Positions 1-64,000 of a stretch of DNA of 64,000 nt are shown piece after piece; within the stretch, counting starts at the first letter, position 1; the number at the start of each line of letters is the position of its first letter. The stretch comes from Sphingomonas sp. (GTDB lineage Bacteria; Pseudomonadota; Alphaproteobacteria; Sphingomonadales; Sphingomonadaceae), in assembly GCF_019746665.1 (NCBI RefSeq), contig NZ_JAIERS010000017.1:62001-126000 (forward strand). Direction: 5' to 3'. A program made the position numbers and the translations under genes. Below the pieces are notes generated by a model. The model searched no databases, was not told the origin of the DNA, and saw only the letters and a list, made by a program, of their open reading frames with translations.

Positions 1-207
1 GAGGTCACGGTGTGCGCCAAGCGTGATCGCGGCGAGAGCTATCGCCTCGCGCCGCTGAACCAACGCTATGAGCAGAAGCGCGAGGGCTTGCCGCGCGCCG
101 CGATCAAGCTGGGGCCGGTGCAGGCGAGCATCGACGCCAGCAGCGCGGCGTTCCCCAATGGCGCGATCAGCCAGCGGCTGATGCTGACGTTCAGGCTGCC
201 CTTTTAG
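1..207 (+). CDS. C-terminal fragment of an unknown protein (5' end outside window)
   Basis: An open frame runs in from the left edge and stops at 207, so only about 68 C-terminal residues are visible. It contains the short stretch EVTVCAKRDRGESYRL. Sphingomonad secreted proteins of unknown function often carry a similar E-[IV]-V-V-C-x-[KR]-R segment, but that is a resemblance and not an assignment. No catalytic motif can be seen. The end (LMLTFRLPF) is hydrophobic and aromatic, as in some outer-membrane proteins, which is too little to claim. An internal ATG at 10 is unlikely to be the real start because the frame is open upstream of it. Confidence 0.5.
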   Translation, partial: EVTVCAKRDRGESYRLAPLNQRYEQKREGLPRAAIKLGPVQASIDASSAAFPNGAISQRLMLTFRLPF

Positions 208-299
208 CGCCGGCACCGCGCTATGATTATGTTCGCCATCGCCTCACCGCTGGCGTAACAGGGACCGCGCCCCTATCTCTGCCTCTGGCCAAAACACCA

Positions 300-314
300 G
301 AACAGAAATAGAAC
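300..314. promoter_or_regulatory. LexA (SOS) box upstream of uvrA
   Basis: The plus strand reads GAAC, seven bases, GAAC, which is GTTC-N7-GTTC on the other strand. That direct repeat is the known LexA operator of Alphaproteobacteria. It ends eight bases before the uvrA ATG at 323, and uvrA is a classic SOS gene. Site and gene therefore agree, and LexA repression of uvrA is likely. Confidence 0.8.
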
Positions 315-322
315 CTTCCCCC

Positions 323-3280
<2,958 letters not shown>

Positions 3281-3389
3281 TGACGCGCTCGCTCGGCCGT
3301 TAAGCCGGCGTTTAGCTGAGGCGTGCTAGCTACGGATTGTGTCTGTCATGGGCACGCTTTCCTCCCTAGGCTGTTCGCAAAGCCTTACT

Positions 3390-3423
3390 GGGCCGCTCTC
3401 TTAACCGGGCGGTCCTTCTTTTT
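3390..3423 (+). terminator. rho-independent terminator after uvrA
   Basis: The stem GGGCCGC (3390-3396) pairs with GCGGTCC (3409-3415, one G-T pair) and is followed at once by TTCTTTTT. It lies 110 bp beyond the uvrA stop on the same strand. It could instead end a short separate transcript from the non-coding stretch 3290-3390, but no convincing promoter was seen apart from a weak TTAA-N7-TTTA, CtrA-like match at 3300-3314. Confidence 0.65.
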
Positions 3424-3490
3424 GCGGGAAGCCCTCCGGCGGTATTCGCGCGGGGTGATGGGAACAGGGCGACCCAGTCCCTGTTTTATC

Positions 3491-3587
3491 TTCCCCGGCG
3501 CAGGCCGGGCCCAGGCGCGCGGCGGTGGGAAAGGCCGCGCTTCGTCCGCGATCGGCGGAAGGCTGGGCCCCGGCCTGCGCCGGGGAA
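3491..3587. repeat. long inverted repeat in the uvrA-queC gap
   Basis: The arms 3491-3514 (starting TTCCCCGGCGCAGGCCGGG) and 3563-3587 are reverse complements except for one extra C, and enclose about 48 bp. This is a typical dispersed intergenic palindrome of sphingomonads. The whole 3281-3701 gap holds only the uvrA terminator and this repeat. I see no gene in it and no recognisable preQ1 riboswitch before queC. Confidence 0.75.
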
Positions 3588-3701
3588 GGATATGGCGAAG
3601 GGCGCGCGCACGACGCAGGCGAGACCAAGCGCGCGCCGCCGGCGCGGTTGCGCAATCCAGCCATTGCTGGACATCGGCACAATGCCTAGAGCGGCGGCGC
3701 T

Positions 3702-4388
3702 ATGAACAATCAGCAACTGGCGGTCGTGCTGCTTTCGGGTGGACTCGACTCGATGGTCTCGGCGGCGCGCGCGCGGGAGGATGGGTTCGCGCTGCTCGCG
3801 TTGTCGGTGGATTATAATCAACGCCACCGCGTCGAACTGACGGCGGCGCGGCGGATCGCGCAGGCGCTCGGGGCGGCGCGGCACGTGGTCCTGCCGCTCG
3901 ATCTCTCGGCCTTTGGCGGCTCGGCGCTCACCGATGACATCGCCGTGCCGAAGGGCGGGGTGGGGGCGGACATTCCGGTCACTTACGTCCCCGCGCGCAA
4001 CACCGTGCTGCTGAGCCTCGCGCTCGCCTGGGCGGAAGCCGCCGGTGCGCGCGATCTGGTGATCGGGGTGAACGCGCTCGATTATTCGGGCTATCCCGAT
4101 TGCCGCCCCGAATTCATCGCCGCGTTCGAGAGCATGGCGGCCCTCGCGACCAAGGCGGGGGTCGAGGGCGGGCGCTTCACCGTCCACGCGCCGCTTCAGC
4201 ACCTGACCAAGGCGCAGATCGTCGGCGAAGCCGCGCGGCTGGGGCTCGACGCGGGGATGAGCTGGTCGTGCTACGATCCCGCGCCGGGTGATCTTCATTG
4301 CGGGCTGTGTGACAGCTGTCGCCTGCGCCAGCGCGGGTTCGAGGAGGCCGGACTGCCCGACCCGACGCGCTACGCCGCGCGGCCATGA
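3702..4388 (+). CDS. queC: 7-cyano-7-deazaguanine synthase QueC
   Basis: QueC converts 7-carboxy-7-deazaguanine to preQ0 using ATP and ammonia, in the queuosine tRNA-modification pathway. The 228-residue product has the PP-loop LSGGLDS at 11-17, the family segments [12 protein letters not shown] and YVPARNTV, and a C-terminal zinc-binding cysteine cluster (CYDP, then [10 protein letters not shown]). Length is normal. The stop overlaps the ATG of queE (ATGA, 4385-4388), so the two successive pathway enzymes are translationally coupled. Confidence 0.96.
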
Positions 4389-5014
4389 GCTACGCCGTCA
4401 AGGAGATGTTTCTCACCCTGCAGGGGGAGGGGGTTCATGCCGGGCGGCGCGCGGTGTTCATCCGCTTCGCCGGCTGCAATTTGTGGAGCGGGCGCGAGGC
4501 GGATCGCGCGAGCGCGGTGTGCCGCTTCTGCGACACCGATTTCGTCGGCACCGATGGCGATGGCGGCGGCAAATTCGTGGACGCGACGGGGCTGGCTGGA
4601 GCGGCGACGCGGCTATGGGGGGACGCCGAGGGCGCTTTTTGCGTCCTCACCGGCGGCGAGCCGATGCTGCAGGTGGACGATGCGCTGGTCGAGGCGCTCC
4701 ACGCCGCCGGCTTCACCATCGCGATCGAGACCAATGGCACGCTGCCGGTGCATCCGGGGATCGACTGGGTGTGCGTGAGCCCCAAGGCGGGGAGCGCGGT
4801 GGTGCAGCGGCGCGGCGACGAACTGAAGCTCGTCTGGCCGCAGCCGGGCAGCGACTTGGCCGTGATCGAGGCGTGGGATTTCCGCCACTGGCTGATCCAG
4901 CCGATGGACAGCGACACCGCCGTGGCCAATCGCGAAGCCGCGATCGCGCTGGTGCTCAGCCGCCCGAAATGGCGGCTATCGCTGCAAACTCACAAATTGC
5001 TGGGGCTGCGCTGA
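4385..5014 (+). CDS. queE: 7-carboxy-7-deazaguanine synthase QueE
   Basis: QueE is the radical-SAM enzyme that rearranges 6-carboxy-tetrahydropterin to 7-carboxy-7-deazaguanine. The 209-residue product begins [14 protein letters not shown], the family signature. Its cluster cysteines follow the wide spacing C-x14-C-x2-C (CNLW ... CRFCDTDF), a known QueE variant, rather than CxxxCxxC. TGGEPMLQ is the glycine-rich SAM motif. It overlaps queC by 4 bp, and its last 39 bp overlap the convergent gene ending at 4976. Confidence 0.95.
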
Positions 5015-5698
5015 GCCGCTGGCATAGACGATCTCCTGGATCGGGCCACAGCGGCGATCGTCATATTCGTCGCGCTTGGTCCAGCAGATCGGTTCGAGCC
5101 GGGGCATCGCGTAGCGGTAGCTCATGCCCAGCCGGCCGGGGAAGAACTGCTCGCCGGCGGGCTTGAGCGAGTTGCGCAGCTCGCGCATCCGATTTTCGGC
5201 GATGCGATAGAAGCTGCCGCGTGGCAGGAACAGCGCATCGTGCGCGATCCCGCCCGCCGTTTGGCAGAAAGTCCGCTGGCCGCCGACGGTCGAGAAGCTC
5301 GAATAGATTTTGGTGCCATATTCGTCGAGCGCGCGCTGGCCGAGTGGCTTGCTTTTCTTCACCCGGGCGAAATAGCCGCCGAGCAGATCGAGCGATTGTT
5401 TGAGCTCGTCCTTGTGATCGAGCAGTAGCGCGTTGTAGCTGGGAACCGCGAGGAGTTGCGGCTCGAACTGGCATTGCAGTGCGGCGATGTTGAGCGCGGC
5501 GCGCATCGACCAGACGAGGCCGGCGCGCATCTCGGCAGGGGTGGCACCTGGCAGCGGCACCATGACCCCGGGCTCGTCGCCGCGCACTGGTGCGCCGCGC
5601 ATGTCGGGACTTTTCAGGAAGAACTGCGCCTGAGCCGGCCCGGCGATGCCCGCCGCCGTCGATAGCGCCAACGCCGGCCCCCAAATTCGCAAACCCAT
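4976..5698 (-). CDS. hypothetical secreted protein
   Basis: The product is 240 residues from the ATG at 5698; an in-frame ATG at 5725 would add nine charged residues before the signal. The N-terminus (MGLRIWGPALALSTAAGIAGPAQAQ) is a clear Sec signal peptide with an AQA cleavage site. Several cysteines (QCQF, FCQTAG, ICWT, RRCGP) suggest disulfides in a periplasmic protein. I do not recognise a family. The gene is convergent with queE and overlaps its 3' end by 39 bp. Either it really ends there or a lost stop has extended it. Confidence 0.7.
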   Translation of the reverse strand: MGLRIWGPALALSTAAGIAGPAQAQFFLKSPDMRGAPVRGDEPGVMVPLPGATPAEMRAGLVWSMRAALNIAALQCQFEPQLLAVPSYNALLLDHKDELKQSLDLLGGYFARVKKSKPLGQRALDEYGTKIYSSFSTVGGQRTFCQTAGGIAHDALFLPRGSFYRIAENRMRELRNSLKPAGEQFFPGRLGMSYRYAMPRLEPICWTKRDEYDDRRCGPIQEIVYASGSAQPQQFVSLQR

Positions 5699-5847
5699 CG
5701 CTGCCCCGCAGTTCCGAACACGCATTAACCGTCATGTTCCTTGCGCAAGCGGCGTCACGATGCAAGCGGCACGCGCGGCTAGGCGAGTCATCGGCGCGGC
5801 GGACCGAGGGCGCGCCATGGAACACTCAGGCGAAGAATGCGCCCATG

Positions 5848-5882
5848 AAAAAAGGCTGCCCCGGCGCTTGCCCGGGCAGCCC
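5848..5882 (-). terminator. rho-independent terminator of the NDAM-repeat lipoprotein gene
   Basis: A GC-rich stem (GGCTGCC, 5854-5860, against GGCAGCC, 5876-5882, extended by CCGG pairing) is followed on the minus strand by six T residues (5848-5853). It lies 30 bp past the stop at 5913. Confidence 0.8.
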
Positions 5883-5912
5883 TTTCCCGAAAAACGTCTC
5901 GCGACGAGAAGC

Positions 5913-6203
5913 TTACTTCTTCTCGGTGGCCATCGCGTCGTTGCCCGAGGCCATCGCGTCGTTGCTGGTGGCCATCGCGTCGCCCGACGCCATCGCGTCG
6001 TTCGAGGTCATCATCGCGTCGTTCGAGGCCATCGCGCCGTCGGTCGAGGTCATGGCGTCGTTGCCGGTCGCCATGGCATCGGTGGTGTTCTCGACGGTGG
6101 TGTTCTCGGTGGTCGCGGTTTCGGTCTTGTTGCAGGCCGAGATCATGAGCGCCGCGCCGGCGATCATCGAACCGGTCACAACCTTGGCAATGAGTGCACG
6201 CAT
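5913..6203 (-). CDS. small lipoprotein with a repeated NDAM motif
   Basis: The 96-residue product has a basic start (MRALIAKVV), a hydrophobic core and a lipobox-like MISAC with Cys24, so it is probably lipidated. A short Thr/Glu-rich linker (TETATTENTTVENTTD) follows. The rest is a degenerate tandem repeat of about seven units resembling A-T-S-N-D-A-M, ending in TEKK. Met recurs with Asp two residues before it. GGGAG lies upstream of the ATG at 6203, and a terminator follows the stop. I know no function. Met/Asp-rich repeats could bind metal or act as a spacer, which is speculation. Confidence 0.8.
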   Translation of the reverse strand: MRALIAKVVTGSMIAGAALMISACNKTETATTENTTVENTTDAMATGNDAMTSTDGAMASNDAMMTSNDAMASGDAMATSNDAMASGNDAMATEKK

Positions 6204-6304
6204 TTGTAGCTCCCTAGATAGTGGATTTGGTTGGGCGTTGGCCGCCTTAATACCCAAATCGGAGTGGACATTAGTCGGAACCGCGCGCCGCCTCAAGCCT
6301 CGAT

Positions 6305-6949
6305 TTAGCGGCTGATAGGAAGAAGTGCTAGAAATCGCCCCAGTTCCGCCGCAAGCGCGCCATCGAGCGTGGCCGAATCGGTAGCGCGGCCAAGCGCTTG
6401 CAGGCTCGTTACAGGATATTGCGGTAGCCCGCACGGCACGATTCCGCCAAAATGCGCGAGATCGGGCGCGCGGTTGAGCGCAAAGCCGTGCAGCGTCACC
6501 CAGCGCCGCACCCGGACCCCGATGGCGCCGATCTTCGCCTCTTCGCCACCGTCGCGCGTCCAGATGCCGACCCGGCCCTCGGCGCGGAAGGCGCTCACCT
6601 CCAGCCGGGCGAGTGCCGCGATCAGCCAGGCCTCCAGCGCGTGGACGAAGCAGCGCACATCGCGCCCCCGCCGTCCCAGATCGAGCAGCACATAGCCCAC
6701 CCGCTGTCCCGGCCCGTGATAGGTATAGCGCCCGCCGCGCCCCGCCGGGAACACCGGGAAGCGGCGATCGAGCAGCTCGGCGGGATTGGCGCTGGTGCCG
6801 GCGGTGTAGAGCGGCGGGTGTTCGAGCAGCCAGACCAGTTCGTCCGCCTCGCCCGCCGCGATCGCCGCCGCGCGTGCTTCCATTTCGGCGAGCGCTTGGG
6901 GGTAATCGGTCAATCCCGGCGAGACCCGCCATTCGATCGCTGCATCCAT
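6305..6949 (-). CDS. lipB: lipoyl(octanoyl) transferase LipB
   Basis: LipB moves octanoyl groups from acyl carrier protein to lipoate-dependent enzymes. The 214-residue product has the family blocks [35 protein letters not shown] and [20 protein letters not shown], and the catalytic cysteine in [17 protein letters not shown] with its lysine in KIGAIG. ATG 6949 is chosen because the family begins close to the [14 protein letters not shown] segment. The frame is open further upstream, but there it runs into the divergent neighbouring gene. Confidence 0.96.
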
Positions 6950-7043
6950 GGGGCGCCAGATGCGCCGCCGCGCGCCGGCTTGCAAGCAGTGGCGGGTGGA
7001 CGCGCGATGCGCTAACCCGGCGCCGATACAAAAGGGGGTAGGC

Positions 7044-7886
7044 GTGGCACGGGTGAGCATCAGCGCGGTTTGGGATCGGACCACCGAGTTCTTGGGCGAG
7101 CGATCGGGGGCCGTGCTGGCGATCGCCGGGCCGGCGATCGCGGGCTGCCTGTTCGCCCAGCAACTCACCCAGAAGCTGCTGGAGGAGCAGCCGGTCGCCA
7201 ATTCGGTGGTGTCGATCCTGCTGCAATTGCCGCTGCTGTGGGCGCAGTTGCAGGTGATGGCGCTCGCGATCGACCCGGCGGTTACCCCTGCCGAAGCGGT
7301 GCAGCGCGCGAGCAATCGAATGCCGGCGACTTTGCTATTGTGGCTGGTGCTGCTCGCGGTGGTCGCAGCGACGATGATTCCGGTTGGCGTGCTGCTCGCC
7401 GCGAGCGGTGTGCCGATCGAGCGCGTCGCCGCGCTTGGACCTAATGCCGATCCACAGGCGGTGGCCGCGCTCATCCCGCAAGGCGCGGTGCCGTTCCTGC
7501 TGGCGACCCTGTTCTATCTCGGCATCGTCGCGGTTGCGCTGCTCGTGCTGTTCCTGCGCTGGACGCTGATTTACGTCGTCGGGTTGGTCGAGGCGCTGGC
7601 GCTGCCCGCTTTACGGCGCAGCTGGCAGCTGACGCGGCGGATGACACTGCCGCTGCTCGGCGTGTCCTTGCTCTATGGTTTGGTCACGCTGGTCGCGACG
7701 CTGGCGGCGCAGACGGTCGTGGGCACCGTGCTCGCCCTGGTCTTTGGCAAGAGCGATGGCTTCGGTATCGTGGCGATCGGCGCCGCGCTCGCGACCGCTT
7801 GTGTGGCGGCCGCGATGACGGTGGTCGCCGCAAGCTTCATCGCCAAATTCTACCTCGCCGCGCGCCGCGCCGAGGATCTGGGATGA
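7044..7886 (+). CDS. membrane protein of unknown function, first of a coupled pair
   Basis: The 280-residue product has about six hydrophobic segments (near residues 22-40, 55-75, 98-120, 150-175, 205-235 and 245-270). The GTG at 7044 is chosen because GGGGG lies seven bases before it and the protein then starts [17 protein letters not shown]. The segment [14 protein letters not shown] also occurs, in similar form, in the next gene (ALVESWRLTRG), so the pair are probably distant paralogues. Glycerophosphoryl-diester-phosphodiesterase-type membrane domains have this look, but I cannot assign one. It overlaps the next gene by 4 bp. Confidence 0.75.
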
Positions 7887-8626
7887 CACCTTATACCGCG
7901 GCCGCGCGCGCCGCCTGGGGAATGTGGCGGCGCGACGCCGCGCTGCTATGGCCATTGTTCGGACTCACGCAGTTGCTGCCGATCCTGATGCGCCTGCTCG
8001 CGCTGCCGCCGCTGCCGCAGCTGGGGGCCGATGCGGCGGATACGGTCGATCGGCTGCGCGCGCTCGGCGATTATGGCCGCGCCAACCTGCCGTTGATCCT
8101 CGCGATCCTGCTAATGCAGACGCTGGGGCGGGCGACCTTGTTCTGCCTGTACCGCGCGCCGCCCGGGCGCACGCTCGGCACCGCGCTGGGCGAGGCGGCG
8201 CTGCTGCTGCCGCGCTATCTGCTCGTCGCGCTGGTGGTGACGTTGGGGACGACGCTGGGGCTGTTGCTGTTCTGGTTGCCGGGGCTGTACCTTGCCGGGC
8301 GGCTGATCCTGGTCGGCCCGGTGCTGGTCGCGCGCCCCGACCGGCCGGCGCTGAGCGCGCTCGTCGAGAGCTGGCGGCTGACACGGGGGCATGGGCTGAT
8401 GCTGATGGCGCTGGTCGCGCTCGCGGAACTTAGCCGCGCGCTGATCGAGCGGCCCTTCGCGTTCGGCCGAGCGCTGTTGCCCGGGCCATCCGAGGACTCG
8501 GTGCTGGACGCTTTGCTCGCGCTGGCTCAGTCGGGCGTGGTGGCGGCGATCCTGCTCGCGCTCGCGCTGTTCCAGGCCGCGCTCTATCGCGAGCTGGCGG
8601 GCGAGCGGGCGCGCGGGTCAGAGTAG
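7883..8626 (+). CDS. membrane protein of unknown function, second of a coupled pair
   Basis: The 247-residue product has five or six membrane segments and starts at an ATG overlapping the previous stop (ATGA, 7883-7886). The Leu/Ala-rich middle (LLPRYLLVALVVTLGTTLGL, then a WLPGLYLAGRLIL-type loop) resembles the corresponding part of the upstream protein, including a W-R-L-T-R motif. Tight coupling suggests the two work together, perhaps as a heteromeric membrane complex. Its 3' end overlaps the convergent GNAT gene by 9 bp. Confidence 0.75.
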   Translation: MTPYTAAARAAWGMWRRDAALLWPLFGLTQLLPILMRLLALPPLPQLGADAADTVDRLRALGDYGRANLPLILAILLMQTLGRATLFCLYRAPPGRTLGTALGEAALLLPRYLLVALVVTLGTTLGLLLFWLPGLYLAGRLILVGPVLVARPDRPALSALVESWRLTRGHGLMLMALVALAELSRALIERPFAFGRALLPGPSEDSVLDALLALAQSGVVAAILLALALFQAALYRELAGERARGSE

Positions 8627-9193
8627 CGGCAGCTGTGGCGCGCAGTCCGGTGGAAGCAACCCGGTCCGGCGCGGATCGGGGAAGGTCTCGACCGTCCGCG
8701 CAACCGCCTCGAACCCTTGCGCGAGGTAGAAACCCAGCGCGCGGGGATGATCGAGCGTGCTGGTATGGAGCCACACCAGCCGCGTTTCGCGTTCCCAGGC
8801 GCGGGCTAGGGTCTCCGCCATCAGCCAGCGGCCAATACCGCGCCCGGTGAGTTCGGGGACCAGCGCGAAATAGGCGATGTTGGTCGCGTGCGGCTCGCGG
8901 ACCAGCTCGACCAGGCCGAGCTCAATCCCGGCGCGGTCGATCGCGGCATAAACCTCGCGCCCCGGCTCGGCGAGCACGGCGGCGAGCGCCTCCTCGCTCA
9001 GCGCGAGCCGTGAATACCAAAGCCAGCGCGCGCCGACCCGCTCGAACAGCGCGCGATAGCCGGCGGGCCTGGGTGCCGCCCAGCGCACCAGCCGCAGCGG
9101 ACTGTCGGGCAGCGGCGCGGGGCGGGGGCGGGCGCGCATTTCGAGCCGGGTGACGACGCTCGCGATCTCGCCCGCCGGCACCGCGATCTGCAA
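8618..9193 (-). CDS. GNAT-family N-acetyltransferase
   Basis: The 191-residue product has the GNAT acetyl-CoA-binding motif A as RGIGRWLM (about 118-125), preceded by IAYFALVPELTG and followed by WLHTSTLDHPRALGFYLAQGF, the usual last strands. The substrate cannot be read from sequence. It begins four bases after the hemF stop on the same strand, so the two are almost certainly cotranscribed. That is a frequent arrangement and does not show a heme-related role. Confidence 0.85.
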   Translation of the reverse strand: MQIAVPAGEIASVVTRLEMRARPRPAPLPDSPLRLVRWAAPRPAGYRALFERVGARWLWYSRLALSEEALAAVLAEPGREVYAAIDRAGIELGLVELVREPHATNIAYFALVPELTGRGIGRWLMAETLARAWERETRLVWLHTSTLDHPRALGFYLAQGFEAVARTVETFPDPRRTGLLPPDCAPQLPLL

Positions 9194-9197
9194 GGCT

Positions 9198-10037
9198 TCA
9201 GCTCCAGGTGGCGCGCGGCGGCAGGCTCATCAGGATCGCCTCGATATTGCCGCCGGTCTTCAGGCCGAACAGCGTGCCGCGATCATAGACCAGGTTGAAC
9301 TCGGCATAGCGCCCGCGCCATTCGAGCATCCGCGCCTCGTCCTCGGCGGTGAAAGCCTCGTTCATCCGCCGCCGCACGATGCGCGGGAAGGCGGCGAGGA
9401 AAGCGCGGCCGACAGCCTGGGTGAAAGCCAGGTTGGCCTCGAAATCGCCCTCCAGATGATCGTAGAAAATGCCGCCGACGCCGCGATGCACCTGGCGGTG
9501 GGGCAGATAGAAATACTCATCCGCCCAGGCCTTGAAGCGATCATAATGCGTCAGGTCGTGGGCGTCGCACGCCGCCTTCAGCTCGGCGTGGAAATCGGCG
9601 GTATCCGCTTCCACCGGCAGCGGCGGGTTGAGGTCCGCGCCGCCGCCGAACCAGCGCTTGGTGGTGACAAGGAAGCGCGTGTTCATGTGAACGGCGGGAA
9701 CCTTCGGGTTCGCCATGTGTGCGACCAGGCTGATCCCGGTCGCGAAGAAGCTGGGATCGTCGGCCGCGCCATGAATCGTCTTGGCGAAAGCGCCCTCGAA
9801 CTGGCCGCCCACGGTGGAGACGTTGACGCCCACCTTCTCGAACACCTTGCCCTTCATCACCCCGCGCACCCCGCCGCCGCCGGGTGCGCCGCTCGCGTCC
9901 TGGCGGTCCCAGGGGGTGTAAGTGAACGCGGCATCGGAGCCGGCCTCGCGCTCGATCGCTTCGAACTCGGCGCAGATCAGGTCGCGCAGATGCTCGAACC
10001 AGGTTCGCGCGCGCTGCTGTTGATCGTCGAGTTGCAT
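9198..10037 (-). CDS. hemF: oxygen-dependent coproporphyrinogen III oxidase HemF
   Basis: HemF oxidatively decarboxylates coproporphyrinogen III to protoporphyrinogen IX in heme synthesis and needs molecular oxygen. The 279-residue product carries all family blocks: GGGGVRGVMKGKVFEKVGVN, HMANPKVPAVHMNTRFLV, RWFGGGADLNPPLP, HRGVGGIFYDHLEGDF and EFNLVYDRGTLFGLKTGG. Length is normal. ATG 10037 is preceded by a GGGGGAGGAC ribosome-binding site. A GNAT gene follows four bases downstream. The product fits the aerobic chain encoded by petABC nearby. Confidence 0.97.
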   Translation of the reverse strand: MQLDDQQQRARTWFEHLRDLICAEFEAIEREAGSDAAFTYTPWDRQDASGAPGGGGVRGVMKGKVFEKVGVNVSTVGGQFEGAFAKTIHGAADDPSFFATGISLVAHMANPKVPAVHMNTRFLVTTKRWFGGGADLNPPLPVEADTADFHAELKAACDAHDLTHYDRFKAWADEYFYLPHRQVHRGVGGIFYDHLEGDFEANLAFTQAVGRAFLAAFPRIVRRRMNEAFTAEDEARMLEWRGRYAEFNLVYDRGTLFGLKTGGNIEAILMSLPPRATWS

Positions 10038-10193
10038 GGTGTCCTCCCCCCGCGGTTTGTGTGCCTAGCCTAGAGGCTGCGGCCGAAGTTGGAAGCGGGT
10101 TTGGTCAGGGGATCGGTATAGGGATCATCAAACCCCATTTCCTGGCTTTGGCGGCGAAGAGCGATGGCAGCACCGCGCGCGGGTTAGCCTCGC

Positions 10194-10688
10194 TCAGGGT
10201 TCCGCCGGCCACCCTTCGATCTGACGCAGCGCCTCTCCCAGCGCCATCGCGGCGGCGATCGCGACGTTGAGCGAGCGTCGCCCGGGCAGCATCGGCAGCC
10301 GCACCGCCAGATCGGCGCGGGTGAGCGCCCAATCGGGCAGTCCGCTCGATTCGGCACCGAGCAGCAGCGTGTCGCCCGGTAGAAATGCCGCCGCGTCGAG
10401 CCGGGTCGGCGCGTCCGTCTCGATCGCGATGAGCCTGCCGGGCAGGCGCGCGAGGAACGCGGCCCAATCGGCATGGCGTGTCACTTGCGCCAAGTCGGCA
10501 TAATCGAGCCCGGCGCGCGCCAACTTTTTGTCTGAAAAAGGAAAACCAAGCGGCTCGATCAGATCGAGTGCTACGCCAAGGCACGCGCCAAGCCGCATCA
10601 GCGTGCCGACATTGCCGGCGATGTCGGGCGCGAGCAGCGCGAGGCGGAGCGTGGCGGGGGAAGAGAGTCGGGTGGGTGACGCAACCAT
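10194..10688 (-). CDS. trmL: tRNA (cytidine/uridine-2'-O-)-methyltransferase, TrmL type
   Basis: This is a SPOUT (SpoU-family) methyltransferase of 164 residues. TrmL methylates the wobble ribose (position 34) of tRNA-Leu isoacceptors. Diagnostic blocks are LALLAPDIAGNVGTLMRLGA, DTLLLGAESSGLP (SAM-binding knot) and LPMLPGRRSLNVAIAAAMAL. The ATG at 10688 is used; a TTG one codon upstream is less likely. The 3' gap to hemF is 156 bp and holds only a doubtful 22-codon frame. Confidence 0.88.
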   Translation of the reverse strand: MVASPTRLSSPATLRLALLAPDIAGNVGTLMRLGACLGVALDLIEPLGFPFSDKKLARAGLDYADLAQVTRHADWAAFLARLPGRLIAIETDAPTRLDAAAFLPGDTLLLGAESSGLPDWALTRADLAVRLPMLPGRRSLNVAIAAAMALGEALRQIEGWPAEP

Positions 10689-10831
10689 CAATTAGCTGTT
10701 GGCATTTGGGGCCACCCGCGTCTATCAGGCCGCGAATTACCGTGCCTATCGGTCGGCTTGGCGCACCCATGCGCGCGTGCCCGCCGCGACCCGAGGGGCA
10801 CGGCGATACTCGGTCAGAACAGGGCAAGTGA

Positions 10832-11413
10832 ATGGCAACCGTTGATCACGCGATGCAAAGCGGCCACGCCGCCGATGAACCCATGGGCGAGGAAGGCTAT
10901 CGCCGCCGCGATTTCCTGAGCATCGCCGCGGTCTCCTTCGCCGGCGTCGGCGCCGCCGGTGTGGTGGTGCCGCTCGTCAGCCAGATGGCGCCCTCGGCCG
11001 ACGTGCTCGCCCAGTCGAGCACCGAGGTCGATCTGAGCGCGATCGCGCCGGGCCAAGCGATCAAGTCGCAGTTCCGCAAGCAGCCCTTGTTCGTGCGCAA
11101 CCTGACTCCCGAGGAAATCGCCGAGGCGGACAAGGTGCCGGTCGGCTCGCTGCGTGATCCGCAGACGCTCGCCCAGCGCACGCAGGAAGGCAAGAAGAAC
11201 TGGCTGATCACGCTCGGTGTCTGCACCCATCTCGGCTGCGTGCCGCTCGGCGCGGGCGAGGGTGAGAATCGCGGCCCGTTCGGCGGCTATTTCTGCCCCT
11301 GCCACGGATCGGCTTATGACACGGCGGGCCGCATCCGCCAGGGCCCGGCACCCAAGAACCTGCAGGTGCCGCCGTACAAGTTCACGTCGCCGACCACGGT
11401 CGTGGTGGGCTGA
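10832..11413 (+). CDS. petA: cytochrome bc1 Rieske iron-sulfur subunit
   Basis: This is the 2Fe-2S subunit that takes the first electron from ubiquinol in complex III. The 193-residue product has a twin-arginine start ([16 protein letters not shown], about 21-36) that doubles as the membrane anchor, then the Rieske motifs CTHLGC (about 131-136) and CPCHGSAYD (about 155). It is first in petABC-apt, 11 bp before petB. The 140-bp gap upstream, divergent from trmL, should hold the operon promoter. Confidence 0.97.
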
Positions 11414-11424
11414 GGAGGTCTAAG

Positions 11425-12729
11425 ATGAGCTTCCCTTGGGCACAGCATTACGAACCCAAGCATCCGGTGATGAAGTGGGTGGACGAACGTCTGCCGCTGC
11501 CCCGGCTGGTGTTCTCCGCGGTAGGCGCCGGCTATCCGGTGCCGCGCAACCTTAACTGGTTCTGGAATTTCGGCGTCCTCGCCGGCTTGGCGTTGATGGT
11601 GCAGATCATCACCGGCGTCACGCTCGCGATGCATTATGCAGCGAATGGCGCGATCGCGTTCGACTCGGTCGAGCACATCATGCGCGACGTGAATTACGGC
11701 TGGCTGCTGCGCTACACCCACGCCAACGGCGCCTCGATGTTCCTGGCGGTGGTGTACATCCATATGGGCCGCGGGCTGTTCTATGGCTCGTACAAGGCGC
11801 CGCGCGAAATGGTGTGGCTGCTGGGCGTCGTGATCTTCCTGCTGATGATGGCGACCGCGTTCATGGGCTATGTGCTGCCCTGGGGCCAGATGAGCTTCTG
11901 GGGGGCGCAAGTGATCACCGGTTTCTTCTCGGCGATCCCGATCGTCGGTGAGCCGATCCGCATCTGGCTGCTTGGCGGCTATGCGCCGGATGACGCGGCG
12001 CTCAACCGCTTCTTCTCGCTCCATTATCTGCTGCCCTTCGTGATCGCGGGCGTGATCATCCTGCACATCTGGGCGCTGCACATGTACGGCTCGAACAACC
12101 CGACCGGCGTCGAGGTGAAAGACGAGCAGGATACGGTGCCGTTCCACCCTTATTACACCGCGAAGGACGGGTTCGGCGTCGGCGTGTTCTTCCTGATCTT
12201 CGCGACCTTCGTCTTCTTCCAGCCGAACATGCTGGGCCACCCGGATAACTATATCCCGGCCAACCCGCTTTCGACCCCGGCGCACATCGTGCCCGAATGG
12301 TATTTCCTGCCCTTCTACGCGATCCTGAAGTCGTTCACCTTCAACTTCCTGTGGATCGAGGCGAAGCTGTGGGGCGTGCTGGCGATGTTCGGCTCGATCC
12401 TGCTGCTGTTCTTCCTGCCCTGGCTCGATACCTCGCCGGTGCGCTCGGCCAAGTATCGCCCGACCTACCGCATTTTCCTGGCGATCCTGCTCGTCGACGT
12501 GCTGGTGCTGGGCTATGTTGGTGGCGCCGAGCCGATCGCGCGCAACGTGATCCTGGGGCAGATCGCCACGGCTTATTATTTCGCGCACTTCCTCATCATC
12601 CTGCCCATCGTGTCGGCGACCGAGCGTCCGCGCCCGCTGCCCAACTCGATCACCGAGGCGGTTCTGAAGGGGGAAACCGGCTCGGCGGGCGATACCGCGT
12701 TCCCTGAACGCGCTCTGCCGGCCGAATAA
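11425..12729 (+). CDS. petB: cytochrome bc1 cytochrome b subunit
   Basis: Cytochrome b is the membrane core of complex III, with both quinone sites and two b hemes. The 434-residue product has eight or nine hydrophobic helices, the Qo-site motif [12 protein letters not shown] near 290, the [18 protein letters not shown] loop, and paired histidines on helices 2 and 4. It is a full-length cytochrome b, not split b6/subunit IV. GGAGG lies before the ATG. petC follows after 10 bp. Confidence 0.98.
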
Positions 12730-12739
12730 GGGGGAACAA

Positions 12740-13552
12740 ATGGTTCGTTTGATTTCGTTCCTGATCGGGCTTGGCTTCATCGCCGCGGTTTCGTGCGCGC
12801 TGTTCGTCAGCCTGACCAGCCTTGGCGGTGAGAGCAAGGAAACCGCGCAGGAAGCGTTGTACAAGCATCCGCACGAGCTGGAACTCGCCAGCAACGGCCT
12901 GTTCGGCAAGTTCAACATGCAGCAGGTGCAGCGCGGTTTCCAGGTGTACCAGCAGGTCTGCTCGAACTGCCACTCGCTGACCCACGTCGCTTTTCGCGAT
13001 CTGCGCAAGATCGGCTATTCGGAGGCCGAGGTTAAGAAGATCGCGAGCGACTGGCAGCTGAAGGCGCAGACGCTCGACGCCAAGACGGGCGATCGTGGTG
13101 AGCGGCCGAACACCCCGGCGGACAAGTTCCCGACCGTCTATTATCCTGGCCAGGGCAACCCGCCGGACCTTTCACTGATCACCAAGGCGCGCCATGACGG
13201 CCCGGCCTATGTCCGCTCGCTGTTGACCGGCTATCGCGACATGACCGCCGCCGAGATGAAGCGCTTCCCCGAGGCGAAGACCCCCGATGGCGCCTATTTC
13301 AACCCATACTTCCCGAACCTGAACATCGCGATGCCGCCGCCGCTCTCCGAAGGCGCGGTGACCTATGCCGATGGCACCAAGTCGACCGTCGACCAGAATG
13401 CGCAGGACGTCGCCGCTTTCCTGGTGTGGGCGGCCGAGCCCGAGCTTGCCGAGCGGCACTCGATCGGGCTGATGGTGATGGGCTTCCTGCTGGTCGCGAC
13501 CGCGCTGGCTTATGGTGCCTATCGCAACATCTGGCGGGACATGAAGCATTGA
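12740..13552 (+). CDS. petC: cytochrome bc1 cytochrome c1 subunit
   Basis: Cytochrome c1 passes electrons from the Rieske protein to soluble cytochrome c. The 270-residue product has an N-terminal signal/anchor (LISFLIGLGFIAAVSCALFV), the c-type heme site CSNCH at about 74-78, the distal methionine in NIAMPPPLSEG, and a C-terminal membrane helix before the end RNIWRDMKH. The gene is third in the operon, and its stop overlaps the start of apt. Confidence 0.97.
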   Translation: MVRLISFLIGLGFIAAVSCALFVSLTSLGGESKETAQEALYKHPHELELASNGLFGKFNMQQVQRGFQVYQQVCSNCHSLTHVAFRDLRKIGYSEAEVKKIASDWQLKAQTLDAKTGDRGERPNTPADKFPTVYYPGQGNPPDLSLITKARHDGPAYVRSLLTGYRDMTAAEMKRFPEAKTPDGAYFNPYFPNLNIAMPPPLSEGAVTYADGTKSTVDQNAQDVAAFLVWAAEPELAERHSIGLMVMGFLLVATALAYGAYRNIWRDMKH

Positions 13553-14106
13553 GCACCACGCTCGCCACGAGCGCGGCGAATGACGATCTGAAGGCGCTGA
13601 TCCGGACGATCCCCGACTTTCCCAAGCCGGGGATCATGTTCCGCGACATCACCACCCTGCTGCTCGATGCCGCCGGCCTCGCCGCTACGGTCGAGCGGCT
13701 GGTGGCGGCGGTCGATGGCCCGGTCGATCTCGTCGCCGGGATCGAGGCGCGCGGTTTCGTTTTCGCCGCCGCGATGGCGGTGAAACTCGGCGCGGGTGTG
13801 CTGCTGATCCGCAAGGATGGCAAGCTACCGGGGGCGACAATAGCCGAGGATTACGCCCTGGAATATGGTCAAGATCGGATCACGATGCATGAGGACGCGC
13901 TTGTCCCCGGCCAGCGCGTTGTGCTGATCGACGATCTGATCGCGACAGGCGGCACCGCCCGCGCGGCGGTGCGGCTGTTACGCAAGGCCGGCGCGACGGT
14001 CGAGCAAAGCTTGTTCGTGGTCGATCTGCCCGAACTAGGCGGCGCCGATCTGCTGCGCGGCGATGGCGTCGCGGTCGAAGCACTGCTCGCGTTCGAGGGC
14101 CATTAA
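13549..14106 (+). CDS. apt: adenine phosphoribosyltransferase
   Basis: Apt salvages adenine to AMP using PRPP. The start is a TTG at 13549 that overlaps the petC stop (TTGA), giving 185 residues beginning STTLATSAANDDLKALIRTIPDFPKPG. This is the normal family N-terminus, and no ATG fits it. The PRPP-binding motif VVLIDDLIATGGTA lies near 124-137, with GIEARGFVFAAAMA upstream. Coupling to petC means adenine salvage is expressed with complex III. Confidence 0.94.
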   Translation: MSTTLATSAANDDLKALIRTIPDFPKPGIMFRDITTLLLDAAGLAATVERLVAAVDGPVDLVAGIEARGFVFAAAMAVKLGAGVLLIRKDGKLPGATIAEDYALEYGQDRITMHEDALVPGQRVVLIDDLIATGGTARAAVRLLRKAGATVEQSLFVVDLPELGGADLLRGDGVAVEALLAFEGH

Positions 14107-14183
14107 GCTTCGCTATACCATCATCGCCCGCGAAGGAACGGCCCGGCGCCTGCCGGGTTGGCCTTGGCAGAGGAGATGATGCG

Positions 14184-14504
14184 ATGCTGGCAAGACGTTT
14201 CGCGGCGGCGGCGACGCTCGCGCTCACCAGCCTGGCGGCGGGGTGCAGCGACGATTATTATTACGATCGTCCGGCCCGCTACGGTTATTACAATGGCGGC
14301 TATCGTCAGCCATACTGGGGCTGGTACGGCGATTATTATTACCCGGGCACCGGGGTGTACGTCTATGACCGCTATCGCGCGCCGCGCCGCTGGAACGATG
14401 GCGAGCAGCGCTATTGGCTCGATCGCCAGCGGGGGTGGCGGGGCGGCCAGTTCCGTGACGAATGGCGCGGCTTCCGGCATGTGCCGCGCGGTTATCGGCG
14501 GTAG
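14184..14504 (+). CDS. small Tyr/Arg-rich lipoprotein
   Basis: The 106-residue product has a lipobox-like SLAAGC with Cys21, then a mature part very rich in Tyr, Trp, Gly and Arg (DDYYYDRPARYGYYNGGY and similar) that ends RHVPRGYRR. A GAGGAG lies just upstream of the ATG. Such aromatic, low-complexity lipoproteins are common in sphingomonads and have no known role. It is on the same strand as petABC-apt but separated by 77 bp containing a small hairpin, so it may be transcribed independently. Confidence 0.78.
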   Translation: MLARRFAAAATLALTSLAAGCSDDYYYDRPARYGYYNGGYRQPYWGWYGDYYYPGTGVYVYDRYRAPRRWNDGEQRYWLDRQRGWRGGQFRDEWRGFRHVPRGYRR

Positions 14505-14537
14505 CGTTACTAGCCGCGAGCGGCGACCCGGCTGCGC

Positions 14538-14984
14538 CTAGGTTGGCCGCGTCGCGATCAGCGCGATCGAGACAAAGCGCAGCACCGCCTCGCCATGCTG
14601 GTTGGTCACGGTCATCCGGCTGCGATAACTGCCCATCTCCGGGCGGCTTTGCGAGCGGCGGACTTCGACGATCTCGCTCTCGCAGCTCAGGGTGTCGCCG
14701 GGATAGACCGGCTTAAGCCAGCGCAGTTCGTCGATACCGGGCGAGCCGAGTCCAGCCTGTTCGATCTGCTTTAGATTCTCAACGATCATCGCCATCGTCA
14801 TCGCGCAAGTGTGCCAGCCGCTTGCCGCAAGGCGACCGAAATGGGTGCGCGCCGCCGCTTCGTCGGATAGGTGGAATGGTTGCGGATCATAACGCTCGGC
14901 GAAGGCGACCACCTCCTCGCGGGTGACGTGATAGCTGCCGAAGCGCGCGCTCTGGCCGACCGCCAGATCCTCGAAGTAAATCAT
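14538..14984 (-). CDS. MaoC-family acyl dehydratase / hotdog protein
   Basis: The 148-residue hotdog-fold protein of the MaoC type usually acts as an enoyl-CoA hydratase or related acyl-CoA binder. Visible features are IYFEDLAVGQSARFGSYHVT, the DPQPFHLSDEAA segment with the catalytic-type Asp/His, and ASGWHTCAM. ATG 14984 has GGAGAGG in front and gives the family N-terminus; the longer frame to 15041 has no support. The exact acyl substrate is unknown. Confidence 0.9.
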   Translation of the reverse strand: MIYFEDLAVGQSARFGSYHVTREEVVAFAERYDPQPFHLSDEAAARTHFGRLAASGWHTCAMTMAMIVENLKQIEQAGLGSPGIDELRWLKPVYPGDTLSCESEIVEVRRSQSRPEMGSYRSRMTVTNQHGEAVLRFVSIALIATRPT

Positions 14985-15079
14985 TCGTGTCCTCTCCGCT
15001 CCCGTTACGAGGATGTGGCATGGATGGGGTGCCCCGAACAAGGCCAGGGCGGCGATCTCGGAGGCCCGCGATAAGCGGG

Positions 15080-16327
15080 TTAGCGGGCAAGGGCCGCGCG
15101 AAAAGGCGCGTCGTCGCCATCGAGCCCGGGGTCTTGCGGCAGGCCAAGTAGATCGCGCAGCAAGGGCGCGACATCGACATTGTCAAACCCCGCGAGCTTG
15201 CCGGCCGGCTTGATCCCTGGCCCGCTCGCGATGAACAGCGCGGCCATTTCGGGCGCGGCCGGATCATAGCCATGCGCCCCACCGGACTTGATTGGCCGAT
15301 CGGGCTCGGGCGGCTTGTCGAGGATCAGCCAGCCCGTCTCGGCGAGGCAGACGAAGCGGGGCACGCGGGGATTGGCGCCATAATGCAGCGCCGGCGGGAT
15401 CGCTGTCTTGGGCCAGCACGTCATATGCGGCACCGACCGGGCGAGCGCCTGCCCAAGCGCCGCTTCCTGCCCGGGTTGCGGCTCGAGCCCGGCATAGGGG
15501 CCAGCGGCGACCGCGCGATAGAGCTTGGGGTCGATCCGTTCGTAGAGCTTGATCGTCCGATCAGGGCTGGTCGCCGCCATGCCGTGATCGGCGACGATCA
15601 CGAGCGTCGCCGGCTGGCCCAGGGCGGCGAGCTCGGCCCGGAGCCGCCCGATCGCGGCATCGACCTCGGCCACCGCCTCGGTGGTCTTGGTACTGTCCGG
15701 TCCGAACTCATGGCCCGCGTGGTCGACCAGGTCGAAATAGAGCGTCAGGAAGCGTGGCCGTGTCTCGACCGGGCGGCGGAGCCAGTCGATGATGCCGTCT
15801 ACCCGCTGACGATCGCTGATCGCACCCGCATATTGCGCCCAATCGCGCGGGCGAACGCCGCCGAAATCGACATTGCTGCCCGGCCAGAACATGGTCGCGG
15901 TGCGGATGCCGGCCTTTTCGGCGGTCACCCAAATCGGCTCGGCCTCGCCCCACCAATAGGGCTGGTCGCTCTGCATCGTGAAAACCTGGCCCGGGCGGGC
16001 GGGGTCTTCCATCCGGTTGCCGACGATGCCGTTGCGATCGGGCCGCAGCCCGGTGACGAGCGTATAATGGTTGGGGAAGGTAATGCTGGGAAAGCTCGGT
16101 CGCATCGCCGCGCTGATCCCGGCTGAGGCGAGGGCGTTGAGATTGGGCGTGACGCCGCGCTCAAGATAATCGGCGCGAAATCCGTCGATCGAGACGAGGA
16201 CAACGACCGGGGCGCGGGCTTCGGCCGTCGCGGTTCTGGCAAGGCGCGGCGCACTCGCCGGCTGGGTGGCGCAGGCCTGAAGGCCAGCGGCGAGAAGGGC
16301 AGCGAGCAGGCCGGTAGGAACGCGCAT
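15080..16327 (-). CDS. ENPP-type alkaline phosphatase/phosphodiesterase lipoprotein
   Basis: The 415-residue product belongs to the alkaline phosphatase superfamily, nucleotide pyrophosphatase/phosphodiesterase branch. A lipobox-like GLQAC (Cys19) suggests lipidation. The metal and nucleophile motifs are in order: VSIDGFRADYL (first Asp), PSITFPNHYTLVTGL (Thr nucleophile), FDLVDHAGHEFGP, VIVADHGM, and the late GGAHGYDP histidine. The substrate is unknown. It would act at the periplasmic membrane face. It shares the strand with the MaoC gene but lies 95 bp upstream of it. Confidence 0.92.
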   Translation of the reverse strand: MRVPTGLLAALLAAGLQACATQPASAPRLARTATAEARAPVVVLVSIDGFRADYLERGVTPNLNALASAGISAAMRPSFPSITFPNHYTLVTGLRPDRNGIVGNRMEDPARPGQVFTMQSDQPYWWGEAEPIWVTAEKAGIRTATMFWPGSNVDFGGVRPRDWAQYAGAISDRQRVDGIIDWLRRPVETRPRFLTLYFDLVDHAGHEFGPDSTKTTEAVAEVDAAIGRLRAELAALGQPATLVIVADHGMAATSPDRTIKLYERIDPKLYRAVAAGPYAGLEPQPGQEAALGQALARSVPHMTCWPKTAIPPALHYGANPRVPRFVCLAETGWLILDKPPEPDRPIKSGGAHGYDPAAPEMAALFIASGPGIKPAGKLAGFDNVDVAPLLRDLLGLPQDPGLDGDDAPFRAALAR

Positions 16328-16443
16328 CGCTATGCAAATGCCGCCTCAGCACGACAGCATTATGACATCGGTCAGCCGGTATTGACCACATCCGTAGTTA
16401 GAACTACAAACGTAATCGAAGCGAGAGAGACGGAGGGGTGTCG

Positions 16444-17541
16444 ATGTACCGTTGCGTAGCGTTGGTTCTGTTGCCGCTAGCCCTTGGGGGGGCTGGACCC
16501 GCCGGGAAGCTTTGCCCGACGGCGACAGCGGTGCTGCCGAACCTCATTTGCGTTGAAAGCGCCAACGGGGTGGTGCTGGCGGGCAGTGCCGCGCGCGCTG
16601 AACAACTGCTCACACTAGCCGAGGCGGGCGTGGTTCGGTTCAAGGAGTATTTCGGTCGCCAGGCGCTACGCTATGCCGTGGCAGAGGGGCCCGATGCGCT
16701 CGTGCCGCCCGAAAGTGTCGCCGCGCTGCGCAAGGCCGGGTTTCCGGTCGTGCTGCCCTGGATTTCGCCAAAAGTGTATCGCCAGCAGGTGGAGCAGTCG
16801 ATCCGTCGCGGGCTGACAGCCCGGATGGCCGGTCGCCCTCAAGACGAAATCGAGGCCGCTGTGCAAAAAGCTGTCGACCAGCAAACCAACCCGGAGCGGT
16901 TCGCTAGGACAGAGCTGGCAACAGTGTCGCATGAACTTGGCCATTATTGGTTCTGGCAGGGCTATTGGCCCAAATCGACGCTGAGCGAAGACAAGCATTA
17001 CGGTGGGCCGAGCCCCGACTGGCTCGACGAAATGTCGGCCGTGCTGATGGAAGCGCCGTCCAGCTTCAACGACCGGGTGAAACAATTCGGGCAGCGTTAC
17101 GCCACCTATCGGGCCGACCCTCAAAAAGCCGACGAGAACACCAGATTGACGGTCGATATTGTCAACTTCTTTTCCGAGGTGCACCCGGCGCATCTACAGA
17201 CCAAGATGCTTTCGCAGCAGGTTGGTGGCGATCTGAAAAAGGATAGTTTCAGGGCGATGGTGTTTTCGGGCGAAGAAGCGCGCAAGATCATTGAAGGCGG
17301 CGCGCGCTTCTATCTGCAGTCGGCGGTAGCATCGCAATATCTGATTGATAGAACCGGCAACCGACAAATCTTCGGCCGTATCGCCGAGGCCTTCGCACGT
17401 GGTGAGACTATGGCGCAATGGCTCGCCAATAAGGAGCCCAAGGGCAAGCTGCCGCGTGACCTTAAGGCTTTGCAGGCGGACTGGATGGCCTGGCTCGAAA
17501 CCCGCTTCCCGGCAGAGGTGGCGACCAAACCAGCGGCCTGA
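16444..17541 (+). CDS. putative secreted zinc metallopeptidase (HEXXH), family not recognised
   Basis: The 365-residue product starts at the ATG at 16444, about seven bases after GGAGG; an in-frame GTG at 16438 overlaps that site and is less likely. A signal peptide (MYRCVALVLLPLALGGAG) is followed by two cysteines. The centre contains TELATVSHELGHYWFWQG, a zinc-binding HEXXH, and about 30 residues later PDWLDEMSAVLME, which could supply a third Glu ligand as in gluzincins. The rest matches nothing I can name. Codon use is less GC-biased than in neighbouring genes. The gene stands alone between divergent and convergent neighbours. Confidence 0.75.
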   Translation: MYRCVALVLLPLALGGAGPAGKLCPTATAVLPNLICVESANGVVLAGSAARAEQLLTLAEAGVVRFKEYFGRQALRYAVAEGPDALVPPESVAALRKAGFPVVLPWISPKVYRQQVEQSIRRGLTARMAGRPQDEIEAAVQKAVDQQTNPERFARTELATVSHELGHYWFWQGYWPKSTLSEDKHYGGPSPDWLDEMSAVLMEAPSSFNDRVKQFGQRYATYRADPQKADENTRLTVDIVNFFSEVHPAHLQTKMLSQQVGGDLKKDSFRAMVFSGEEARKIIEGGARFYLQSAVASQYLIDRTGNRQIFGRIAEAFARGETMAQWLANKEPKGKLPRDLKALQADWMAWLETRFPAEVATKPAA

Positions 17542-17606
17542 CAGCGCGGGCGGCGGCGCTGGAGCGGGCCGATGCCACTTCCACTTCCACGTTAGTGGGG
17601 CAGTGC

Positions 17607-18707
17607 TTACACGTTGAAGCGGAAGAGCATCACGTCGCCGTCCTGCACCGCACAGTCCTTGCCTTCCTGGCGCAGCTTGCCCGCTTCGCGCGCGCCGGCC
17701 TCGCCTTTCAGCGCGACATAGTCGGCGAAGGCGATCGTTTCGGCGCGGATGAAGCCGCGTTCGAAGTCGCTATGGATCGCGCCCGCCGCCTGCGGGGCCT
17801 TGGCGCCTTTCGACACCGTCCAGGCGCGCGCTTCCTTGGGACCGACGGTGAAGAAAGTGATGAGATCGAGCAGCGCATAGCCGGCGCGGATTACCCGGCC
17901 GAGGCCGGTTTCCTCCAGCCCCAGCTCGGCCAGGAACTCGCCACGCTCCTCGGCCGGCATAGTCGCGATCTCGGCCTCGATCGCGGCGGAGACGATCACC
18001 GCCTGCGCGCCCTCGGCTGCCGCCTTGGCGAACACCTTCGCGCTATGGGCATTGCCCTCGGCGGCACTCGCTTCCTCGACATTGCAGACATAGAGCACCG
18101 GCTTGGCGGTAAGCAGTTGCGCCTGGGCGAGCGCCCGGCGCTCATCCTCGTCCTTGGGCGCGGTGAGCCGCGCGGGGCGGCCGTCGCGCAGCAGCTCCAG
18201 TGCCTGGCCAAGCACGCTCGCCGCCGCCTTCGCCTCCTTGTCGCCTTGCGCCGCCTTCTTCGTGAGGTTGGGGACGCGCTTCTCCAGGCTTTCCAGATCG
18301 GCGAGCATCAGCTCGGTCTCCACCGTTTCGGCATCGGCGATTGGATCGACCTTGCCTTCCACATGGGTCACATCGCCGTCCTCGAAGCAGCGCAGCACAT
18401 GCACCACCGCGTCGACCTCGCGGATATTGCCGAGGAACTGGTTGCCGAGCCCTTCGCCCTTGGACGCCCCGCGCACCAGCCCGGCGATGTCGACAAAGCC
18501 CAATTGCGTCTCGATCACCTTCGCCGAATGGGCGATCGCGGCAAGTTGTTGCAGCCGGGGGTCGGGCACCGCGACATTGCCGACATTGGGCTCGATCGTG
18601 CAGAAAGGATAGTTCGCCGCCTGCGCCGCCGCCGTTTCAGTCAGCGCGTTGAACAGCGTCGACTTGCCGACATTGGGCAGACCGACAATCCCGCAGCGAA
18701 AACCCAT
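17607..18707 (-). CDS. ychF: ribosome-associated ATPase YchF
   Basis: YchF is an OBG-type P-loop ATPase that binds ribosomes and has roles in translation and oxidative stress. The 366-residue product has G1 GLPNVGKSTLFN (9-20), G3 DIAGLV, a divergent G4 NVEE in place of NKxD (the basis for ATP preference), and a C-terminal TGS domain ending in the family tail VQDGDVMLFRFNV. Length is normal. In many Alphaproteobacteria rplY, pth and ychF are adjacent; here five other genes separate pth from ychF. Confidence 0.97.
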   Translation of the reverse strand: MGFRCGIVGLPNVGKSTLFNALTETAAAQAANYPFCTIEPNVGNVAVPDPRLQQLAAIAHSAKVIETQLGFVDIAGLVRGASKGEGLGNQFLGNIREVDAVVHVLRCFEDGDVTHVEGKVDPIADAETVETELMLADLESLEKRVPNLTKKAAQGDKEAKAAASVLGQALELLRDGRPARLTAPKDEDERRALAQAQLLTAKPVLYVCNVEEASAAEGNAHSAKVFAKAAAEGAQAVIVSAAIEAEIATMPAEERGEFLAELGLEETGLGRVIRAGYALLDLITFFTVGPKEARAWTVSKGAKAPQAAGAIHSDFERGFIRAETIAFADYVALKGEAGAREAGKLRQEGKDCAVQDGDVMLFRFNV

Positions 18708-18828
18708 TTTGCGTCCTGAAAGCTGGAAAGAGGAAGGCGGTGCCTTAAGCAGCCTTGCCGCCGCCGTCCAGCTTGCCGGGCGCTCGCGGGCGTGGCAGCA
18801 TCATCGAAACGAGCAGGGGAGAGAGACG

Positions 18829-19233
18829 ATGCGCACGATTGTGGCCGCCGGCTTGCTGGCGCTGGGCGTGGTGGGGATGCAGGCGCCGCTGGACGCCCAG
18901 AGCGGGGCAGCCGGGGATTTGCAATGCACCGGCAAGCGCGTCGCGATCCGCTATAGCGAGATCAAATCCGGCCAGCTCGAAACCTTCAGGAAGGCGGTCG
19001 CGGCCCACAATGCCTGGTACGCCGCCGGCAAGAATGGCACCCGCACCACTTTGATCCGGGTGATCAAGCGCAGCGGCGACAAGACGGTTTACGATGACGG
19101 CGCGGCGATGACGATGACGGTGTACGACACCAAGCCGCAACCGCCGCGCGATGCAGCTTATGCTGCCTTTGTGAAGCTCTACACCGACAGTTCGGATTTG
19201 AAGGAAGAGCATCGTGGCTGCATGGGTGGCTGA
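18829..19233 (+). CDS. small secreted protein of unknown function
   Basis: The 134-residue product has a signal peptide (MRTIVAAGLLALGVVGMQAPLDAQ), a possible disulfide pair (LQCTG early, HRGCMGG at the end) and a compact middle (VAIRYSEIKSGQLETFRKAV, VYDTKPQPPRDAAYAAF). The middle resembles a dimeric alpha/beta-barrel (NIPSNAP/ABM-like) shape, but I cannot assign a family. ATG 18829 follows GGGGAGAGAGA. It stands alone and converges on the 2OG-oxygenase gene. Confidence 0.75.
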   Translation: MRTIVAAGLLALGVVGMQAPLDAQSGAAGDLQCTGKRVAIRYSEIKSGQLETFRKAVAAHNAWYAAGKNGTRTTLIRVIKRSGDKTVYDDGAAMTMTVYDTKPQPPRDAAYAAFVKLYTDSSDLKEEHRGCMGG

Positions 19234-19244
19234 CCGATGCCGCG

Positions 19245-19850
19245 CTACCAGCGATAGTTGAAGCTCACGCTCACCCGGTCCTCCCTGGCGTTGCTGGGGA
19301 GGACTTCGTGGCGTAGCCAGCTCTCCCAGAGCAGCACGGTGCCGGGTTCGGGCGTGACGGTGACGAACGGTCGCGCGCCTTCTTCGGCGTCCTCACGGCG
19401 CGGCGGAGCGGCCATGTAGAGCGGCAGGCGCGGATCCTCGAACCGGATCGCGCCCGCGCCCGGCGGGATCGCGACATACAGTGTACCTGAAATGATGCTG
19501 TGCGGGTGGAGATGCCCCGAATGGGCGCCACCCGGGCGCAGCACATTCACCCAAAGGCTGTCGAGCTTGGGCTTGCGCCCCGCGAGATCGAAGGCGCACG
19601 CCTCGGCGAAGCCCGCCACGGGCTTCGCCAGTCGCTTGACCAGATCGGCGAAGACGGGGTCGCGCCGCGGCAGATCATTGAGCGACGCATAGCTGGTATA
19701 GCCGCGATAGCCGTTGGCCTTACTCCACGTGCGCCCGGCGCGGTCCTCGACCGCGAGCAGCTGGCAGCTGTGCGCAAGCTCGGCGAGGAAGGCGGTGTCC
19801 TCGATCCGCGACTGGTGGAGCAGGGTGGGGAACAGCGCGCGTATCGTCAT
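19245..19850 (-). CDS. putative 2-oxoglutarate/Fe(II) dioxygenase (TIGR02466-like)
   Basis: The 201-residue product begins TIRALFPTLLHQSRIED, the usual start of this family; an upstream in-frame ATG at 19889 adds an unlikely extension. A jelly-roll iron site is suggested by GGAHSGHLHPHSIISGTLYV (His donors) and the later WLRHEVLPS histidine with RVSVSFNYRW (arginine for 2-oxoglutarate). Family members are annotated as putative 2OG-Fe(II) oxygenases without a known substrate. It lies 60 bp downstream of the Crp-family regulator on the same strand and may be cotranscribed with it. Confidence 0.85.
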   Translation of the reverse strand: MTIRALFPTLLHQSRIEDTAFLAELAHSCQLLAVEDRAGRTWSKANGYRGYTSYASLNDLPRRDPVFADLVKRLAKPVAGFAEACAFDLAGRKPKLDSLWVNVLRPGGAHSGHLHPHSIISGTLYVAIPPGAGAIRFEDPRLPLYMAAPPRREDAEEGARPFVTVTPEPGTVLLWESWLRHEVLPSNAREDRVSVSFNYRW

Positions 19851-19910
19851 GCCGCAGGGCATAGCATGGGCGCGTCTTGCCGCCAGCATGGCCTTGCTCG
19901 GCTCCGTCGA

Positions 19911-20684
19911 TCAGGGCTTGTCGCCGAGGTGCAGATAGTTTGGGTTGAAATCGCCCGCGCGCTGCAGCGCGGGCCAATCGGCCACCACGACCGCCCGCTT
20001 CGATCGGCGGATCAGCCCCTCGCTCTCCAGCCCGCGCAAGGTGCGATTGATGTGAACCGAGGTGAGGCCGAGCGCGTCGCCCAATTGTTCCTGCGTCATC
20101 GGCAGCTCGAACGTGTCGACCGCGCCAAGCCCCGCCGCCTGGCGCCGTGTCGCTAGCTCGCACAGGAGATGCGCGGTGCGGGCGCGCGCGTCGCGCCGGC
20201 CAACATTGGCGATCCACTCGCGAAACGTGGCTGCCTCGACCAATGATTCGAGCCACAGCGCCTTGCCGATTTCGGGAAATTGATAGGCCAGCCGTATCAA
20301 TGCATCGGCCGGAAACTGCGCTACCGTGGCAAGCGTGAGGGCGTGGATCGAATGATCGGCGCGATCGAGCAGGATGTGCTGCAGGTCGACAAAGTCGCCA
20401 GACAAATGGATCGCGACGATCTGGCGGCCGCCATCGCCGACCAGCTTGTACCGGGTGACGAAGCCGGTGAGCACGAAGGTGCAATAACGCACCCTGTCGC
20501 CTTCGCGAACAATCACTTGGCCCGGCTGATAATCCCGCAATACGAACGGCAGATCGAGCAGCGTGTCGGTCGCCTCGGGCGGTAGCGCGAAGCGGCTTGC
20601 AAGGCGTTTGACCAGCAGAGTCAGCGGCACCTCGGCGCGGCTGGGTCCAGGAGCAAGCTCGATATCGGCCAAAGTGCGTCTCAT
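19911..20684 (-). CDS. Crp/Fnr-family transcriptional regulator
   Basis: The 257-residue product has a cyclic-nucleotide-type sensory domain (about 35-150; YQPGQVIVREGDRVRYCTFVLTGFV) and a C-terminal winged helix-turn-helix (MTQEQLGDALGLTSVHINRTLRGLESEGLI). No Fnr-type N-terminal cysteine cluster is present, so it is not an oxygen-sensing Fnr. The ligand is unknown. ATG 20684 fits the family start. It lies 50 bp downstream of pth on the same strand. Confidence 0.92.
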   Translation of the reverse strand: MRRTLADIELAPGPSRAEVPLTLLVKRLASRFALPPEATDTLLDLPFVLRDYQPGQVIVREGDRVRYCTFVLTGFVTRYKLVGDGGRQIVAIHLSGDFVDLQHILLDRADHSIHALTLATVAQFPADALIRLAYQFPEIGKALWLESLVEAATFREWIANVGRRDARARTAHLLCELATRRQAAGLGAVDTFELPMTQEQLGDALGLTSVHINRTLRGLESEGLIRRSKRAVVVADWPALQRAGDFNPNYLHLGDKP

Positions 20685-20734
20685 CGTTCCCTTGCGGAAA
20701 CGAGGGGGCGCGGGCTCGGTTCCCTGGCGGACGA

Positions 20735-21307
20735 TCAGTCTTGCTGGAGCCGGCGCGCGATCTCGCTCATGAAGCGAACATCGTCGCCCTGTGCGAGCCA
20801 TTCCGCTTCCGCTGCAATGGCGCCGAGCATGTCGGTCAGCGGATCGAGTTCGACGCGCGCGAAATTGCCGAGGACATGGCCGGTCACCTTGTCCTTGTGC
20901 CCGGGGTGGCCGATGCCAATCCGCACTCGGCGAAAAGCCTCGCCGATATGCGCGACCGTCGAGCGGAGGCCGTTATGCCCGGCGGTTCCGCCGCCGCGCT
21001 TCACTTTTACCCGGAACGGCGCGAGATCGAGCTCGTCATAGAACAGCGTCACGTCTTCGGGCGCGAGCTTGTAGAAGCGCATCGCCTCGCCAATCGACTG
21101 GCCGCTATCGTTCATGAACGTGGCGGGCTTCAGCAGCAGCAGCTTGGTGCCGCCGATCCGGCCCTCGCTTGTCCAGCCCAGGAAGCGCTTCTTGGGTGCA
21201 TCGAAGCCATGTACCTCAGCGATGGCGTCCACCGCCATGAAGCCGGCGTTGTGGCGATGCATCGCATATTGCGGCCCGGGATTGCCGAGCCCCACCCAGA
21301 GCTGCAT
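20735..21307 (-). CDS. pth: peptidyl-tRNA hydrolase
   Basis: Pth recycles peptidyl-tRNAs that drop off the ribosome. The 190-residue product has GLGNPGPQYAMHRHNAGFMA with the catalytic histidine, FMNDSGQSIGEAMRFYKL, LFYDELDLAPFRVKVKRGGG and GHNGLRSTVAHIGEAFRRVR, all family hallmarks. Length is normal. It lies 110 bp after rplY on the same strand, as usual in Alphaproteobacteria, with two hairpins between them. Confidence 0.97.
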   Translation of the reverse strand: MQLWVGLGNPGPQYAMHRHNAGFMAVDAIAEVHGFDAPKKRFLGWTSEGRIGGTKLLLLKPATFMNDSGQSIGEAMRFYKLAPEDVTLFYDELDLAPFRVKVKRGGGTAGHNGLRSTVAHIGEAFRRVRIGIGHPGHKDKVTGHVLGNFARVELDPLTDMLGAIAAEAEWLAQGDDVRFMSEIARRLQQD

Positions 21308-21340
21308 GGCATCTTCCTATTGGTTGGGGCGGATACGGCA

Positions 21341-21410
21341 AGGGGCATGGCGCCGGATCGGTCGCCATGCCCCCTGTATCGCGGTGGAGCCATGCGGGGG
21401 CTTCGCCCCC
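21341..21410. terminator. two hairpins between rplY and pth
   Basis: AGGGGCATGGCG (21341-21352) pairs with 21363-21375 (one bulged C), and GGGGG (21396-21400) pairs with CCCCC (21406-21410) around CTTCG. Neither is followed by a T-run on the minus strand, so they are attenuating or mRNA-protecting hairpins rather than clear rho-independent terminators. Read-through to pth is probable. Confidence 0.5.
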
Positions 21411-21417
21411 GGGCGGC

Positions 21418-22029
21418 TCAACCCTGTGCTTCGGCCTCGGCCGCGCCTTCGCTCGACTTGAGCGCCGAGGGAGCGGCGATCGTCGCGATGGTGAAGTCAC
21501 GGTCCTCGATCGCCGACTTGGCGCCCGCGGGCAGCGTCACCGCCGAGATATGGATCGATTCGCCCACGTCGAAGCCCTTCACCGACACCTCGACATCATC
21601 GGGGATGTTGGCGGCATCAACGATCAGTTCGAGCTCGTGGCGAACGATGTTGAGCACGCCGCCGCGCTTCAGCCCGGGCGACAGCGCTTCGTCGACGAAA
21701 CGCACCGGCACCTGCACGGTCACGGTCGCGTGCTCGGCGATGCGCAGGAAATCGGCGTGGATCGGACGATCGGTGACGGGGTGGAAAGCGACATCCTTGG
21801 GCAGGGTGCGCACCTGCTCGCCGCCGACATCGATCATCACCACCGAATTCATGAAATGCCCGGTCATCAGCAGCCGGTACAGTTCCTTTTCCTCGACGTG
21901 AATCGCCGCAGGGTCTTGCTTTGCGCCGTAGATCACGGCGGGGACACGGCCTTCACGACGAAGCGAACGGGAGGCTCCCTTGCCAACCCCTTCACGCGTC
22001 TCGGCCGCGAGCGTCAGAATTTCGCTCAT
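21418..22029 (-). CDS. rplY: 50S ribosomal protein L25 / Ctc
   Basis: L25 of the long, Ctc-type form binds 5S rRNA. The 203-residue product starts [35 protein letters not shown], the L25 RNA-binding domain. A beta-rich C-terminal domain follows ([40 protein letters not shown]), then an Ala/Glu-rich tail. Length is normal for the family. It heads the rplY-pth transcription unit on the minus strand. Confidence 0.96.
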
Positions 22030-22136
22030 GGCGGTCTCCGAAATGCTGGTTACGTAAGCCCGGCCGAGCCTCCAGGGATGACCCCGGCCGGAAGCCGGCG
22101 CGCATAGTCGATCGGCGCGCCGGCGTCAAATGACGG

Positions 22137-22967
22137 CTATCCGCCGACCCGCTCGATCCTGAACCCCGCCGCGCGTAATCGCGCGATCACCGAACCCGAC
22201 CCCGCCAGATGCCCGGCGCCGACCGCGATCAGCAGCTTGCCCGGCTTGCGCATCCGATCCCCGATCCACGCGCTCCAACGCGCATTTCGCTGGTCGAGCA
22301 GGGTTGCCTTCAAGGTCGGCGCGCCAGCGAAAGAGCGGGCGATCAGGGCAGCGAGCCGTGCCTCGTCCCCCGCCGTCCAGGCACCCAGTAATGCGCGGTA
22401 GTCGGCACCGGCCGCCAGGCTGGCGCGGAGCAGGCGGCGCTGATCGGTTTCGCCGAGCCCATCGAACAGCGCGAACTGGCCGGCCACGGTTTCCAGCCCC
22501 AACCGGGAGCGCCCGGCGAAGCGCCGCGCCAGCACGGACTCGACGCCATGCTCGGGATCACCGCCCGCAGCGGCCGCACCGCACGCGCTCAGCACCAGCG
22601 CCGCGGCCCAGCTTTTCAGCCGATCAAGCCTGGCGCCGCCACAATCCTTCATGGCTGCCTTGAGCCGGGCCTGGTCCCCAGGGGGCACCCGTGCGGCGAG
22701 CGGTGGCAAGCCGCGCCCCTCGCTCGCCTGTGCGAAAGCGGTGCTGGCGTCGGCATCGCCAGGCAACTCGCCCACGAGCATCGCCGAGTCGGCGATCGCG
22801 CGCTTCACCGCCGGGGTCTCCCAGCGGACCCCCGGCGGCAGGAAATGCACCGTTCCCAGCAACCAGATCGTCGTGTCGGCATCACGCAGCACGTAAAGCG
22901 CGGGCCGCGCCGGCATTTCCCGTGCGCAGCCCGCGAGCAACAGCAGGGCGAGGAGCCCTGCGCGCAT
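22137..22967 (-). CDS. TraB/GumN-family lipoprotein (downstream copy)
   Basis: The 276-residue product has a lipobox-like LLLAGC (Cys14). It then carries the TraB/GumN blocks ALYVLRDADTTIWLLGTVHFL near the start and LLIAVGAGHLAG near the end, whose GTVH and GxGH histidines are the putative metal or catalytic residues of the family. The biochemical role of bacterial members is poorly established. The ATG overlaps the stop of the upstream gene (TGATG), which encodes a paralogue, so this is a coupled tandem duplication. Confidence 0.88.
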   Translation of the reverse strand: MRAGLLALLLLAGCAREMPARPALYVLRDADTTIWLLGTVHFLPPGVRWETPAVKRAIADSAMLVGELPGDADASTAFAQASEGRGLPPLAARVPPGDQARLKAAMKDCGGARLDRLKSWAAALVLSACGAAAAGGDPEHGVESVLARRFAGRSRLGLETVAGQFALFDGLGETDQRRLLRASLAAGADYRALLGAWTAGDEARLAALIARSFAGAPTLKATLLDQRNARWSAWIGDRMRKPGKLLIAVGAGHLAGSGSVIARLRAAGFRIERVGG

Positions 22968-23893
22968 CAGTATTTCACGCGCGTGGGCGTGATCTTGTAG
23001 GCGGCGAGCTGGTTCTGGACGCTGTCCTTGCCCGCCAGATGCCCGGCGCCGACCGCGATGAAGACGACGCCCGGTTGCTTCATCCGCTCCGAGATCCAGC
23101 TCGCCCAGCGCTTGTTGCGCTCGGTGAGCAGGATGGCGCCGATCTCGGGCTGTTCGCGCAGGCCCTCGTTGATCGTCTCGCCCAGCGCTTCGGGGTTTCC
23201 GGCCGCCCATTGGTCGACCATCTTGCCCAGCGTCTCGCCGCTCTTGGGCAGTTCCTTGAGCGTGATTTCGAGGAACTTGATCTGCTGCGCCTCCGGCAGC
23301 GTGTCGAAATAGCCGAGCTGCTGGTCGATCGTCTCCAGACCCGACAGCGGCTTGTTGGCCGCCTTGGCTGCGGCCGTCAGCACCTTCTCGGCGCCGCTGC
23401 TGGGATCATAGCCCAGCTTGGCGAGCGGCAACTGGGTGAGGGTGATCGCGGCGAACCAGGGCTTGAACCGGTCCATCACCGGCACGGTGAGGCCCACCGG
23501 CGCGCCATATTCGAACACCGCCTTCTCGTAGAGCGGCTTATCCTCGGCCGGCAGCTTGGCCGAAAGCGGCGTGCCGCTCTTGTCCGGCGCGCGCGCCAGC
23601 ACTGCCTGCTGGACCGCCGCCTGATCGAGATCGGGCAGCTCGAGCACGACTTCCTTGCTTTCGTCGAACGCCTTCTTCACCGCTTCGTCGAACCAGCTGA
23701 GGCCGGGCTTCAGCACATGGACGGTGCCGAACAGGTAGATGGTGGTGTCGGCGTCCTTGATTACCCAGAGCGCCGGATCGGCGTCCTTCGTGGCGGGGGC
23801 CGGGGCAGGGGCCGGTTGCCCGGTCTGCGCGTGGAGCGGGCCGGCGAACAGCAGCGCGAGCGTGGCCGCGCCGGTCATGACGTGTTTAAGCAT
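22967..23893 (-). CDS. TraB/GumN-family secreted protein (upstream copy)
   Basis: The 308-residue product starts at ATG 23893 behind GGGAG; a further in-frame ATG at 23923 lacks a site. A cleavable signal peptide ends at LHAQ, followed by a Pro/Ala linker. The blocks ALWVIKDADTTIYLFGTVHVLK and GVVFIAVGAGHLAGKDSVQNQL match the downstream paralogue. One copy keeps a plain signal peptide and the other a lipobox, so the two products probably sit in different periplasmic places. Confidence 0.88.
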   Translation of the reverse strand: MLKHVMTGAATLALLFAGPLHAQTGQPAPAPAPATKDADPALWVIKDADTTIYLFGTVHVLKPGLSWFDEAVKKAFDESKEVVLELPDLDQAAVQQAVLARAPDKSGTPLSAKLPAEDKPLYEKAVFEYGAPVGLTVPVMDRFKPWFAAITLTQLPLAKLGYDPSSGAEKVLTAAAKAANKPLSGLETIDQQLGYFDTLPEAQQIKFLEITLKELPKSGETLGKMVDQWAAGNPEALGETINEGLREQPEIGAILLTERNKRWASWISERMKQPGVVFIAVGAGHLAGKDSVQNQLAAYKITPTRVKY

Positions 23894-23915
23894 CGGTACT
23901 CCCTTTCTGAAATAT

Positions 23916-24356
23916 TCAACCACGGATTTTGAAGGCGATGCCGAGCACGGCCATGGCGAGATAGGCGATCAGGAACACACCCAAGGCGCTGGGCTGCGGC
24001 ACCAGCCCGCCCGCGGCGAGCGCCTGCCAGGCGGGATAGCCACCGACGACGGCGAGGCACGCGCCGCTCATCGCCTTGAGATTGTTTTGAACCTTCACCT
24101 CGTCGATCAGGCGAAAGCTGTAGACGGGGATGCCGATTAGCGCGGCGAGGAAGCCGATCGCGAGCAGCACCGCGACCACCGGCGGCAAACGCAGCGCGGC
24201 GATGTCATGCAGGCCCGCGCGCTCGCTCAGCTCGAAAGCGCTCATGGCGCCACCGAGAACCGCACCGACGACGACGCAGCCGCCCAGGAAATAATACATC
24301 CGCCGCCGGTTGCGCCTTGCGATCCGCTCACCGGGGCCGAGTTGCTGCGCGGCCAT
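23916..24356 (-). CDS. four-helix membrane protein, paralogue of next gene
   Basis: The 146-residue product starts MAAQQLGPGERIARRNRRRM and has four hydrophobic segments (about 21-40, 55-75, 95-115 and 120-143). The N-terminal GPGE motif followed by basic residues also occurs in the upstream neighbour (GRELGPGEQLELRHARR), so the two are paralogues. The ATG overlaps the upstream stop. It is last in an XRE-regulated operon. I do not know the function. Confidence 0.75.
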   Translation of the reverse strand: MAAQQLGPGERIARRNRRRMYYFLGGCVVVGAVLGGAMSAFELSERAGLHDIAALRLPPVVAVLLAIGFLAALIGIPVYSFRLIDEVKVQNNLKAMSGACLAVVGGYPAWQALAAGGLVPQPSALGVFLIAYLAMAVLGIAFKIRG

Positions 24357-24781
24357 CACTTGCTGTTCCTCCAGATCCAGGCGGCGGTGGCGGCGCCGGC
24401 GAGCAGGGCGATCGCCCACACCGTATCGGGCGTCACTTTCACCCCCAGACGGGTGAGCGCGGGGGCGATCGGCAGGCCGGCGAACAGCACCAGCCCCATC
24501 ACCGCCAGCACCCGCGTGCCCTTGGCCCGCGCGAACTCATCGGCCTGGCGCCAGCACAGCGCGCCGCCCACCAGGCTGATCACGATCAGCGCGATCGCCG
24601 CGACCGACCGTGCCGTGCCCGGCGCGACGCCGAGCTGTGGCAGCAGCAGCGTGCCAGCGCCCGTCGCCAGCAGCGCCAACCCGATCATCCCCAGGTTGAT
24701 CCGCAGCGTGCGCCGGGCGTGTCGCAGCTCAAGCTGCTCACCCGGTCCCAATTCACGCCCGGCCATCATGGTCCCCATCAT
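24356..24781 (-). CDS. four-helix membrane protein in XRE operon
   Basis: The product is up to 141 residues. Four in-frame ATGs (24781, 24778, 24769 and 24766) are possible, all overlapping the end of the XRE gene. The basic N-terminus with GPGE is followed by four hydrophobic helices and a WIWRNSK end. It is similar in plan to the downstream gene, which overlaps its stop. Small XRE regulators next to short membrane proteins are common in bacteria, mostly without a tested role. Confidence 0.75.
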   Translation of the reverse strand: MMGTMMAGRELGPGEQLELRHARRTLRINLGMIGLALLATGAGTLLLPQLGVAPGTARSVAAIALIVISLVGGALCWRQADEFARAKGTRVLAVMGLVLFAGLPIAPALTRLGVKVTPDTVWAIALLAGAATAAWIWRNSK

Positions 24782-24962
24782 CGAAAATCTCCTCGATCCG
24801 CAGCTCGAACAGCCGGGCGATCTTGAACGCGAGCGGCAGCGAGGGATCGTGCTTGCCGGTTTCGATCGCGTTCACCGCCTGGCGCGACACACCCAGCCGG
24901 CCGCCAAGCTCCGCCTGGCTCCAATCGCGTTCGGCGCGCAGCACTTTCAGCCGGTTCTTCAC
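24753..24962 (-). CDS. small XRE-family transcriptional regulator
   Basis: The 69-residue product starts at a GTG (24962): VKNRLKVLRAERDWSQAELG, a helix-turn-helix (WSQAELGGRLGVSRQAVNAIE, within residues 14-35), and the tail LAFKIARLFELRIEEIFD typical of the YozG-like subfamily. It has no ligand domain. It overlaps the downstream membrane-protein gene and follows the small protein gene after two bases. A perfect palindrome in the leader is its likely operator. Confidence 0.85.
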   Translation of the reverse strand: MKNRLKVLRAERDWSQAELGGRLGVSRQAVNAIETGKHDPSLPLAFKIARLFELRIEEIFDDGDHDGRA

Positions 24963-24964
24963 GG

Positions 24965-25063
24965 CTAGTGATTCAAGATCATCCACAGCGACACCGCCAT
25001 GGTGAACAGCCCCGACATCAGCGCGATCAGATCGTCGCGCTCGCGTGCCCGGTGTGAACACAT
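24965..25063 (-). CDS. 32-residue single-span membrane protein
   Basis: The short frame begins MCSHRARERDDLIAL and continues with a hydrophobic segment (LFTMAVSLWMI) ending LNH. AAGGAG lies six bases before the ATG at 25063; an in-frame ATG at 25081 would add six residues with a poorer site. It ends two bases before the GTG of the XRE gene. The good ribosome site, the tight packing and the membrane-span composition support a real small gene, first in the four-gene operon. Confidence 0.65.
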   Translation of the reverse strand: MCSHRARERDDLIALMSGLFTMAVSLWMILNH

Positions 25064-25087
25064 GCCTTGCTCCTTGGTCATCTCTTG

Positions 25088-25138
25088 CTGACATCATGTC
25101 AGTGAAACCTGACTACTTGCGATTCGCGGCAATGTCAA
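25088..25138 (-). promoter_or_regulatory. promoter and palindromic operator of the XRE operon
   Basis: CTGACAT-C-ATGTCAG (25088-25102) is a perfect 7-1-7 palindrome just upstream of the first gene. A consensus TTGACA box (minus strand, 25133-25138) stands 17 bases before a weak TAGTCA. Additional TGACA/TGTCA half-sites occur nearby (for example in the TTGACA itself). The layout fits autorepression by the XRE protein, which is inference. Confidence 0.55.
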
Positions 25139-25232
25139 CACTACCTTACTATCTGCCATGCGATGCTGACACCATCGGCGCGGGCATTGACCCGCCTGTT
25201 CCCGCGCGCCAAAGGGGCGCCACCGTTCGCGC

Positions 25233-26114
25233 ATGGGGAAATTATCGTTGGCTACGCCGCCGCTCAGCTTTCAGCGGATGATCCTGACGCTCCACAATTA
25301 TTGGAGCGCGCGCGGCTGCCTGATCCTGCAACCATATGACATGGAAATGGGCGCCGGCACCTTCCACACCGCGACCACGCTGCGCGCCTTGGGGCCGGAG
25401 CCGTGGAACGCGGCTTTCGTCCAGCCCTGTCGCCGGCCGACCGATGGCCGCTATGGTGAGAACCCCAATCGCCTGCAGCATTATTATCAATATCAGGTGA
25501 TCCTGAAGCCCTCGCCGCCTGATCTGCAGGAACTCTATCTCGGCTCGCTGGCGGCGATCGGCATCGATTTCAGCCGGCACGATATCCGCTTCGTTGAGGA
25601 TGACTGGGAAAGCCCGACGCTCGGCGCCTGGGGCCTGGGCTGGGAAGTATGGTGCGACGGGATGGAGGTGACCCAGTTCACCTATTTCCAGCAAATGGGC
25701 GGGTTCGATTGCAAGCCGGTGGCGGGCGAGCTGACCTACGGCCTCGAGCGGCTGGCGACCTACATCCAGAACAAGGATTCGGTTTACGATCTGGCGTTCA
25801 ACGACGCGGGCGTGACCTATGGCGACGTTTTCCTGGAAAACGAACGCCAGATGAGCGCCTGGAATTTCGAGGTCGCCGACACCGACAGCCTGACCGACGC
25901 CTTCCGCAAGCACGCCGCCGAATGCGAGCGCTCGCTGGAAGCGGGGTTGCCGATCCCGGCCTATGAGCAGGCGATCAAGGCGAGCCATGTGTTCAACCTG
26001 CTCCAGGCGCGCGGGGTGATCTCGGTCGCCGAGCGCCAGGCCTATATCGGCCGCGTGCGCGATCTGGCGAAGGCGGCGTGCGCGGGCTGGATGGAGAAGA
26101 ACGGGTGGCAATGA
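25233..26114 (+). CDS. glyQ: glycyl-tRNA synthetase alpha subunit
   Basis: GlyQ is the alpha subunit of the alpha2-beta2 bacterial glycyl-tRNA synthetase and holds the aminoacylation site. The 293-residue product has [20 protein letters not shown], the family signature [16 protein letters not shown], and [24 protein letters not shown]. Length is normal. glyS normally follows directly, but here a repeat-bounded DUF559 gene lies between the two; its ATG overlaps the glyQ stop. Confidence 0.97.
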
Positions 26115-26668
26115 CGGCCCCGCAAAATCCTCCCCGTTCACGGGGAGGGGAACCATCGCGCAGCGATGGTGGAGGGGGGGCTGTCACGTTGCGCCGCCCC
26201 GAGGTTTACGCCGCCCGCCGCGCCCGGCGAACGATGAGCCTGCCCGAGGCGTTGCTATGGCAACAGTTGAAGGGCGCGCCGGGCGGGGTGTCGTTCCGCA
26301 AGCAGCATCCGATCGGGGGTTATCGCGCTGATTTCTATTGCGCCAAGGCCAGGCTGGTGATCGAGGTCGATGGCATTGCGCATGACATGGGCAACCGGCC
26401 CGAACGCGACGAAGCTCGGACGGCTTTGTTGGAGGCGCGGGGGTATCGCGTGGTGCGTATTCCCGCTGCCGATATTTTGAAAGATGCCACCGCTGTCGCA
26501 GCAGCGCTTGTGGCGCTCGTGTCGCCGCCCCCTCCACCGCCTGCGGCGGTCCCCCTCCCCGTAAACGGGGAGGATTTGAGTCCTAAAAAAAATCCTCCCC
26601 GTTTACGGGGAGGTGTCGCGTCAGCGACGGAGGGGGGCCTGCTCGATAGCCCCACATCGCAACCATGA
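26111..26668 (+). CDS. DUF559 endonuclease-like protein with repeat-encoded ends
   Basis: From the ATG overlapping the glyQ stop (26111) the frame gives 185 residues. Only the middle is a protein domain: [44 protein letters not shown] and [13 protein letters not shown] match DUF559, a Vsr/restriction-endonuclease-like fold with the D-Y/F and E-V-D acidic residues. The first ~27 and last ~40 residues are encoded by palindromic repeats and are low in complexity. A TTG near 26189 may be a truer start. The gene sits between glyQ and glyS, which are normally adjacent, so it looks inserted together with its flanking repeats. Confidence 0.75.
26127..26181. repeat. left palindromic repeat flanking DUF559
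   Basis: The hairpin CCTCCCCG-TTCA-CGGGGAGG (26129-26148) is followed by a second 8-bp hairpin ACCATCGC-GCA-GCGATGGT (26152-26170) and a GGAGGGGGG tail. The order is fixed hairpin, variable hairpin, G-rich tail. It matches the third unit of the right flank in the same orientation. Confidence 0.8.
26529..26638. repeat. right palindromic repeats flanking DUF559 (two units)
   Basis: Unit one is inverted relative to the left flank: CCCCTCC, hairpin ACCGCC-TGC-GGCGGT (26536-26550), then CCTCCCCG-TAAA-CGGGGAGG (26554-26573). Unit two is direct: CCTCCCCG-TTTA-CGGGGAGG (26594-26613), hairpin GTCGC-GTCA-GCGAC (26615-26628), then GGAGGGGGG. The fixed hairpin is constant while the variable hairpin differs but stays self-complementary. 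The two units are divided by an A-rich spacer. Confidence 0.8.
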
Positions 26669-29124
26669 CCGACTTCCTCCTCGAACTCCGCTCCGAAGAA
26701 ATTCCCGCCCGCATGCAGACCCGCGCGCGCGAGGATTTGGCGAAGCTGTTCGCCGCCGAGCTCGCCAAGGCGGGGCTGCGCGCGGGTGCGGTTGAGACCT
26801 ATGCCACCCCCCGCCGCCTGACGCTGATCGCGCGCGGCCTGCCCGAGGCGACCGAGGCGGTTTCCGAGGAACTGAAAGGCCCGCGCGCCTCGGCGCCGCC
26901 GCAGGCGCTGGAGGGGTTCCTGCGCAAGACCGGTCTCGCCCGCGAGCAGCTGGTCGAGCGTGACGGGGTGTTGTTCGCGGTGATCGAACGCCCGGGCCGC
27001 GCGACGGCGGATGTGCTGGCGGAGGCGATGCCGGCGATCGTCCGCGCTTTTCCCTGGCCCAAATCGATGCGCTGGGGCGCGGCCTCGCTTTCGACCGAGT
27101 CCTTGCGCTGGGTGCGGCCCTTGCAGGGGATTGTCGCGCTGTTCGGCGAGGCGGTGGTGCCGTGCGAGGTTGCCGGCATCGCCAGCGGGCGCGAGACTTA
27201 TGGCCACCGCTTCATGGCGCCCGGCGCGATCAGCATCGAAAGCGCAGCGACCTATGCCGAGCAGCTCCGCGCCGCCCGGGTGATCGTTGATCAGGACGAA
27301 CGCGCCGCAATCATCCGCGATCGGGCGCGGGCGCTGGCCGCCGAAGCGGGGCTCGCGCTGATCGAGGATCAGGGGCTGGTCGCCGAAAATGCCGGGCTCA
27401 CCGAATGGCCGGTGCCGCTGCTCGGCCGTTTCGACGAAGCGTTCCTCAGCGTGCCCCCCGAGGTGATCCAGCTGACCGCGCGGGTGAACCAGAAATATTT
27501 TGTCTGCCGGGATGGTGAAGGGAAGCTCGCCAACGCCTTCATCTGCGTGGCGAATATCGAGGCGGTGGACGGCGGCGCGAAGATCGTCGAGGGCAACCGC
27601 AAGGTGCTCGCCGCGCGGCTGAGCGATGCGCGCTTCTTCTACGAGCAGGATTTGCGCGTGCCGCTCGACGAGCAGCGGGAGAAGCTCGATCGCATAGTCT
27701 TCCACGAAAAGCTGGGGACGGTCGCCGACAAGGCTGAGCGCGTGGCAAAGCTCGCGCGCTGGCTGTGCGAGGAAGGCATCATCAGCTCCTCCCCTGCAAG
27801 GGGAGGTGGCAGCCGCGAAGTGGCTGACGGAGCGGTATCGCCCTCTGATCAAGCGGGGATACCCCTCCACCGTCCTGCGGACGGTCCCCCTCCCCTTGCA
27901 GGGGAGGAGCTGGCGTCGCTCACCCACCGCGCCGCGCTGCTGTGCAAGGCCGATCTCGTCACCGGCATGGTCGGTGAGTTTCCCGAGCTGCAAGGCGTGA
28001 TGGGCGGCTATTACGCCGCCGCCCAGGGCGAGCACCCCGCCGTCGCGGCGGCGATCCGCGATCATTACAAGCCGGTGGGCGCAGGCGATGACGTGCCGAC
28101 GGAGCCGGTGGCGGTGGCGGTGTCGCTGGCGGATAAGCTGGATACGATTACAGCATTTTTCGGTATTAATGAGCGACCGACGGGTTCAAAAGATCCATTT
28201 GCGCTTCGACGCGCTGCCCTCGGTGTTATTAGAATAATTGTGGAGAATCAGCTTCGGTTGGGCCTCCGGCAAACGCTGATTCGCGCTCTGTCTGCTCATG
28301 GAATTTTTTGGTGGAACCGATTGGTCGACGGAGCCCGTCGTGTTGACACCGTCGCCCAAACAAAATTGGAACGGTTTGGTAAGCTTGCCGAACAGCATGA
28401 GATCAAAATTGATTTAACTAAGGGTCTTGGTATCGAGGCGGCACTACATGCACGACTGAGTAAAGACGAGGTGCCAGCTGCTGTTTTTGCTTTTGCGGAT
28501 ATGAAGCAGCTCGAAATTGTACCATTTTTCGGCGAGAGGCTGTCTGTCCAGCAACGCGAAGCCGGCGTCCGCCACGATCTGATCGACGCGGTCTTCGCCC
28601 TCGGGGGCGAGGATGATCTCGTCCGCCTGCTCGCCCGTGTTCGCGCGCTGCAGGCGTTCGTCACCACCGAAGACGGCGCCAATCTCCTCGCCGGCTATAA
28701 GCGCGCGGCGAACATCCTGAAGAAGGAAGGCGCGCCCGCCGCCGCCACGGCCACGCCGCCGCCCCAGACGGGCGAGGAAGACCCGCTGGTCGAGGTCGAT
28801 GATCCCGAATTCGCGCCGATCGTTGCCGAACTGGCGCGGGGCGATCGGCACAATGCGCTCGGCTACACGCCCGAGCCCGCCGAGGAAGCGCTGATCGCCG
28901 CGCTCGATACCGCCGAGCCAGCGGCGAAAGCGGCGGTCGCGCGTGAGGATTTCGAAGGCGCGATGGCCGCGCTTTCCGCGCTGCGCGCGCCGATCGACGC
29001 TTTCTTTGACCAGGTGACGGTCAACGATCCGGAACCAGCAAAGCGCAGCGCCCGCCTCGCGCTGCTCGCGCGGGTGCGCGACGCGGTGCATCAGGTAGCG
29101 GATTTCTCGAAGATCGAGGGGTGA
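26665..29124 (+). CDS. glyS: glycyl-tRNA synthetase beta subunit, mosaic and enlarged
   Basis: GlyS carries the tRNA-binding part of the alpha2-beta2 enzyme. The start ([20 protein letters not shown]) and end domains are typical (RRFGHR-like SGRETYGHRFMAPG, VNQKYFVCRD, LADKLDTITAFFGI, KDPFALRRAALGVIRII, QQREAGVRHDLIDAVFALGG, ALAEFSK-like end VADFSKIEG). At 819 residues it is well above the usual ~690-730. Two oddities explain part of this: a 42-codon in-frame palindromic insertion (residues ~374-415) and an AT-richer patch (residues ~491-630) with foreign codon use. The frame is intact, so the product is probably functional. Confidence 0.93.
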   Translation: MTDFLLELRSEEIPARMQTRAREDLAKLFAAELAKAGLRAGAVETYATPRRLTLIARGLPEATEAVSEELKGPRASAPPQALEGFLRKTGLAREQLVERDGVLFAVIERPGRATADVLAEAMPAIVRAFPWPKSMRWGAASLSTESLRWVRPLQGIVALFGEAVVPCEVAGIASGRETYGHRFMAPGAISIESAATYAEQLRAARVIVDQDERAAIIRDRARALAAEAGLALIEDQGLVAENAGLTEWPVPLLGRFDEAFLSVPPEVIQLTARVNQKYFVCRDGEGKLANAFICVANIEAVDGGAKIVEGNRKVLAARLSDARFFYEQDLRVPLDEQREKLDRIVFHEKLGTVADKAERVAKLARWLCEEGIISSSPARGGGSREVADGAVSPSDQAGIPLHRPADGPPPLAGEELASLTHRAALLCKADLVTGMVGEFPELQGVMGGYYAAAQGEHPAVAAAIRDHYKPVGAGDDVPTEPVAVAVSLADKLDTITAFFGINERPTGSKDPFALRRAALGVIRIIVENQLRLGLRQTLIRALSAHGIFWWNRLVDGARRVDTVAQTKLERFGKLAEQHEIKIDLTKGLGIEAALHARLSKDEVPAAVFAFADMKQLEIVPFFGERLSVQQREAGVRHDLIDAVFALGGEDDLVRLLARVRALQAFVTTEDGANLLAGYKRAANILKKEGAPAAATATPPPQTGEEDPLVEVDDPEFAPIVAELARGDRHNALGYTPEPAEEALIAALDTAEPAAKAAVAREDFEGAMAALSALRAPIDAFFDQVTVNDPEPAKRSARLALLARVRDAVHQVADFSKIEG
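27785..27910. repeat. 126-bp palindromic element inserted in frame in glyS
   Basis: The two ends are reverse complements: GCTCCTCCCCTGCAAGGGGA begins the left end and the right end closes with TTGCAGGGGAGGAGC. Each end contains a CCTCCCC/GGGGAGG hairpin, and a variable hairpin (ACCGTCC-TGC-GGACGGT) precedes the right one. The length is exactly 42 codons. It encodes a Pro/Gly/Ser-rich insert between the EEGII and LTHRAALLCKADLVT segments, absent from ordinary GlyS. It is the same family as the DUF559 flanks. Confidence 0.85.
28135..28555 (+). other. low-GC, atypical-codon patch inside glyS
   Basis: From about 28135 to 28555 the sequence turns abruptly AT-richer. It uses codons almost absent nearby (ATT AGA ATA ATT, TTA ACT, GTT TTT GCT TTT, CAA ACA AAA TTG), then returns to normal at AACGCGAAGCCGGC. 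The reading frame and family residues (KDPFALRRAALGVIRI at its start, QQREAGVRHD at its end) continue through it. The simplest reading is replacement by homologous recombination with DNA from a lower-GC relative; the edges are approximate. Confidence 0.75.
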
Positions 29125-29149
29125 GGGGTTCCGCGCGTTCTACGCAACG

Positions 29150-29234
29150 CCGTCACCCCGGGCTTGACCCGGGGTCCCGCTTTCTTCCACCGGCGTAAGG
29201 CAGCGGGCCCCCGGCTCGGGGGCCGGGGTGACGG
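29150..29234. repeat. intergenic inverted repeat between glyS and ppdK
   Basis: The ends CCGTCACCCCGG and CCGGGGTGACGG are reverse complements, and internal AGCGGG/CCCGCT segments can also pair. The same outer sequence forms the terminator hairpin at 55078-55109, so this is a dispersed family. It may act as a glyS terminator, but no T-run follows. Confidence 0.7.
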
Positions 29235-29272
29235 ATAGGGTGATACTGAGCCGCAGCGGCAGGGAGTGACTT

Positions 29273-31936
<2,664 letters not shown>

Positions 31937-31995
31937 CAGGGTTGCGCTCGCCCGCGTGACGCTTTTATGACGATCCCCATCAGGGGGTTTCGACG

Positions 31996-32571
31996 ATGCG
32001 ATTCTCGGCACGGCTGTTGCTGTGCGCGGTTGCCGGCGGGCTGATCGGAACCGGCGGCGCGATTTACAGCGTGCGCAGCGGTGCGCTCGGCAACCAGCTG
32101 ACACTGGGGCCATGGGCGACCGGGCGCGATTTCGGATCGAGCGAGGCGAGCCGCTATACCCGCGCGGTGGTTGCGTTGCGCGGGCTGCTCGCGCTGCCGG
32201 CGCGCGAGGCGCGCTATTACAATGCAGTGGTGGACAGCGCTGGGGCGCCGCTTGAGGGGCGCTGCCGCTATCGCCTGTCGGGCGGAGCGCTGCCTGCGGC
32301 CTGGTGGAGTGTGACGCTTTACGATCCCGCCGGCTATCTCGTCCCAAATGCGGCGGGGGTTTATTCGGTGGGCAGCGCGAGCCTGTCGCCCGACGAGCAG
32401 CGTGCCTGGCAAGTGACGATCGCGCCGCAACGGGCGCCCGGGCGGTGGCTGCCGACTGGAAACGCGCCGCGTTTCGAGCTGACGCTGCGCACCTATCTGC
32501 CCATCGACGGCGGGCAGGGCGAGGTGACCGCCGCCCAGCTGCCACGTATCGATAAAGTGGGATGCGCATGA
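31996..32571 (+). CDS. DUF1214-domain protein
   Basis: The 191-residue product has an N-terminal membrane anchor or signal (LLLCAVAGGLIGTGGAIYSV) and a DUF1214 domain (ALPAREARYYNAVVDSAGAP, AAWWSVTLYDPAGYLVPN, FELTLRTYLP). In larger homologues DUF1254 and DUF1214 are fused in one chain. Here they are separate, overlapping genes whose products probably pair. A domain-level function is not established. GGGGGT lies upstream of the ATG. Confidence 0.88.
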   Translation: MRFSARLLLCAVAGGLIGTGGAIYSVRSGALGNQLTLGPWATGRDFGSSEASRYTRAVVALRGLLALPAREARYYNAVVDSAGAPLEGRCRYRLSGGALPAAWWSVTLYDPAGYLVPNAAGVYSVGSASLSPDEQRAWQVTIAPQRAPGRWLPTGNAPRFELTLRTYLPIDGGQGEVTAAQLPRIDKVGCA

Positions 32572-33095
32572 TCGCGCGCTGGCTCGCACCCCTGGCGCTC
32601 GGCCTGTTCGCGGCGCTGCTCGCCTGGCATGTGACGCTCGCGCAGATGCCCTACGCGCTGATGCGGCTCGCCACCGCGCGCGTGGCGGCGGCGGGGGGCG
32701 TCAATCGCATGACGCATGCGCCGCTCGTCACCGCCAAGTCGCGTGCGATCGTGCGGCCGAGCCCCGATCTCCTCTATTCGAGCTGCCCGTTCGATCTGGC
32801 GGGTGGGCCGGTGTTGATCGAGGTGCCAGCGATCGCCGCGCCCTATTGGTCGCTCTCGGTGTTCGACGCGCGCACCGATACCGCTTTCGTTCGCAATGTG
32901 CGTGCCGCGCCCACCGGAGTGCGGGTCGCGCTGCTCGGGACGGGGCAACAGGCGCCTGCGGGCTATGTCGCGGTGCGGCCCGAGGGTGGGCGCGGCATCG
33001 CGCTGCTGCGCGTACTGATCGATCGCACCCACGACTTCGGTATGATCGACAAAGTGCGGCGCGCGGCGCGTTGCGAGGTGGCGGCGCAGCGCTGA
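32568..33095 (+). CDS. DUF1254-domain protein
   Basis: The product is 175 residues from the ATG overlapping the DUF1214 stop (ATGA); an in-frame ATG at 32562 is equally possible. It has a membrane helix near the start ([20 protein letters not shown]) and the DUF1254-like stretch [20 protein letters not shown] with [18 protein letters not shown]. It is shorter than DUF1254 domains in fused proteins. Its function is unknown. Confidence 0.85.
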
Positions 33096-33162
33096 GCAAC
33101 CCAACGGCGCCACCTTGCGCCCGAGAGCGCCCGCCGCCATGCTTGGCGAAAAAGGGGGGAGC

Positions 33163-34257
33163 ATGGGGCCGCTTCAGGGCATCAGAGTTATTGAGTTCGC
33201 CGGCATTGGCCCTGGGCCGTTCGCGGCGATGATGCTCGCCGACAATGGCGCCGATGTGGTGCGGATCGATCGCCCCGGCGGCGGGCCGTTTGCGCGCGGC
33301 GACCTCGATCTGATGGCGCGGGGGCGGCGCTCGATCGCACTCGATCTGAAGGCCGAGGCCGATCGCGCGCTCGCGCTGAAGCTGATCGCGCGGGCCGACG
33401 CACTGATCGAGGGCAACCGGCCGGGCGTGATGGAGCGGTTGGGCCTGGGGCCGGCCGAGGCGCTCGCCGCCAATCCCCGGCTCGTCTATGGCCGGATGAC
33501 GGGCTGGGGGCAAAGCGGTCCGCTCAGCAACCGCGCCGGGCATGACCTTAACTATCTCGCGCTTACCGGCGCGCTCCACGCGATCGGCGCCGCCGATCGG
33601 CCGCCGCCGCCGCCGTTGAACTTGATCGCCGATTTTGGGGGCGGCGCGATGTTGCTCGCTTTCGGGATGCTCGCCGCGTTGCTCCACGCGCGGGCGACGG
33701 GGCAGGGGCAAGTGGTCGACGCGGCGATGATCGACGGGGTGATCGCGCAGACGACTTTGTTCCATGCGATGCGCGCGATGGGCGCTTGGAGCGAGACACG
33801 CGAGGCCAATCTGCTCGATGGCGGCGCGCCCTTCTATCGCTGTTACGCCTGCGCCGATGGCGGTTTCGTCGCGGTGGGCGCGATCGAGCCGCAGTTCTTC
33901 GCGCTGCTGATCGCCGGGCTCGACCTTGCGGGCGATCCCGACTTTGCTGCGCAGCATGATCGCAACAAATGGCCGGTGATGACGGACAAGCTCGCCGCCG
34001 CGTTCGTCGCGCAGCCCCGCGAGCATTGGACGGCGCATTTCGCCGACAGCGACGCCTGCGTCACCCCCGTACTGCGCTTCGACGAACTGCGCGATCATCC
34101 CCACCTCGCCGAGCGCGCCGCGCTGATCGAGGCGGACGGCATCGCGCAACCCGCGCCCGCGCCCCGCTATAGCGCGACCGAAAACCAACTCGATCGTCCG
34201 CCGCCGCGCGCGGGCGCGGACCGCGACGCCATCCTCGCCGCCTGGGACATCACATGA
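33163..34257 (+). CDS. CaiB/BaiF family, alpha-methylacyl-CoA racemase-like
   Basis: The 364-residue product is a class III CoA-transferase fold protein closest to alpha-methylacyl-CoA racemase. It shows [58 protein letters not shown] (catalytic His region) and [17 protein letters not shown] (catalytic Asp region). AMACR epimerises 2-methylacyl-CoA so that beta-oxidation can proceed. ATG 33163 follows GGGGGGA. It overlaps the next gene by 4 bp. Confidence 0.9.
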
Positions 34258-34598
34258 TCACGATCTACGGCATCAAGAACTGCGACACGATGAAGAAGGC
34301 GCGTGCCTGGCTCGATGCGGCTGGGAAGCCCTATCGCTTCCACGATTACCGCGCCGAAGGTATCGATCCCGGACTGCTTGCCGGCTGGGCGGCGCAAGTC
34401 GGTTGGGAAAAGCTGCTCAATAAGGCAGGCACCACCTTCCGCGCCCTGCCCGTTGCCGACAAGAGCGGGATCGACGGGGCCAAGGCTCTGAAGCTCATGG
34501 CCGCGAACCCGACGCTCATCAAGCGGCCGGTTCTCGTGGCGGGTGAAGCGCTGCTTGTTGGTTTCAAGCCCGAACTTTACGCCGCCACGCTTGGCTGA
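34254..34598 (+). CDS. ArsC/Spx-family thioredoxin-fold protein (YffB-like)
   Basis: The 114-residue product has the family start [20 protein letters not shown] with a single reactive-type cysteine at position 10, and a later conserved IKRPVLV segment. YffB-like members lack proven arsenate reductase activity and may be glutathione-dependent thiol reductases. It overlaps the CaiB-family gene by ATGA, so the two are translationally coupled, though no functional link is obvious. Confidence 0.92.
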
Positions 34599-34646
34599 AG
34601 CCCGAGGGGGGGCCATATCGGCAGCGCAACTTCAGGAGTCGCGCGC

Positions 34647-34928
34647 ATGGTGGCTGCACGGTGGAACGGCAAGACGATCGCTCAGTCCGACAAGACGATC
34701 GTCGTCGAGGGCAATCATTATTTCCCGCCCGATTCGGTCGACGCGAGCCTGTTCGAGGATAGCAAGACCCACACCACCTGTCCGTGGAAGGGGCTGGCAA
34801 GCTATAAGACGATCGTGGTCGACGGCGTGCGCAACGCCGATGCCGCCTGGTATTATCCCGAACCCAAATCGGCCGCGGCCCATATCAAGGGCTATTTCGC
34901 CTTTTGGCGCGGGGTGGAAGTCGCGTGA
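34647..34928 (+). CDS. DUF427-domain protein
   Basis: The 93-residue single-domain protein has VAARWNGKTIAQSDKTIVVE and the conserved VDASLFEDSKTHTTCPWKG and AAWYYPEPK stretches of DUF427. The domain is beta-rich and uncharacterised. Its stop overlaps the GTG of the MOSC gene (GTGA), so the two are made together. Confidence 0.92.
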   Translation: MVAARWNGKTIAQSDKTIVVEGNHYFPPDSVDASLFEDSKTHTTCPWKGLASYKTIVVDGVRNADAAWYYPEPKSAAAHIKGYFAFWRGVEVA

Positions 34929-35569
34929 ACGCCCGCGTCGTGAGTGTTCAGGTCGGGCGGATCGCGCCACTCGGCCCCGATCGTGTGGCGAGCGGTATCG
35001 TCAAGCATCCAGTCGCGGGGCCGGTCGCGGTCGCGCGGCTGGGGCTCGAGGGTGACGAGCAGGCCGATCTCAGCGTGCACGGTGGGCCGGACAAGGCGGT
35101 GTACGCCTATCCCGCCAGCCATTATCCGCGCTGGGCGGGCGAACAGCCCTATCTCGCCGATCGCCTAGAACCCGGCGCGTTCGGTGAAAATTTGACGATC
35201 GAGGGGCTGGTCGAGGATGATCTGTGCGTGGGAGACATCCACGCGATCGGCAGTGCGCGGTTGCAAGTCTGCCAGCCGCGCCAGCCCTGTTATAAGTTCG
35301 CGCTGCGGCTGAACGACGCGCGCGCGCCCAAGGCGATGGTCCGTTCGGGCCGCTCGGGCTGGTATTACCGGGTGCTGACCGAGGGCAGCCTGCGGGCGGG
35401 CGACGCGGTCGAGCGGGTCGAGCGTCGGCACCCCGAACTTGCCTTTCCGCGCCTGGTCGAGATCGTGAACTTCGGCGGCGCGACCACCGAGGAACTCGCC
35501 GCGATCGGCGCGGCGGAGGGCGTGGCTGGTTGGCTCCGCACCCAGGCGCGCGCCGCCCTGCGCGACTGA
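34925..35569 (+). CDS. MOSC-domain protein (YiiM-like)
   Basis: The product is 214 residues from the GTG at 34925. The MOSC core is plain: GLEGDEQADLSVHGGPDKAVYAYPASHYPRW, GAFGENLTIEGL and LQVCQPRQPCYKF with the conserved cysteine used for molybdenum-cofactor or sulfur binding. YiiM-like proteins reduce N-hydroxylated base analogues (6-hydroxylaminopurine). That activity is inferred here only from similarity. Confidence 0.92.
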   Translation: MNARVVSVQVGRIAPLGPDRVASGIVKHPVAGPVAVARLGLEGDEQADLSVHGGPDKAVYAYPASHYPRWAGEQPYLADRLEPGAFGENLTIEGLVEDDLCVGDIHAIGSARLQVCQPRQPCYKFALRLNDARAPKAMVRSGRSGWYYRVLTEGSLRAGDAVERVERRHPELAFPRLVEIVNFGGATTEELAAIGAAEGVAGWLRTQARAALRD

Positions 35570-35618
35570 AACCCTTGCCAAGGCCGGCCATGGCGGCACA
35601 TGCTCCCGCCCGATAAAC

Positions 35619-36053
35619 ATGGGGGCGAGGATGGCACGCGCGCCGCGTTGGTTCTGGGGGGCTGCTGTCGCCCTGCTGTTGTGGAGCTTGGCCGGGATCG
35701 CCGCCTTCGCCGCGCATCTCTCGGTCGATGCCACGGCGCTCGCGCGAATGCCCGCGGACGATGCCGCCGCGTTTCGTGCGTTGCCACCCTGGTTCGTCTA
35801 TGCCTTCGCGCTGGCGACGTTGCCGGCGCTGTTCGGCGCGGTCGCGCTGCTTGCCCGGCGGCGCGGGGCCGTGCCGCTTTATGCGCTCGCTTTGATCGGC
35901 GCGGTGATCCAGTTTGGCTATGTGCTGGGCGCGACCGACTTGCTGGCACGCAAGGGGGGTGGCGCGGCGGTGCTGCCCGCAGTGATCATCGCGCTCGGCA
36001 TGGTTTCGCTGTGGCTGGCGCGGCACGGCGCGGCGCGGGGATGGCTCCGCTGA
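35619..36053 (+). CDS. small membrane protein of unknown function
   Basis: The product is up to 144 residues, with four hydrophobic segments (about 10-32, 56-82, 86-106 and 117-138), a Tyr/Gly-containing third helix (IGAVIQFGYVLGATDLLA) and a basic end. An in-frame ATG at 35631 would remove four residues. This shape is common among sphingomonad inner-membrane proteins with no known task. It stands between the MOSC gene and panB. Confidence 0.7.
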   Translation: MGARMARAPRWFWGAAVALLLWSLAGIAAFAAHLSVDATALARMPADDAAAFRALPPWFVYAFALATLPALFGAVALLARRRGAVPLYALALIGAVIQFGYVLGATDLLARKGGGAAVLPAVIIALGMVSLWLARHGAARGWLR

Positions 36054-36097
36054 GCCCCCGGCTGGCGCGGCGGCGCCGCGCGCGGTAAAGCGCGGCC

Positions 36098-36958
36098 ATG
36101 TCGACCACCTATACGCTCGATACCGCGACCAGTCGCGCCAACCCCACCCCGGCGCCGATGAAGCGGCTCACCGTCCCCGCGATCACCGCGCGCAAAGGCG
36201 GGGAGCCGCTGGTGATGCTCACCGCCTATACCGTGCGTGTGGCGCAGCTGCTCGATCCGCATTGCGACATGCTGTTGGTGGGCGACAGCCTGGGGCAGGT
36301 GATTTACGGCCTGCCCTCGACGATCCCGGTCTCGCTCGAGATGATGGCGGCACATGGCGCGGCGGCGGTGCGTGGCAGCTATCACGCGCTGGTCGTGATC
36401 GACATGCCGTTCGGTGCCTATGAGAAATCACCCGAACAGGCGTTCGAAAGCGCGGCCTGGCTGCTGAAGCAGACGGGTGCGGCGGCAGTGAAGCTGGAAG
36501 GCGGGGCGGCGATGGCGCCCACGGTCAAGTTCCTGATCGAGCGCGGCATTCCGGTGATGGGCCATGTCGGTCTCACTCCGCAGGCGGTGAACCTGCTTGG
36601 CGGCTATGCGGCGCGAGGACGGAGCGGGGCGGAGGCGGCCAAGATCACGGCGGATGCGGTCGCGATCGCCGAGGCGGGCGCCTTCGCGATGGTGATCGAG
36701 GGCGTTGTCGAGCCGATCGCGGTAGAGATCACCCGCTTGGTGCGCTGTCCCACGATCGGCATCGGCGCCTCTGCGGCGTGCGATGGGCAAGTGCTGGTGA
36801 TCGACGACATGCTCGGCATGTTCGAGCGCACCGCGCGCTTCGTGAAGCGCTACGACGCGATCGCCGAACGAATCAGCACCGCTGCCGCTGCTTATGCCGC
36901 CGAAGTGCGCGCCCGCGCTTTTCCCGGCCCGGATCAACTATACGCGCCCAAGGACTAG
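36098..36958 (+). CDS. panB: 3-methyl-2-oxobutanoate hydroxymethyltransferase
   Basis: PanB makes ketopantoate from alpha-ketoisovalerate and methylene-tetrahydrofolate, the first step of pantothenate synthesis. The 286-residue product has [57 protein letters not shown] and [21 protein letters not shown], the usual PanB blocks. Length is normal; the first ~20 residues before MKRLTVPAI are variable. panC is not in the window. Confidence 0.96.
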
Positions 36959-37015
36959 CCCTTGCCGCGCCCGGCCGCTAAAGCCTGAGCCTTCCATCCC
37001 CGATCGGAGCCGCAC

Positions 37016-37747
37016 GTGGCCGTTTTGCCGCCGACCAACGAAGCATTCCTACGCGAAGTCGATGAAGAACTGCGCCGCGATCAGGCGCTGAAGCTGTGGC
37101 AGCGCTACGGCCGGCTGGGGATTGGCCTCGTGCTGGGCGGGCTCGCGGTGTTCGCCGCTTATCTCGGCTGGCAGGAATGGCGCCGCGGCGAGGCCGATGC
37201 GCAAGCGGTGAAGTATAACGCGCTCTACGACAAGCTGCGGGTGAGCGGCGGCGCCGGGACCGAGCAGGAATTGAGCGCGCTGGTGAAGGACGGCACCACC
37301 GGCTACCGCGCCAACGCGCTGTTTCTGCAGGCGGGAGTCGCGCTGCAAAAGAACGATCTCGCCAAGGCGGCGCAGCTATTTGGTCAGGTCGCGACCGACA
37401 CATCGCTTCCCGAGCCACTTCGCAACCTCGCGCTCATCCGCCAGACAAGCGCCGAATATGACAGTCTGAAGCCCGACCAAGTGATCAGCCGGTTGAAGCC
37501 GCTCACGGCTAAGGACAGCCCCTGGATCGGCAGCGCGGGTGAGCTGGTCGCGGCGGCCTATCTCAAGCTCGGCCGCCAGCGCGAGGCGGGGCAGCTGTTC
37601 GCGGCGATCGCCGAGGATAAGAACACGCCCGCCAGCCTGCGCCAGCGCACAGTGCAGATGGCGGGCGCGCTCGGCGTCGACGCGATCGATCAAAGCAACG
37701 TCGCCGGCAATGGCGCGACCGAAGGCAATCAAGGCAAGGCCCAATGA
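37016..37747 (+). CDS. YfgM-like tetratricopeptide membrane protein
   Basis: The 243-residue product starts at a GTG. A cytoplasmic stretch (NEAFLREVDEELRRDQALKLW), one membrane helix (about 32-52) and periplasmic TPR-like repeats follow (FLQAGVALQKNDLAKAAQLF, AYLKLGRQREAGQLFAAIAE). YfgM homologues act with PpiD and SecYEG in periplasmic chaperone traffic and commonly precede bamB. Here the stop overlaps the bamB start by 4 bp. Confidence 0.9.
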   Translation: MAVLPPTNEAFLREVDEELRRDQALKLWQRYGRLGIGLVLGGLAVFAAYLGWQEWRRGEADAQAVKYNALYDKLRVSGGAGTEQELSALVKDGTTGYRANALFLQAGVALQKNDLAKAAQLFGQVATDTSLPEPLRNLALIRQTSAEYDSLKPDQVISRLKPLTAKDSPWIGSAGELVAAAYLKLGRQREAGQLFAAIAEDKNTPASLRQRTVQMAGALGVDAIDQSNVAGNGATEGNQGKAQ

Positions 37748-39063
37748 AGCATACTCGCACCGCCGCCGCGCTGATCGCGCTCGCCTTGCTCGCCGGCTGC
37801 GGCACGCCCAAGGGCAAGAAGCGCACGCCGACGCTTGGCGAACGCATCCCGATCCTGGTGTCCGAAAATGGCGCCGAAATCGACAAGAGCCTGGCGGCGG
37901 TCGACGTGCTGCTGCCACCCGCGCAAGCCAATGAGAGCTGGACTCAGCCCGGCGGCGACGCGAGCAAATCGCTGGGTCACCTCGCGCTCGGCACCAATCT
38001 GAAGCGGGCGTGGAGCGTCCATATCAAGGGTGGCAATGCCCGGCTGCGGCTTGGCGCTCCGCCGGTCGTCGCCGAGGGTAAGCTGTTCGTTGTCGATGTC
38101 GATGGTAAGGTAAACGCCTTCGCCGCCGATACCGGGCGCAAGCTGTGGTCGAACGGGCTGCCGGCCGACAAGAAGAACCGCCAGGCGCGCTTTGGTGGCG
38201 GCGCGAGCTATGACGATGGCAAAGTGTTCGCGACCGATGGGCTCGGCGATCTCGTCGCGCTGAACGCGAGCGACGGCAGCGTGCTGTGGCGCGCGCGCCC
38301 CGGTGGCCCGCTGCGCGGCGCGCCAACCGTTGCCAATGGCGCGGTCTATACGCTCACCCAGGATAATCAGCTCTTCTCGGTCAACCAGGCGACGGGCGAG
38401 ACGCAGTGGACGCAGCTCGGCACGCTCGAAGCGCAGGGCGTGTTCGGCGTCGGCGCGCCGGCGGTTGGGCGCGGCACGATCGTCGCCGGCTTCTCCTCTG
38501 GCGAGCTGAACGCCTATCGGTACGAGAATGGCCGCACCTTGTGGCAGGACCAGCTTTCGCGCACCAGCATCACCACCTCGGTATCGAGCATTGCCGATAT
38601 CGACGCGAGCCCAGTGATCGCCGATGATCGCGTTTATGCGATGGGAGCCGGCGGCCGCACGGTCGCGCTGCAGCTCACCACCGGCCAGCGGCTGTGGGAG
38701 CAGAACATCGCCGGGCTCTCCACGCCTTGGCTCGCAGGCGAATGGCTGTTCGTGATGAGCGACGATGGCCGGCTGATCTGCCTCTCGCGCGCCAATGGCA
38801 AGATCCGCTGGATCACGAGCCTGGGCGCGTTCAAGAACACCAAGAAGAACAAGGGTGCGCCGGTCTATTGGTCCGGGCCAGTGTTGGCAGGTGGCCGTTT
38901 GCTTGTCCTTGGTTCGCTGGGACAGATCGTGTCGGTCGATGCGGTGACGGGCAAGGTCGGCACGCGGATCAAGAACGGCACGCCCTTCACCTTCGGGCCG
39001 GTGGTCGCGAACAACATGCTGTTCGTACTCGACGCCAAGGGCAAGCTTACCGCATATCGGTGA
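37744..39063 (+). CDS. bamB: outer membrane assembly lipoprotein BamB
   Basis: BamB is a beta-propeller lipoprotein of the BAM complex that inserts outer-membrane proteins. The 439-residue product has lipobox LLAGC (Cys19) and successive PQQ-type blades (LRLGAPPVVAEGKLFVVDVDGKVNAF, SYDDGKVFATDGLGDLVALNA, GAVYTLTQDNQLFSVNQATGE, and more to VANNMLFVLDAKGKLTAYR). The order yfgM-bamB-der is the classic arrangement, here with very short spacers. Confidence 0.95.
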   Translation: MKHTRTAAALIALALLAGCGTPKGKKRTPTLGERIPILVSENGAEIDKSLAAVDVLLPPAQANESWTQPGGDASKSLGHLALGTNLKRAWSVHIKGGNARLRLGAPPVVAEGKLFVVDVDGKVNAFAADTGRKLWSNGLPADKKNRQARFGGGASYDDGKVFATDGLGDLVALNASDGSVLWRARPGGPLRGAPTVANGAVYTLTQDNQLFSVNQATGETQWTQLGTLEAQGVFGVGAPAVGRGTIVAGFSSGELNAYRYENGRTLWQDQLSRTSITTSVSSIADIDASPVIADDRVYAMGAGGRTVALQLTTGQRLWEQNIAGLSTPWLAGEWLFVMSDDGRLICLSRANGKIRWITSLGAFKNTKKNKGAPVYWSGPVLAGGRLLVLGSLGQIVSVDAVTGKVGTRIKNGTPFTFGPVVANNMLFVLDAKGKLTAYR

Positions 39064-39099
39064 TTTGCGCGGGGGCCATTGCCCGCGTAAGGGGCGGCG

Positions 39100-40449
39100 A
39101 TGGCACAGCTTCCGACGGTCGCGATCATTGGCCGGCCCAATGTCGGCAAATCCACTCTGTTCAACCGCCTGGTCGGCAAGCGGCTAGCCCTGGTCGACGA
39201 CCGCCCGGGCGTGACGCGCGACCGGCGCGAGGGCGAGGCGCATCTGCTCGGCCTCGACTTCCGGGTGATCGACACCGCCGGCTATGAGGATGAAGACGCG
39301 CAGTCGCTTCCCGGACGGATGCGCCAGCAGACCGAGGCGGCGGTACGCCAGGCCGATGTTGCGCTGTTCCTGATCGACGCGCGCGCCGGGATTGTGCCGC
39401 TCGATGAGGAAATCGCCCGCTGGCTTCGCGGATCAACGACGCCGGTGGTGCTGGTCGCCAACAAGGCCGAAGGTCGCGCGGGCGAGGGCGGGGTGATCGA
39501 ATCGCTTGCGCTGGGCTTTGGCGATCCGGTGCAGCTGTCCGCCGAACACGGCGAGGGGCTCGCCGATTTGTTCGAGGCGCTGCTGCCCCATCTGGAACGC
39601 GATGACGAACCGGCGCCCGAGCCTGACGCGGAAGACCCGGCCGCACCGCTGAAGCTCGCGATCGTCGGGCGGCCCAATGCCGGCAAGTCGACGCTCATCA
39701 ACCGGATGCTCGGCGAGGACCGGCTGATCACCGGGCCCGAGGCCGGGATAACTCGCGATTCGATCGCGATCGACTGGGAATGGCAGGGGCGCCAGGTGCG
39801 CCTGATCGACACCGCCGGGATGCGCAAGCGCGCCCAGGTGCAGGACAAGCTGGAGAAGCTCGCCGTCGCCGACGCGCTCCACGCGGTCGATTTCGCCGAA
39901 GTCGTCGTCCTGCTGCTCGATGCGACGCGCGGGCTGGAGGCGCAGGATCTGAAGATCGCCGACCGCGTGCTGCAGGAAGGCCGCGCGCTGATGATCGCGC
40001 TCAACAAATGGGACGTGGCGGAAAATGCCTCGGCGCTGTTCAACGGCGTGCGCGCGGCGCTCGACGAGGGGCTGGCGCAGGTGCGGGGCGTGCCTTTGCT
40101 CACCGTTTCCGCCGTCACCGGCAAGGGGATCGACGCGCTGATCGAGGCCGGGTTCGCGACGCGCGAGGCTTGGTCGCGCCGGGTGCCAACCGGTGAGTTG
40201 AACCGCTGGTTCGAACGCGCGGTGGAGGCCAACCCGCCGCCCGCGCCCGGTGGCAAGCGCATCAAGCTGCGCTACGTCACCCAGGCGAAGACGCGCCCGC
40301 CGGGCTTCGTGCTGTTCGGCACCCGGGTCGATCAGCTGCCGGAGAGCTATCAGCGCTACCTGGTCAACGGCATTCGCCGCGAGCTGGGCTTTGGCGCGGT
40401 GCCGGTGCGGCTGACGCTGCGCGCGCCCAAGAACCCGTTCAGCAAGTGA
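39100..40449 (+). CDS. der: ribosome biogenesis GTPase Der (EngA)
   Basis: Der has two tandem GTPase domains needed for 50S assembly. The 449-residue product has G1 GRPNVGKSTLFN (10-21) and GRPNAGKSTLIN (about 190-201), DTAG G3 motifs in each half, NKAE and NKWD G4 motifs, and a C-terminal KH-like domain (KLRYVTQAKTRPPGFVLFG). Length is normal. The next gene overlaps its last four bases. Confidence 0.97.
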   Translation: MAQLPTVAIIGRPNVGKSTLFNRLVGKRLALVDDRPGVTRDRREGEAHLLGLDFRVIDTAGYEDEDAQSLPGRMRQQTEAAVRQADVALFLIDARAGIVPLDEEIARWLRGSTTPVVLVANKAEGRAGEGGVIESLALGFGDPVQLSAEHGEGLADLFEALLPHLERDDEPAPEPDAEDPAAPLKLAIVGRPNAGKSTLINRMLGEDRLITGPEAGITRDSIAIDWEWQGRQVRLIDTAGMRKRAQVQDKLEKLAVADALHAVDFAEVVVLLLDATRGLEAQDLKIADRVLQEGRALMIALNKWDVAENASALFNGVRAALDEGLAQVRGVPLLTVSAVTGKGIDALIEAGFATREAWSRRVPTGELNRWFERAVEANPPPAPGGKRIKLRYVTQAKTRPPGFVLFGTRVDQLPESYQRYLVNGIRRELGFGAVPVRLTLRAPKNPFSK

Positions 40450-40670
40450 TTCGGATCGATCTGCGGGGGATGCGCTGTCCTTGGCCCGCGCTGCGGCTGG
40501 CGCGTGCGTTGCGGGAGGGGGCGGATACGGTCGAGGTGCTGGCGGACGATCCCCGGGCGCCGGAGGAACTCGCGGCTGTCGCCGCCGGCGCGGGCGCTCA
40601 TTTTATTGCCACCGAAGGTGCTTTTCGCGTGACCCGCGCCGCGCCTGTCAATCCATCCTTTACCGCTTGA
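40446..40670 (+). CDS. TusA-family sulfur-carrier-like protein
   Basis: The 74-residue product starts at a GTG overlapping the der stop (GTGA). It is nearly all one TusA/SirA domain: IRIDLRGMRCPWPALRLARALREG with the sulfur-accepting cysteine at 11 in CPWP. TusA-type proteins pass persulfide sulfur to tRNA thiolation or other targets. Which target applies here is unknown. It is coupled to der without an evident link. Confidence 0.85.
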   Translation: MIRIDLRGMRCPWPALRLARALREGADTVEVLADDPRAPEELAAVAAGAGAHFIATEGAFRVTRAAPVNPSFTA

Positions 40671-40737
40671 GGCGTAAGCGGATCAGGTGGCGCGGCCAGG
40701 GGCCGGCAGCGCCACAACTAGAGACGGGGAGTGACTG

Positions 40738-41172
40738 GTGACGCCAGACGACGCCACCTTGATCGATATGAACGCCTTTCAGCAGGCGCGCTCGGAGCTG
40801 GGCAATGCCTTTGTCCGCATCCTCGGTTATTTCGAGGAGGACGGCGTCAAATCGGTCGACGCGATCGAGGCGGCGATGCGGGACAAAAGCGCGGCCGCGC
40901 TCGTGCGCCCGGCACACACGCTGAAGGGCGAGGCCCGCCAGTTCGGCGCCGAGCCGCTCGCTCTTGTCGCTGAGACGATCGAATTGATCGCGCGCAAATG
41001 CGTGGAAACCCATGATACGCCCGAGGAAGCGCTGCCGCATGTCGTCGGTTTGCGCGCGCTCTACGATCGCACCATCGAGCGGTTGAAGCGCGAGGCGAGC
41101 CCGCTCGTCGCGCGGCGCCCTGCTGGCGGCTTTGGACGGCGCGGCGGCGCGCCGGTATTTGGCCGAGCATAA
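40738..41172 (+). CDS. histidine phosphotransfer (Hpt) protein
   Basis: The 144-residue product (GTG start) is a single Hpt domain. RPAHTLKGEARQFGAEPL has the phosphorylated histidine at 60, inside the family's amphipathic helices. The C-terminal 35 residues are basic and Gly/Arg-rich. An Hpt protein accepts phosphate from a hybrid kinase and passes it to a response regulator. No kinase or receiver is adjacent, so the partners lie elsewhere. ChpT is a different fold, so this is not ChpT. Confidence 0.88.
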   Translation: MTPDDATLIDMNAFQQARSELGNAFVRILGYFEEDGVKSVDAIEAAMRDKSAAALVRPAHTLKGEARQFGAEPLALVAETIELIARKCVETHDTPEEALPHVVGLRALYDRTIERLKREASPLVARRPAGGFGRRGGAPVFGRA

Positions 41173-41195
41173 ATGTCCGATCGCGTCGGGCGGGC

Positions 41196-41684
41196 TTAGT
41201 GCGCGTGGCCCTCGGCCGGCGAGCTGTTGAGCTGGATATAATTTTGAAGGCCGACCCGGGCGATGATCTCGAACTGGGTTTCAATCATGTCGACATGCTC
41301 TTCCTCGCTGGCGAGAATGTCGGCGAACAAGTCGCGGCTCACATAATCGCGCACCGCTTCACAATGCGCGACCGCGTCGCGCAGCACCGCGATCGCTTCT
41401 TCCTCCAGCGCCAGATCGGCGCGGAGTACTTCCTCCACCGTCTCGCCCACCCGCAGCCGGCCAAGCAGCTGGAAATTGGGGAGGCCGTTCAGGAACAGGA
41501 TGCGCTCGGCCAGCCGGTCGGCATGGCGCATCTCGTCGATTGATTCATGGCGCTCGTGCTCGGCGAGCTTCTTGACGCCCCAATTGTCGAGCACGCGGTA
41601 GTGCAGCCAATATTGGTTGACCGCGGTCAGCTCGTTCTTGAGCACCAGGTTCAGGAACTCGATGACCTTCGCATCACCTTTCAT
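41196..41684 (-). CDS. bfr: bacterioferritin
   Basis: This heme-containing iron storage ferritin has 162 residues. The ferroxidase and heme ligands fall at the usual positions: Glu18, Glu51, Met52 (heme) and His54, plus the later EEE segment of ASEEEHVDMIETQ. It starts MKGDAKVIEFLNLVLKNELTAVNQY, as standard. It lies 52 bp after bfd on the same strand, the normal bfd-bfr pair for iron storage and release. Confidence 0.97.
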   Translation of the reverse strand: MKGDAKVIEFLNLVLKNELTAVNQYWLHYRVLDNWGVKKLAEHERHESIDEMRHADRLAERILFLNGLPNFQLLGRLRVGETVEEVLRADLALEEEAIAVLRDAVAHCEAVRDYVSRDLFADILASEEEHVDMIETQFEIIARVGLQNYIQLNSSPAEGHAH

Positions 41685-41736
41685 GGCGCATCCTTTCGCT
41701 TGAGCGCCTCCGCTATTGGCCGCGCGAAAAACCGCG

Positions 41737-41910
41737 TCAAGCGGCGTTGCGAGCTTCGCTGATGATGGTGCGGGCAAAGCGGATGCACTGACCGCATTTG
41801 GCGCGGTGGCCGAGCGCCTTGTAGCTTTGGCAGGCGGTACGACAGCCCCCGCGTGCCGCAGCTTCGCGGAGTTCGTTCTCGCGGATATTGTTGCAGACGC
41901 AGACGATCAT
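41737..41910 (-). CDS. bfd: bacterioferritin-associated ferredoxin
   Basis: Bfd is a 57-residue 2Fe-2S protein that reduces bacterioferritin to release iron. Cysteines at 4, 6, 39 and 42 (CVC near the start, CGQC near the end) match the cluster ligands of the family. The start is ATG 41910; a longer frame to 41985 would extend into the repeats upstream. Two palindromic iron-box candidates precede it. Confidence 0.93.
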   Translation of the reverse strand: MIVCVCNNIRENELREAAARGGCRTACQSYKALGHRAKCGQCIRFARTIISEARNAA

Positions 41911-41945
41911 GCGGCCTCTCGCTATCGCCTTTCTCTTGGCGCTAA

Positions 41946-41985
41946 TGCGAGTGAGTCGCAAGCTGTTATTGCGACGCGGTCGCAA
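41946..41985 (-). promoter_or_regulatory. two palindromes resembling Fur-type iron boxes before bfd
   Basis: TGCGA-GTGAG-TCGCA (41946-41960) and TTGCGAC-GCG-GTCGCAA (41969-41985) are perfect inverted repeats with TTGCGA/TCGCAA half-sites 36 and 59 bp upstream of bfd. The second lies in the last codons of DUF418. Their shape resembles alphaproteobacterial Fur/Irr-type operators, and bfd is typically iron-regulated. The protein that binds them is not shown by the sequence. Confidence 0.45.
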
Positions 41986-43237
41986 ATTCTCCCCGAGTGC
42001 GCCGCAACGGCTGAAGTTGCCCGCGGGCGAGGCTGCGCCACAGCCACTCTATCGGACCATAGCGAAAGCGTGCAAGCCACGGCGCCGACCAGAGCAGCAT
42101 CAGTCCCCAGATGGCGAGGACGACCAGATAGCACCGGCTGCGGCTGAGGTGCCCGTACAGGCCAAGGCCATAGCCGTAGAACAGCGTTGAACAGATTAGC
42201 GATGTGCCCAGATAATTGCTGAACGCCATTTGCCCGGCCGAACCGATCCGCGCGACAACCGCCCCCCCGTGCCGCGCGAGCAGGGCCAGCGCGCTCGCCC
42301 AGGCGATGATCGCGAGCGGGCGGAAGGGGGTGGAAATCACCGTCAGCCCCGCCGCCACCGCCGACGTGCTATAGTGATGCGTTGCCATCCACCACGCGCC
42401 GAACGCATAACCGGGCAGCGCCACCCCCGCGCCGATCGCCAGCCAGCGGCGATAGCGCGCGCTCTCCCAGTCACCGCGCAACAGGCCGCTTTTCAGCATC
42501 GCCATGCCGAGCAGCATGTAGGCAAGCGTTTCCCAGCCGACGATGAACAGAGTACTGATCGGGGTCGCCGCTTCCTTCTTGAGCCGATCGGTGAGCACGG
42601 TCGGATAGTCGCCGCGATGCGTGCGAAGCTCGGCCGTGATCACCGCCGGCGGCGGCTGGCCGAAGAAGTCCCGGTAGTTGGCATATTGCTGCGTCACCGC
42701 CTTGTTCGCTTTGCCGGTCGCGACGAGTGCCTCGGTGCGCTGCGCGTCCCAGGCCACGCTGGCGAACAGCGCGGTCTGGACGGCGAGCAGGCCGACCGCT
42801 GTGTGAATCAGCCGACGCACAGACAATTTACGAAACAGGAACAGGATGAAGCCGATCAGGGCATAATGATGCAGAATATCCCCCCACCAGATCAGGTAGA
42901 GGTGAACGAGGCCGAAGAGCAGCAGCCAGAACATTCGCGCATAATGGATGCGGGCCGCGTTCTCGCCCTTTTCGGTCCCGCGTTCGATCACGAGCAGCGC
43001 GGAGGCGCCGAACAGGAAGCTGAACAGCCCCCGCATCTTGCCATCGAAGAACAGATAATTGAAATCGTAGAGCGCGTAATCGAGCCAGCTAAAGCTGCCA
43101 TAGGCGGCTGGATTGCCATAGGCGGCGGTGGGCATGGCGAAGGCGATGATGTTCATCACCAAAATGCCCATCACCGCGACCCCGCGGACAACGTCAAGCG
43201 TGGCGATGCGATCGCCCTGCGATACACCCTCGGACAT
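41966..43237 (-). CDS. DUF418-domain multispan membrane protein
   Basis: The 423-residue product has about ten hydrophobic helices and the DUF418/YeiB pattern: RIATLDVVRGVAVMGILVMNI at the start, FFDGKMRGLFSFLFGASALL, WGDILHHYALIGFILFLFRK, and a C-terminal DUF418 part (AGQMAFSNYLGTSLICSTLFYGYG, PIEWLWRSL). YeiB-like proteins resemble acyltransferase-3 membrane enzymes but have no assigned reaction. Confidence 0.92.
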   Translation of the reverse strand: MSEGVSQGDRIATLDVVRGVAVMGILVMNIIAFAMPTAAYGNPAAYGSFSWLDYALYDFNYLFFDGKMRGLFSFLFGASALLVIERGTEKGENAARIHYARMFWLLLFGLVHLYLIWWGDILHHYALIGFILFLFRKLSVRRLIHTAVGLLAVQTALFASVAWDAQRTEALVATGKANKAVTQQYANYRDFFGQPPPAVITAELRTHRGDYPTVLTDRLKKEAATPISTLFIVGWETLAYMLLGMAMLKSGLLRGDWESARYRRWLAIGAGVALPGYAFGAWWMATHHYSTSAVAAGLTVISTPFRPLAIIAWASALALLARHGGAVVARIGSAGQMAFSNYLGTSLICSTLFYGYGLGLYGHLSRSRCYLVVLAIWGLMLLWSAPWLARFRYGPIEWLWRSLARGQLQPLRRTRGEFATASQ

Positions 43238-43246
43238 CGGCTTTCC

Positions 43247-43651
43247 CTAGCGCGCTTCGCGGCGGATCATCAGCTTCAGCCCCGACCAGGTCTCGTCGAC
43301 CGCGCACACCTTCACATCGACCAGATCGAGCGGCAGCGCGACCGCGCGGATCACATCCTCGGTCACGTCGCTGGCCACGCCCGAGGCGCGCTTCGGCCAC
43401 GATACCCACAGAAAACCGGCTGCCGCGAGGCAATGGCGTAGCTGCGGCAATTGGCGTTCCAGCGTCGCGCGTTCGGTGACGAAGAGGTGCGCCGCCTCTA
43501 GTCCCGCCGAGGGCGCGGTCTGCACATCGAGCGCGGCGATTTCTTGCGCAAGCGAGTCGCGGATCGCCTCGGGCATATGGCAGAACCAAGCGCGCATCCC
43601 GGGCTTCAATCCCAGCTTCTCGGCGAGCGAGCGGTTCGAATAGCCGCTCAT
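43247..43651 (-). CDS. DUF3052-family protein
   Basis: The product is 134 residues from ATG 43651: [22 protein letters not shown], then a short alpha/beta fold ending [21 protein letters not shown]. This matches the DUF3052 pattern. Members are often near nitroreductase or antibiotic-resistance genes, with no tested activity. Its ATG overlaps the nitroreductase stop (ATGA), so the two are coupled. Confidence 0.85.
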
Positions 43652-44322
43652 AGCCAGCTCGTAATCTGCGCCAGCGGCTTCTTGCGCAGCGCATGGAGCG
43701 GAACGGTCGCGTCGGGCGCGGCGTGTCCTGCGACGACGATCATCACCGGCTTTTCGTGATCGGGACGACCGCACGCTTCGTTCAGGAACTTCATCGGGTT
43801 GGGCGTGTGGGTGAGCGTCGCCACATTGGCGGCGTGGAGCGCGGCGAGCAGGAAGCCGGTCGCGATGCCGACCGATTCGTTGACATAATAATTCTGTCGA
43901 TCCTCGCCCGGCTCGATCCCGCCGCGCCGCTGCGCGAAGACCACGATCAGATAGGGCGCGACGTTAAGAAAGCTCTTGTCGGGATCGGTGCCGAGCGGGG
44001 CGAGCGCTTCGAGCCATTCCTCGCTCGCCTTGCCGGCATAGAAAGCGCGCTCCTCCTCTTCGGCGGCTTCACGGATGCGCGCTTTCAGGTCGGCGCTCTC
44101 GACGACGGCGAAATGCCAGGGCTGATGATTGGCGCCCGAGGGCGCGGTGCCGGCCGCCTCGATCGCCGCCTCGATCACCGCGCGCGGCACGGGCTCGTCG
44201 CTAAAATAGCGGCAGGTGCGGCGTTCACGCAGCCGGTCGCGAAACGCCTCGACCCGCGCGATGCGTTCGTCGTCGGCGATGGGTGTCAAGCCGGGCCAGG
44301 CTTGGGCAGGATGATCGCGCAT
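43648..44322 (-). CDS. nitroreductase-family flavoprotein
   Basis: The 224-residue FMN-dependent nitroreductase fold has [40 protein letters not shown] at the FMN-binding start and [21 protein letters not shown] near the middle, then [18 protein letters not shown]. The [10 protein letters not shown] part resembles the iodotyrosine-deiodinase branch, so a reductive dehalogenation or quinone/nitro reduction are possible. The substrate is unknown. Confidence 0.92.
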
Positions 44323-44365
44323 GAAACCCCCTTGGTGGCAAAGTGCCCGATTTGCGTGGGAGAGG

Positions 44366-44734
44366 CTAGGGGGAATGGGGGAGCGTCAGCGCAAGGCGAC
44401 CCACACAGGCAGCGAGGCGGCGATCAACGGTCCATAGTCGCGTTCCATGCGCCTGTGCCGATGCCAACAAATGCGCGTCGCTATAACCGATACCGGACCC
44501 GACCAGGCGCTCACGCTCGATGAAATCACGCACGGCCTTAGCGGGCAGGAAGGTCAATCGCGGAAGAAGGTCGAGAAAGAAAAGCGTATTTTCGCGGTCG
44601 GGAATACCGCCCAAGGCAAGTTCGCCAATGATCACGTCATGCGTCACGACGCGCTCCTCCGCGAGCAATTCGACAAGCCGAACGTTGGCGCGTTTGAAGT
44701 GATCGACCCAAATACCAGTGTCGACCAGGATCAT
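44366..44734 (-). CDS. vapC: VapC-family PIN-domain toxin
   Basis: The 122-residue PIN ribonuclease has the expected acidic residues: Asp5 in [13 protein letters not shown], Glu38 in IIGELALGG, Asp86 in [11 protein letters not shown] and Asp104 in WTVDRRL. VapC toxins cleave tRNA or rRNA and are kept inactive by VapB. It starts two bases after the antitoxin stop; a longer start at 44758 would overlap it. The complete motif set suggests an active toxin. Confidence 0.9.
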
Positions 44735-44736
44735 GG

Positions 44737-44919
44737 TCAACGGCGTTCGGGCGCCCATGCGTTCGCGTCCGCCCCGCCAAGCGCTGCGAGTTTCCGACCC
44801 GCCTCCTGCGCGACGAGTCGGCGTAAGGCCTCATCAAACAGGCGCGGAAGTTCGTCGATCCCGCTCAACGTCTTTGCGTCAGCGAGCAGTCGCTCGTCGA
44901 TTTGAACCAGCATTTCCAT
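44737..44919 (-). CDS. vapB: VapB-type antitoxin
   Basis: The 60-residue product MEMLVQIDERLLADAKTLSG, with LPRLFDEALRRLVAQEAGRKL, looks like the short ribbon-helix-helix VapB antitoxins of the type that pairs with PIN toxins. It is directly upstream of vapC on the same strand and starts nine bases after the purL stop. The pair could therefore be expressed from the purL promoter as well as its own. Confidence 0.82.
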   Translation of the reverse strand: MEMLVQIDERLLADAKTLSGIDELPRLFDEALRRLVAQEAGRKLAALGGADANAWAPERR

Positions 44920-44928
44920 GTCGGCTCC

Positions 44929-47148
44929 TTAGCCGATTTCGCCCGCCCCTTCCATCAGCGCCGGGAAGAACCCCTCATGCGCCGCGCGCAGTTCATCGAG
45001 GGTGACGACATGGTCCTTCGCCGGGCATTCGACGATGATCCGCCCGGTGATCGTGCGCCCGATCCGCTCCACCGGCACCCCGGCACGGGTGGAGGCGTGG
45101 AGGAAGTCGTGGAGATGCTCGTCGCGTACCGTCGCGACGTACAGCCCCTGATCCTCGGCGAAGTAAGTCGCCGCCAGGCCGTGCGGGACGGCTGCCGAAA
45201 CCATCGCGCCGATCCCGCCCGCCAGCGCCATTTCGGCGATCGCGACGAGCAACCCGCCGTCCGCCACGTCATGCACGGCCGACAGCGCGCCCGCCTCGAT
45301 CTGGCGGCGGACGAAAGCGCCGTGGCGGCGCTCTGCTTCCAGATCGACCCGCGGCGGTGCGCCATCCTCGCGCCCGTGCAGCTCGCGCAGCCAGAGTGAC
45401 TGCCCGAGATCGTAACGTGGCTCGCCGATCAGCACGAGCACGTCCCCGGTCCCTTTGAAGGCGATCGTCGCGGCCTTGGTGTAGTCCTTGAGCAGCCCCA
45501 CGCCGCCCACCGCCGGCGTCGGCAGGATCGCCGAGCCGCCGCCGGTCGCCTTGCTCTCATTGTAGAGCGACACATTGCCGCTCACGATCGGGAAATCGAG
45601 CGCGCGGCAGGCTTCCGCCATCCCCTCGATACAGCCAACGAGCTGCGCCATGATCTCAGGTCGCTGCGGGTTGGCGAAGTTGAGGCAATCGGTCGCGGCG
45701 AGCGGCGTCGCGCCCACCGCGCAGAGGTTGCGCCAAGCTTCCGCGATCGCTTGCTTCCCACCTTCATGGGGCTCCGCGTAGCAATAGCGCGGGGTGCAAT
45801 CGGTGGTAATGGCGAGCGCTTTCTTGGTGCCATGCACCCGCACCACCGCCGCGTCGCCGCCGGGGGGCTGGAGCGTGTCCCCGCCGACCTTCTGGTCATA
45901 TTGCTCCCAAATCCAGCGTCGGCTGGCGAGATCGGGCGAGGCCATCAGCTTCAGCAGATCGCCCGCGACATCCATCGTCGTCGGCGCATCGGCGAGCGGC
46001 GCGGCCTGCGGAGCAGGAGTATAGGGCCGGTCGTAGAGCGGTGCATCGTCGGCGAGCGGCCCGAGCGGAATATCCGCCACCTTATCGCCGTGGTGGAAGA
46101 GCTCCATCCGGCCGGTATCGGTAACTTCCCCGATCACCGCGAAATCGAGCTGCCATTTGCGGAAGATCGCCTCCGCCTCGGCCTCGCGACCGGGTTTCAG
46201 CACCATCAGCATCCGCTCCTGGCTCTCGGAGAGCATCATCTCATAGGCGGTCATGCCGGTTTCGCGGCATGGCACCTTGTCCATCTCCAGCCGGATGCCG
46301 ACGCCGCCCTTCGACGCCATCTCCACCGACGAACTGGTGAGACCCGCCGCGCCCATATCCTGAATGGCGACAATCGCGTCCGACGCCATCAACTCCAGGC
46401 AGGCCTCGATGAGCAGCTTTTCGGTGAAGGGATCGCCGACTTGCACCGTCGGCCGCTTTTCTTCGGCATCCTCGCCGAAGTCGGCCGAGGCCATCGTCGC
46501 CCCGTGGATGCCGTCGCGTCCGGTCTTGGAGCCGACATAGACCACCGGATTGCCGATGCCGGCGGCCGCCGAATAAAAGATCTTGGCGGTCTCGGCGACG
46601 CCCACCGTCATCGCGTTGACCAGGATATTGCCGTCATAGGCCGCGTGGAAATTCACCTCCCCGCCCACCGTCGGCACCCCGACGCAATTGCCATAGCCGC
46701 CGATCCCCGCGACCACGCCGGCGATCAGGTGGCGCATCCTGGGGTGATCGGGCCGGCCGAAGCGCAGCGCGTTCATATTCGCGACCGGCCGTGCGCCCAT
46801 CGTGAACACGTCGCGGAGGATACCACCGACGCCGGTCGCCGCGCCCTGATAGGGCTCGATGTAGCTGGGGTGGTTGTGGCTTTCCATCTTGAAGATGGCG
46901 GCCTGGCCGTCGCCAATGTCGATCACGCCTGCATTCTCGCCCGGCCCCTGGATCACCCAGGGGGCGCTCGTCGGCAGCTTCTTCAGGTACAGCCGGCTCG
47001 ATTTATAGCTGCAATGCTCGGACCACATGACCGAGAAGATCCCAAGCTCGGTGAGGTTCGGCACGCGGCCAAGCGCCGCGACGACGCGCTCATATTCCTC
47101 GGGGCTCAGCCCATGCTGGGCGACGATCTCGGGCGTGATCTCGGTCAT
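44929..47148 (-). CDS. purL: phosphoribosylformylglycinamidine synthase subunit PurL
   Basis: PurL makes formylglycinamidine ribonucleotide in purine synthesis, together with PurQ and PurS. The 739-residue product is the short bacterial form. It shows the [21 protein letters not shown] start, [39 protein letters not shown] and [16 protein letters not shown]. Length is normal. purQ and purS are not in the window. vapBC follows it in the same direction after nine bases. Confidence 0.97.
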
Positions 47149-47157
47149 GCGCGGGCT

Positions 47158-48153
47158 TTAGCGAGCGCGGGCGGGCGCGTCACCTATTCCAGGCAAAGCG
47201 ACTTGCCGGTTAAGGAAGCTGGCGAGATCCGCCGCGCTCTGATCGGGGCGTTCCTCCATCGGCACGTGCCCGGTCTTGGGATAGACGACCACCTCGGCCT
47301 GCGGGATGTTGGCGGCGAACCAGCGGGCGGAACTCGCGGGGATCAGCGAATCATTCGCCCCCCACAGAATCAGCACCGGCATGGCGAGCGCGTGGAGCCG
47401 GGCAGGAGTGGCCGGATCGGACGTACCGGCGAAGCGCTGCAGCGTCGCGGTGCGGTTGCCGGGATAGCGCAGCAGCTCCCAATAGCGATCGATCATCGCC
47501 GGGGTGACGAGCGATCGGTCGTAAAACGCATCGGGCAGGCTGCCGGCGATGAAACCGCGAGGGGTGATTTCCGCCGCGATCTCGCGCAGCACCGGCGTGC
47601 GGGCGACGCGGAAGGCGAACGGAAGCCTGGCGCCCTTGGGCTCGGGCTGGCCTGAGGCGTCGACTAGAACCAGCGCCCGCAATCGCTCAGGATGCCACAG
47701 CGCATAATGCCAGGCGACCGAGCCGCCCATCGAATTGCCCGCCAGCACGAACTTGGGGATCTTCAGTTTCAGCCGCAGCCGCTCGACCACATCGGCGAAG
47801 GCACGCGGCCCATAAGCATGGCTGGGGCTGGGGCCGGTAAGGCCGTGGCCGGGAAAGTCGAACCGGATCACCCGATAGGCGCCCTGCAACCGCTGCGCCC
47901 AGGGTTCCCAGGTGTGCAACGAGGCATTCGAGCCGTGGAGCAGCATCAGCACCGGCGCGTCACGCGGGCCGGTATCGCGCACATGGAGCGTGAGGCCACC
48001 GCCCAGATCAACGAATTGCGAAGGCGAGGGCGCATATTTGGCGCGCATTGCCTTGGGATCGGTATCGGGGGTGCGGAACCAGAGGAAGGCAATGAGCAGG
48101 CCAACCAAGACCAGCCCCAATCCAATTCCGATGATCCGCCAGAGATTCCGCAT
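47158..48153 (-). CDS. membrane-anchored alpha/beta hydrolase
   Basis: The 331-residue product has an N-terminal membrane helix (RIIGIGLGLVLVGLLIAFLWF) and a hydrolase fold: LMLLHGSNASLHTWEPW (oxyanion loop), VLAGNSMGGSVAWH (Ser nucleophile), the acid after LILWGANDSLIP, and the histidine in TGHVPMEE. Substrate unknown. It is transcribed in the same direction as purL with a nine-base gap, so it may share its messenger. Confidence 0.92.
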   Translation of the reverse strand: MRNLWRIIGIGLGLVLVGLLIAFLWFRTPDTDPKAMRAKYAPSPSQFVDLGGGLTLHVRDTGPRDAPVLMLLHGSNASLHTWEPWAQRLQGAYRVIRFDFPGHGLTGPSPSHAYGPRAFADVVERLRLKLKIPKFVLAGNSMGGSVAWHYALWHPERLRALVLVDASGQPEPKGARLPFAFRVARTPVLREIAAEITPRGFIAGSLPDAFYDRSLVTPAMIDRYWELLRYPGNRTATLQRFAGTSDPATPARLHALAMPVLILWGANDSLIPASSARWFAANIPQAEVVVYPKTGHVPMEERPDQSAADLASFLNRQVALPGIGDAPARAR

Positions 48154-48207
48154 GGCGCAACCCTAACGCGGCCGCTTGCCCGAACTCAAGGATTGAGCGG
48201 CGAAGCG

Positions 48208-48825
48208 CTATGGCATGTCGCGATCGCGGGGTGAGGTGGGTGCCGGGGCTTGCGGCCCGGCTGAGAACGGAACGCACGTCATGCTCGCCACCAGCGCGAA
48301 GGGGGCGGCGGATTGCTGGATGCGCGCGACGATCCAGGCGCCTTCCAGCGCGATCGCGAGCCGATCGGCGAAGTCCCGCGCCTGATCGGGGCCATGGCCG
48401 AAATCTGCAAGATACCGGACGATGATCGCGGCCCAATCCGATAGCGCCGCCTGACCCGCCGCCGTCAGCCGTGCGGACTGCGGCATCGCATCGACCGCGA
48501 TCGCCGCGATCGGGCAGCCGGCGCTGTAGGCGGACTTTTCAAACAAAGTCGCGAGCGCGGCGGCGAGGTGGTCCACGGCGTCTCGCGCGGAGGATGATCG
48601 GGCGAAAGCCTGCTCGATCAGTGCCCCTGTCAGCCGGCGTGACAAGTCGATCGCGGCTTCGCCCAGTTCTTCCTTTCCATCGGGGAAGTGATGGTAGAAC
48701 GAGCCCTTGGGTGCCTGGCTCACCGCCAGCAGCTCGGTCAAGCCCACGCCATTATAGCCCTTGCTCCGGAACAGCTTCACGGCTGTGCCGATCATCTGGT
48801 CGCGAGCGTTGGAACGACGGGGCAT
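48208..48825 (-). CDS. TetR-family transcriptional regulator
   Basis: The 205-residue product has an N-terminal DNA-binding domain (MIGTAVKLFRSKGYNGVGLTELLAVSQAPKGSFYHHF, about 11-47) and a helical ligand domain with AYSAGCPIAAIAVDAMPQ, typical of the LmrA/YxaF-like TetR branch. It is divergent from the thioesterase/hydratase pair, and a palindrome lies in the shared 80-bp promoter gap. It probably represses those genes and itself. Confidence 0.92.
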   Translation of the reverse strand: MPRRSNARDQMIGTAVKLFRSKGYNGVGLTELLAVSQAPKGSFYHHFPDGKEELGEAAIDLSRRLTGALIEQAFARSSSARDAVDHLAAALATLFEKSAYSAGCPIAAIAVDAMPQSARLTAAGQAALSDWAAIIVRYLADFGHGPDQARDFADRLAIALEGAWIVARIQQSAAPFALVASMTCVPFSAGPQAPAPTSPRDRDMP

Positions 48826-48872
48826 GGCGGGACGATAGCGGTTGTATGGCGATTGGTCTAGTGATACGCTGC

Positions 48873-48888
48873 TATGGCGATCACCATA
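48873..48888. promoter_or_regulatory. candidate TetR operator
   Basis: TATGGCGATCACCATA is a near-perfect palindrome (seven of eight pairs) in the gap between the divergent TetR and thioesterase genes. A second TATGGCGAT half-site lies at 48845-48853. Position and symmetry suit a TetR dimer site. Confidence 0.5.
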
Positions 48889-48905
48889 TAACGGAGCCGG
48901 ATGCG

Positions 48906-49340
48906 ATGAGTGATACTTTGGCCATCGGCCGCGCGATCCTTGATGCGCAGCCCTTCAGCCGCCTGCTGGGCACGGAAATGACGCATTATGCCAATGGCAA
49001 TGTCGAGCTGCGCCTGCCGATGACCGAGCGGCTACAGCAGCAGCATGGCTTCGCGCATGGCGGGGTGGTTGCCTATCTCGCGGACAATGCGCTGACGTTC
49101 GCGGCGGGGCTGGCCATGGGGGGCGGTGTGCTGACCGCGGAAACCAAGGTCAACATGATGCGCCCGGCGATCGGCGAACTGCTGATCGCACGCGCGACTA
49201 CGCTCAGCTTCGGGCGCACACAGGGCGTCGCGCGCTGCGAAATCTACGCGGTGCGCGACGGGGAGGAAGTGCTGTGTGCCGCCGGCCAGGGCACGGTGCT
49301 GCGCGCTCGCCAGCCCTCTGGCGAGGCGTTGACCCAATGA
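48906..49340 (+). CDS. PaaI-type hotdog thioesterase
   Basis: The 144-residue hotdog protein contains QQQHGFAHGGVVAYLADNAL, the PaaI/YdiI active-site helix with the family His and Asp/Asn, and TAETKVNMMRPAIGELLIARA. It probably hydrolyses an acyl-CoA. Its stop overlaps the ATG of the enoyl-CoA hydratase gene (ATGA), so the two are made as a pair under the neighbouring TetR regulator. Confidence 0.88.
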   Translation: MSDTLAIGRAILDAQPFSRLLGTEMTHYANGNVELRLPMTERLQQQHGFAHGGVVAYLADNALTFAAGLAMGGGVLTAETKVNMMRPAIGELLIARATTLSFGRTQGVARCEIYAVRDGEEVLCAAGQGTVLRARQPSGEALTQ

Positions 49341-50107
49341 GCACGATTTCGGTCCGTACCCATGCTCGTGTGACGATCGTCACGATCGAGCGGCCCGAGT
49401 GTCGCAACGCGGTCGATCTCGCGACCGCGCAAGCCCTGCTCGCCGCGTTCAAGGCGTTCGACGCCGATCCTGAAGCGGATGTTGCCATTTTGGCAGGGGC
49501 GGGCGGGGCGTTCTGCGCCGGCGCCGACCTGCGCGCCCTGGCCGAGGGCGAGCGCAAGCCCATCGAGCCGGTCGGCGATTTCGCGCCGATGGGGCCTACC
49601 CGACTTCGGCTCGGTAAGCCGGTGATCGCCGCGATCGAGGGGCCGGCGGTCGCGGGCGGGATGGAATTGGCGCTATGGTGTGATCTGCGCATCGCTGGCC
49701 GCTCGGCGGTGATGGGTATCTTCAACCGACGATTCGGGGTGCCGCTGGTCGATCTCGGCACGATCCGGCTGCCGCGGATTGTTGGCGAAGGGCGCGCGTT
49801 GGAACTGATCCTCACCGGGCGCGCGGTCGCCGCCGACGAAGCGCTGCGCATCGGGCTGGTGAATGAAGTGGTCGATGACGGTGGTGCGCTCGCTCGCGCG
49901 ACCGCGCTCGCCGCGCAGCTATGCGCCTTTCCGCAGACGGCGCTGCGCAACGATCGCCGATCGCTGATGGAGCAATGGTCGCTTGGCGAGGCCGAGGCGA
50001 TCGCGCGAGAGATCAAGCTCGGCCGCGCCACGATCGCGAGCGGCGAAACGCTCGCCGGTTCCAAGCGCTTCAGCGATGGCGCTGGACGTCATGGCGCGTT
50101 CGGGTAG
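49337..50107 (+). CDS. enoyl-CoA hydratase/crotonase-family protein
   Basis: The 256-residue crotonase has the oxyanion hole formed by AGGAFCAGADLRALAEGE and VIAAIEGPAVAGGMELAL, then GVPLVDLGTIRLPRIVGEGRALELILTGRAV. The second catalytic Glu of classical hydratases is not obvious in the GVPLVDLGT loop, so it may have a related activity. ATG 49337 overlaps the upstream stop. Convergent with accC. Confidence 0.9.
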   Translation: MSTISVRTHARVTIVTIERPECRNAVDLATAQALLAAFKAFDADPEADVAILAGAGGAFCAGADLRALAEGERKPIEPVGDFAPMGPTRLRLGKPVIAAIEGPAVAGGMELALWCDLRIAGRSAVMGIFNRRFGVPLVDLGTIRLPRIVGEGRALELILTGRAVAADEALRIGLVNEVVDDGGALARATALAAQLCAFPQTALRNDRRSLMEQWSLGEAEAIAREIKLGRATIASGETLAGSKRFSDGAGRHGAFG

Positions 50108-50127
50108 CGGCGGGAAGGAGTAAGGCT

Positions 50128-51477
50128 TCACTCCTCGCGCGCGAGCCACGCCTCCAGCCATTTGATCGTATAGTCGCCCTGCTGGAATTGGGGATCGTCG
50201 AGCAGCGCCTGATGGAGCGGGATCGTCGTCGTCACGCCCTCCACCACGAATTCCTTCAGCGCCCGCCGCAGCCGCTTGAGCGCGCCCTCGCGGGTGTGAC
50301 CCCAGACGATCAGCTTGGCGATCATCGAATCGTAATAAGGCGGCACCCGATAGCCGGCGTAGAGCCCTGAATCGACGCGCACATTCATGCCCCCCGGCGC
50401 ATGATAAGCCTTCACCAGCCCGGGCGAGGGCGCGAAGGTGCGCGGATCCTCGGCGTTGATCCGGCACTCAATGGCGTGGCCGCGAAACTCCACATCCTGC
50501 TGGCGCAGCGTCAGTGGATGCCCCTCGGCGATGCGGATTTGCTCGCGCACTAGGTCTAATCCGGTAATCGCCTCGGTGACGGGGTGCTCCACCTGCAGGC
50601 GGGTGTTCATCTCGATGAAGTAGAACTCGCCCGCTTCCCATAGGAACTCGATCGTCCCGGCGCCGCGATAGCCCATTTCCGCCATCGCGTTCGCGACGAT
50701 GCCGCCCATCCGGTCGCGCTCGGCATGGCTCAGCACGGGGGAGGGCGCTTCCTCCAGTACCTTCTGGTGGCGGCGCTGGAGCGAGCAATCGCGCTCGCCC
50801 AAGTGAATGGCATTACCCTGGCCGTCGCCGAACACCTGGAATTCGATGTGACGCGGATTGCCCAGGTATTTTTCCATGTAAACGGTCGCGTCGCCGAACG
50901 CGGCCTTAGCCTCGTTGCCAGCTTGCGCCATCAGGGTCTCGAGCTGATCCTCGCTCGCGACCACCTTCATCCCGCGGCCGCCGCCCCCCGAGGCGGCCTT
51001 GATCAGTACCGGATAGCCGACGCGGGCGGCGATCGCCTTGGCCTCGTCGAGGCTCGCGATCGCCCCGTCCGACCCCGGCACCAGCGGCAGACCGAGCGCG
51101 CCGGCGGTTCGCTTGGCCTCCACCTTGTCGCCCATCGTGCGGATATGTTCGGGTTTGGGCCCGACGAAAATAATGTCGTGTGCCTCGACAATCTCGGCGA
51201 AGCGCGCATTCTCGCTTAGAAAGCCATAGCCGGGATGGATCGCGTCGGCGCCCGAGATTTCCGCCGCCGAAATAATCGCGGGGATGTTCAGATAGCTTTC
51301 GGCGGCGCTCGGCGGCCCAATGCAGATCGCCTGGTCGGCGAGGCGGACATGCATCGCGTCAGCGTCGGCGGTCGAATGCACCGCGACCGTCTCGATCCCC
51401 ATTTCATGGCAGGCGCGGTGGATGCGCAGCGCGATCTCGCCGCGATTGGCGATCAGAAGCTTCTTGATCTGCGCCAT
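50128..51477 (-). CDS. accC: acetyl-CoA carboxylase biotin carboxylase subunit
   Basis: AccC carboxylates the biotin on AccB in fatty-acid synthesis. The 449-residue ATP-grasp enzyme shows [49 protein letters not shown] (glycine-rich loop), [20 protein letters not shown] and [19 protein letters not shown]. The ATG at 51477 shares its A with the accB stop (TGATG); a GTG one codon earlier is unlikely. Confidence 0.97.
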
Positions 51478-51974
51478 CACTCGATCACGATCAGCGGCTG
51501 GTCGAACTCGACCGGACGGCCATTGTCGACCAGCACCGCGGTGACGGTGCCCGCGCGCGGCGCGGCGATCGGGTTCATCACCTTCATCGCCTCGATGATC
51601 AGCAGCGTATCGCCCGCCGCGACCTTCTGCCCGGTTGCGACGAACGGCGCCGCGCCCGGTTCGGGCGAGAGATAGACCGTGCCGACCATCGGTGACTTGA
51701 CCGCGCCCGCCGCCGGCGCCGCAGGATCGGCGAGCAGCGGGGCGGAAGGTGCGGGGGCGGCTGGCGCCGGGGCCATGACCGGCGGCGCGTAGCTCGCCGG
51801 CAGCGGGGCGGCGACCGTCACCGCGCGGGCGACGCGCACCCGGCGCTCGCCGTCTTCCACTTCGATCTCGGTCAGCTGGGTTTCGTCAAGCACTGCCGCC
51901 AGTTGGCGGACCAGCTCGACATCGATGCGCATCTCGTCGCGCGGGGCGGGCTCGTCTTGGTGGGTTTCGGCCAT
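51477..51974 (-). CDS. accB: acetyl-CoA carboxylase biotin carboxyl carrier protein
   Basis: AccB carries the biotin that is carboxylated by AccC. The 165-residue product has an N-terminal helical stretch, a Pro/Ala linker (about 55-90) and a C-terminal biotinyl domain whose biotinylated lysine is in EAMKVMNPI (about Lys131). Length is normal. It is second in aroQ-accB-accC, and its stop overlaps accC. Confidence 0.97.
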
Positions 51975-52003
51975 GGTTAATCCCTGTTGCGCCGGCTTCT
52001 GTG

Positions 52004-52435
52004 TCAGAGCCGGACCGCCGCTTCAAGCGCGAGCAGATAGGAATGCGCACCGAAGCCGGCAATCGTCCCGCGCGCGACCGGGGCGACGTAGCTGGTGTGG
52101 CGGAAGGCTTCGCGTGCTTGCGGGTTCGATAAATGCACCTCGATCACCGGGGTTACGACCGCCTTCACCGCGTCGTGCAGCGCGACCGAAGTGTGAGTGA
52201 AGCCGCCGGGGTTGAGCAACACCGCCTTTGCCCCCACCGCCTGTGCCTCGTGCAGCCAGTCGATCAGATGCCCTTCATGGTTCGATTGGCGCAGATCGAT
52301 GCTGACGCCGAGTTCGCGCGCGCGGTCTTCAAGCTGCGCCGCGATCTCGTCGAGCGTCGTACCCCCGTAGATTTGCGGTTCGCGCGTGCCCAAAAGATTG
52401 AGGTTGGCCCCGTTGAGCACATAAATCACGCTCAT
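52004..52435 (-). CDS. aroQ: type II 3-dehydroquinate dehydratase
   Basis: AroQ dehydrates 3-dehydroquinate in the shikimate pathway. The 143-residue product has [36 protein letters not shown] and [13 protein letters not shown] with the active-site Tyr, Arg and His, followed by VIEVHLSN. Length is normal for the dodecameric type II enzyme. It leads the aroQ-accB-accC unit, a common alphaproteobacterial order. Confidence 0.96.
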
Positions 52436-52562
52436 TTCAATGCTCTCCCGGCAAAGCGCTTGTCTAGGCGAAGCGCACGGCGGCGCGAAGCCCGGATTTT
52501 CGGCAACGTGCCATTAACGCCTCGCTGTCACAGCGGAGGAAGACACCAACCGGGAGACATTC

Positions 52563-52844
52563 ATGTTCAGCTTCGTCCTCGCGCTTGCCACCGCCGCCCC
52601 AGCCGCCCCCGTCGCCGATCAGGCGATCAAGCCCGATCAGGTCGGCGCTACCGTGATCGAACTGTCGATCTCCGCGACCGGCAAGGTCGACAAGTGCAAG
52701 GCCGTCGTCTCGAGCGGCGACGCCAAGCTCGACGACAAGGCCTGCAAGCTGTTCCTGGAAACCGAATATCAGCCGAGCAAGGACGCCGCCGGCAAGCCGG
52801 TCGCCAGCGTTGAGCGCATCAGCCTCGCCTGGGCGCAAGACTAA
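52563..52844 (+). CDS. small secreted TonB-C-terminal-like protein
   Basis: The 93-residue product has a short signal-like start (MFSFVLALATAAPAAPVA) and then a beta-rich stretch, VIELSISATGKVDKCKAVVSSGDAKLDDKACKLFLETEYQPSKDAAGKPV, with two cysteines. The order of conserved groups (G-x-V-x-x-C, SG-x-x-x-L-D, C) resembles the TonB C-terminal domain used by energy-transducer proteins, here free of an anchor or Pro-rich arm. A GC-rich hairpin follows its stop. Confidence 0.7.
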   Translation: MFSFVLALATAAPAAPVADQAIKPDQVGATVIELSISATGKVDKCKAVVSSGDAKLDDKACKLFLETEYQPSKDAAGKPVASVERISLAWAQD

Positions 52845-52855
52845 GCTTTGCTACG

Positions 52856-52896
52856 GCCGGCATGCCCCTCCCCAGCGGTGGGAGGGGCATGCCGGC
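52856..52896 (+). terminator. strong hairpin after the TonB-like gene
   Basis: GCCGGCATGCCCCTCCC (52856-52872) and its exact complement (52880-52896) form a 17-bp stem with a short loop, ending in GCGG. There is no T-run, so it may be a repeat or mRNA-stabilising structure more than a clean terminator. Confidence 0.6.
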
Positions 52897-52954
52897 GCGG
52901 TAAAACCGCCATTTTGGTTTGAAGCCTGCGGCGGCACGCCCTAGATCGCCCGGC

Positions 52955-53965
52955 ATGGACCAACATGTCGATGGCACGATCAGCCTTACCGTCAATGGCG
53001 AGCATCGCCGCGTTCGCGCGGGGCTTAGCCTCGCCGAACTCGCGCAGGAACTGGGCCTCGTGCCCGAAAAGGTCGCGGTCGAGCGCAACCTGGAAGTCGT
53101 ACCGCGCTCGACTCTGACGGATGTGCGCGTCGCCGATGGCGATGCGATCGAGATCGTCCATTTCGTCGGCGGTGGCGATCATGCCGCGCCGATCGCCGAG
53201 GATGGCTGGACCGTAGCCGGCCACCATTTCCGTTCGCGGTTGATCGTCGGGACCGGCAAGTACAAGGATTTCGCCGAGAACGCGGCCGCGGTCGAAGCCT
53301 CGGGCGCGGAGATCGTGACCGTCGCGGTGCGGCGGGTGAATGTCAGCGATCCCAAAGCGCCGATGCTCACCGATTTCATCGACCCCAAGAAAATCACCTA
53401 CCTGCCCAACACCGCCGGCTGCTTCACCGCCGAGGATGCGATCCGCACGCTGCGCCTGGCACGCGAGGCGGGCGGCTGGGAATTGGTGAAGCTGGAAGTG
53501 CTGGGTGAGGCGAAGACGCTCTACCCCGACATGGTCGAAACGCTGCGTGCGACCGAGATTCTGGCCAAGGAAGGCTTTAAGCCCATGGTCTATTGCGTCG
53601 ACGACCCCATCGCCGCCAAGCGGCTGGAGGATGCGGGCGCGGTCGCGATCATGCCCTTGGGTGCGCCGATCGGCTCGGGTCTTGGCATCCAGAACCGGGT
53701 GACGATCCGCCTGATCGTCGAAGGCGCGAAGGTGCCGGTGCTGGTCGACGCGGGCGTCGGCACCGCGTCCGACGCGGCGGTCGCGATGGAGCTGGGTTGC
53801 GACGGGGTGCTGATGAACACCGCCATCGCCGAGGCGCGCGATCCGGTACGGATGGCGCGGGCGATGCGCCATGCGGTGGAGGCGGGGCGGCTTGCTTATC
53901 TTGCGGGGCGCATGGGACAGCGACGCTATGCTGATCCGTCGAGCCCCTTGGCAGGGCTGATCTAG
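52955..53965 (+). CDS. thiG: ThiS-ThiG fusion: sulfur carrier plus thiazole synthase
   Basis: The 336-residue product fuses a ThiS-like domain (about 8-74: [26 protein letters not shown] ... [10 protein letters not shown]) to ThiG (about 80-336: [37 protein letters not shown], the Schiff-base Lys in [54 protein letters not shown]). ThiG makes the thiazole of thiamine using sulfur from the ThiS C-terminal thiocarboxylate. Here the GGG of ThiS is followed by Asp and the ThiG part, so it is internal. The fusion itself is known in sphingomonads. ATG 52955 gives the shortest sensible start. Confidence 0.93.
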
Positions 53966-54043
53966 CGACCGCGGCGGCCGCTTTTCGCCGCCGTTTTCGC
54001 GCTCTATAGCTGTTCGCCGGGCGGCGTTGACATGGAGCGAAAC

Positions 54044-54826
54044 ATGCGTCGATTCGCCGCCTCCCTAGCCTTCACCCTGTTGCTCGCCGGTTGTGACGAG
54101 GCACCGACGGCGACACCAAAACCAGCCGCCGCTGAGGAGCCCGCCACCACGCTCGGCCAGCCCAGCGACATCACCTTGAAGGCGGCCGATGGCGCCCGCG
54201 TCTTCGCCCGCTACTACCCGGCGGAGCACCCCAAGGCATTGCTGCTGCTGTTTCACCAGGCGGGATCGAGCAAGGACGAATATGCGCCGATCGCCCCCAG
54301 CCTCGTCGCCGACGGCTATAGCGCGCTCGCGGTCGATGCCCGCGCGGGGGGCGATCTGTTCGGGCCAAACCAGACGGTGAAGGCTCTGGGCCGCGCCGCC
54401 GACTATGTCGCCGCCCGCCAGGACCTGCAGGCGGCGATCGACTGGGCGCAGGACAAGAAATTGCCGATCTTCCTGTGGGGTAGCAGCTATTCCTCCGCGC
54501 TCGTCTTCCCGCTGGCGGCGGCGAACAAGGGCAAGATCGCCGGCGTGCTCGCCTTTTCGCCCAACGAGTATCTGGGCGACGGCGATCCGGTGAAGACCGC
54601 CGCCGGACAGATCGACGTGCCGGTATTCATCACCGCCGCCAACGACGCCGAGGAGCTGGACGGCGCGCAGGCGATCGCATCGCGGATGGCCGCCGATCAT
54701 ACGACTTTCTACAAGCCGGAGGCGGGCGTCCACGGCGCCTCGACACTGCGCGAGGACCGCAACCCCAAAGGCTGGCGCGCGAATTTTAGCGCCGTCGAGG
54801 CGTGGCTGAAGAAGGCGGTTTCATAA
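54044..54826 (+). CDS. alpha/beta-hydrolase lipoprotein
   Basis: The product is 260 residues from ATG 54044 (GGAG is placed upstream; another ATG at 54032 is in frame). Lipobox-like LLLAGC (Cys17) is followed by a flexible Pro/Ala stretch. The hydrolase domain shows LLLLFHQAGSSKDEYAPIAP, IFLWGSSYSSALVFPL (Ser nucleophile), VPVFITAANDAEEL and the C-terminal VHGASTL histidine. It probably acts on an ester at the periplasmic membrane face; substrate unknown. Confidence 0.85.
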   Translation: MRRFAASLAFTLLLAGCDEAPTATPKPAAAEEPATTLGQPSDITLKAADGARVFARYYPAEHPKALLLLFHQAGSSKDEYAPIAPSLVADGYSALAVDARAGGDLFGPNQTVKALGRAADYVAARQDLQAAIDWAQDKKLPIFLWGSSYSSALVFPLAAANKGKIAGVLAFSPNEYLGDGDPVKTAAGQIDVPVFITAANDAEELDGAQAIASRMAADHTTFYKPEAGVHGASTLREDRNPKGWRANFSAVEAWLKKAVS

Positions 54827-54876
54827 CGGAACCGCCGGCGCGCTCGCCCGTTCGCCCGATGGAAAGGAGACGTTCC

Positions 54877-55047
54877 ATGGGTGAATTGGGCGACAAGATC
54901 AAAGGCAATATCAACGAGGCCATCGGCAAGGCGAAGCAGATGAGCAACGATCCTGAAACCAAGGCCGATGGCGCCGCTCAGGAAGCCAAGGGCAAGGGTG
55001 AGCAGGTGAAGGGCAAGGTGAAGGGTCTGCTCGGCGACGATATCTGA
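54877..55047 (+). CDS. CsbD-family stress protein
   Basis: The 56-residue CsbD domain is MGELGDKIKGNINEAIGKAK, then NDPETKADGAAQEAKGKGEQ, KVKGLLGDD. These highly charged, mostly helical proteins are induced by general stress in many bacteria. AAGGAGA is nine bases before ATG 54877; a longer frame upstream lacks support. A rho-independent terminator follows 30 bp later. Confidence 0.9.
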   Translation: MGELGDKIKGNINEAIGKAKQMSNDPETKADGAAQEAKGKGEQVKGKVKGLLGDDI

Positions 55048-55077
55048 GTCGACCTCTGATTCCGACACTTTATCACG

Positions 55078-55114
55078 CCGTCATCCCGGCCTCGGCGCCG
55101 GGGTGACGGTTTTT
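55078..55114 (+). terminator. rho-independent terminator after the CsbD gene
   Basis: CCGTCATCCCGGC (55078-55090) pairs with GCCGGGGTGACGG (55097-55109) through a single T-G pair, and TTTTT follows at once (55110-55114). The stem uses the same outer sequence as the repeat at 29150-29234. The convergent ligase gene ends at 55132. Confidence 0.85.
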
Positions 55115-55131
55115 ATGTGATACGCAGCTGG

Positions 55132-56481
55132 TCAGGCCGCAATGGCGGCTTTGGCTCGGAATGGTTGCCAGGCCGCCTCTTCACGCTTGCGCGCGAGATA
55201 GGTGTCGAGCCCGATCTGCGCCCCGATCAGCATATAAACGAAGGGTTGGAAGGCGATCCCGACGAACGCACCGCCGAGCAGATAGATCAGGTGCGCCATC
55301 TGGAGCCCGCTCGCAAGCTGGCCCGCCCACAGCGTTTCCTCCGCGCCGCGCAGATAGCGCCAGCGCAGCACTTCCATCCGCACCACGCCGATCAGGTTGA
55401 GCAACAGCCACAGCGCCAGCCCGGGATAACCCTGCTCGCCGAGCATCTCGAAATAACTGCTGTGATAGGCGCGGGACTTGTCGACCTCCAGCGCGCGCTT
55501 GATCACCTGGTTGTTCTTGTCCCCCTCCACGACGATGATGTCGTAGCGGACATGGTTGCCGCGATACGCCTCGAACCCGCCGCCGAACGGATGGGACTTT
55601 GCGTAGTCGATCGTCCATTGCCAAACCGCGACCCGCGTGGAGGCCGAGCTGTCGCCCTTATAGGTGCGGATCGTGTCCATCCGCGCGAGGAAGCTCGGCG
55701 GCAGGAATGGATAGGCGACGACCGGCGCGGCCGCCATCAAGGCGAGATACAGGAACCGACGCTTGGCATCGCGTAGCATCAGCAGCGCGAGCAGCCCGAT
55801 GCACAGCAAGCCGGTGCGCGCCGAAGTGCCGACCGGGATCAGCAGGCAGGCGAACACCAGCGCGTAGCAGAAGATCTTCACCCGCCAGTCGGGCTTGAAG
55901 ATCGTGCCGTGGCGCGCGAACCACAGGATCAGCGGGATGATGCAGATCGCGACGGTCGAGATGATCGAGCCTTCGTAGAGCCCCGAATTGTTCGAGACCA
56001 TCAGGTTCAGCTCGCCATAGCCGCCCCCCGAGGCCAGTGTCTTGATCCCGCCGACGATGACGATCGAGCTCGCCGACAGGATCATGAACAGCAGCAGCGC
56101 CTCGATCCGGAGCTTGGTGCGCAAGGTGAGCGGCAGGAAGATCGCGAAGGCGAGCGCTTTCCACACCCATTCCCATTTGCCGACAGCATCGACCGGGAAA
56201 TCGGCGGTAAGCGTCGTCGCGCCGCAATAGATGAGCAGCAGCAGGATCAGCCCCTGGCGCGGCGCGAGGCGCACGTCGCGCTTGTCATCGAACAACAGCC
56301 AGCTGCCCACCGCTAGGGCGACCGCGATCAGCGAGATGGGCACCGAATTGAGGAGCAAATAAGTCAGCCGCTGCGGCGAGACGATGTCGATATAGACATA
56401 GGTGAGCACGAACAGGAACGGGCGGCGAAAGCCGAGCCCGAACAGCGCGCCCAGAAAGGCGATGAAGGCAAGATCACGCAC
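55132..56481 (-). CDS. putative O-glycosylation ligase, exosortase A system-associated
   Basis: The 449-residue product starts at a GTG (VRDLAFIAFLGALFGLGFRRPFLFVL, the family N-terminus) and has eleven or so helices. The Wzy/WaaL-like periplasmic loop carries STRVAVWQWTIDYAKSHPFGGGF and SSYFEMLGEQGYPGLALWLLL. This matches the O-antigen-ligase-like proteins found in exosortase A (EPS) clusters. It would attach or polymerise a surface glycan. No exosortase lies in the window. Confidence 0.9.
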   Translation of the reverse strand: MRDLAFIAFLGALFGLGFRRPFLFVLTYVYIDIVSPQRLTYLLLNSVPISLIAVALAVGSWLLFDDKRDVRLAPRQGLILLLLIYCGATTLTADFPVDAVGKWEWVWKALAFAIFLPLTLRTKLRIEALLLFMILSASSIVIVGGIKTLASGGGYGELNLMVSNNSGLYEGSIISTVAICIIPLILWFARHGTIFKPDWRVKIFCYALVFACLLIPVGTSARTGLLCIGLLALLMLRDAKRRFLYLALMAAAPVVAYPFLPPSFLARMDTIRTYKGDSSASTRVAVWQWTIDYAKSHPFGGGFEAYRGNHVRYDIIVVEGDKNNQVIKRALEVDKSRAYHSSYFEMLGEQGYPGLALWLLLNLIGVVRMEVLRWRYLRGAEETLWAGQLASGLQMAHLIYLLGGAFVGIAFQPFVYMLIGAQIGLDTYLARKREEAAWQPFRAKAAIAA

Positions 56482-56608
56482 CGGGATCGCCCCGCTGCTT
56501 GCGATCGCGTGGCGAGCGCTCCCGGTCCAGATCGCGGCGGCGGAGCAGCAGGATCGCGGCGAGCACCATCAGCCCGTGCGACAGGCCAAGCGCGAAATTG
56601 TCGATCAT
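56474..56608 (-). CDS. 44-residue membrane protein overlapping the ligase gene
   Basis: The short frame begins MIDNFALGLSHGLMVLAAILLL, continues with charged residues RRRDLDRERSPRDRKQ and ends GDPGA. Its stop lies eight bases inside the ligase start (GTGCGTGA), which suggests translational coupling, and GGGAG precedes the ATG. It looks like a one-helix accessory protein, but nothing more can be said. Confidence 0.55.
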   Translation of the reverse strand: MIDNFALGLSHGLMVLAAILLLRRRDLDRERSPRDRKQRGDPGA

Positions 56609-56686
56609 CTGCCGCTCCCTTCGCGGGAAAGGTGTAAGGCGCGCGCGTTATCGCCGCGTTAAACACGCGCGTGTCAGGACGGCGCC

Positions 56687-57928
56687 ATGCGTATCCTGCA
56701 CCTGCTCGATCACGGATTGCCGCTGCACAGCGGCTATACCTTCCGTACCCGCGCGATCCTGAAGGCGATGCAGGCGCGCGGCTGGACGGTGGCGGCGGTG
56801 ACGAGCGCGCGCCAGGGCGAGAGCGCGGCGCCGTTCGAGACGATCGACGGCATCGATTTCTACCGCACCACGCCGCCGCCGCGCCGCCCGAGCCCGCTCG
56901 GCGAATGGCAGGAAGTCGCGGCACTCGCCGGCCGCGGGGCAGAGGCGATCGAGGCGTTCCGGCCGGACATTCTCCACGCCCATTCGCCGGTGCTTACCGC
57001 GCTTGCCGGCTTGCGCCTGCGCCGCCGGTTCGGGCTGCCGCTCGTCTATGAAATTCGCGCCTTTTGGGAGGATGCGCGCGTCGGCAACGGCCAGGGGCGC
57101 GAGGGATCGCTCCACTATCGCCTGACCCGCGCGCTTGAAAGCCATGCGGTCCGCCGCGCCGATGCGGTCGCCGTGATCTGCGAAGGCCTACGCGGCGACC
57201 TGATCGCGCGGGGCGTGACGCCGGAGAAAATCATCGTTTCGCCCAACGGGGTCGATCTGTCGCTGTTCGGCGCGCCGCCCCCGCCCGATACGGCGCTCGC
57301 CGCCGAGCTTGACCTGGTCGGCGCCGAGACGATCGGCTTTATCGGCAGCTTCTATGATTATGAAGGGCTCGACGATCTGATCGCGGCGATGCCCGCGCTG
57401 GTCGCTCGGCGGCCTCAGGCGCGGTTGCTGCTGGTGGGCGGTGGGCCGATGGAGGAGGCGCTTCGGGCGCAGGCAGCGGCATCGGCGGCGGCGCACGCGA
57501 TCCGCTTCGTCGGTCGAGTGCCGCACAGCGCGGTCGAGCGTTACTATGCGCTGATCGACGTGCTCGCCTATCCGCGCAAGAAGATGCGCCTCACCGATCT
57601 CGTCACCCCGTTGAAGCCGCTGGAGGCGATGGCGCAGCGGCGCCTCGTCGCCGCGTCCGACGTTGGCGGCCATCGGGAGCTGATTGCCGATGGCGTGACG
57701 GGCACGCTGTTTCCGCCCGACGATCCGGCGGCGATGGCGACGGCGCTCGCGGATCTGCTCGCTGATCGCGCCAATTGGCCGGGACGACGCGACGCTGGGC
57801 GCGATTTCGTTGAAAATGAGCGTAATTGGGCGGTAAATGTCGGGCGTTACGCGCCAATTTACCAAAAGCTAAGCGATCGGCGCGATAGGATGGGCGCATG
57901 GAAGGGTTTCTCCGCCGCCAACGCCTGA
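56687..57928 (+). CDS. exosortase A-associated glycosyltransferase (family 4)
   Basis: The 413-residue GT-B glycosyltransferase starts MRILHLLDHGLPLHSGYTFRTRAIL, a signature of the TIGR04063 exosortase/PEP-CTERM-associated group, and continues with DILHAHSPVLTALAGLRLRRRFGLPLVYEIRAFWED and the C-terminal nucleotide-sugar site PLKPLEAMAQRRLVAASDVGGHRELI. It would add a sugar to a lipid-linked EPS repeat. It is divergent from the ligase. Confidence 0.93.
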   Translation: MRILHLLDHGLPLHSGYTFRTRAILKAMQARGWTVAAVTSARQGESAAPFETIDGIDFYRTTPPPRRPSPLGEWQEVAALAGRGAEAIEAFRPDILHAHSPVLTALAGLRLRRRFGLPLVYEIRAFWEDARVGNGQGREGSLHYRLTRALESHAVRRADAVAVICEGLRGDLIARGVTPEKIIVSPNGVDLSLFGAPPPPDTALAAELDLVGAETIGFIGSFYDYEGLDDLIAAMPALVARRPQARLLLVGGGPMEEALRAQAAASAAAHAIRFVGRVPHSAVERYYALIDVLAYPRKKMRLTDLVTPLKPLEAMAQRRLVAASDVGGHRELIADGVTGTLFPPDDPAAMATALADLLADRANWPGRRDAGRDFVENERNWAVNVGRYAPIYQKLSDRRDRMGAWKGFSAANA

Positions 57929-58626
57929 GTTTCGCGCTCGCCCCCGCCGCGGGCCTGGCGCTTGGCGTGCTGACGGCCGCGACGTTCCTGCTGCTGCCGC
58001 TCGATCGACTTGAAGGGCTGGTGCTCACAAGCGGTATCCCGGCGGTGATCGCCGCCGCCGAGCCTCCACTGGGCTTCACCGCCCGGCTCGCCATCGCCTT
58101 GTTCTCGGGCGTGTTCCTGGGCGGCGTCCTGTGGTTCGCGTTGTTCCTGGCGTTTGGCGGGCGCACGCTCGCCTTTGGTCCGGAGGACGAACTGGTCGAT
58201 CCCACCATCCCGGTGCTGCGCCGCGCCGACGCCCATCCCGACGCTCCCCCGCGCGCGCCGTTGCTTGCAACGCGGGAGCTGGGCACGCCATTCCTCGAAG
58301 TCCGGGCCAAGGCCGCCGAGGTCGCGCAGCCGCCGGTCGAACGGCCGCTGCCCGCCGACCTCGATGTCCCGCTATCGGCTTATGATCCGGGCGCGTTCGC
58401 CAGCGTGCAGCCGTTCGGCCCGGGCGAGCGAATCGCGACGTTCGATCTTCCGGTCCCGACCCCGAGCGTGCCCGCGCTGGCGCGCGATCCCGCGCCGCGC
58501 GATACCGAAGCGACGATCAGCGCATTGCTGGAACGACTCGAACGCGGCGTGGTCGACCGCCAGCAGCGCGCCGACCGCTTCGACGCGACGCTCACCACGC
58601 TACGCAAGCTCGCCCCGCGCGGCTGA
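57898..58626 (+). CDS. membrane protein with a charged C-terminal tail
   Basis: The 242-residue product has two membrane segments (about 12-35 and 64-85), a long Pro/Asp-rich cytoplasmic part, and a C-terminal segment ISALLERLERGVVDRQQRADRFDATLTTLRKL predicted to be a coiled coil. It starts inside the last 31 bp of the glycosyltransferase gene. I recognise the layout from sphingomonads, not a function. Confidence 0.75.
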   Translation: MEGFLRRQRLSFALAPAAGLALGVLTAATFLLLPLDRLEGLVLTSGIPAVIAAAEPPLGFTARLAIALFSGVFLGGVLWFALFLAFGGRTLAFGPEDELVDPTIPVLRRADAHPDAPPRAPLLATRELGTPFLEVRAKAAEVAQPPVERPLPADLDVPLSAYDPGAFASVQPFGPGERIATFDLPVPTPSVPALARDPAPRDTEATISALLERLERGVVDRQQRADRFDATLTTLRKLAPRG

Positions 58627-58630
58627 GCCG

Positions 58631-59386
58631 CTACCAGCTCCGCCAGATCGTGTAAGCGCTCGTCGCCGTTAGCAGCAGGCCGACGAGCGCCATCAGCGGC
58701 CGTGCCGGCACCCGCTTGGCGAGCACGCCCCCCAGCGGCGCGGCGAGCAGCCCGCCGATCAGCACCCCGATCGCCGCCAGCGTGAACGCGGCCGGCCCCA
58801 TCGTCACCAGAAAGGTCGCCGAGACAGTCGCCGTCAGGAAGAATTCGGCGGTGTTGACGGTGCCGATCGTCCGCCGTGGGTCCGCGCCTTGCAGCAGTAG
58901 GTTGGAGGTCACCACCGGCCCCCAGCCGCCGCCACCCGCCGCATCGAGGAACCCGCCGACCAGACCCAGCGGCGCGATTACGCGTGGCGCGCGCGGCTCG
59001 GGCGTGCCTTGCCAGGCGCGGAACAGCAGATACAGCCCGATCGCCGCGAGATAGGCCATCACGAACGGCCGTGCGACCGAGGCGTCGATGCTCACCAGCA
59101 GACCCGCGCCCAGCACCCCGCCCAGGATTCCGGGCAGCACCAGCCGGCGCAGCAGCCGCCAGTCGACATTGCGGTGGGCGATATGGCTCGCGCCCGAGGC
59201 GGCGGTGGTGAACGCCTCCACCGCATGGATGCTGGCCGAAGCGGCGGCGGGAGACACACCAAGTAGGCTTACCATCAGGGTAGAGTTGATCAGCCCGAAC
59301 GCCATGCCGAGCGCGCCATCCACCAGCTGCGCCAGAAACCCCACGGCGACGAACGGCAGCACCTGATCCCACGCAAACCCTGCCAT
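58631..59386 (-). CDS. TSUP (TauE/SafE) transporter
   Basis: The 251-residue product has eight helices in two halves of the TSUP fold: PFVAVGFLAQLVDGALGMAFGLI near the start, SASIHAVEAFTTAASGASHI in the first half, and VGGFLDAAGGGGWGPVVTSNLLLQGADPRRTIGTVN, the repeated signature, in the second. TSUP members export sulfite, sulfoacetate or take up other small anions; substrate unknown. It lies beside cysE, which is suggestive of sulfur metabolism but not proof. Confidence 0.93.
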   Translation of the reverse strand: MAGFAWDQVLPFVAVGFLAQLVDGALGMAFGLINSTLMVSLLGVSPAAASASIHAVEAFTTAASGASHIAHRNVDWRLLRRLVLPGILGGVLGAGLLVSIDASVARPFVMAYLAAIGLYLLFRAWQGTPEPRAPRVIAPLGLVGGFLDAAGGGGWGPVVTSNLLLQGADPRRTIGTVNTAEFFLTATVSATFLVTMGPAAFTLAAIGVLIGGLLAAPLGGVLAKRVPARPLMALVGLLLTATSAYTIWRSW

Positions 59387-59529
59387 CGCCGCATCCTGCC
59401 CGCGCCCGCCGCCACGTTAAGGCACGAAAGCTTGGGAGACGGCAAGCCATGCTTGGGCGCGGGCTGGCTTATGGAAGTCGCGCGCCCAATCGCCTAGATA
59501 AGCGGCCAGAGCGTTGAAAGGGGTAGTGC

Positions 59530-60228
59530 ATGTTCCGGCGGCTGATCGCCTATCTCGACTCGATCAAGGCGCGCGATCCGGCGCCGCGATCGCGTTGGGA
59601 GATTTTATTGTATCCCGGCGTCCACGCGCTTGGCTGGCACCGGCTCGCGCATGCCCTGTTCCGTGCGCGGCTATTCTTCCTTGCCCGCGCGGTGAACCAC
59701 CTCTCGCGCTTCCTGACGACGATCGACATCCACCCGGGCGCCACGATCGGGCGGAACTTCTTCATCGACCACGGCTTCACCGTGATCGGCGAAACCGCCG
59801 AAATCGGGGATAATGTGACGATCTATCAGTGCGTGACCTTGGGCGGCACCAGCCCCGACGACGGCGTGGCAGGCAAGCGCCACCCTACCTTGTCGGACGG
59901 GGTGATCATTGGTTCGGGCGCGCAGGTGCTCGGCCCGATCGTGGTCGGTCCCGGCGCGCGGGTCGGTGCCAATGTGGTGGTGACCAAGGACGTACCCGCT
60001 GGCGCGGTGATGGTCGGCATCCCCGCGCGGCCAACGATGATCGAGGGCGGCAAGAGCGAGAAGCGCTTCGTCCCCTATGGTACGCCGTGCAGCGACATGT
60101 TCGATCCCGAGACCCAGAAGGTGGAGCTGCTGCGCTGCGAGCTGGAGCAGCTGAAGGCGCAGGTCGCGCAATTGCTCGCCGATCAATCGGGCGGTGACGG
60201 TTCCAAGGCGCTCAGCGATCGCCATTGA
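59530..60228 (+). CDS. cysE: serine O-acetyltransferase (EpsC type)
   Basis: CysE acetylates serine as the first step of cysteine synthesis. The 232-residue product is the shorter EpsC/plasmid-type form lacking the long E. coli N-terminal domain. It shows RDPAPRSRWEILLYPGVHALGWHRLAHAL, the left-handed beta-helix (FFIDHGFTVIGETAEIGDNV, YQCVTLGGTSP), and GAGARVGANVVVTKDVPAGA. A possible coiled C-terminus ends in QLLADQSGG. Its stop is overlapped by the DUF2794 gene. Confidence 0.93.
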   Translation: MFRRLIAYLDSIKARDPAPRSRWEILLYPGVHALGWHRLAHALFRARLFFLARAVNHLSRFLTTIDIHPGATIGRNFFIDHGFTVIGETAEIGDNVTIYQCVTLGGTSPDDGVAGKRHPTLSDGVIIGSGAQVLGPIVVGPGARVGANVVVTKDVPAGAVMVGIPARPTMIEGGKSEKRFVPYGTPCSDMFDPETQKVELLRCELEQLKAQVAQLLADQSGGDGSKALSDRH

Positions 60229-60569
60229 TGGGGAGCGTCACGCCCTTTCCGGTGCCGGCGCGCGGCGGCCAGATCGGCTTCGAGCGCGCCGAGCTGATGC
60301 GCATCCTCGATCTTTATGGCCGGATGGTCGCCGCCGGCCAGTGGCGCGATTACGCGATCGAGCTGGGACGCGAGGCGGCGGTGTTCGCCGCCTTCCGTCG
60401 CGCCGCCGAACGTCCCGAGTTTCGCATCGAAAAGCGCCCCGCCTTGCGCCAGCGCCAGGGGCAATGGGCGCTGATCGGCGAGGGCGGCGCGGTCCTGAAA
60501 CGCGGGCATGAACTCGGCCCGGTCCTCGCCCCGGTCGAGCGGCGGCTGCTCAAGCTGGTGGCGGAGTAG
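60228..60569 (+). CDS. DUF2794-family protein
   Basis: The product is 113 residues from ATG 60228, which shares its A with the cysE stop (TGATG). The body is FERAELMRILDLYGRMVAAGQWRDYAIELGREAAVFAAFRRAAERP, the DUF2794 pattern common in Alphaproteobacteria, often beside cysE. No function has been assigned, so I rate only the family. Confidence 0.88.
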   Translation: MGSVTPFPVPARGGQIGFERAELMRILDLYGRMVAAGQWRDYAIELGREAAVFAAFRRAAERPEFRIEKRPALRQRQGQWALIGEGGAVLKRGHELGPVLAPVERRLLKLVAE

Positions 60570-60693
60570 GGAGCGATATCGGCGCTACGTTGAGCCGCTC
60601 TGTGTCAGGGTAGGGGACGGATTACCCGAGACGCGTTCGTTATCGACCCCGCCGCCCAACCTCCTCCCCTGATGGAGAGGAGGAGGAGGTCGC

Positions 60694-61725
60694 TCACGCC
60701 GGCACCACCACCTGCACCGGTGGCAGCCGCCGCTCGAGCCCGCCGAGCAGCGCCACCACCCGCGCGCGCATCGTGTGCCAGAACACCGAGAGCAGCAGCA
60801 GCGCGCTGCCAATCACCAGCGCGGTGAGCGCGGCGGAAAGCTCGATCGCGCCCGCCTGGCGGAACAAAGCCGTCATCGCGTAGAGCACATAGACCAGGCT
60901 CGACACCAGCAGCGCGCGCCGATCGACCGCGAGCGCGACGAAGGCGAACAGCAGGTATAGCCCCAGTACCAGCAGCGCCTGGCCCATGCCGATTTCCTGG
61001 CCGAACACGCCCAGCAGCTGGAACACCGGATGCGCGATCAGCGGTGCGGCGGCAAGGTGCAGCCAGAAGGCGACATCGGCGCGGCGCGTGCGGCGCTCGC
61101 GGTCCGACATATCCCACCACATCGCCAGCGCGAAGGTCGCGAGCCCGCCAGACAGCGCGACCGGGTAGAGCAGCCGCTCGGCGTTCGGCATCAGCCAGCC
61201 CGCCAGTCCGAGTGCCGCGCCCACGCAGGCGATGGTGCCCGCCGCGACCGTGATCGGCACGCGGAAGCGTCGCCAGTGCAGCCCGGCCGCACCCCCGGCG
61301 AGCAGGGCAATGCCCATGCCGACGAGCGCGGCGGTGCTCTGCGGCCAATCAGGCTCGATCCGGGCGATGACCCCGATCGGCACCGCCGCTACACCGCCGA
61401 CGAAGGCGAGCAGCAGCAGGATGCTCGGCAGCGCCATGCGCCGGCGGCGGGTGAAGAACTCGGCCGCGCCCCAGCTCGCCGCCGCGACGCCCGCCCCACC
61501 GAGCCAGGGCGCCGCCTGCCAGCCGATCTGGGCGATCGCGCCGATCGCGAGCGCCAGCGCGACGCTCACGAAGATATCGTTGAAGCCGGTGAGCAGCCGG
61601 AACTGCTCTTCATCGACCGCGGGGGCGGCGCGCTGGGCCGCGATATAGTTGCGTAGCGCCGCGGCGGCGTCGGGGCTGATCACCCCCGCGCCTACCGCGG
61701 CTTCGATTTCGCCCTCGCTGTACAT
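60694..61725 (-). CDS. multispan membrane protein with DUF2157-like N-terminus
   Basis: The 343-residue product starts MYSEGEIEAAVGAGVISPDAAAAL, typical of the DUF2157 cytoplasmic start, then about nine hydrophobic helices to the end. Function unknown. In the promoter region AACACAGT occurs twice on the minus strand, 24 bp apart (61738-61745 and 61762-61769), with TGCTATA between them. A large structured palindrome stands further upstream. Confidence 0.82.
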   Translation of the reverse strand: MYSEGEIEAAVGAGVISPDAAAALRNYIAAQRAAPAVDEEQFRLLTGFNDIFVSVALALAIGAIAQIGWQAAPWLGGAGVAAASWGAAEFFTRRRRMALPSILLLLAFVGGVAAVPIGVIARIEPDWPQSTAALVGMGIALLAGGAAGLHWRRFRVPITVAAGTIACVGAALGLAGWLMPNAERLLYPVALSGGLATFALAMWWDMSDRERRTRRADVAFWLHLAAAPLIAHPVFQLLGVFGQEIGMGQALLVLGLYLLFAFVALAVDRRALLVSSLVYVLYAMTALFRQAGAIELSAALTALVIGSALLLLSVFWHTMRARVVALLGGLERRLPPVQVVVPA

Positions 61726-61796
61726 CGGCCTGCTCCCACTGTGTTGGGCAGGTATAGCACGACTGTGTTAGCGAAACAATACGCGGGGGTCAGAGG

Positions 61797-61942
61797 CCGT
61801 TTGGAAATGCGCTAGAGGCGCATTTCGCGGTTCCGGCCCGCACCCCCACCCGGCCACCCATAGAATACTACCGTTGGGTGGCCGGGTGGGGGTGCGGGCC
61901 GGAACCGCCGTGAAAAAGGCGCAGCGCGCCTTTTTCAAACGG
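61797..61942. repeat. nested palindromes forming a cloverleaf-like four-way junction
   Basis: An outer stem CCGTTTG (61797-61803) / CAAACGG (61936-61942) encloses three contiguous hairpins. A is GAAATGCGC-TAGAG-GCGCATTTC (61804-61826). B has two 34-nt arms (61827-61860 and 61875-61908) around a 14-nt loop, exact. C is GAAAAAGGCGC-AGC-GCGCCTTTTTC (61912-61936), which shares one base with the outer stem. A and C differ in bases but keep pairing, like compensatory changes. The element begins five bases after the SDR stop, and hairpin C with its A/T flanks could end that transcript. Confidence 0.8.
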
Positions 61943-61946
61943 ACTC

Positions 61947-62846
61947 TCAGCCCCCCTGGAGGTGCTTCAGAATGATCATCGACTGCTCGGCACCCGAATT
62001 GGGGACGATCTCGCCCGTTCGGTCGGTGATCGCCGCCCAATTGGCGGCGACACCCTCCGGCGACAGGTCATCGCCGGTCAGCAGCTTGCCCTGGGTGAGG
62101 GTGACGTAGGACGCCTGGAACACCCCCGCGCCCGCGCCGACGATCGCATTGGCGGGCGCATCCTCGCTCACCAGATAGAGCGCGGCCGGCACCACCTTTT
62201 CGGGGGCGAAGGCGGCGAAAGCCTCGGCGGGGAACAGGTCCTCGGTCATCCGCGTGCCCGCGACCGGAGCGATCGTGTTGACGCGGACATTATACTTCGC
62301 GCCCTCCAGATAAAGCGTCTTGGTGAGTCCCGCGAGGCCGAGCTTGGCGGCGCCGTAATTGGCCTGGCCGAAATTGCCGAACAGCCCGGTCGAGCTCGCG
62401 GTCATCAGGATGCGGCCATAGGCCTGGTCGCGCATCGTATCCCACACCGCCTTGGTGCAATTGGCCGAGCCGTTGAGATGCACGTCGATCACGAAGCGGA
62501 AATCGGCGGGCTCCATCTTGGTGAAGCTCTTGTCGCGCAGCACGCCCGCATTGTTGATCAGGATATGGACGCCGCCCCAGCGCTCCTTGGCCTTGGCGAC
62601 CATCTCGACCATCTGGTCATAGTCGGTCACCGAGCCACCGTTCGACATCGCCTCGCCGCCGAGCGCCTCGATTTCCTCGACCACTTTCAACGCGGCGTCC
62701 GAATGGCCGGTGCCGTCGCGCGCGCCGCCGAGGTCGTTGACCACCACCTTCGCGCCGCGCCGGGCAAGTTCGAGCGCATAAGCGCGCCCGAGCCCGCCGC
62801 CGGCGCCGGTGACGATGGCGACGCGGTTGTCGAAACGAATGGTCAT
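61947..62846 (-). CDS. SDR-family NAD(P)-dependent 3-hydroxyacyl-type dehydrogenase
   Basis: The 299-residue product starts at ATG 62846: MTIRFDNRVAIVTGAGGGLGRAYALELARRGAKVVVNDLGG (cofactor site), HILINNAGVLRDKSF, and the catalytic Ser and Tyr-x-x-x-Lys as SSTGLFGNFGQANYGAAKLG. The Leu-Asn-Gly loops resemble the peroxisomal multifunctional enzyme type 2 dehydrogenase domain. Its actual substrate is unknown. It is followed immediately by the structured palindrome. Confidence 0.93.
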   Translation of the reverse strand: MTIRFDNRVAIVTGAGGGLGRAYALELARRGAKVVVNDLGGARDGTGHSDAALKVVEEIEALGGEAMSNGGSVTDYDQMVEMVAKAKERWGGVHILINNAGVLRDKSFTKMEPADFRFVIDVHLNGSANCTKAVWDTMRDQAYGRILMTASSTGLFGNFGQANYGAAKLGLAGLTKTLYLEGAKYNVRVNTIAPVAGTRMTEDLFPAEAFAAFAPEKVVPAALYLVSEDAPANAIVGAGAGVFQASYVTLTQGKLLTGDDLSPEGVAANWAAITDRTGEIVPNSGAEQSMIILKHLQGG

Positions 62847-62956
62847 GGCGATCCTCCAAGAATTGGCTGGCGCCGTTCCTAGAGGATCATCACGGGAGAG
62901 CAAGGGGAGGGGCGGCGCGGGGTCCAACGCGGCTCATGCCCTGCCCAGGCCACGCG

Positions 62957-63406
62957 CTATCGCCGTTTGCGGCGGCGCTCGCCGGTCGCGGCGCTGCCGG
63001 GTTCGCGGCACTTGTCATATTGGCCCTTCTTGCACACCGGATAGCTGTCGAGCGGGGCAGGGGCGGGGAAGGCCTGCGCCGGCGGCGGTGCCGGCACGAA
63101 CTGAATCTGTGCGCCCGGTTGCGGCGTTCCCTGCAAGGCCGGCTGGGACGGCGCGAGGCCGCCCCCGAGCTGCGCGGCGGCGTTGTTGCCCTGCGCGGCA
63201 CGGGCGCGGCGCGCGCGCGGACCGTTCGAGGGCGCGCTGGAAGTGGACAAAGTGGTCGGTTCGGTCGTCTGGCTCGACTGGCCGGTCTGGTCAGCCTGAC
63301 CCGCGCCCATCTGCCCTTGTTGCTCGGGCGGCGGGGTCTGCTGGCCGGCGGTCTGGGCCAGCGCGGGGGTGGCGATCAGCGCGATCGCGGCGGCGATGAT
63401 CTTCAT
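62957..63406 (-). CDS. secreted Gln/Pro-rich protein of unknown function
   Basis: The 149-residue product has a signal peptide (MKIIAAAIALIATPALAQ) and then an extended low-complexity part rich in Gln, Pro, Ser and Thr. It ends in a short part with two cysteines (YPVCKKGQYDKCREPGSAA) and a basic tail ERRRKRR. The C-x6-C with flanking lysine-rich stretch recurs in small sphingomonad secreted proteins, but its role is unknown. ATG 63406 is chosen by the signal peptide. Confidence 0.75.
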   Translation of the reverse strand: MKIIAAAIALIATPALAQTAGQQTPPPEQQGQMGAGQADQTGQSSQTTEPTTLSTSSAPSNGPRARRARAAQGNNAAAQLGGGLAPSQPALQGTPQPGAQIQFVPAPPPAQAFPAPAPLDSYPVCKKGQYDKCREPGSAATGERRRKRR

Positions 63407-63494
63407 GGGGCAAGCCTCCTATAGCCCACGCGCCCCAGCGGCGCGCTCGCGCGCAACAACGCCCGCGCGCTGCGCCGGGTCCGTCGCCCTGGCC

Positions 63495-64000
63495 TCAGGT
63501 CCCCGCGTCCAGCGCATAGCCCGCCGAGCGGACGGTGCGGATGATGTCGGGGCGGTCGCCCACGTTGATCGCCTTGCGCAGGCGGCGAATATGCACGTCG
63601 ACGGTGCGGCTCTCGATGTCGCTATCGTGCCCCCACACCGCGTCGAGCAGGCGCTCGCGGCTGAACACCCAGCCCGGATGTTCCAGGAAGTGCTTGAGAA
63701 GGCGGAACTCCGTGGGGCCGAGGGGGATCACCTCGCCACCCCGGCGCACCTTATGGCCGACCGTGTCCATCTCGATATCGGCATAAGTGAGCTGCTCGCC
63801 GGCGAGCGCGGGGCGTACGCGCCGCAGAACCGCGCCGACCCGCGCAACCAGCTCGCGCGGGGAGAAAGGCTTGGTGACGTAATCGTCCGCCCCGGTCTCG
63901 AGACCGCGCACCCGGTCTTCCTCTTCGCCCCGCGCGGTGAGCATGATGATCGGGACATTGGCCGTCTCGGGCATTCGCCGCAGCCGACGGCAGACTTCGA
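63495..64000 (-). CDS. phoB: phosphate-regulon response regulator PhoB (5' end outside window)
   Basis: The C-terminal part of an OmpR/PhoB-type regulator runs off the right edge. Visible is the end of the receiver (EVCRRLRRMPETANVPIIMLTARGEEEDRVRGLETGADDYVTKPFSPREL, with the conserved Thr/Ala and Lys) and the whole winged-helix domain ending in DIIRTVRSAGYALDAGT. The phosphorylated Asp lies beyond the window. The sequence matches PhoB closely, but pst/phoU context is not seen here. Confidence 0.85.
   Translation of the reverse strand, partial: EVCRRLRRMPETANVPIIMLTARGEEEDRVRGLETGADDYVTKPFSPRELVARVGAVLRRVRPALAGEQLTYADIEMDTVGHKVRRGGEVIPLGPTEFRLLKHFLEHPGWVFSRERLLDAVWGHDSDIESRTVDVHIRRLRKAINVGDRPDIIRTVRSAGYALDAGT

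Follow-up and report, generated by a model that had tools for sequence, protein, structure and literature searches.

MITEs of the IS5 family (IS1031 group) are short and gene-less, carry IS5-type terminal inverted repeats (TIRs) and are flanked by a 3-bp TNA target-site duplication (TSD), a rule given for the IS1031 group in the accessible part of PMC12016507. MITEs are typically AT-rich, according to the accessible part of PMC10969869. CIR sequences, found in Caulobacter and other alphaproteobacteria (Chen & Shapiro, 2003, as given in the review PMC2229807), are intergenic and about 110 bp long, with long inverted repeats; the accessible part of that review describes two arms and a linker, GANTC at the loop, no pairing of 5' and 3' ends and a duplication that is unknown. 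The GTAG/CGTC-tagged REPs are dispersed extragenic palindromes of 20-40 bp with stems of 5-13 bp, the CGTC type predominating in alphaproteobacteria; neither TIRs nor a TNA duplication are described for them in the accessible part of PMC3733652. RUP, Correia/NEMIS and ERIC are small mobile palindromes with TIRs and duplications, and RUP is tied to an IS via its TIRs. For these, the accessible part of PMC2229807 gives TA at the termini, not TNA, and does not describe three hairpins between the ends.

How does the present locus compare? The window, i.e. the whole stretch of 64,000 nucleotides of Sphingomonas sp. DNA that was analysed, contains a 154-bp unit at 61793-61946. It resembles the IS5-family MITEs in being short and gene-less and in its IS5-type TIRs and 3-bp TNA duplication, but it has three stacked hairpins, smaller size classes and frequent stop-codon sites, and it is GC-rich. 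With CIR it has in common an alphaproteobacterial host, an intergenic position, long inverted repeats and the presence of GANTC in some copies. The plan, however, is not that of two arms and a linker without end pairing: three hairpins lie between TIRs with complementary ends, and there is a TNA duplication. Nor is GANTC at the loop: in the 32 copies that bear a TSD it is found at both ends in 5, at one end at least in 14 and internally in 1, mainly as a variable part of the TIR. CIR is thereby set apart by description, not by sequence. Like the tagged REPs the element is a dispersed extragenic palindrome, and like RUP it is tied to an IS via its TIRs. Titles and abstracts on alphaproteobacterial and Caulobacter repeats, Sphingomonas MITEs and palindromes, CIR, IS1031 and REP contain no description of the element; this is weak evidence, with the subscription literature mostly outside that scope.

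The element is very probably a non-autonomous 154-bp MITE of the IS5 family and not a four-way-junction RNA, because of its TNA-flanked IS5-type ends, the other copies, the empty sites and a closing stem that lacks covariation; it is assigned to the IS1031 type because of the TNA duplication. 'MITE-like' was one of several readings offered by the first-pass annotation, and the ends, duplication, copies and empty sites make it specific. The kind is known, and what is unusual is the three-hairpin interior at the stop codon of an SDR gene. The features are as follows (window coordinates, with the strand where one applies):

61790-61792: target-site duplication, left copy TCA (TNA type), from the sequence; TSD called for the window copy, L001
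61793-61803: left terminal inverted repeat GAGGCCGTTTG, 0 mismatches to the consensus GAGNCNGTTTG; IS5-family copies bear the same end type
61804-61826: side hairpin A (GAAATGCGC...GCGCATTTC), abutting the core, from the fold; two-sided change in 4 of 10 pairs (22 copies)
61827-61860: left arm of the core palindrome, 34 bp, from the inverted repeat; two-sided change in 9 of 34 pairs
61861-61874: loop of the core palindrome, from inverted-repeat analysis
61875-61908: right arm of the core palindrome, perfect complement of the left, from inverted-repeat analysis
61912-61936: side hairpin B (GAAAAAGGCGC AGC GCGCCTTTTTC), with a 3-nt spacer before it, from the fold; two-sided change in 4 of 9 pairs
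61936-61946: right terminal inverted repeat CAAACGGACTC, from TIR pairing; its first base is common to hairpin B
61947-61949, minus strand: target-site duplication, right copy TCA, which is the TGA stop of the SDR gene, from sequence and reading frames
61947-62846, minus strand: SDR gene (adh_short), whose stop codon is the insertion target (Pfam PF00106, E 5e-47)
60694-61725, minus strand: 343-codon frame lying downstream of the SDR gene, used as the syntenic neighbour in comparing empty sites; Pfam gives no match at E <= 0.001

The locus was first described as a near gap-free cloverleaf of 146 bp, consisting of a 7-bp closing stem, two side hairpins and a perfect 34-bp inverted repeat. All these parts are present, and the junction has no gaps apart from 3 nt at 61909-61911, but 146 bp is too short, as the unit extends 4 bp further on each side (GAGG.../...ACTC). 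The two arms of the core (61827-61860/61875-61908) enclose a loop of 14 nt. The closing stem CCGTTTG/CAAACGG (61797-61803/61936-61942), when read outward across one mismatch, becomes GAGGCCGTTTG (61793-61803) paired with CAAACGGACTC (61936-61946). Alignment of the 154-bp unit with its own reverse complement shows 77% identity. Folded as RNA, positions 61780-61960 reach -145.6 kcal/mol, compared with -78.1 +/- 4.5 for 200 shuffles (z -15.0; 0 of 200 as low); the 154-bp unit folded as DNA has a z of -16.9. The cloverleaf fold is not a chance occurrence.

What, then, is the outer stem? It is the TIR of a transposon, with ends of the GAGNCNGTTTG type flanked by a 3-bp TNA duplication, here TCA, and the four-way junction therefore arises from transposon ends that flank hairpins. 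The end pattern TNAGAGNCNGTTTGGAAA is present in 26 of 201 sampled genomes of the genus, and the reversed control in none of the 201. TIR pairing in the collected loci yielded 94 raw pairs, or 54 when the best per place with at most 2 mismatches was kept. Identical 3-bp flanks are found in 32 of the 54, all of them TNA (TCA 14, TGA 8, TAA 6, TTA 4); flanks are not identical in the other 22, some of which are mis-assigned ends. TNA stands on both sides in 40 pairs and is equal in 32 of these, compared with 10.9 on average and at most 21 when shuffled 2000 times; as many loci were collected by a pattern with TNA at one end, this test rests on the other end. The target is CTNAG-like, with C before the duplication in 22 and G after it in 25 of the 32 TSD-bearing pairs. 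Sizes of these 32 copies fall into classes of 43-46 bp (6), 67-89 bp (6), 129-158 bp (17) and 162 bp (3). By eye, most members of the first three classes have one, two and three hairpins, respectively; exceptions are L146, without hairpin B, and the irregular L100 and L163. The 162-bp copies, all in genome G216, have the ends without this hairpin set.

An element of 154 bp has no room for a transposase gene, and its ends are those of autonomous insertion sequences. The genus has two full-length insertion sequences of the IS5 family that combine such ends with equal TNA duplications. One, of 904 bp (L117/L123, genome G195, 653-1556), has ends GAGTCCGTTTGG...CCAAACAGCCTC with TAA on both sides, and its L117 transposase matches PF01609 (DDE_Tnp_1), PF13340 (DUF4096) and NCBIfam NF033580 (IS5 family); the other (L125, genome G063) has GAGACCGTTTGAG ends and TTA/TTA flanks. 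The flanks of L129 (genome G120; L137 is the same place) are TGA and TTA and thus unequal. One end of this type is found on L124, L126, L134, L135 and L136, and no such end on 9 of the 19 IS loci scanned. In L117 the transposase frame (618-1493, minus strand) overruns the end of the IS into the flank, the last codons being set by the insertion site. IS5 hits (E <= 1e-30) are present in 10 of 27 genomes, all picked for carrying the element or its ends, and 5 of these 10 have a hit with such an end; partner and element are often not together. The assembly that contains the window (94.9% complete) holds no full IS5 partner, only a piece at a contig end. An IS5-family transposase acting in trans would putatively recognize ends of the GAGNCNGTTTG type and place the element in a CTNAG-like target with duplication of TNA, and we infer that the window copy was mobilized in this way. 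The target here was the TGA stop of the SDR gene; with the stop left in place by the duplication, the product is unchanged.

A search for further copies in the genome and its relatives had been proposed, and it was productive. The same genome gives 18 matches at E <= 0.1, counted by strand as several places match on both, and the window copy is included. Among them is a second near-full-length copy, 94% identical, at C21:6071-6229, and there are further partial copies. In the relatives search 18 of 61 genomes have a match, the genome of the window being one of them. Empty sites are also found. SDR relatives occur in 101 of 121 sampled genomes of the genus, and 30 loci were read; the downstream frame lies within 900 bp of the SDR gene in 13 of these, the window's included, and the element is absent from all 12 others. 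The gap between the SDR gene and its neighbour is 69-98 bp in 7 of these 12 relatives; that in the window is 221 bp, or 64 bp when the element and one TCA are subtracted. The remaining five gaps are longer, about 195-364 bp, and consist of other sequence. Two SDR loci flagged as containing the core (L190, L192) proved false when the sequence was read. Unrelated long inverted repeats lie in the same intergenic space downstream of the SDR gene at L187 and L188. Three contigs of genome G200 (C8, C9 and C30; L152, L153, L160) stop some 73-101 bases into a copy. Assembly seems to break at the long palindrome, and draft genomes may hold more copies than are counted.

Conserved pairing with changed bases had been put forward as a sign of selection for structure, to be checked by covariation. 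This was done with alignment A1, which has 22 full copies (21 of the 26 copies in the compared set, together with L102); L096 and L146 were excluded because they lack hairpin B, L143 and L151 because their core differs and L161 because no right end was found. In A1, 94.7% of cells pair, versus 90.3 +/- 0.4 when shuffled and 37-48% when partners are slid. The proposal holds for the hairpins but fails for the outer stem: two-sided change is seen in 17 of the 64 pairs of the structure, all 17 in the three hairpins, and in 0 of 11 pairs of the stem. Arm identity is higher within than between copies in the core (0.969/0.894), hairpin B (0.939/0.824) and hairpin A (0.908/0.799), whereas the arms of the closing stem, at 0.770 within a copy and 0.796 between copies, show no gain. 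The measure of further pair types in A1 is not above shuffles (298 of 500 as high). Imperfect pairs on the sense strand are 11 G-U to 8 A-C, which gives no clear sign of an RNA; L001 and L010 are shifted by one in hairpin B of A1, which adds false A-C cells. The comparison of arms indicates that the three hairpins evolve in concert and that the two sides of the closing stem behave as independent copies of a site bound by protein; it lends no support to the four-way junction as one selected fold.

Why are the hairpin arms alike? They may be kept so by hairpin-templated correction of the DNA, by selection for structure, or by both. The perfection of the palindrome might be simply a by-product of hairpin-templated copying in replication, functionless and compatible with the MITE reading, and we rate this as just short of an even chance. 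The likeness of arms within a copy agrees with it, as do A-T to T-A swaps that leave few mismatched intermediates (columns 23-65: 14 A-U, 12 U-A, 7 G-C, 1 other). So does L151 (G200:C6), where the inner core has been swapped for a different, also perfect, palindrome between the same ends; the conservation of core sequence across the class is, however, unexplained by templated copying alone. The second core type, with inner arm GGGTGAACAGCG, is intact in L151 and is found broken beside a copy in L011 (G000:C14:19395). It seems that one core type can replace another between the same ends. Relative to the side hairpins, the core loop of L097, L115 and L155 has the opposite orientation to that of L002 and L113, which suggests that the core may be able to flip.

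The position just past the SDR stop, observed at the outset, is exact: the element directly abuts the TCA that is the TGA stop on the minus strand. In 23 of the 32 TSD-bearing copies, an open frame of 100 codons or more reads into the element and has the duplication as its stop codon. By the same stop rule, 206 of the 1459 TNA sites in the flanks and 14 of their 56 CTNAG sites qualify. The frames are open frames rather than established genes, and since intragenic sites, where insertions would be lost, are among those compared, the figures reflect target choice and survival together. On a plasmid of Sphingomonas sanguinis, too, an annotated gene for a TonB-dependent receptor ends in a TAA that is directly followed by a copy; the left end of this copy is degenerate and its right end not recognized. 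Lying in 3' untranslated regions, the hairpins would act as a strong transcript end. Does the host make use of this? The core could be kept as a bidirectional transcript end (a terminator or mRNA 3' protection), with stop-codon copies retained by selection and not only tolerated, which is compatible with the MITE reading. The siting at stop codons, the A5-GGCGC...GCGCC-T5 form of hairpin B and the occurrence of the core across the class are in keeping with such a role. But the TNA preference itself favours stop codons, insertions into genes are purged, relatives manage without the element, and a terminator scan gave one site, at 61686-61700, outside the element and none inside it. Host use is thus possible but on the doubtful side, and any function of the palindromes is putative.

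Could the unit instead be a structured RNA, processed or cis-regulatory, that is selected for its fold? The strong fold (z -15.0), the covariation of the three hairpins and the placement right after a long frame in those 23 copies would fit. Against this, covariation is missing from the outer stem, the element is absent from all 12 syntenic relatives that were read, and TNA duplications flank copies that differ in size and may or may not contain the core. No sigma-70-type promoter-like site was seen in 61500-62300. The first-pass suggestion of a processed RNA also found no support in Rfam, where the 12 matches (E <= 1; miRNA, mraW, HCV CRE and others) are all below gathering scores and represent hairpin look-alikes. 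A structured RNA is therefore very unlikely. A repeat of the REP/BIME type, mobilized by a RAYT (Y1) transposase, for which only the dispersed extragenic palindrome speaks, can be dismissed as extremely improbable, given TIRs and a TNA duplication instead, a 34-bp stem against 5-13 bp in the tagged REPs as described in the accessible part of PMC3733652, and 0 matches to PF01797 (Y1) in the assembly that contains the window; as a control, PF01797 was detected in 5 of 14 named genomes.

With the element taken as an IS5/IS1031-type MITE, how far does its core reach? A covariance model of the 82-bp core, built on 34 sequences of which many were collected by a pattern fixing part of one arm, finds it in 27 of 385 sampled alphaproteobacterial genomes and 18 of 276 genera (E <= 1e-8). 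The per-genome maximum is at least 117 strand-wise matches at E <= 1e-6, in about half as many places, because the palindrome matches both strands; these counts are lower bounds, as scoring covered 150 candidates per genome. Phage records gave no match, and 3 of 72,556 plasmid records matched. In genome G251, from another family, the ends around the core are GAGACCGTTTGAGA and the duplications TGA or TCA (L213, L241, L242); the IS in L125 has the same ends. Other ends with TA duplications are found at L234 (G030, same genus) and L240 (G420, another family). A TIR scan was made of 68 further cores, drawn from named contigs, loci of the 385-genome survey and 20 places in G030, G420 and G251, Sphingomonas being among them. 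Ends were recognized in 5 (permuted mean 0.75-1.0, maximum 2-3 by threshold) and not recognized by this rule in 63. About one of the five could be there by chance, the weakest being L240 with 10 matched bases; another scoring rule, which misses L240, gives 4 of 68 (permuted mean 1.05, maximum 3). In Pelagibius (L027, L031, L043, L061, L071, L083) the core is accompanied by one TTCGAC...GTCGAA hairpin, on one side only. CTAG-like sites lie outside these copies, the outer arm bases differ between the two sides (GGAACC vs GGTGCC) and the ends are too weak for the TIR test.

The core is a candidate portable module. In its fullest form the proposal is that it spreads in Alphaproteobacteria inside different mini-transposons (TNA-type IS5 ends with differing side hairpins in two families, TA-type ends in others), stays palindromic because its arms change in concert, and comes to lie at stop codons, where it would serve as a ready-made transcript end and so render its carriers harmless and hence persistent. 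This is tentative and, taken whole, rather unlikely.

A repeat that might otherwise be mistaken for a structured RNA can thus be given a partner type, IS5/IS1031, and a TNA target that is often a stop codon, and its hairpins are seen to be modular. The case also shows that covariation can mislead when taken by itself: the hairpins within the transposon covary, while the apparent closing stem is a transposase site and does not. The wide reach of the core raises a testable question, as the same palindrome is found across a bacterial class and, in a few cases, between differing transposon ends.
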